Of a stretch of DNA of 26,054 nucleotides, positions 1 through 26,054 are shown one piece after another (within the stretch, counting starts at the first letter, position 1; the number at the start of each line of letters is the position of its first letter). The notes below the pieces were generated by a model that was not told the origin of the DNA, did not search any database, and saw nothing but the letters and a program-made list of their open reading frames with translations. The position numbers were made by a program, and so were the translations under genes. This DNA is from Chromera velia (Eukaryota > Sar > Chromeraceae), in NCBI GenBank assembly GCA_018398765.1, contig JAHBMJ010001792.1:1-26054 (forward strand), written 5' to 3'.

Positions 1-10
1 CGGCCCCACC

Positions 11-472
11 AGCACCGTCGCTCTTTCGGTATGGGACTTTGAGAGTTTCGTTACCGCCGAAAGAGTCCTCCCGCAAGATACGAAGACACAGCATCAGAAG
101 AACCCCCCTCCGCAGGGACGCCCCCCCACCCCCCCACCCCTGTCTAAAGACCATGACGGTGCCGGTCCCCACGTGCAGTTTTCCTTCTTTTTTTCTTTTT
201 TCTTTTTTTATGTGTTTGAGTTTTCTTGTCTTGTCTTTTTTTCTCTTCTTTGTCTTGAGTGGAAGCAGCAGAGGAGTAGCGTGTGAAACCAGTGATCACG
301 TGAAAGTCTGTCGGGAGGTGGAGAGGCAAGGGGCGCTTAACTCTCACCTTTCGGGCCCCCTGCCCACGTTGTTTGATTGTTGGTGCTGTTCTTTTGTCTT
401 TGTTCTTTCTTTCTTTTTGTCTGTTGTGTTCACGAAGAAAAAGAGGGAAGAGAAGAAGAAACATATAGTCTG
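11..472 (+). repeat. Copy A of a long-range inverted duplication
   Basis: This stretch is repeated in opposite orientation at 17822-18285. The match includes an uninterrupted identical run of more than 100 bases (about 252-367 here); differences elsewhere are substitutions and small indels concentrated in T- and C-rich tracts. Open frames in this copy give the same peptide as the other copy, but conservation is uniform across frames and includes a frameshifting indel near position 45, so it reads as recently duplicated non-coding DNA, not a conserved protein. The other copy lies in an intron of the p47-like gene. Similarity starts about 10 bases inside the window edge, so the left boundary seems to be real. 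Confidence 0.85.
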
Positions 473-590
473 TCTGTCTGTCTGTCTGTCTGCCTGTCTG
501 CCTGTCTGTCTGTCTTTCTGTCTTTTTTTCTTTTTTCTTTCTTTTTTTCTTTCTTTCTTTTTTTCTTTCTTTCTTTCTTTCTCCCTTGTT
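468..590. repeat. TCTG and TTTC microsatellites
   Basis: A (TCTG)n run with TCTGCC variants at about 468-515 is followed by a T-rich (TTTC)n tract to about 590. It begins exactly where similarity between the two copies of the inverted duplication ends, so it may mark or have caused the breakpoint. No coding content. Confidence 0.85.
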
Positions 591-779
591 TTTTTCCCTT
601 CAAAGTTCTTTTTCTTTCTTTGTATGAGTTTGAGTCTTACTTTGATTATTAAGTTTGATAGCGTGAGTAAAGTTTGATTCAGATTTATTTGTATCTTTGC
701 CGCAATTAATGGCCCCTGGGTGTCATTCTAACGCATATGTCTAAGCCAAAATTCAATCAATAAACTAGTTAAGAAGTCT

Positions 780-815
<36 letters not shown>

Positions 816-1368
816 GAATATTTTTTAGAGCTAGTTTTGGAGTAGAAAATGTAAAGTGAAGCTAGTGCACGGCGATACACCAATGTACCTTAAGTGATAA
901 GTAATAAGTTCCGATTTTTTGATTGATTGATCGTGAGTCATGATTTAGACTTTGAATTGAATTAATTGAATTCATAATAAAAATTTAGACGATTTAATGT
1001 ACTAATATATAATTTAACCACAATAATTATACTAACAATTATATCTTATCATGCCAGTGGCTAATTAGTTTTTCTGTTTTAATAGCTTTTAAGTTTTTCC
1101 TTTTAATTTTAAAAAAAAGGAGGATTGCCTAGAGGATTACGTGGCAGATTACATTATATAAGTGTAAACTAAGGATGACTGGCTTTATTTTAGATTATAC
1201 CATCATGGATTTCAAATTTTTCAAAAGTTAAAAAACTGTTTTTGAAACTTGAAATAAACTCTGTCAAGGCTGGTAATAAGGCCAATAACTAAATCAAATG
1301 ATTTTAAACTTATTGTTATTCTTCGTTTCCTGGAGATTGTATTCAAGTTGTAAGTGGAAACTGTTGAA
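591..1368. other. AT-rich intergenic DNA with (TA)15
   Basis: No gene is seen. The stretch holds a perfect TA dinucleotide run at 783-812, many short ATTGA/TTAAT motifs, and A- or T-runs. It lies downstream of the minus-strand dynein assembly factor gene, whose stop codon is at 1371-1369, so its right end probably includes that gene's 3' UTR and polyadenylation region. Confidence 0.6.
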
Positions 1369-4300
1369 TTAGTTGAGTATGTGGGACGACACCTCAACAA
1401 GACTGTCCACTTGTGCGGGAGAGGGGACCGCAGTCTTCTTGTGCTCAGCTTCCGCTTTTTCCTCTCTCTGGACCGAAAGCAGCTCCTCGGCAAGCTCTTT
1501 CGCCTCTCTCTCTGCTTCGGCCGCTTTCTCGTCCTTCAGCAGCTGTTTCAATGCCCAGAGCCTGCACTTATTCGGCAACAAATCGCATGTGCAACTAGGG
1601 TAACAGACTCGGACTTTCGGTGGTGTATGTGCAGGAGGAAAAAACGAGCACATCCGGACAAGAAGAGAAGATTTTGGAAGAGAAAGAAGCTTAGAGCGAC
1701 GGCTTTCGACTGACCAACCAGAAACCAGAAGAAAAGGAAAAATAAACACAGGGACCCAGGGGGGACACGCTTGAATGGCAAAGAGTGAGGGAGGGAATGC
1801 GGACCAGTCCAAGTCAACCCAGCCCCCTTACATGCACTCACTGACTTTCTCTGAGAAGCAGCTGCCATCATCTTCAGAGGCCCTGTAGCGAGTGCCCCTC
1901 CCTGGAGTTCCCTCAGAGCTTGGCCGTGCTCTATCGCCTGCATACATGCATGCACGGAGAAAGGTGGCTGAAGGTTGGAAGGAAGTATGTGGGCTTCTGG
2001 AGAAAGGAAGGGGGATGGGGGAGAAGGCTGGAAGGCAGAAGCAAACTTGGAAGGAAAAAAGAAACCGGAGGAGGAAGGAAATAAATGGACAGCGAGATGG
2101 AAACGAGGAGCCTGAATGAGAGGAAAGAGGGAGAACGAGAAATGGGCACTTGTCGGAAAGGAACACTGTGGAGTAAGAAGAGTGCAGTCCCCGCGTGCCT
2201 TTCTGTAAGGATTTCATTTGCGCTACCTCATTCTTGTGATATAACTTGCAGTGCCTTCAAGCAGGCTGTCCGAGGTATTCATGACAGTGAAGTGCATCAT
2301 GTCAAAGACAGAAAGAAAGAAGCAAGATACACAAACAAACATAGATGGAAGGAAGGCGCCCTTGTCCTGTCCCGCTAGGAAAGCAAAGGAGATGTTCTGT
2401 CTGTCTGTCTTCCTTCCCTTCCCTCACTCCCTTGAGACCCCTTCCGTTCGTCTCTTTCTCTCACTCTCTTACTCCTTCCACCACGATGTGTGTCAGACCG
2501 TGTGAGGGCACGTGTGTCTGTCTGTGTCTGGATGCTTGTCAAGGCTCTTTCTCTAGGTCAAAGCACTATCGGACTGACGAGGTTTGCTTTCGCAACACAT
2601 CCCTGCAGCCTTCCTGTCTTCTGACAGCATAGGGATGCGTTCGCGTGCGCACGAAGGCTGAGGCTCCGGAGCGTTGCAGCCACCTCCCTCGTTTCCTTCT
2701 CAACCTCCACATTTCCCCCCGCAGCTGCAGCCCCACGACGCAACACAGCACTTCTGCGTGCTGCTTCTGTACGTCTGCTGGCTGCCTCCAGAAGAACGAG
2801 GGCGCCCTCAAAGTCCGGAGGGGTGCGTGTCAGACTTGCAGAGGCTGCGGCAAGAACTTCAGAGATCCGCGAAGCTGTGTCCTTAAGGATTTCCGTCTCT
2901 TTGCCGACTCGGTCAGTCCCCTCTTCCGTCTCACCGTCCGAGTCCTCGCTGTCCCCCTCATCCTCGTCTTGTTTCTTCTCCACATTTCTACTCCCCTCTG
3001 TGGAGCCAACAGAGGTCACCGGAACTTCCGGCAGACTTTCAGACGAGGAAGGTTTCCCTACACCCGCAAGAGAGTCTTCCGATTTCGGCAACCCCCCCAA
3101 AGCCGCGGCGTCGACCACTCTGTCCCTCAAACTCCGGGCACTGGGGTTCACGGGCTCTAGCGTCAGGGCCCTCTGCAGGCAGCCATACACAGAATCACAA
3201 TACTTCTGCTTAAGAAGGAATCTGTCTCCCATGCAGTCGTCTTCTCTTCACTAAGCGAAGGAAATTCCGCAAAGGACGAAGACCAAAATTCCATTTGATG
3301 ATGGAGAAAGTCCTGACAGAGTGTTTAAAAAGAAAAAACAAACGAAAGAAATCCAGAGAGCGGTATCTTCTGTCCTAATATCTTCATTCATCCACTGCCT
3401 GCCTGCCTGCCTGACCCTGGCCTCTTCCAGCGCTTCCGGCAGCCGTCCATCAGTCTCCAATGCCGTGCCTCTCCGCATCCGCACCCGAAACTCCAATTTC
3501 CTCCAGGGACGCACCAGAGGATGAGAGGCCGAGGGCTCCGCAAAGCCCTTTCCGCCCTTCGCAACTTCGCTTTTCGGATCAGCGTTCCCTTCGTCATCCT
3601 TCTTCTTTTGCTGTGGGTCCTCATCCTCGACTGCGGCCTTGACCCCTGCGGCTGCGTGCTGCAGGTAGTGGAATGCCGGGGCCCTCCCGGGGCAGAAGGG
3701 GAGATTCCATTTGGAGAGGAGAGAGAGGGTCCGGTCTGAGGTCGCCAGACCCTCCTCTGTCTCTCCCGCCTGCACGAAAAGGAAAAAGGAAAAAACGCAG
3801 CGCCGAAACAGAGAAGGTCAAAGAAGGGCTACACGGACATCTTCGATGGTGAGCTTTTCATTTTCATTCCTCCAAACTTGAAACAATCAGGGTCCTCGGG
3901 GTGCGTGCGTCGATGGAAGAAAGAAAGAAAAAGAGCAACCGCACACGAAAGCTCAATGGAGTCCTTTTGGGATTTCAAGAACCGAGCGAAAGAGAGCGAG
4001 TGAGCTTATCGGAGCCTGCAGACTTCAAGAGGAGTATTCCTCCTTCAAGCGTCTGTTACTCAACACCGCCTCATCTCATTCCTTCTCATCCCGTCCCAAG
4101 CAAGTGGCTGCACGGACACTCCCCAAAACCAGAGATGAATGAACAACTCCCGCAAAGCTTCAACCACCGCGTCGCTAGACACGTGGGGAAGCCTCGAAAG
4201 AGCTGAGCATACACCGCTGGCCAGCGGAACGACCGAGAACAGAGACATGCGAGGGAAGGATGGACGGACAGATGGACGGACAGAGAGGCCAAAGAAGACG

Positions 4301-5337
4301 ATCGATCCGCAGGAGTTACACAGATAGGGATCACCGGCTTTCGCATTCCTCGAAAGGAACAAGCACTTCTTCTTTGGGACTCGGATCACTCACTCACTCT
4401 CTCTTTCTCTTTTCCTTATCGCTTCTCCTTTGCCTTCTCATTCTCATTCTCATTCTCTCTCTCTCTCTCTCTCTCCTTTTTTCCCTTTTTCACCGTCTAT
4501 GGGAGTGCCTTGCAAGTACGATGGAGAAAAAAAAACGGCATGGGCAAAAGACAAAATCAAAAAAGCCACAGCACAATTGATTGACGGACACTCTACCGAC
4601 CTCCAACAAAGCGTGTGACAGATTCGCAAGCAGCACAGGATGATCCCCTCCCGTCTGCAGCGCTGCCTTGTAGAACTCAACAGCGCACCCAGCCAGTCGC
4701 TTGGACTCGAGGAGTGCTTGGTCTCTCTCCCCCTGTGCCTTCTCTCTTCTGTCCGCCTCCGACTTGACTCCCAAGGCCTCCTTCAGGAGGGAATCCCCTT
4801 CTTCCTTCAGGGTTTGGGCACCTTGCAGCCTGCATGTGTTCGTGTATCCATTCGTTCATTTATTCGTCGGGGGAGTTTGAAGGGAAGAGGAATGGATGGG
4901 AAGACAACAAAGTCAGCAACGACGCTTCCTCTGTTTGGTCTGTATTGCAATCTGTCTCTGAAAAACAGACAGGTAGACAGGCAGGCATCTCCGTTTCGGA
5001 CACTAGATGGATTCCTGAAAGAAACTGAGAGACAGGGACGGTGGGGGTACAGCTACAGGTACAGGGGAGCTCATGAGCGTCAGAGAAAAGCAGAAAAGTG
5101 CCAAAATAGGAACAGAAATGTATGTAGAGCATCAAGAAAGGAAATCTGCCTGCCAATGCCGCAGAGGGATGTTCACCTTCCTCCCTCATTGTCTCGCAAG
5201 TTCACTGCGTGACCACACAACTGCTGTCCCCTTCCTCTTTGCTCTTCCATCTTTCGTTCTTTTCTGCCCCCCTCTTCTGCTGCTTTTCCCTGACTTTTCC
5301 TCGTCTCTTTTTTTTGCATTTCCCTTCTCTCTTTGCC

Positions 5338-5376
<39 letters not shown>

Positions 5377-7680
5377 CCCTCCATATCTGGCCTGCCATAC
5401 CTCTCCACTGCCTGGAGGTCTCTGAAGGCTTCCGCCGACTCGTCTCCCGATAGGCCTCCCTGGACGTCTGTCGCCTGTCGGAGATTTCTCAGAGACCTTC
5501 AGAACAGAAGAAAGAAAGAGAGAACAGAACAGAGAGAAGAGAAGAGAAGAGAAGAGAAGGACTTTCCTCTTCCAAGTTGATTCTTTCGAAGGCTTCCCAT
5601 GTCTGAAAGGGCACCTTTTCTTTTATTTCTTTCCACACTAGGCACAGACTGAGAGAGAAAATCACAATCAAACCTTTTTGATCCCTTCTGCACAGATCCG
5701 CTCTTCTTGTTTCACGCGGCTTTGCCCCTTTTTTCAGCATCGGACTCCGGACCAGAAAGAACGATGAAGAAAGCAAGGCGCAAAAAGACAGAAGAACGAC
5801 GGCAGGCAGATCAGAGCGGGAAAGAGAAAGAAATAGAAAACACGAGGTGAAGACGAAAGACAACAATCGAACCAGACCCACCCACCTATCAAAGTCACCC
5901 AACCAGAGAAGGACAACGCCTGCACGCCAATGGACCCGTGCCTTCAGTGCGTTGTCCTGCATCCACATGCAGGCACGAGAGGGCATGAGGGGGCTAGAGA
6001 GGGAAAAGGGCCGACGGAAGTGTCATATGGTGCTGATACAATCAATCGAGGAGATATGCAGACAGATAGGCATCCAGGTCAGAATACAGGTAGACATAAA
6101 CAAGCACCAAAGCACTGGAGGGAAATCAAAAGGCAACAAAGAGAGAGTGAAGGAGTCTGTGTGCCTCCCTGCAAATGCCCCCCCCGTTTTCTCTTTTCTT
6201 CCTGCTACTTAATGCTACCGATGCCCACCTCCGGGTCTGCAGGGGGAGCCGGTTTGTTCTTGTCTCCCCTCTGTTTCATCGCGATGATCTCCAAGGCGAA
6301 CTGGATGTCGTTCAGACACTGCACACAGTTAAACATTAGTTGGAGGAGGGAGACATTGTAAGATGCACAAAAATAAGGCAAAAGCCGAAAGTTTGTCGGC
6401 TAGGTCCGATTGCCAAAACGAAACCTTCAAGGCAAATGACTCAATCGACTAGAAAACTTGATAGACCAATCTTCTTCCCTCTCTCCCCCCCCCCCGACCT
6501 CCTCGAAGTCTCCCAAGTGAAGGCGGCATAGGGATCTGTTTGCAAAGCAGGCAGCGTTGGATGCCTTCAGGAGAGCCTCCGAGTAAGCGTTGACGGCACC
6601 CCTGAAGTCCCCCCGAGATGCCAGAGAATCACCCCTGTCTTTCAACCACACAGGGTCATCAGCTCTTCCCTCCTCTCCCCTCCCTGCACCCGCCTTGACG
6701 TCTTTCGGAAGAGGGGGCTCTCTTTCCTTCCCCTCACGTGCGGGAAGATTCGGGTTCTCCCTCTTGGTGAACTTCAACTCCACTCGGCTGTTGCCCTGCA
6801 TAGCCGCTCCTGGCGAACGGCCTGCCCTTCCGGGGGCAACTTCCTTCTCTCCTTTCTCCTTCTTGTCGTCTTCTGTCTTCTTCTGTGCTACGGCTGGTCT
6901 CTTGCTTCTAGGGGGAGGGAAAATCTCTTTGACTGCCGTTTTGTCATCGTCAAAAATCAAATCAGGATCGCTCTCTTCGGATTCAGAGACCTCAGCTGTC
7001 ATGTCTTCTTCGATTTCTGCTTTTTCTCTCCTCTCCACTCGTTGCTCCTCCTCCACCTCCTCCTCTTCAGATCCTTCGGGGATCTTCTTCAGAGTGTTGC
7101 AGGAGGTCTGCCTGGCATTCCATACCTTTGGGGCCTCTGCGTTTTTCCCACCGTAGATGTACTCTTCGGCCGTCCTCCTTTCCACCTCCTTCTGGCCGTC
7201 TATCCATTCCCTGACCTCCCTGTCCAACTTCCATTGGTCGTTCTGGGCCTTGGATATGTTCTCATGCTTCAGACTGCTGCGTCTGCGATCTTTCTCAGCA
7301 GACCACTCGGCCTGCTCTGCTATGGAGGCCTTTCTTCTCTCTGCAATCTCTTGGCGGGATAGCGCGGCAACGGATATGGCGTCGTTTTGGAAGGCAACGT
7401 TGGGCTCGAGCTTGAACCCTCCCCATAGACCCTGGCTGTTTGGATTCTTGGGAATCGACAGCTGTACGATCCCCGCATTGATCTTCACAGTCGTCGCACC
7501 ACTCGAAAAGTCGACATCGCCCCGCAGGTCTGCGTCCCAAAAGTAAGGAGCACTGTTGACTTTCAGGTAGTGCCTGCTGATGAGAACGTCGGCCTTCTTT
7601 GAGGAGATGCCGGGGATCTTCAGAGTGAAGGAGAGGACCGAGGGGGTCTCTGCGAATGTGATCTGTGTTGGCAGGACCAT
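1369..7680 (-). CDS. DNAAF4: DNAAF4/DYX1C1-like dynein assembly factor, CS domain plus extended TPR region
   Basis: Predicted cytosolic co-chaperone that helps preassemble axonemal dynein arms with HSP90/HSP70. Exons on the minus strand: 7680-6499, 6318-6229, 5956-5882, 5474-5401, 4829-4601, 3769-3416, 3172-about 2599, 1937-1832, 1561-1369. Residues 1 to about 85 form a CS (p23-like) domain starting MVLPTQITFAET. A charged linker follows, then a DYX1C1-like segment (RVELKFTKRENPNLP) and a first TPR array from residue 341 (DDPVWLKDRGDSLASRGDF...). Exons 5-9 add two more TPR groups, for example LLANLSHALLEAGETEEGLA and LPEALEEARRALTLEP, plus an acidic linker and a helical tail ending SSHILN. 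Reading phase matches at every junction. The exon 3 donor and exon 7/8 junction are least certain. Total is about 957 residues against about 420 in human. Exons 1-4 are secure; the C-terminal extension is inferred from phase and TPR continuity. Confidence 0.85.
4445..4474. repeat. CT-rich microsatellite in DNAAF4 intron 5
   Basis: ATTCTC units run into a (CT)n tract of about 12 units. It lies between exons 5 and 6 of the dynein assembly factor gene, so its transcript is GA-rich. Confidence 0.85.
5341..5374. repeat. (AC)17 microsatellite in DNAAF4 intron 4
   Basis: A perfect AC run sits 27 bases downstream (in the gene's direction) of the exon 4 donor at 5400. In the transcript it is a GU run. 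GU-rich tracts just after a donor are known splicing-regulator binding sites in animals; any role here is inference. Confidence 0.9.
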
Positions 7681-8249
7681 CTTTGCTTACAGCAGCACGA
7701 AGGAATTTCAATCAAGAAGGCAACTGCAATGAAGAATGCCACCTGGGATTCGTCTCTTGACGTGTTCTGTTGTTGGGACAGATCTCTCTCAAGGGGGATT
7801 CGTTCCGTGGCACTTTTGATGGATTCGGTGGAAATGGTCAGCAGTCAAGTCCCCTTCTACATTGCATCGCTCTGCATGCGCTCTGATTACGAGTACGCTT
7901 GGGACATTTGAGAGTCAAACTGAGACGTGAGTTATTAAATGTTATTAATGTGCGTTCAATGTACTTCTGCAACAGTTGAAAGGTCTTTATGATCGCTCAG
8001 TGTGGTTCAGTCTGAAAGAGGGTGGCGGCGCCAGCGATCGAGTGCGCGGCGGCATGCGGCGGCGCACGATTTGAGGCACGATTATGCCACGATAGCTCAG
8101 ATCGACCCAGAAACTTTTACCTTCACTCGACACCCAAGAGTCTGATCGGTTGATCCTGCGCCGTATAGGGTGTATGTGTATTGCAGTCTCTGTGACCTGT
8201 AGGATCGTTGTGGCTGACTGGAGAAGGCACCAGTTTGTTTGTCTTTTCA
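7681..8249. promoter_or_regulatory. Divergent promoter region between DNAAF4 and the lumenal pentapeptide gene
   Basis: About 570 bases separate the two start codons, which face away from each other, so both promoters must lie here. A GC-rich patch at 8020-8070 contrasts with its surroundings and contains arms GTGCGC (8042-8047) and GCGCAC (8062-8067) around a CGGCGGCATGC core. No TATA box could be assigned with confidence. Confidence 0.5.
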
Positions 8250-11044
8250 ATGCAGTCTGCAAAGGTCTCTTGTACCACCTTTGCTGTGGTGGTGGTGTCT
8301 TGTCTGCTTTCCCCATGTCAAGCATTTCTTGTGAGCCCGCGCCATTTCAAGTTGCGTGTCCCCAGAGCTCTACGGGGAAGTGCTGTGAAAACTTCAGAGC
8401 GGCCGGCCATAGAGGTCCAACTGCAGCGCCAGGAAGATGAACTGGAGGCGCCGTCTCCTACGGGGCCAGAGGAGACGGCTGTCTCCTGTGTCATGAGTGC
8501 AGCGGCTGGAGAATCACGAAGAGAGCAGATCGCGAAGGCCGCCACGGCTGTCTTCGGTCTTGTGCCGTTCCTTCTCTCTGCAGTGGAAGCACAGGCAATC
8601 TCGGGAGGTCGGCAGGACCGGGATGGCAAAGGCGGGGGGGCACTGAAATGTATCCTCCCTCTCTTTAAGGTTTTGGTATTTTTCTTCCTCATTCCTTCAT
8701 TTGTTCCTTCTCTTATGCAGGTGGCAAAGATTATGCTGGAGCGACCATAGCTGGACAGGACTTTTCGGGTTTGTTTTTCGTTTATTTTCTCGCTGAATGG
8801 ATGGAGGGGTTGCCAGGCCGTGTTCTCATTCACTATCCGGACTGGAAAGAAGCTGCAATCATTCTTTTGAAAAGGGCTTCATGTTGAGTTACGTGTGGGT
8901 GTCGCACATGCGAAATGAATACAAAGAAGGGTGGTTGTCTTTCTTTCACGTCGGTCGACTTTGCCCTCAGTCAATTTTTTCCTGCAGGGTACTTGGATTC
9001 TTCTGGTCTGAGCACAGTTTTGTCCGCTTCTCCGTCCCTTCGTCGCGCTGCTCTTTTGTGTGCTTCTGTATGTCACCCGCTCTCTCTCCCTCTCCCTCTC
9101 CCTCTCCCTCTCACACACACAGAGAGAGACAGAGAGGGAGAGAGCGACTAACCTCCTCACTTCTCTGACCATTGAATCTGCCTGTTTTGTCTCTTTGTTT
9201 GCAGGGAAGAGCTACGCAAAAAAAGACTTCTCTGCTTGTCTTGCGGAGGGAACGAATTTCTCCAACTCGAGTGAGTCAGTGGGTAAGCAAGTGAATGGGT
9301 AGGTGGCTTGGTTGGTTAGTGAGAGAGGAATGTGGTTTGTCTGTGGTATTCCGTAACCGCATATAATGGGCGATGGGGCGAGTTTGCAACGTTGTCGGCT
9401 GATAGTTGAGTGGTTGGTTCAGTAGTGGGATTATTTGTAGGGTACGTAAGAGGGGAAGCGAGAAAGTGGGAGGGAATGAAAACATGAGTGAGTGGGAGTG
9501 CTAGTCATGTTAGTGACTCAGGGAAGGAGCAAGCCAGTGAGAGGGTAAGCGGGCGACTGTGCAAGTGCGTGAGTCGGCGAGTAAGTGAGCAACCGAGCGA
9601 CCGAGTGTGTCGGCGAATGAGGGAGTAAATGAAGAAGTGAAATGGGTAAGTGAGGGGCTGAGTGCATGGGTGGGAGTAAGTGAATAGGTGAGGGAGTGCG
9701 CTAGTTGTTCCATAAGTAATTGACAGGTTATAGCGTTTCAAGGTCACCAATGGCCAGTCTCTTCTCGTCCACTCCTGAGCGCTTCATTTGTCCGTCCCCC
9801 CAACCACCTCTCCAGATCTGGTGGGGGCCCGATTCTACAAGGCGTACCTGAGAGACGCAAACTTTGAAGGTCAGTCGACCGTGCAGAGAGAGTGCTGGTC
9901 AAGTCAGACAGGAAGACGGCCAGGGGAGGGAATGGGAAGAGCAGCGAGGGCAACGGCAGCATGGTCACAGAGAGAGAGCCCAAAGCCTGAAACGGCACCG
10001 GGAGTAAGAGAGAAGATGAGCCTCTCGGATGGATAGATGAAAAGTATGCAAAAACATTTTACTCTGTTTGCTTTGTTCGATTTGGTCCGCGCTCTTCCCC
10101 GTTTGTCCGTTTTTTCTTTCTTTCTTTCTTTCTTTTCTTTATTCATTTAATTCTTTCGTTCAATTTTTCCCTTTCTGCTTGCTCCTTTGCTTGTTTGCTT
10201 GTCTCTTCTTTTCTTGCTTGCTTGTTTGCTTGTCTCTTTCTTTCTTGATTGCTTGCTTGCTCGCTCGCTTGCTTGCCCCTTTGCTTGTCTCTTTCTTTCT
10301 TGCTTGCTTGCTCCTTTGCTTGTTTCTTTCTTTTTTTTTTTCTTTTCTTCCTTTTTCGTTCGCTGGTTTGTGCAACGTTCCCTTCGTTCTCTCCTTGATT
10401 CATCCATTCATTCACCCTTGCTATTTTACAGGCTTATGTGCACGTTCGTTTCTTTGCCGGTGGGAACGTTTGTGCATGCAGGTGTGAGTGCTCGGGGTGC
10501 TTCATTTGAACAAGCTGACGTGGGGGGCGTGTCGTTCAAGAATGCCGACGTTTCGGGAGCCTATTTTGCGGCCTCGGAGATCAGCAAAGTGAAGGACATC
10601 GAGGGGGCTGACTTTAGTGAAGCATCGTTGAGGTCGGTGGGTCAGCGGGGTCAGGGGAAGGCGGACAGTGAGCAGTTCAGTCGGCATTTTGAGGACTGCC
10701 CTCTGCATTTTTGAGGCTGTTCATAAGTGTGTGTGTCAGTCTGTGTCGCTCCATGTTCCTTTCCATGCTGTTCGTGTCTATCGAGAGGCATGGAGGTTGT
10801 GTCTCCGAATAGCCGGTCCGTGTCCATTCTGCTGGATGGACGGACTAATTTTGCATCATCGTTTCGGTCTCTAACGATCCCTCCGCATGACTGACCTTCA
10901 GAGAGGAATTCCATTCTGTTGCACACACATGCACGTGCATGCAGACCCGACTACTTAGAGGCGCTGTGTAAAAGACCGGACGCGAAGGGCGTGAACCCGA
11001 AGACCGGAGTTTCCACTCGAGATTCCCTCCTTTGTGGAGACTGA
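8250..11044 (+). CDS. Thylakoid-lumen pentapeptide-repeat protein with tripartite plastid targeting
   Basis: Exons: 8250-8649, 8721-8768, 9205-9270, 9816-9869, 10482-10632, 10945-11044; 272 residues. Residues 1-25 are an ER signal peptide ending SPCQA, followed by Phe26, the aromatic residue diagnostic of red-lineage complex plastids. A basic, Ser/Arg-containing transit-like region follows. Residues 89-116 are a twin-arginine lumen signal: SRREQI, a hydrophobic core, then an AQA cleavage site. The mature part has pentapeptide repeats centred on Phe/Tyr/Leu (KDYAGATIAGQDFSG, ARFYKAYLRDANFEG, ARGASFEQADVGGVSFKNAD). Its C-terminal module (ALCKRPDAKGVNPKTGVSTR, then LLCGD) resembles plant and cyanobacterial lumenal pentapeptide proteins such as the TL17/TL20 type, whose function is not settled. 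It should form a right-handed beta-helix in the lumen. Introns 1-4 are phase 1 and intron 5 is phase 2, with correct phase at every junction. Confidence 0.9.
9084..9146. repeat. CCCTCT / CA / GAGA microsatellite cluster in intron 2
   Basis: A (CCCTCT)n run, a short CA run and a GAGA-rich tract follow each other in the second intron of the lumenal pentapeptide gene. The CT-rich and GA-rich halves are partly complementary and could pair in the transcript. Confidence 0.75.
9280..9700. repeat. Degenerate GTGAGTGGG-like repeats in intron 3
   Basis: Most of intron 3 is a drifting array of short units built on GTGAG, GTAAG and GAGTG, many resembling 5' splice sites. No coding content is seen. Confidence 0.5.
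10098..10365. repeat. Pyrimidine-rich tetranucleotide array in intron 4
   Basis: Interleaved TTTC, GCTT and TTTG units (for example GCTTGCTTGCTC and CTCTTTCTTTCTTG) fill much of the intron before exon 5 of the lumenal pentapeptide gene. Long open frames on both strands here are translations of the repeat and are not genes. Confidence 0.8.
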
Positions 11045-12312
11045 AGGGGACTCACTTTTCCAGTGCCTAGTTGAGTAGTGGCAGCCTCTTTCAAACATTG
11101 TGAAGAAAGATTCGTCGATAGATCAAGTGAGTAGTAGTAATAGTACGGTCATTAGAAACAATCAAATATTTCTTTAATGAATCTTTATGTGGATCACAGG
11201 CCTAGAATCTTTGATTAATCCATTTATTCATTCATAAATTCAATCAGCCTGAGTCAATTTAACAGTTTTGCACTATAATCGATTCATTCATGTATATGCA
11301 GATTCAATGTGTGCAATTCATTGAATTCATCATTAATTTTCGTTCATTTATTTATTTATTTATTGATTCATACATTCTCTAGTATATTTTAGCACTCATT
11401 CAACTATCCACGGTCATCGGTCCATCCATGAATCGGACTATGATACATTTCATCCACGGGGTTGTTAAGTACCGACAACTGTAAGTACCGAAAAACGGAA
11501 CTAACACACAATTTCGTTTTTTTCCCGGTGCTTTCGATACTTTCGTTACCAGCAAAAATTTCAATAACGATAGTTCCAATTAATTCCAATTATCATAGGG
11601 CTACACTGTCCACATAAGAGTAATGGCTCTAGAATATAGTAACGAGGCGGCCGTCAGGCTGCTAAGTTACGGTTTTTTAGTAACTGAAGCTTTAAAATAG
11701 TGAATTATAGAAATACAGTAATACAGCCCGCTGATAATAGCGTGATATACGATTATTCAGTTAACATGAACATGAAATACCAGGAAAAAGACTGAATTCA
11801 ATCTATTTAAACGCCCGAATTACAGTTTTTCCGTACTAAAAAATTGGTGCCGAAGGCGCAAAGTTATGGAAAAACCGTACAAAATATAATGAAAAAAGTT
11901 GCAATTTCCTCACAAACCCCTATCGTAACCTAGGCGTATCACAACAAAAAAAAAAAAAAAGTAAACCAGAATTAATTAGCTTAAATTATTATTATGATTT
12001 TTTTTTTTGTAAAACACCTAAGCAACAGTTGTGCAACACTAAATCAACACTTGAACAATAGTTGTTTATTACCTAACAGTGCCAACACCGTAAAAAAAAA
12101 AAAGAGAAAAAAAATTAGTAAGCGAGAATTGACTTTAATTTTATTTTTTTTTTGCTGTGATACGTCTAGATCGTAACCCCTATATGGATGGTGTAATAGG
12201 GCTAGCGCACCTCTATATAAAACAAAACAGTAACAATGCTTAAGGGCACCAATGAATCACTTATCACTTACTATAACTAACCTGGGAGGCTAACCATAGC
12301 GCATTCTTCTAT
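11045..12312. other. AT-rich intergenic DNA, no gene seen
   Basis: The first part is presumably the 3' UTR of the lumenal pentapeptide gene. The rest has TTCATTCATT and TTTA runs (11340-11365), poly-A and poly-T runs, a repeated AAGTACCGA at 11467 and 11484, and an imperfect inverted pair near 11822 and 11865 (TTTTTCCGTAC / ATGGAAAAACCG). No open frame resembles a protein family. Confidence 0.6.
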
Positions 12313-12320
12313 AAACAGGC

Positions 12321-12561
12321 CTAGGCGACGCACAGTGATAAAAAAAAAGAAAAAAAAAATCTGGAGAAGCCTAATCTTTTTTTTTTTTTCTATTATTTTA
12401 TTGGAAGTGCCAAACATATAACAAAAACACATCTAACTACAAAACCTACCTTTGCTAAGTTTGCTTGGACCTTTGACCACTAGACTAAAAAAAAAAAAAA
12501 GAAAAAAAAAATCTCGACATGTCTATTCTTTTTTTTTTTTTTACCACTCTGCGTCGCCTAG
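12321..12561. mobile_element. 241-bp MITE with 8-bp target-site duplication (element 1)
   Basis: Terminal inverted repeats begin CTAGGCGACGCACAGTG on the left and, read inward on the other strand, CTAGGCGACGCAGAGTGG on the right. The flanks are a perfect 8-bp direct repeat AAACAGGC at 12313-12320 and 12562-12569. Each end has an A-tract, short core and T-tract (12340-12389 and 12487-12542) that could fold into a hairpin. There is no coding capacity, so mobility would depend on a transposase made elsewhere. An 8-bp duplication is typical of the hAT superfamily, but the terminal sequence is not a textbook hAT end, so superfamily is inference. Confidence 0.85.
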
Positions 12562-12720
12562 AAACAGGCACTCTTAATAACTCTTAATTCTAGTCTTAAT
12601 TACTCTTAATATGTATATTATAGACTGTATAAACTTGAACCTACTTCAATTTTTAAATAAATTACCAAACAGCTAGCCAAACAAACTTGAAACAGTCAAA
12701 CTAGCCAACAAAGTATATGA

Positions 12721-13536
12721 TTAGGCGACGCACAGTGGTAAAAAAAAAAAATAAAAATCTGAAAACGTCTATTCTTTTTTTTTTTTTAATTTAAAATTTT
12801 ATTGTATATGTAAAAAAAAATAAAGGTTAAATGACTAGCTTCAACTAGAGTTTGAATCATATCTAGGATCCTAGTTTCACTTTTAGCTTGGTAGATGCTT
12901 AAAAGGATTGACCAAAACTAGCTTCGACTAGAGCTTCGAAATGTATATCGTCCTAGATATCGTCAAAGAGCCAGTCAAAGAACTTCTCCTCTGTCTGCTC
13001 TTCTGTCTGCATCCATACATCCATCCTTCTTGTCACTCTTTGCATAGGACAAAAGAAAGCCCCTTTTTCCCTTCGCCTGCCCACTCGCCTTCGTCCCTGT
13101 AATCCCCTTTTGCGATAGTTGCTGCGTGCAGTGCTATACACGCAGACTTCATTCATTTTTTAACAGACACAGCAAAGAGAAGAGAGAAAAGTCTGGTAAC
13201 AGTGCAGTTGAACAAGGGAAAAAAGATTGGTTGGTCCGTGTTCACTGTTCAACAAAGTCGATGATGGAATGGTGAAGACACTAGTAGAGATACTAGTAGA
13301 GACAAACGTACAATAATAACTAGGACTAGAACTAGGGTTGAAACTAGGGTTGAAAGATGTTTAAAACTTTGAGTTGAGTAATAAGTTCGCGAGGAAGTTA
13401 GTTTAAAAGTACTTCTAAAAGGTGCTCCTCTAGGTACTCCTAGAGGTGCTCTAGGAAATCCTTCGTAGAAAAAAAGAAAAAAAAAAAATCTGGAAAGGTC
13501 TTTTTTTTTTTTTTTTTACCACTGTGCGTCACCTAG
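12721..13536. mobile_element. 816-bp non-autonomous element of the same family (element 2)
   Basis: The left end TTAGGCGACGCACAGTGGTA and right end (other strand) CTAGGTGACGCACAGTGGTA match element 1. A perfect 8-bp duplication GTATATGA flanks it at 12713-12720 and 13537-13544. A-tract/T-tract hairpins occur just inside both ends (12740-12787 and 13468-13517). The interior holds a 23-24-base direct repeat (near 12834 and 12918), a more GC-rich passenger block (about 12953-13160) and CTAG-rich DNA. No transposase frame is visible. Confidence 0.85.
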
Positions 13537-13544
13537 GTATATGA

Positions 13545-14461
13545 CTAGCAAGCAAATCAAACGATCTAGCAAACGATTGAAAACTATATAAGAACTTATT
13601 AGATATTAAATTATTGTTTTAACCTAATCGCCCTGCTAGCTCTGGCGACAGATAGACATAGCGGGAAGGCCCTAGGGCGGAACATATCAATCAATCAATC
13701 AATCAATCAATAACTAGCCTAATAACCTGATTAATTATTCAAGTTAAACCGAAAGCTAGGATCGAAAGATTCGGTTCAATCCCTAGTTCAATCCAACCCA
13801 TCTGTATAGATTTCTTTTCCATGAGCTGCGGCTTACGCAGGTGAACGGTGCGCACTGCGTTTCGCATCTATCTGGGTACAAAGCCAGGCGGGGGCATATG
13901 CAGGGGCAAAACGGAACAAGGGCCGGCGCTTTTTTGCAACACGGGCGAGTCCAGTGGTAGCGTCCGCTTTTTTCTACCACCCATGCACCAGCTCGCCTAA
14001 TCCTGTCTCATGCACGTTCTGCGCACGCACGCAATCCTTCTCCTCACTTTTCTCCATGGCCAGAGAGATGGACGCTCGACAGAGCCTCCCCTCTATCTGT
14101 TTGCGTGCGTCGAGAGATGCCTCTGCAACTTGAGCGGGTTCATTCTTTCTCTTGATCGTTTCTTCCCTCCCTCCATCTGCCACAAGAACGAATTCGGGCG
14201 TAGCACGAGACTGGAGAACGAACAGAAATGGAGAGCGAGGACGCCACTTAACTGTGTGAACTTTATTATTTTCATTGAATTCTTTTGACTCACGCATTCA
14301 TCTATGCTGTCATCCATCTATCGATCCGGTCAACCGAACACGCAGCCCCAACCCCGACCCACCCCAAACATGCACTGTCAGAATATCCGACCCTCCAGAA
14401 ACAGCAAACCCCCCCCTCCCAGTGCCGGTGGCGACTTCCACACAAATGCCCGTACGTACGT
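13545..14461. other. Intergenic DNA downstream of the p47-like gene
   Basis: The left part is AT-rich with an (ATCA)n run at 13686-13710. From about 13800 base composition rises to gene-like levels, and this part probably contains the 3' UTR of the minus-strand p47-like gene, whose stop codon is at 14464-14462. A 107-codon minus-strand frame at 13974-14297 resembles no family I recognise. Confidence 0.5.
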
Positions 14462-15043
14462 TTAGATTTTCTGCGTCACTGCCGCGTTGAGAAGACCTGC
14501 ACGGGGATGGAAGGAAACCGGGGAAGGGAGTGGCAGGAATACCGCACTGCATGGAACACAGATCGCTGGACTGCCGGAGACAGTGGCACAAAGTGACGGG
14601 CGGGCAGGGGATCTAATGGAAGGAATGAACGAGAGAGAGAGAGAGAGAGAGCAGAGAGACGGAAGAACAAGTAGAATATTTTACTCTTCAGGGACAACCG
14701 AGACCCAACAGTCAATCAATCCTCCAAACAGGAAAGCCATCAGTCAGACTGCCAGTCAGCCACACAGAACTCTCACATCCCTCCCCCACCTGCTCCTTCC
14801 GCGTGAGTCGCTTTCGTCCCTTTGAATGAAATCGAAAGAAAACCCTTTCTTTTCTTCCTCACCCACCTGCGTCTTTCAGTGTGACCTCATCGCCCACCGC
14901 TATCACCTTCGGGGGGAAACCTGAGAGGAGGAGGGGAGACAGAAGAGAAGAAGATTAGATGGACAGGCAGATCGAGAGGGAGACCAGAGGGGAGAGAGAG
15001 ATTCATTTGACTCAGAGACTGCTGTCTCTCCGAAGGGAAATTT

Positions 15044-15079
<36 letters not shown>

Positions 15080-15836
15080 GTGAGTTGATTGATTATGTGA
15101 AGAGATCCCATCGAACCACAGCCACACGAACAAAACCAAGTGGGCGGCCCAGAAAGGACAGCCAGACGAACGAAGGGTTAGACATACACACAGAAAACCA
15201 TCCTGACGATCAGACAGACAGACCTTCAAGAATTCGGAAGGGGGCGTTCACCGGAGCAACCCTGCAAGCAGAGTCAGAAGCATTCATCGGTCCCTCCTTC
15301 CATTCAACAAGTCAGTCGACCAGTCACGCATTCTACCAGGCACGCAGCTATGTGAGCATTTCACCAACCATGTGACACAAGGACGGACATTGAAAGGCAC
15401 TCTGAACACAATTCCCTCCCCCAAAAGGAATCGAGCTCTGCATCGTTCAGCTTCTTCCACGGTCTCTCCTTTTTCTCTCTCTTCGCATGCTAGTGCAGAT
15501 CCCCCCCCCCCCTTTTTGCCAGCAGACTGACTGACTGACTGACTGTTGCATGTAGGCCCTCAGTTGCCCCACAGTGGCGTCTTGGTTGAACTGTTGGGTC
15601 TGTCTTTGGCCGTTGTGAAATCGAATTTGCACAGACGTGGTGGGACGGTTGGGGTCAACCTGCAGAAAAGAGGGCAGAGCTTGCACCTTCAGTCCACTCT
15701 GGTTTCTCCACGCAGGCAGGCAGGCAGGCAGGCAGGAAGAGGAAGAAGAAGACAGACAGATACATGCGGGAAATGGGAACAAGGAGCGGGAAAGTGAAGG
15801 AAGACATTTTCAGAAAACACCCCTCTTTCTCTCTCC

Positions 15837-15906
<70 letters not shown>

Positions 15907-18900
15907 CGCGCAGTACAGAGGACAGACAGACAGGCAGGCAGACGAAACGATTTCAGCTGGGTCAGACGCGCCAAGAATCAGACAGCTAGGGAGTTAGAAT
16001 GACAGATAGACAGAAAGACAGACCGCCACAGATCCCGCACTTGTGTTCACTGCCCCCGCAGCCGCAGCGCTGCCTCCCCCACCCCTGCAGACAGAAGGAC
16101 AAACAAACAAGACACGCACAGCCTTTGTACCTTACACTACACATGGGCGTCAGCAAGAGCCCTTGTATAGAGAGAGCCGTCCTGTCAGGCCAAAGTAGCG
16201 GGATGCAACTGAGAAGCACGTGAAAGAAAAAAACAAGCATGCGAAAGAACACAGAAAAAGAACTTGATACTAGAAACATGCCATTAAAGGCGAAAAGAAA
16301 AACGGCAGAGAACACGAGGGCGTCTGTACTTCCTCTCAGCATTCCACCCATCCACGCACCCACCCACTCACCCACCCGAGAGTCATCCCTTCACCAGCAA
16401 ACAGTGGACGTGCAGGAACGGGAGCTGGAGCAGAGGAACCCTGGAAGAAGCAGGGGGGGACGGACAGAAGAGACAGGCAGGAGGTGATGACGGCCAAGCA
16501 GAAGAGCAGGTAGGTAAACAAAAACTCCTTTACAGGAGAAAGAATCAAGAAGGACGCAGCCATGCACAGAAGGGGAAGTCGAAGCCAGCGTCACAGAATA
16601 GCCGTACCGTTTGAAGTGACATAAAAATACTGAATAAACTATCCTACTGACAGAACAGACACCCATTCCTCGCTTTCTTCCCCCCCTTTCCCACGCCTCA
16701 AGTGACCTGCCCGCTGCTTCTCGGTGCCGTCCGTGGATCATAATCTTCTCCCCTGCACACACGCACGCACATGTCGAAAACGGGAAGGGAGAGAGGCTCA
16801 TAGGAGAAGACAGACTTTCCTTCTCATTCTTTATTTGTTGCCGGCCGTCAGCGACAGAGGATACGTGCGACTGACTGAAGCTCCGAGCGCCCCAAAGCAG
16901 AAATCAACGAGTGGAGAACAGATGCAAAAGGAGAACTTTTCCACTGCGCTACCTGTTCCATCCACCCCAATCAGAATCGCATCGATCGATCAACCAATCA
17001 AACGAACGCACCGACACACACACCTCTTGTCCACCAGAGCGATGTTGACAGGTCCCGTGGCTCCTTCCGAGAGCTCCTCTGGGGCATACCCCTGCTCGAT
17101 GGCCTTCATGAACTCTTCATTCTGGGGATCTGACCGGGGTCTGAACTCTCCCTCGTCGACTGTGAAACCGTTGCGGTAGCTGCACATTCAGTGCCACACG
17201 AACAACAGAGACAGAGAAAGAAGAGAGAGAAAGGGGAAGCGGGGAGGCGGATGCTGAGAGATCCATGCAGGTTTCTCTCCGGAAGACGCGCCTGAGCAAT
17301 CTGTGCGAGCAAGGATGCATGCGGGCAGCACTCAGAGAGAGAGCAAAAGAGAAGTCGGACACGGGGCGAGGCTTTTCCCCCGAAACTTTGCCTCAAAGGA
17401 GGAGGGAATGGCAGTGGAAGAGCAGGAAACGAAAATAAACCAACTTCGTTGGTCCACAAAGAGACGGACTGACAGGTGGACGGTCCGGTGGTTTTCGGGA
17501 ATGGGGCCTTTCCTGCAGAGAGGGACTTAGAATGAATTCCAGACAGGATGATGGGAATTATGAGTCCAGAGAAAAGACCAAATTTGTTGTCGGAGAAAAA
17601 AAAAAGAGGAACACATCGGGACAGAAACAATGCAGGCACACAGTACCGGATTGAACATCAGGGAGAATGCCACAACGATACAAGAGAAGGAACCAAACCC
17701 ACCAAAAAGCATACCAGTCCGGTCACCTAATGCAAGAGTGACAACCTCTTCACGAAGCAGAGACACAACGCGACTTGACGTATATCTCCGTGATCGGCAC
17801 GTGATGATGTGGATCAACAGAGAGACTATATGTTTCTTCTTCTCCCTTCTTTTCTTCATGAACACAACAGACAAAAAGAAAGAAAGAACAAAGACAAAAG
17901 AAAAGCACCAACAATCAAACAGCGTGGGCAGGGGGCCCGAAAGGTGAGAGTTAAGCGCCCCTTGCCTCTCCACCTCCCGACAGACTTTCACGTGATCACT
18001 GGTTTCACACGCTACTCCTCTGCTGCTTCCACTCAAGACAAGAAAGAGAAGAAAAGAAAACAAGGCAAGAAAAACCAACAAGAATTAAAAATGACAACAA
18101 AACGAAAAAAGAAAACTGCACGTGGGGACCGGCACCGTCATGTTCTTTAGACAGAGGTGGGGGGGTGGGGGGGCGTCCCTGCGGAGGGGGATTTCTTCTG
18201 ATGTTGTGTCTTCGTATCTTGTGGGAGGACTCTTTCGGCGGTAACGAAACTCTCCAAAGTCGCATACCAAAAGAGCGACGGTGCTCAGTTGCTTGAACCT
18301 TCTCTAAAACCTCTTCTCTCTCCTCAGGACTCCTGCTCTGACGGTGAGTCATACGTGGACCCATTGTTTGCGCGCTCGCTGTGGGGTGAAAGGGAAGGGG
18401 CGGATCCAGGTGTGATGGGGGATGGGAGCTCCCCCTCCATCCCTTCTTGGGAGTGTGGGTCTTGATGTTGTTGGTCTGTAGAAACCGGGATGGGGGCGGG
18501 AGCTGGAACGGGTTCGGCAAGGGCGGCTGCACTGGAACTGGAACTGTTCTCATCTATTCTGTGCAATCTTCTTGACTTTCCTGGTGACGATCTTCTCCAA
18601 GGGGGTTGTTGCGGGGGGGCGGGCGGGAGGGGGGGAGGAGGGGGTTCCGAAGAAGATGAAGCAACCGAAATGGCTGAAGGAGATGAAGATATCGAAACGG
18701 CTGGAGGGTGGGCTGGGAGGTGGGCTGGAGGTTCTGCGTTTACTGCTGGGATTGCTGAGGAAGAGGAGGAGGAGGAGGAGGAGGAGGAATGACTGACGAT
18801 ATGGCTCCTCCAAATTCATCGGGGTTCTCCACAGCCAGACCGCTGCAAATCACGGACACAAAAACAGAGAGACAGTGGCAGGTACACCAGGAAGATGTAC

Positions 18901-19345
18901 TGAGACGGTGAAGAGCGTGGGTAAGGTATTTGTTTTGAGTATCATAGCTGAACAGGTTGCTCTTTCTTGCTGCAGACTTCCACCCGCTCACTCTCTCACA
19001 CACGTTCTCTCATGCACGTCGGTTCAAGCGCCCGAGAAACCGCAGATAGAGAGCTGGATCCTAGTCCCAACCTTTTCTCTCCTCCTGTGTATGACTGAGT
19101 CTCCTTTTTTTTGTCCTTGTCGTCATCAGGGTTCTTGTCCTGCCGGAAGTCTCCGAGGCCTCTGCAGAAGAAAAACAGGGCAGGAAGACGAAAGGGAACA
19201 GGACTATGCAAAACAATAAATTGATGTTTGTGTGACTTTCAGTCTCTTATTGACGGGAGGAGTCTCACTATCTCAACTGCTCGCCTCTCATTTCCCGGGT
19301 CCCCAGTCCCATGTAAAGGAAGAGGCAGACCGACCGAATATTCAT
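14462..19345 (-). CDS. NSFL1C: p47/NSFL1C-type Cdc48 adaptor with SEP and UBX domains, no UBA
   Basis: Predicted cytosolic substrate adaptor for the AAA ATPase Cdc48/p97 in membrane fusion and ubiquitin-linked protein extraction. Exons on the minus strand: 19345-19335, 19161-19072, 18842-18744, 18558-18355, 17179-17024, 16752-16707, 16440-16376, 16084-16051, 15659-15544, 15261-15224, 14920-14867, 14496-14462; about 315 residues. The N-terminus MNIRGLGDF, an acidic stretch, then QSYTGGEKSGLAV is a typical p47 SHP-like region. A Pro/Ser-rich linker follows. The SEP domain is YRNGFTVDEGEFRP to YAPEEL. PLFAGEGMTLGG precedes the UBX domain, which runs from VDPNRPTTSVQIRF through RILEGFPPKVIAV to LLNAAVTQKI. 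Phase matches at every junction. The Ser/Pro exon 18558-18355 is the weakest; exon 3 could instead splice straight to the SEP exon. No signal peptide, so it is not the plastid-membrane (SELMA) version. Confidence 0.87.
15047..15074. repeat. (GT)n microsatellite in a p47-gene intron
   Basis: A GT run lies in the intron between the exons at 15261-15224 and 14920-14867. In the minus-strand transcript it is a CA run. Confidence 0.85.
15840..15902. repeat. (GT)n microsatellite in a p47-gene intron
   Basis: About 31 GT units with one TT interruption lie between the exons at 16084-16051 and 15659-15544. As with the run near 15060, it is a CA tract in the gene's transcript. A (GGCA)n run of about five units lies nearby at 15714-15735. 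Confidence 0.9.
17822..18285 (-). repeat. Copy B of a long-range inverted duplication
   Basis: The reverse complement matches 11-472 (copy A). This copy lies wholly inside the roughly 1.2-kb intron before the SEP exon of the p47-like gene. It includes a pyrimidine tract, a conserved unique block with a CCCCACGTGCAG motif, and a long identical run (about 17940-18055). The similarity starts a few bases before a plausible 5' splice site (GTATGC), so the source could have been an exon-intron boundary. Confidence 0.85.
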
Positions 19346-20312
19346 GGTGAAGCACAAATTGGGGAAGAACAAGCGGTGTCCCGGTTGAGGTCTCGGGATC
19401 GTCCTAGCTTTCTTTCAGAAGATTGAAGTCGGAGTAGTGAGTGGCGCACGTCCTCTGCGTGTCAACAACTTGTCGGAGGCAACCAAAAACACGACTGGGC
19501 GAAGGCCCCTGAATTCACGATTTCCTGCCACGAATCCCACGATCGAAGATATCAGAACTCAACAGCGAAGAAGATTTTGTCAGTGAATGATCAGCTTTTA
19601 GCCAGGCTGTCTTCCCAGCAACTAAGATCAGCTAGCGCTGTTGAAGTGGGAATCATGGCATGCAGCGCGCTGGATTTTTGTGGGATTTGGGCGACCGCGG
19701 CCCCGGTGCACGCGGCGCGGCGGCCGGGGCCGCCGGCCGGGAGCGTGTATGGGGCGCGCCCTGCGCGCACCCATCCGATTTTCCGAGTTGTCCGATTTTG
19801 CGCGCGGCTGCATGATCGAGCATGCGCATGCATGCTTTAATTCTGACCTTTTCTTTCTTGAATCGGTGTAACACTTAAAGCGACCTATATACATAGAGGT
19901 CCAATCCACGACGTCATTTCCACACATTCTTCTGGCATTTGCTGGCACTGATCTAGCTCTCTACTGTCCAGTTGTTACCTTCTCACTACATTTATCAGTC
20001 GATCAATCGATCCGAGAACAAGTCGGAGTCCACCTAGATAAACTTCTTAGTGAACTTTCTCTGCCCGCTCCTCTCTGCTTCCTCATCGAGCAAACGAGAC
20101 AGCTGGCGAAAGCGTTCTCTTTTCGGCGTAGACACTAACCTTTTCGTTTTCTAGAAAGCTCGCGAGAGCGACAACTTCGTGTACGTTTTCTGTCCAAGCA
20201 AACAGAGCAGACAGGCATTTGCCGTCTCCTAGAACTTGTTTCAGTCTCCCTTTTCTTCTCTTTTTCCTGGACGAGGTCATTCGCATCTTCGCCTCTGAGA
20301 GGCTTGTTGAGA
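19346..20312. promoter_or_regulatory. Divergent promoter region with GC-rich, CpG-dense island
   Basis: This region separates the start codons of the p47-like gene (minus) and the RNA-end enzyme gene (plus). The island at about 19660-19830 is far more GC-rich than anything else in the window. It holds perfect 10-base inverted arms GCGGCCCCGG (19697-19706) and CCGGGGCCGC (19724-19733) and overlapping CATGCGCATGCATGC motifs near 19820. No gene is seen in it. Confidence 0.55.
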
Positions 20313-21334
20313 ATGAGTGAGAAGAAGCCAGGACTGAGGACGTCTGAGGACGTGTACAAACGACTTCCCTGGGATTCCCCTTTCCCTGTCGAGTCAGTCA
20401 AGTCAATCGAGTGGGAAGGCATACATCCGATATTCGGTCTGAAAGGGTAAAGGAGCGTCCCCTTTGTCACACAGGCTCTCACCCTTCGCTTTTGTCTTTG
20501 CCACTGTGTGCAGGCATGTCTTTGTTGGTTACCATGACAGAATCAACGGTGAGTGAAGCAGCAAGGGGGGGACGTGTCGATCCGTCTACCTTGAGAAGAA
20601 ATGTTCGTTCAGCTGAGTCTGCTTTTGTGGCCTCAATATATCAATACCAAGTTTGTGCTTTATCTTGTCTCGATTATTCGTCATGTGGACAGATGTATTG
20701 ATCCCTTGCCTTTGTTGATCTCTCGAGCAGGTCCGATGGAAATTGAATTCGAAAAGTTCAGGCCCCAGGATCCCATTCCCTACACACGCATTTTCTATTT
20801 CAGGTAAGTAGATGGACAGATAGAGAGAGGGATGGACCAATGCATTACGCACATCTCGGTGCTCACCTACTCAGTCATCGACTTGTATCTATCCATCCTT
20901 CCACCCATTCATCTATCCATCCCTCCATCCGACGGTCTGCACTCGTTTCCCTTTCTCGTCCTTTTAACACTATTGCTCTCCTATTACGACTGCGCACATG
21001 AATGCGTGCGTGTTCAAATATTCCTGACCTTTTCACACACGAGTGAGTGAGTGCTACTGCTTCTCTCCTCTTGCGACTTCACACGCGAGTCAGTGAGAGA
21101 AGCATTGGTTCTGTCCACTTCGTTTCGTAGTCAGACTTACTGGTTGACTAAGCGACGAACGGACTGCCCGACTGCCTGACTGCAGAACCACTCAACCCGA
21201 GTTCGCCTTCGAGTCGGGTGTCTTTTGGGACAGGAATCGAAGGTCGGTCTCTCCTTTTCTCTCGCACACACACACACACACGCATGCACACACACACACG
21301 CATGCACACACACACACACATACACACACATACA

Positions 21335-21381
<47 letters not shown>

Positions 21382-21393
21382 GAATGTGCGCAT

Positions 21394-21433
<40 letters not shown>

Positions 21434-24400
21434 AGGTGCGCTCTCCTGGTGCAGGTACGACCTCTTGTTCCGTTCTGGTGACACTGCTGAGATTCTCAGC
21501 GTCTTCGAGAAGTACGCACAGAGGGCAAAAATCTCCAGACCGATTCTCACTGCTGACGGAGAGCCCTCTGAGACTTTTGTCCCTCCACAGCCCCCCAAGC
21601 TCTCCGATCGTGACAGATACATGTTCTCTGTTCAAATGGAAGGTATCAAGAAGACACGGGAGGCCATCGCGCTCTCATTTGAGAACGAGGAGAATGCCCT
21701 TGTGAGGAAACGGATGCCTCGCCCTGAAGTCACTCTCACATCCTCTGAGGAGGAGCCTTCAGCAGGAGAGGACGTCGACATGACACCCGTCCCTGAGACC
21801 GCTTCCTCTTCTTCAGCTTCGGCTTCTAATACTCAACAGGCAGAGGGTGGAAAGGAGGGTTGTGCCCCTCCCTCTGCACCTGCAGCTGCCCCCCCTGCCC
21901 CCCGGTCTGTTGCCCTGATTCCTTTGGGACCCGAGAAGGCGAAGGCCATTTCCAAAAAGATGAGTTGGATCCTCCGACACGGGGCCAACCAGGTCGGACT
22001 GTCGATGCGCTCCGACGGCTTCGTTTTGATGAGAGACCTCTTGGCACTTCCAAATTTCAAGGGAGTCCTTGAGGGAGCAGTCAGACTCGTCGTTGATCGG
22101 GACGAGAAGACCAGATACACAATCAGAGAAGAGGACGGGAAGACATGGTGAGTCAGTCGGCTGGTGAGTGGGTTGGACGATTAGATGAGAGAAGATGCAT
22201 GGGTCCGCCTGTAGAGTCTGTCGTCTGACATCTCAGAGGACTTTCTTTTAGAATAAACGTGAAGATGGACCCGAAGACATCAGGGATTGAAAAGCGAAAC
22301 GTAACACGAAACCATCGATTTCCCCGTCTTGTCTTGAAAACATCTCCTGTTGCACATGATGCTGCTCAAAAAGGGCTTAAATTCAAAGCACCTTAAATCA
22401 AAAACCGTTCGCCAAATCTTTTCCGGATTGCATGACTGTTTGTGTCTCGCCATTTGTTGACCTATCTATATATGTTCCTCTCGTTCCCTCATTCCTTTTA
22501 CTTTGACCTTTTTCATTTCTCCTCAGGATCCGCGCCAACCAGGGCCACTCTGCGCACATGAAGGTGGAGGAGGAGGGTATGTTGACCCGAGTAAACGAGG
22601 CCTCCCAACTGCCTGTGTGTGTACACGGTACGCGGTCTGTTGCTCTTGAAGGAATCATGAAGGACGGGCTGCTTCCGATGGGAAGGAAACACGTCCACTT
22701 TGCACAAGGGCTTCCGGGTGCTGATGGCGTCATCTCTGGCATGAGGCAGAGTGCCGATGTGGTGATTCATCTGGACGTCCAGAAAGCCATGAAGGCTGGC
22801 GCCGTGTTTTTCCTTTCGGACAACGGTGTGGTCCTCTCCGACGGCGTTGGGGGTCAGGGCTTCTCTCCTGAGTTCTTTTTGAAAGTCGAAAGGAGAGAAG
22901 TGACGAGAAACGTGCCTCCGAGAACGGAGGAGACAGGTGAAAGAGGAGGGGGTCCTTCGGTTGGAGCCCAGAGGGGGGGGAAGGGAAGAAGATGGGGAGG
23001 CTCTAAGGGGTCAGCAGACGCGGCGGCTGGCTCTGCTGCTGTTGTTGCGCCCTCTGCTTCTTCTTCCGGTCTAGTTCCTCATCCTCATGCAGCCGCTTCG
23101 ATCTGTGAGGGCCCCTTTGAGTTCCTCGTCCTTGACTTTGAGGCGACATGCATCGAGGGGCAGAAGATTGATCCTCAAGAAATCATTGAATTTCCTGTCA
23201 GTCAGTCAGAGAGTTAAGGGAGTGAGCGAGTGAGTCTGTCTGTCAGTCAGTCAGTCAGTGGGTTGTGCAGGCAAGAAACGCAAAAACACAATGAGAAAAG
23301 CAGTCATTTTAGACGAGTATCAAGAGTACTTCGATGATTGAGTTGTTCTTGTGGAAGTTTTGCTTTCTCTTGGGGGCATTCAGACAATCCCGTGGACGAA
23401 CCCGAAGAGAAGAAAACATATGCCTAGAGAAGGAGACTAAAGGAACTGCGGAGACAGTGACAATGAAAGGGTGCGCACATCCATTGAACGCTCTGTGCGC
23501 CTACCTGAGTGCGGTGCATGATTGAAGTGGATTCCTGATCAACACCAAAGTTGATGTATGAAAGTCGTGGTGGCGTGATTTTGTGCTTGCATGCAGGTAG
23601 TTCCCGTCTCCTCTGACGCCACGCGGCCTCCCTGGAGGTATGAGGACACTGCAGGGCAGATCAGAAATCTGCACTTCCACTCCTACGTGAGACCTGAGCA
23701 TTTCCCCGAGCTGTCTGAGTTCTGCACTAACTTGACGGGCATCCAACAGGAAACAGTCAACGCAGCACCCCCTTTCAGAGAGGTATTCGCATCATTCTGT
23801 GACTGGATGGCCAAGCGTGGTAGCGATGTGCAGAAGCCCTTCGCATCTGCCATCTCTGAACCTGTCGAGGCCCGGGTTCCCTATGTGTTCGTGACTTGTG
23901 GGGACTTCGACGTCAGGAGCTGTCTGAAGCAGCAGTGCAGGACTGCAGGCGTGCAGTGCCCCCCTGGGGTTGCGTGCTACGTAAACATGAAGAGGGTGAG
24001 TAGAATGAATGAAGAGAGCTAGGCGGTCTGGCCTCTTTGGTCTCCTTGCATCTGTTTGTCTTTGGGCGTTTTTCAGCCTTTCAGTCAACTGTTCGATTTT
24101 TATCTGCTCGTTCACATGGTCTCCCGCTTTTGTTCCTGTGCGTGGTGCAGTGTGTATATGCTGGCTTTGTCGACGTATTGAATTGACGAGCGGCTTTATT
24201 TGCCTTTCTTTCTTTGTTGCAGGTGTTCTCTGAATTGATGGTAAGAGAGTCCAACGGGATGGAGCACATGCTGGGAGTTTTGGGGCTCGAGTTGGAGGGC
24301 AGGCACCATTCGGGAATTGACGACGCAAAGAATCTTGCTCGAGTGTGGATTGCACTTATGGAGTCAGTCAGAGACAGCCAGGTTGCAATGCTTTTCTTCG

Positions 24401-24749
24401 ATTCATCATTTAGTTTTGCCCGAGTGGTTAGGTCCAGAAGTTGGTGTGCAGACAGAGATAGCACGTGAAGACGAATCGGTGCAAGTCCTTCTGCCCCTCT
24501 GACGGGCTGGATTTTTTGAATAAGTGCTATCCAGGCTCTTGAACGAAGAGGTTGATCGCGAAGGGAAAGGATACATGCACTCAGTTTCATTGCAGCTGTC
24601 ACTCCCTCTATCTGCAGGCGCTTCCCAGTCCTCCGAACACGAGCAGGCGTCTTGCGATACGTGACTACAGTGAAAATGCCAACTGTTTCAGCGTAAAGAC
24701 TCTCAAGAGTTCGCTGGAGAACTCTGTGAGCTCTAGCTTGGATGGTTGA
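20313..24749 (+). CDS. MJ1316 - KptA/Tpt1 2'-phosphotransferase - ERI1-like DEDDh exonuclease fusion
   Basis: Exons: 20313-20446, 20514-20548, 20731-20803, 21455-22147, 22527-23196, 23597-23995, 24223-24366, and a last exon from 24618. Residues about 9-90 form an MJ1316 domain ([44 protein letters not shown]), predicted to bind RNA ends with cyclic phosphate. Residues about 240-420 form KptA/Tpt1, which moves an RNA 2'-phosphate to NAD+: [12 protein letters not shown] (R255, H256), IRANQGHS (R314), VCVHGTR (H345), GRKHVHFA (R365), [10 protein letters not shown]. After a Gly/Ala/Ser-rich linker comes an ERI1-type 3'-5' exonuclease: LVLDFEATC (D515, E517), TCGDFDVR (D640), [12 protein letters not shown] (H697, D702), completing the DEDDh set. 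Phase matches at all junctions through 24366. The end is ambiguous: direct splicing gives stop 24747-24749 (759 residues); inserting a 16-base microexon (24535-24550) gives stop 24662-24664 (736 residues). No targeting peptide is seen, so probably nuclear or cytosolic. Confidence 0.9.
21265..21431. repeat. Long (CA)n microsatellite just upstream of exon 4
   Basis: About 165 bases of CA repeat with CATG and TA interruptions end 23 bases before exon 4 of the RNA-end enzyme gene, taking the place where branch point and polypyrimidine tract are expected. His/Thr and Cys/Val polymers translated from it are not protein. Confidence 0.95.
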
Positions 24750-25640
24750 AGGCAGCTTGCAACATCTCAGTTACATGTGGTGCACTTAGTTTCCATCCAC
24801 TGGCAGTCTTTCACCAGGTTTTTCCTTGAAGCTTTCACAGTCTGAGCAAAGGCTCCTATCAGGATGTTCATGCAACCTGATGTCCAGCTTCGCTCAGACC
24901 TACATAGTCCTATACGACCATGCAGTGGGGTAATCTATCTACCTGGCCTGGCTATCAACACTACTAAATCGCTGTAAATCGCTGTACACTTGAAAAGTTG
25001 TATTGTATTAACCATAACATGTTCTACAAAATTTTAATGTTCAGAGTTTTAATAATTATAACTAATTCAATTGATCAATCTAAAATTTGATTTTCCAGTC
25101 AATGTCAGATTGAATGTCTGAATATCTCTAGGAATGTGTAGGTCAATGTAACATAATAATAACGCACAGACGTGGGCGGGCGGGATATGAGGGGGGTCTT
25201 AATTAAACGGTAGGACCCCATATAAAGCCAAAAACGTACAGTATGGCCTTATCTGGCGGCTCCGGTGGCCCCAGAGGCCCGCGACCTACCAAAATGATCG
25301 TCAGGACCCCAGCATTTCAAATCTGGCGAAATTTTGACCGCAACTTTCCGGGGTCACCCTCAAAATCATCAAAATGTCTGAAAAAACCTCAGAAAGCTCA
25401 CAGATGTCTGCAGAGGGCCAAGTTCGTTCCCTCTTGCCTTGTTTTCCTTCTTGTTGTCCAGAGCAGTATTGGTAGTAAAAGTTGTACCATTCCCCTCCTT
25501 TAAGACCAGACAGCTTGTGTCTGTGTCAGAGTGAAGTCTTGTTGCACCGCTGGTGCTATACGTTATCAAAGCGTGACTAGAAAGAAAATGAGAATTAAAT
25601 AAATTGACTTAATCGAAAATAGTGCTAAGCAAAAGAGAAT
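24750..25640. other. 3' flank and AT-rich intergenic DNA
   Basis: The left part is presumably the 3' UTR of the RNA-end enzyme gene. A more GC-rich block at about 25170-25420 contains an 86-codon open frame from an ATG at 25243, with no recognisable domain. It may be a fragment of a dispersed repeat. The rest is AT-rich. Confidence 0.5.
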
Positions 25641-25649
25641 GGTGTGTAT

Positions 25650-25728
25650 CGCTTACGTTCATAACCTAGTGGTTAATATACAACATTAACAAACAGAAGA
25701 TCATAGGTTCAATCCTCGCTACCTGCCT
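25650..25728 (+). repeat. tRNA-like pseudogene or SINE head with A- and B-box
   Basis: TAACCTAGTGG at 25662-25672 matches the RNA polymerase III A-box at all but one position. GGTTCAATCC at 25706-25715 matches the B-box with one base missing, and the spacing suits a tRNA. A convincing acceptor stem and intact T-arm are not seen, so this is not a functional tRNA gene. It is more likely a tRNA-derived SINE or decayed tRNA copy. Confidence 0.45.
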
Positions 25729-25755
25729 TTTTAAGGATCAACAAGAAAAGAGACG

Positions 25756-25810
25756 GGACGTTAACGTCCTGTACTATACAGATTTTGGCCTGTCGCATTT
25801 CGATCGAAAT
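25756..25810. repeat. Pair of perfect 14-bp palindromes
   Basis: GGACGTTAACGTCC at 25756-25769 and ATTTCGATCGAAAT at 25797-25810 are each perfect palindromes, 27 bases apart, about 30-70 bases after the tRNA-like segment. They could be part of a SINE body or dimeric-protein binding sites; nothing here decides which. Confidence 0.7.
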
Positions 25811-26054
25811 CACATGAAAGACTTCTGAAAGACTTTCTGGAAGACTACTATGAAATCAGATTGATCACTGAATCGCAAGAAAGCTCCATGCTCCTGACAT
25901 CGATCGAGTCTGTCACTAAGGATCGACCTGAATCGCTCCAGCGACATCAAGCCCTGAAGACCCTTGAACCTCTGCAAGCACTTACTAGCGCCAACCCCTC
26001 TAAGTAGGCCTTAACAGTTCTATAATAGCCTATATAGGCAGGTCTAGCCAGATT

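Follow-up and report, generated by a model that had tools for sequence, protein, structure and literature searches.

The genome sequence of Chromera velia supports the fusion of three domains (MJ1316-like, KptA/Tpt1 and ERI1-type exonuclease) in one predicted protein. Within the window (the whole 26,054-nt stretch of DNA that was analyzed, from contig JAHBMJ010001792.1), the gene lies on the + strand and, in the model of the first-pass annotation, has seven exons (coding 20313-24468) that yield a protein of 749 aa. A splice check of that model found all six introns to be GT/AG and in phase, and the gene contains no N bases. Together with Pfam matches for KptA and the exonuclease, this confirmed the annotation's claim that three domains follow one another across in-phase exons. 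Its gene extent of 20313 to 24749 was too long, as the coding region ends with the stop codon at 24466-24468. The features of the gene are as follows.

20313-20446, + strand: exon 1, first-pass form; donor GTAAAG; MJ1316-like domain begins here
20313-20410, + strand: exon 1, shorter form; alternative donor GTGGGA at 20411
20514-20548, + strand: exon 2; MJ1316-like core, VFVGYHDR
20731-20803, + strand: exon 3; MJ1316-like core, IPYTRI motif
21186-21242, + strand: candidate 57-nt exon, an in-phase mini-exon in intron 3; could form a tail strand of the MJ1316-like domain
21455-22147, + strand: exon 4; linker and first part of KptA (R255, H256, R301)
22527-23196, + strand: exon 5; remaining KptA (R314, H345, R365), linker and exonuclease start (D515, E517)
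23597-23995, + strand: exon 6; exonuclease, D640
24223-24468, + strand: exon 7; exonuclease end, H697 and D702, stop codon

The fusion might instead be an artefact of the gene model, with adjacent genes or alternative transcripts yielding separate proteins: the model was built from genomic DNA, and the MJ1316-like part is spread over three or four small exons. We regard this as very improbable, given that the joint between KptA and the exonuclease falls within a single open exon (exon 5), that the reading frame of exon 4 is open from just past the MJ1316-like match into KptA, and that the introns are uniformly GT/AG and in phase.

KptA and exonuclease domains

The central domain matched PTS_2-RNA/KptA (PF01885) at residues 244-418 (E = 3e-54; 184.2 bits against a cut-off of 26; Pfam, whole protein), spanning profile positions 4-177 of 177. 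Its closest solved relative was 7yw2, “tRNA 2'-phosphotransferase 1” (7.5e-36; 43% identity over the matched part). The Arg-His-Arg-Arg tetrad is complete (R255, H256, R301, R365) and aligns to chain positions 16, 17, 64 and 119 of 7kw8 and to 23, 24, 71 and 138 of 7yw4. The 7kw8 positions match Arg16/His17/Arg64 of RslTpt1, named in an excerpt of PMC6333775, and position 138 of 7yw4 matches the yeast Tpt1-R138A mutant in an excerpt of PMC6456296. The signature residues listed by the first-pass annotation (R255, H256, R314, H345, R365) all occur at those numbers; R314, the arginine of IRANQGHS, lies outside the catalytic tetrad, and R301 belongs there in its place. The domain thus keeps its catalytic residues and is predicted to carry out NAD+-dependent removal of 2'-phosphate.

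The C-terminal domain is, from a clear match, an ERI1-type DEDDh exonuclease with its predicted catalytic residues kept. RNase_T (PF00929) was matched at residues 512-709 (E = 5.1e-20; 73.1 bits against a cut-off of 24; Pfam, whole protein), and the best solved relative was 7k05, “ERI1 exoribonuclease 3” (3.3e-30), with ERI2 and ERI1 entries also among the closest. The DEDDh set is complete, with D515, E517, D640, H697 and D702 numbered as previously annotated; the matching D7, E9, D132, H189 and D194 are invariant across the five rows of alignment A4. A second ERI1-like gene in the genome, C372, shows 37% identity across 75 residues (E = 4.8e-4), and CCCH-like fingers were seen in it by eye.

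The MJ1316-like domain

The first-pass annotation had expected PF04457 at the N terminus. This held for the N-terminal 173 aa alone (26.9 bits, E = 7.8e-6; Pfam cut-off 26.3) but not for the whole protein, where the match (residues 45-83; E = 3.6e-4; 21.6 bits) fell below the cut-off. Pairwise scores against the actinobacterial sequences L286 (75-95 across gene-model forms) and L287 (55-72) were reached by none of 1,000 shuffles, and a profile of these two sequences gave the domain 21.2-24.1 bits versus at most 5.6 for 2,000 shuffles. The pairwise score against the archaeal sequence L188 (29-33) was attained by 47 to 172 of 1,000 shuffles. A profile of 31 archaeal sequences gave 2.4 bits (rank 65 of 2002) and did not tell the domain from shuffles, and one of the 31 archaeal plus two actinobacterial sequences gave 6.2 bits, behind one shuffle at 8.3. 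The reversed N-terminal segment (160 letters, an approximate hand copy) had no Pfam match.

Of the P-x-H-R motif, P and R are kept, and His is replaced by Thr75 (first-pass numbering) in IPYTRI. This His was present in all 33 prokaryotic sequences examined (26 of 26 rows of alignment A3, five archaeal sequences left out of it, L286 and L287). P-x-H-R is conserved in this sample, though it is not known as family-defining. The domain appears to be related to MJ1316 but divergent. Because of the replacement we call it MJ1316-like, and with the conserved His missing, end-sensing by this domain should not be assumed.

Both exon-1 donors (20411 and 20447) are in phase. Donor 20411 is favored by Pfam, where the score of the N-terminal part alone rises from 26.9 to 29.0 bits, and by pairwise MJ1316 alignment, where the score against L286 rises from 75 to 86. 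Intron 3 holds 27 in-phase candidate mini-exons, two of which encode WDR (same end, acceptors 21153 and 21186). Among all 27, the mini-exon at 21186-21242 ranked first with both L286 (score 95; runner-up 91; 86 without a mini-exon) and L287 (72; runner-up 71; 65 with none). Pfam disfavors it (28.4 bits with donor 20411 plus mini-exon versus 29.0 with the donor only; 26.2 with mini-exon and first-pass donor); three other in-phase mini-exons in the same spot reached 28.1, 26.5 and 25.9 bits, so near to 28.4 that Pfam is unable to choose among them. The stretch 21186-21242 may be a missed exon, which we grade as candidate, not probable, since the runners-up lie just 4 (L286) and 1 (L287) points lower. 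If it is real, 20803/21455 is no direct junction; with both the alternative donor and the 57-nt exon, the protein would be 756 aa long.

Domain neighbors in other genomes

Of the 80 viral KptA loci, four carry an ERI1-like exonuclease frame within the flanking sequence retrieved, as does one of the 80 prokaryotic loci; three of the viral four seem related. The reverse search, from the exonuclease, recovered KptA in 4 of 67 viral loci, on the identical four contigs; on two further viral contigs both genes are present, far apart. In viral locus L073 the gene order is AAA_28 NTPase, KptA (ending at 4531), exonuclease (starting at 4533), one further frame and Hen1_N methyltransferase. Three of the 160 KptA frames are longer than 260 aa when measured between stops and were rejected as fusions, their extra parts, by eye, being reading beyond the gene. 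The 160 KptA loci (80 viral, 80 prokaryotic) yielded no MJ1316, and 31 MJ1316 loci (flanks of ≤1.5 kb) neither KptA nor ERI1-like frames.

PF04457 itself occurred in one of 50 genomes with KptA loci (50 of 80 loci used), in 37 of the 227 genomes from an archaeal phylum and in 2 of the 396 from an actinobacterial one; searched exon by exon, the C. velia genome gave no match at E 0.001. With the C. velia MJ1316-like domain as query, a viral scan returned no relative and phage records only 10 weak matches (E of 2 to 3). Two viral stretches contained a DNA pattern for a eukaryotic tail motif, but no frame with the motif emerged from them. In actinobacterial L286, MJ1316 is joined to a 2H domain and a domain of the EEP family; L287 looks alike by eye. 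MJ1316 fused to RNA-repair domains is already known, and the C. velia protein is best described as an unusual combination of known parts. No description of the MJ1316, KptA and exonuclease architecture was found among the literature matches listed, the genome searches covering prokaryotes, viruses and C. velia.

Possible function and alternatives

It is quite possible, if a little short of probable, that this is one RNA-end-processing protein in which KptA frees a 2'-phosphate end and the exonuclease then trims 3'-5'. 2H enzymes open a cyclic phosphate to a 2'-phosphate, and KptA acts on the latter. The MJ1316-like domain would bring the protein to RNA ends or to a partner, KptA would use NAD+ to remove the 2'-phosphate at a 2H-opened end or a ligated junction, and the exonuclease would trim the 3' end afterwards; unblocking would have to come first because a 2'-phosphate would block the exonuclease. 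Excerpts of PMC6456296 describe a 2'-phosphate halting the exonuclease Xrn1 in yeast. Xrn1 is a 5'-3' nuclease, not ERI1, which counts against this scheme; the literature matches listed contained nothing on the end requirements of ERI1. At the level of sequence, the matches to all three domains, the kept catalytic residues and the shared exon 5 point towards unblocking followed by trimming. By analogy, the viral and prokaryotic KptA-exonuclease neighbors, the actinobacterial MJ1316-EEP-2H fusion and a 2H phosphodiesterase gene elsewhere in the genome would fit it too. Against it, neighborhood support amounts to just 5 of 160 loci, the MJ1316-like domain is without the conserved His and fails with the archaeal and mixed profiles, and MJ1316 was absent from the 160 KptA loci, as were KptA and ERI1-like frames from the 31 MJ1316 loci with flanks of ≤1.5 kb. 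That a single polypeptide recognizes damaged RNA 3' ends, unblocks the 2'-phosphate with NAD+ and trims at once, as a self-contained repair-or-decay machine that combines in one chain what some viruses keep as adjacent genes, we consider somewhat unlikely.

The first-pass annotation had proposed ligation quality control: the MJ1316-like part would detect cleaved ends, KptA would clear the 2'-phosphate left where RNA had been ligated, and whatever failed would be degraded by the exonuclease. The fusion underlying this proposal stood at the genome level; the roles assigned to its parts were inferred, and are weakened by the lost His and by RtcB-type ligase matches on four contigs of the C. velia genome, as the RtcB ligation route needs no 2'-phosphotransferase. 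Yeast-type tRNA-ligase domains (PF08302, PF09511) had no match in the genome, a search in which control genomes were also silent and which is therefore uninformative. In favor of quality control are two genes with an RNA_ligase domain (PF09414), the 2'-phosphate that yeast and plant ligases leave and Tpt1 removes (excerpts of PMC3400036), and the cleavage and degradation of yeast HAC1 mRNA that retains its 2'-phosphate (excerpts of PMC6456296). On balance this proposal is unlikely.

ERI1 enzymes trim the 3' ends of rRNA, histone mRNA or small RNA, and the exonuclease could be the working part in such a role, with KptA and the MJ1316-like domain only handling unusual 3' ends of these substrates. 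The nearness to ERI3, ERI2 and ERI1 structures and the intact DEDDh residues would suit this, but C372 may cover the classical role, and we think it improbable. Slimmer still is the chance that KptA ADP-ribosylates RNA ends while the exonuclease clears unmodified RNA. TRPT1 is reported, in excerpts of PMC9458441, to ADP-ribosylate RNA in mammalian cells, but no sequence feature prefers this activity over 2'-phosphate removal, and no residue is missing from the tetrad contacting the 2'-phosphate junction.

For taxa that lack a fungal-type RNA ligase, an excerpt of PMC6333775 calls the role of Tpt1 not obvious. That Tpt1 occurs here naturally fused to an exonuclease suggests that one of its tasks may be to make 2'-phosphate ends ready for trimming or decay, an idea that could be tested directly on this single protein.

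Comparison with known systems

With Tpt1/KptA (TRPT1) the C. velia protein shares the full domain and complete tetrad; of the 160 prokaryotic and viral loci, 157 have a KptA frame of ≤260 aa, whereas here KptA sits between two other domains. With ERI1, ERI2, ERI3 and KapD it shares the complete DEDDh set, ERI3 being the closest solved structure, and differs in that the exonuclease is joined to KptA and an MJ1316-like domain. The viral run of CYTH-like, AAA_28, KptA, ERI1-like exonuclease and Hen1-type methyltransferase genes (L073; L087 alike by eye) likewise places KptA next to the exonuclease, but as separate genes and without MJ1316. The actinobacterial MJ1316-EEP-2H proteins and LENG9, which pairs MJ1316 with a 2H-type domain, also join MJ1316 to RNA-end-processing enzymes; they carry 2H, whereas the C. 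velia protein carries KptA and an exonuclease.

Gene structure and catalytic residues

The 749-aa predicted protein is encoded on the + strand of the window by seven exons joined in phase across GT/AG introns, with its stop codon at 24466-24468. Pfam assigned residues 244-418 to KptA/Tpt1 (E = 3e-54), residues 512-709 to a DEDD exonuclease (E = 5e-20) and residues 45-83 to MJ1316 (E = 3.6e-4), the last at 21.6 bits, short of the family cut-off of 26.3. The nearest solved structures were 7yw2 (tRNA 2'-phosphotransferase 1; 7.5e-36) for the middle part and 7k05 (ERI1 exoribonuclease 3; 3.3e-30) for the last part. The three-domain fusion proposed in the first-pass annotation was borne out, as matches to MJ1316 (below cut-off), KptA and the exonuclease follow in that order on one in-phase spliced frame.

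PMC6333775 describes an essential Arg-His-Arg-Arg tetrad in Tpt1, naming Arg16, His17 and Arg64 of RslTpt1, and PMC6456296 uses yeast Tpt1-R138A as an inactive form. The named residues correspond to tetrad positions 16, 17, 64 and 119 of 7kw8 and 23, 24, 71 and 138 of 7yw4, and therefore, by alignment to those chains, to R255, H256, R301 and R365 of the window protein. Three KptA residues singled out earlier (R255, H256 and R365) are thus tetrad members; another of them, R314, lies outside the tetrad and is kept in three of four aligned sequences. The annotated DEDDh set (D515, E517, D640, H697 and D702) is present in the exonuclease.

A divergent MJ1316-like domain

The MJ1316-like domain is the weak member of the three. 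PF04457, annotated at the N-terminus, was not recovered above cut-off in the whole protein, but the N-terminal 173 aa on their own reached 26.9 bits. Ending exon 1 at an alternative donor (20410 rather than 20446) raised the score to 29.0 bits. A profile of 31 archaeal sequences (31 loci used from 37 matches in 227 genomes) gave this domain 2.4 bits, ranking it 65 of 2002 with 2000 shuffles, and the first-pass form ranked 398; when the two actinobacterial sequences, L286 and L287 (2 of 396 genomes searched), were added, the domain came second, at 6.2 bits versus 8.3 for a shuffle. A profile of L286 and L287 placed all four models of the domain on top, at 21.2 to 24.1 bits, with 2000 shuffles at no more than 5.6. 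From these sequence comparisons, we conclude that the domain is probably a divergent MJ1316 relative, closer to the actinobacterial form.

In actinobacterial MJ1316, IPWHRV is followed by a strand of the GEVVWDR type, which is absent from the first-pass model. Intron 3 offers 27 possible mini-exons, all in phase and 15 to 150 nt long; two of them (sharing an end but differing in acceptor) place GVFWDRNR immediately before RYDLLFRSG of exon 4. One of these is a candidate missed exon of the fusion gene:

Exon-1 and intron-3 alternatives
20410, + strand: alternative exon-1 end, in phase, 12 residues fewer
21186-21242, + strand: candidate mini-exon, 57 nt, acceptor CTGACTGCAG, donor GTCGGT

Local alignment scores for the first-pass model, the alternative donor and the form with the candidate exon were 75, 86 and 95 against L286 (best of 1000 shuffles, 43 to 49) and 55, 65 and 72 against L287 (none of 1000 shuffles attaining any of these). 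The candidate was the best of the 27 in both comparisons (runners-up, 91 and 71; no mini-exon, 86 and 65). It did not raise the Pfam MJ1316 score (28.4 versus 29.0 bits); three alternative mini-exons gave 25.9 to 28.1 bits. Human LENG9 has a tail resembling the one that the candidate encodes.

Within the P-x-H-R motif, the domain retains Pro and Arg, and His is replaced by Thr75. That His is present in all prokaryotic MJ1316 sequences compared, 31 archaeal (26 of 26 rows of one alignment plus five further sequences) and both actinobacterial. Trp, an upstream Arg and Ile are likewise retained; across the 23 rows of a second alignment, which omits five divergent archaeal rows of the first, these three residues do not vary. 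Cyclic-phosphate sensing by MJ1316 is a prediction made by others, and such a role should not be assumed for this domain.

Other features of the window (a repeat, and Pfam matches in neighbouring frames)
11-477 and 17817-18285: copies of a dispersed repeat in inverted orientation, 475 bp, 92% identity
6430-7686, - strand: weak TPR match, under cut-off
10151-10711, + strand: pentapeptide repeats
15450-15809, - strand: UBX domain

RNA-repair genes elsewhere in the genome

The genome holding the window (177.8 Mb, 4040 contigs) has RtcB matches on four contigs, two RNA_ligase-domain genes and a 2H phosphodiesterase. Conversion of cyclic phosphate to 2'-phosphate by a 2H enzyme, followed by removal of the 2'-phosphate by KptA, is described in PMC9503650; since the 2H product is a KptA substrate, a possible feeder route to the fusion is present in this genome.

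A second KptA piece lies near a run of N on contig C1459 (77000-86900; ORF 1-2640, minus strand), where just the last 39 KptA profile positions are readable, followed by a simple-sequence-rich open frame of ∼840 aa, with a long N stretch on the 5' side. A further ERI1-like exonuclease gene is found on contig C372 (1-9000; ∼2060-5719, minus strand); by eye, repeats resembling CCCH zinc fingers lie upstream of it. On contig C3952 (58704-62284; ORF 388-2559), an RNA_ligase-domain protein has an Rnl2-like C-terminus under cut-off; its N-terminal 370 aa resemble a degenerate DEDD exonuclease by eye, with no Pfam match there, and it is possibly a second exonuclease-repair fusion.

Related loci in viruses and prokaryotes

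An ERI1-like exonuclease frame flanked KptA at 4 of the best 80 of 139 viral loci and at 1 of the best 80 of at least 577 prokaryotic loci; MJ1316 was near KptA at none of these 160. The prokaryotic case, from Phormidium, has the exonuclease ∼200 bases downstream of KptA. Searching in reverse from the exonuclease found KptA at 4 of 67 viral loci, on the identical four contigs, and two additional viral contigs carry both genes widely separated. Three of the four viral cases seem related, so independent KptA-exonuclease cases perhaps number three. In the viral locus L073, the exonuclease begins at 4533, directly after the KptA end at 4531. The pair is preceded by an AAA_28 NTPase and followed by one further frame and then a Hen1_N methyltransferase, with an upstream CYTH match under cut-off. 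The gene run looks like a viral RNA-repair operon:

Viral gene run (CYTH-like, UVR-motif protein, AAA_28, KptA, ERI1-like exonuclease, one frame, Hen1-type methyltransferase)
L073, 2425-7305: scanned with Pfam, CYTH under cut-off
L087, 2457-7317: alike by eye

The two actinobacterial loci, L286 and, by eye, L287, carry MJ1316-EEP-2H single frames, in 2 of 396 genomes searched from one phylum; on L286, the locus run through Pfam, MJ1316, an endonuclease/exonuclease/phosphatase (EEP) family domain and a 2H phosphoesterase share one frame.

Possible function of the fusion

No description of an MJ1316-KptA-exonuclease protein was found in the open literature searched; PMC6514570, citing another paper, mentions diverse fusions of eukaryotic MJ1316 to RNA-repair domains. 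That the fusion is a gene-model artefact is a rival explanation against which the exons themselves speak: exon 5 (22527-23196) is a single open frame that covers the latter half of KptA and runs on into the exonuclease, the frame of exon 4 (21455-22147) is open from directly 3' of the MJ1316-like match through into KptA, the introns fall within domains with homology carrying on across them, and there are no N bases within the gene. Shorter alternative transcripts may also be produced.

The simplest reading employing every part is unblocking followed by trimming. ERI1 requires free 2' and 3' hydroxyls; the KptA domain would strip a 2'-phosphate, consuming NAD+, the exonuclease domain would next shorten the 3' end, and the MJ1316-like domain might anchor the protein to an RNA end or a partner. 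Rival functions are quality control of ligation, trimming of the ordinary ERI1 kind and RNA ADP-ribosylation. For unblocking followed by trimming, the principle is illustrated by a different, 5'-3' nuclease: the yeast exonuclease Xrn1 is halted by a 2'-phosphate, as described in PMC6456296.
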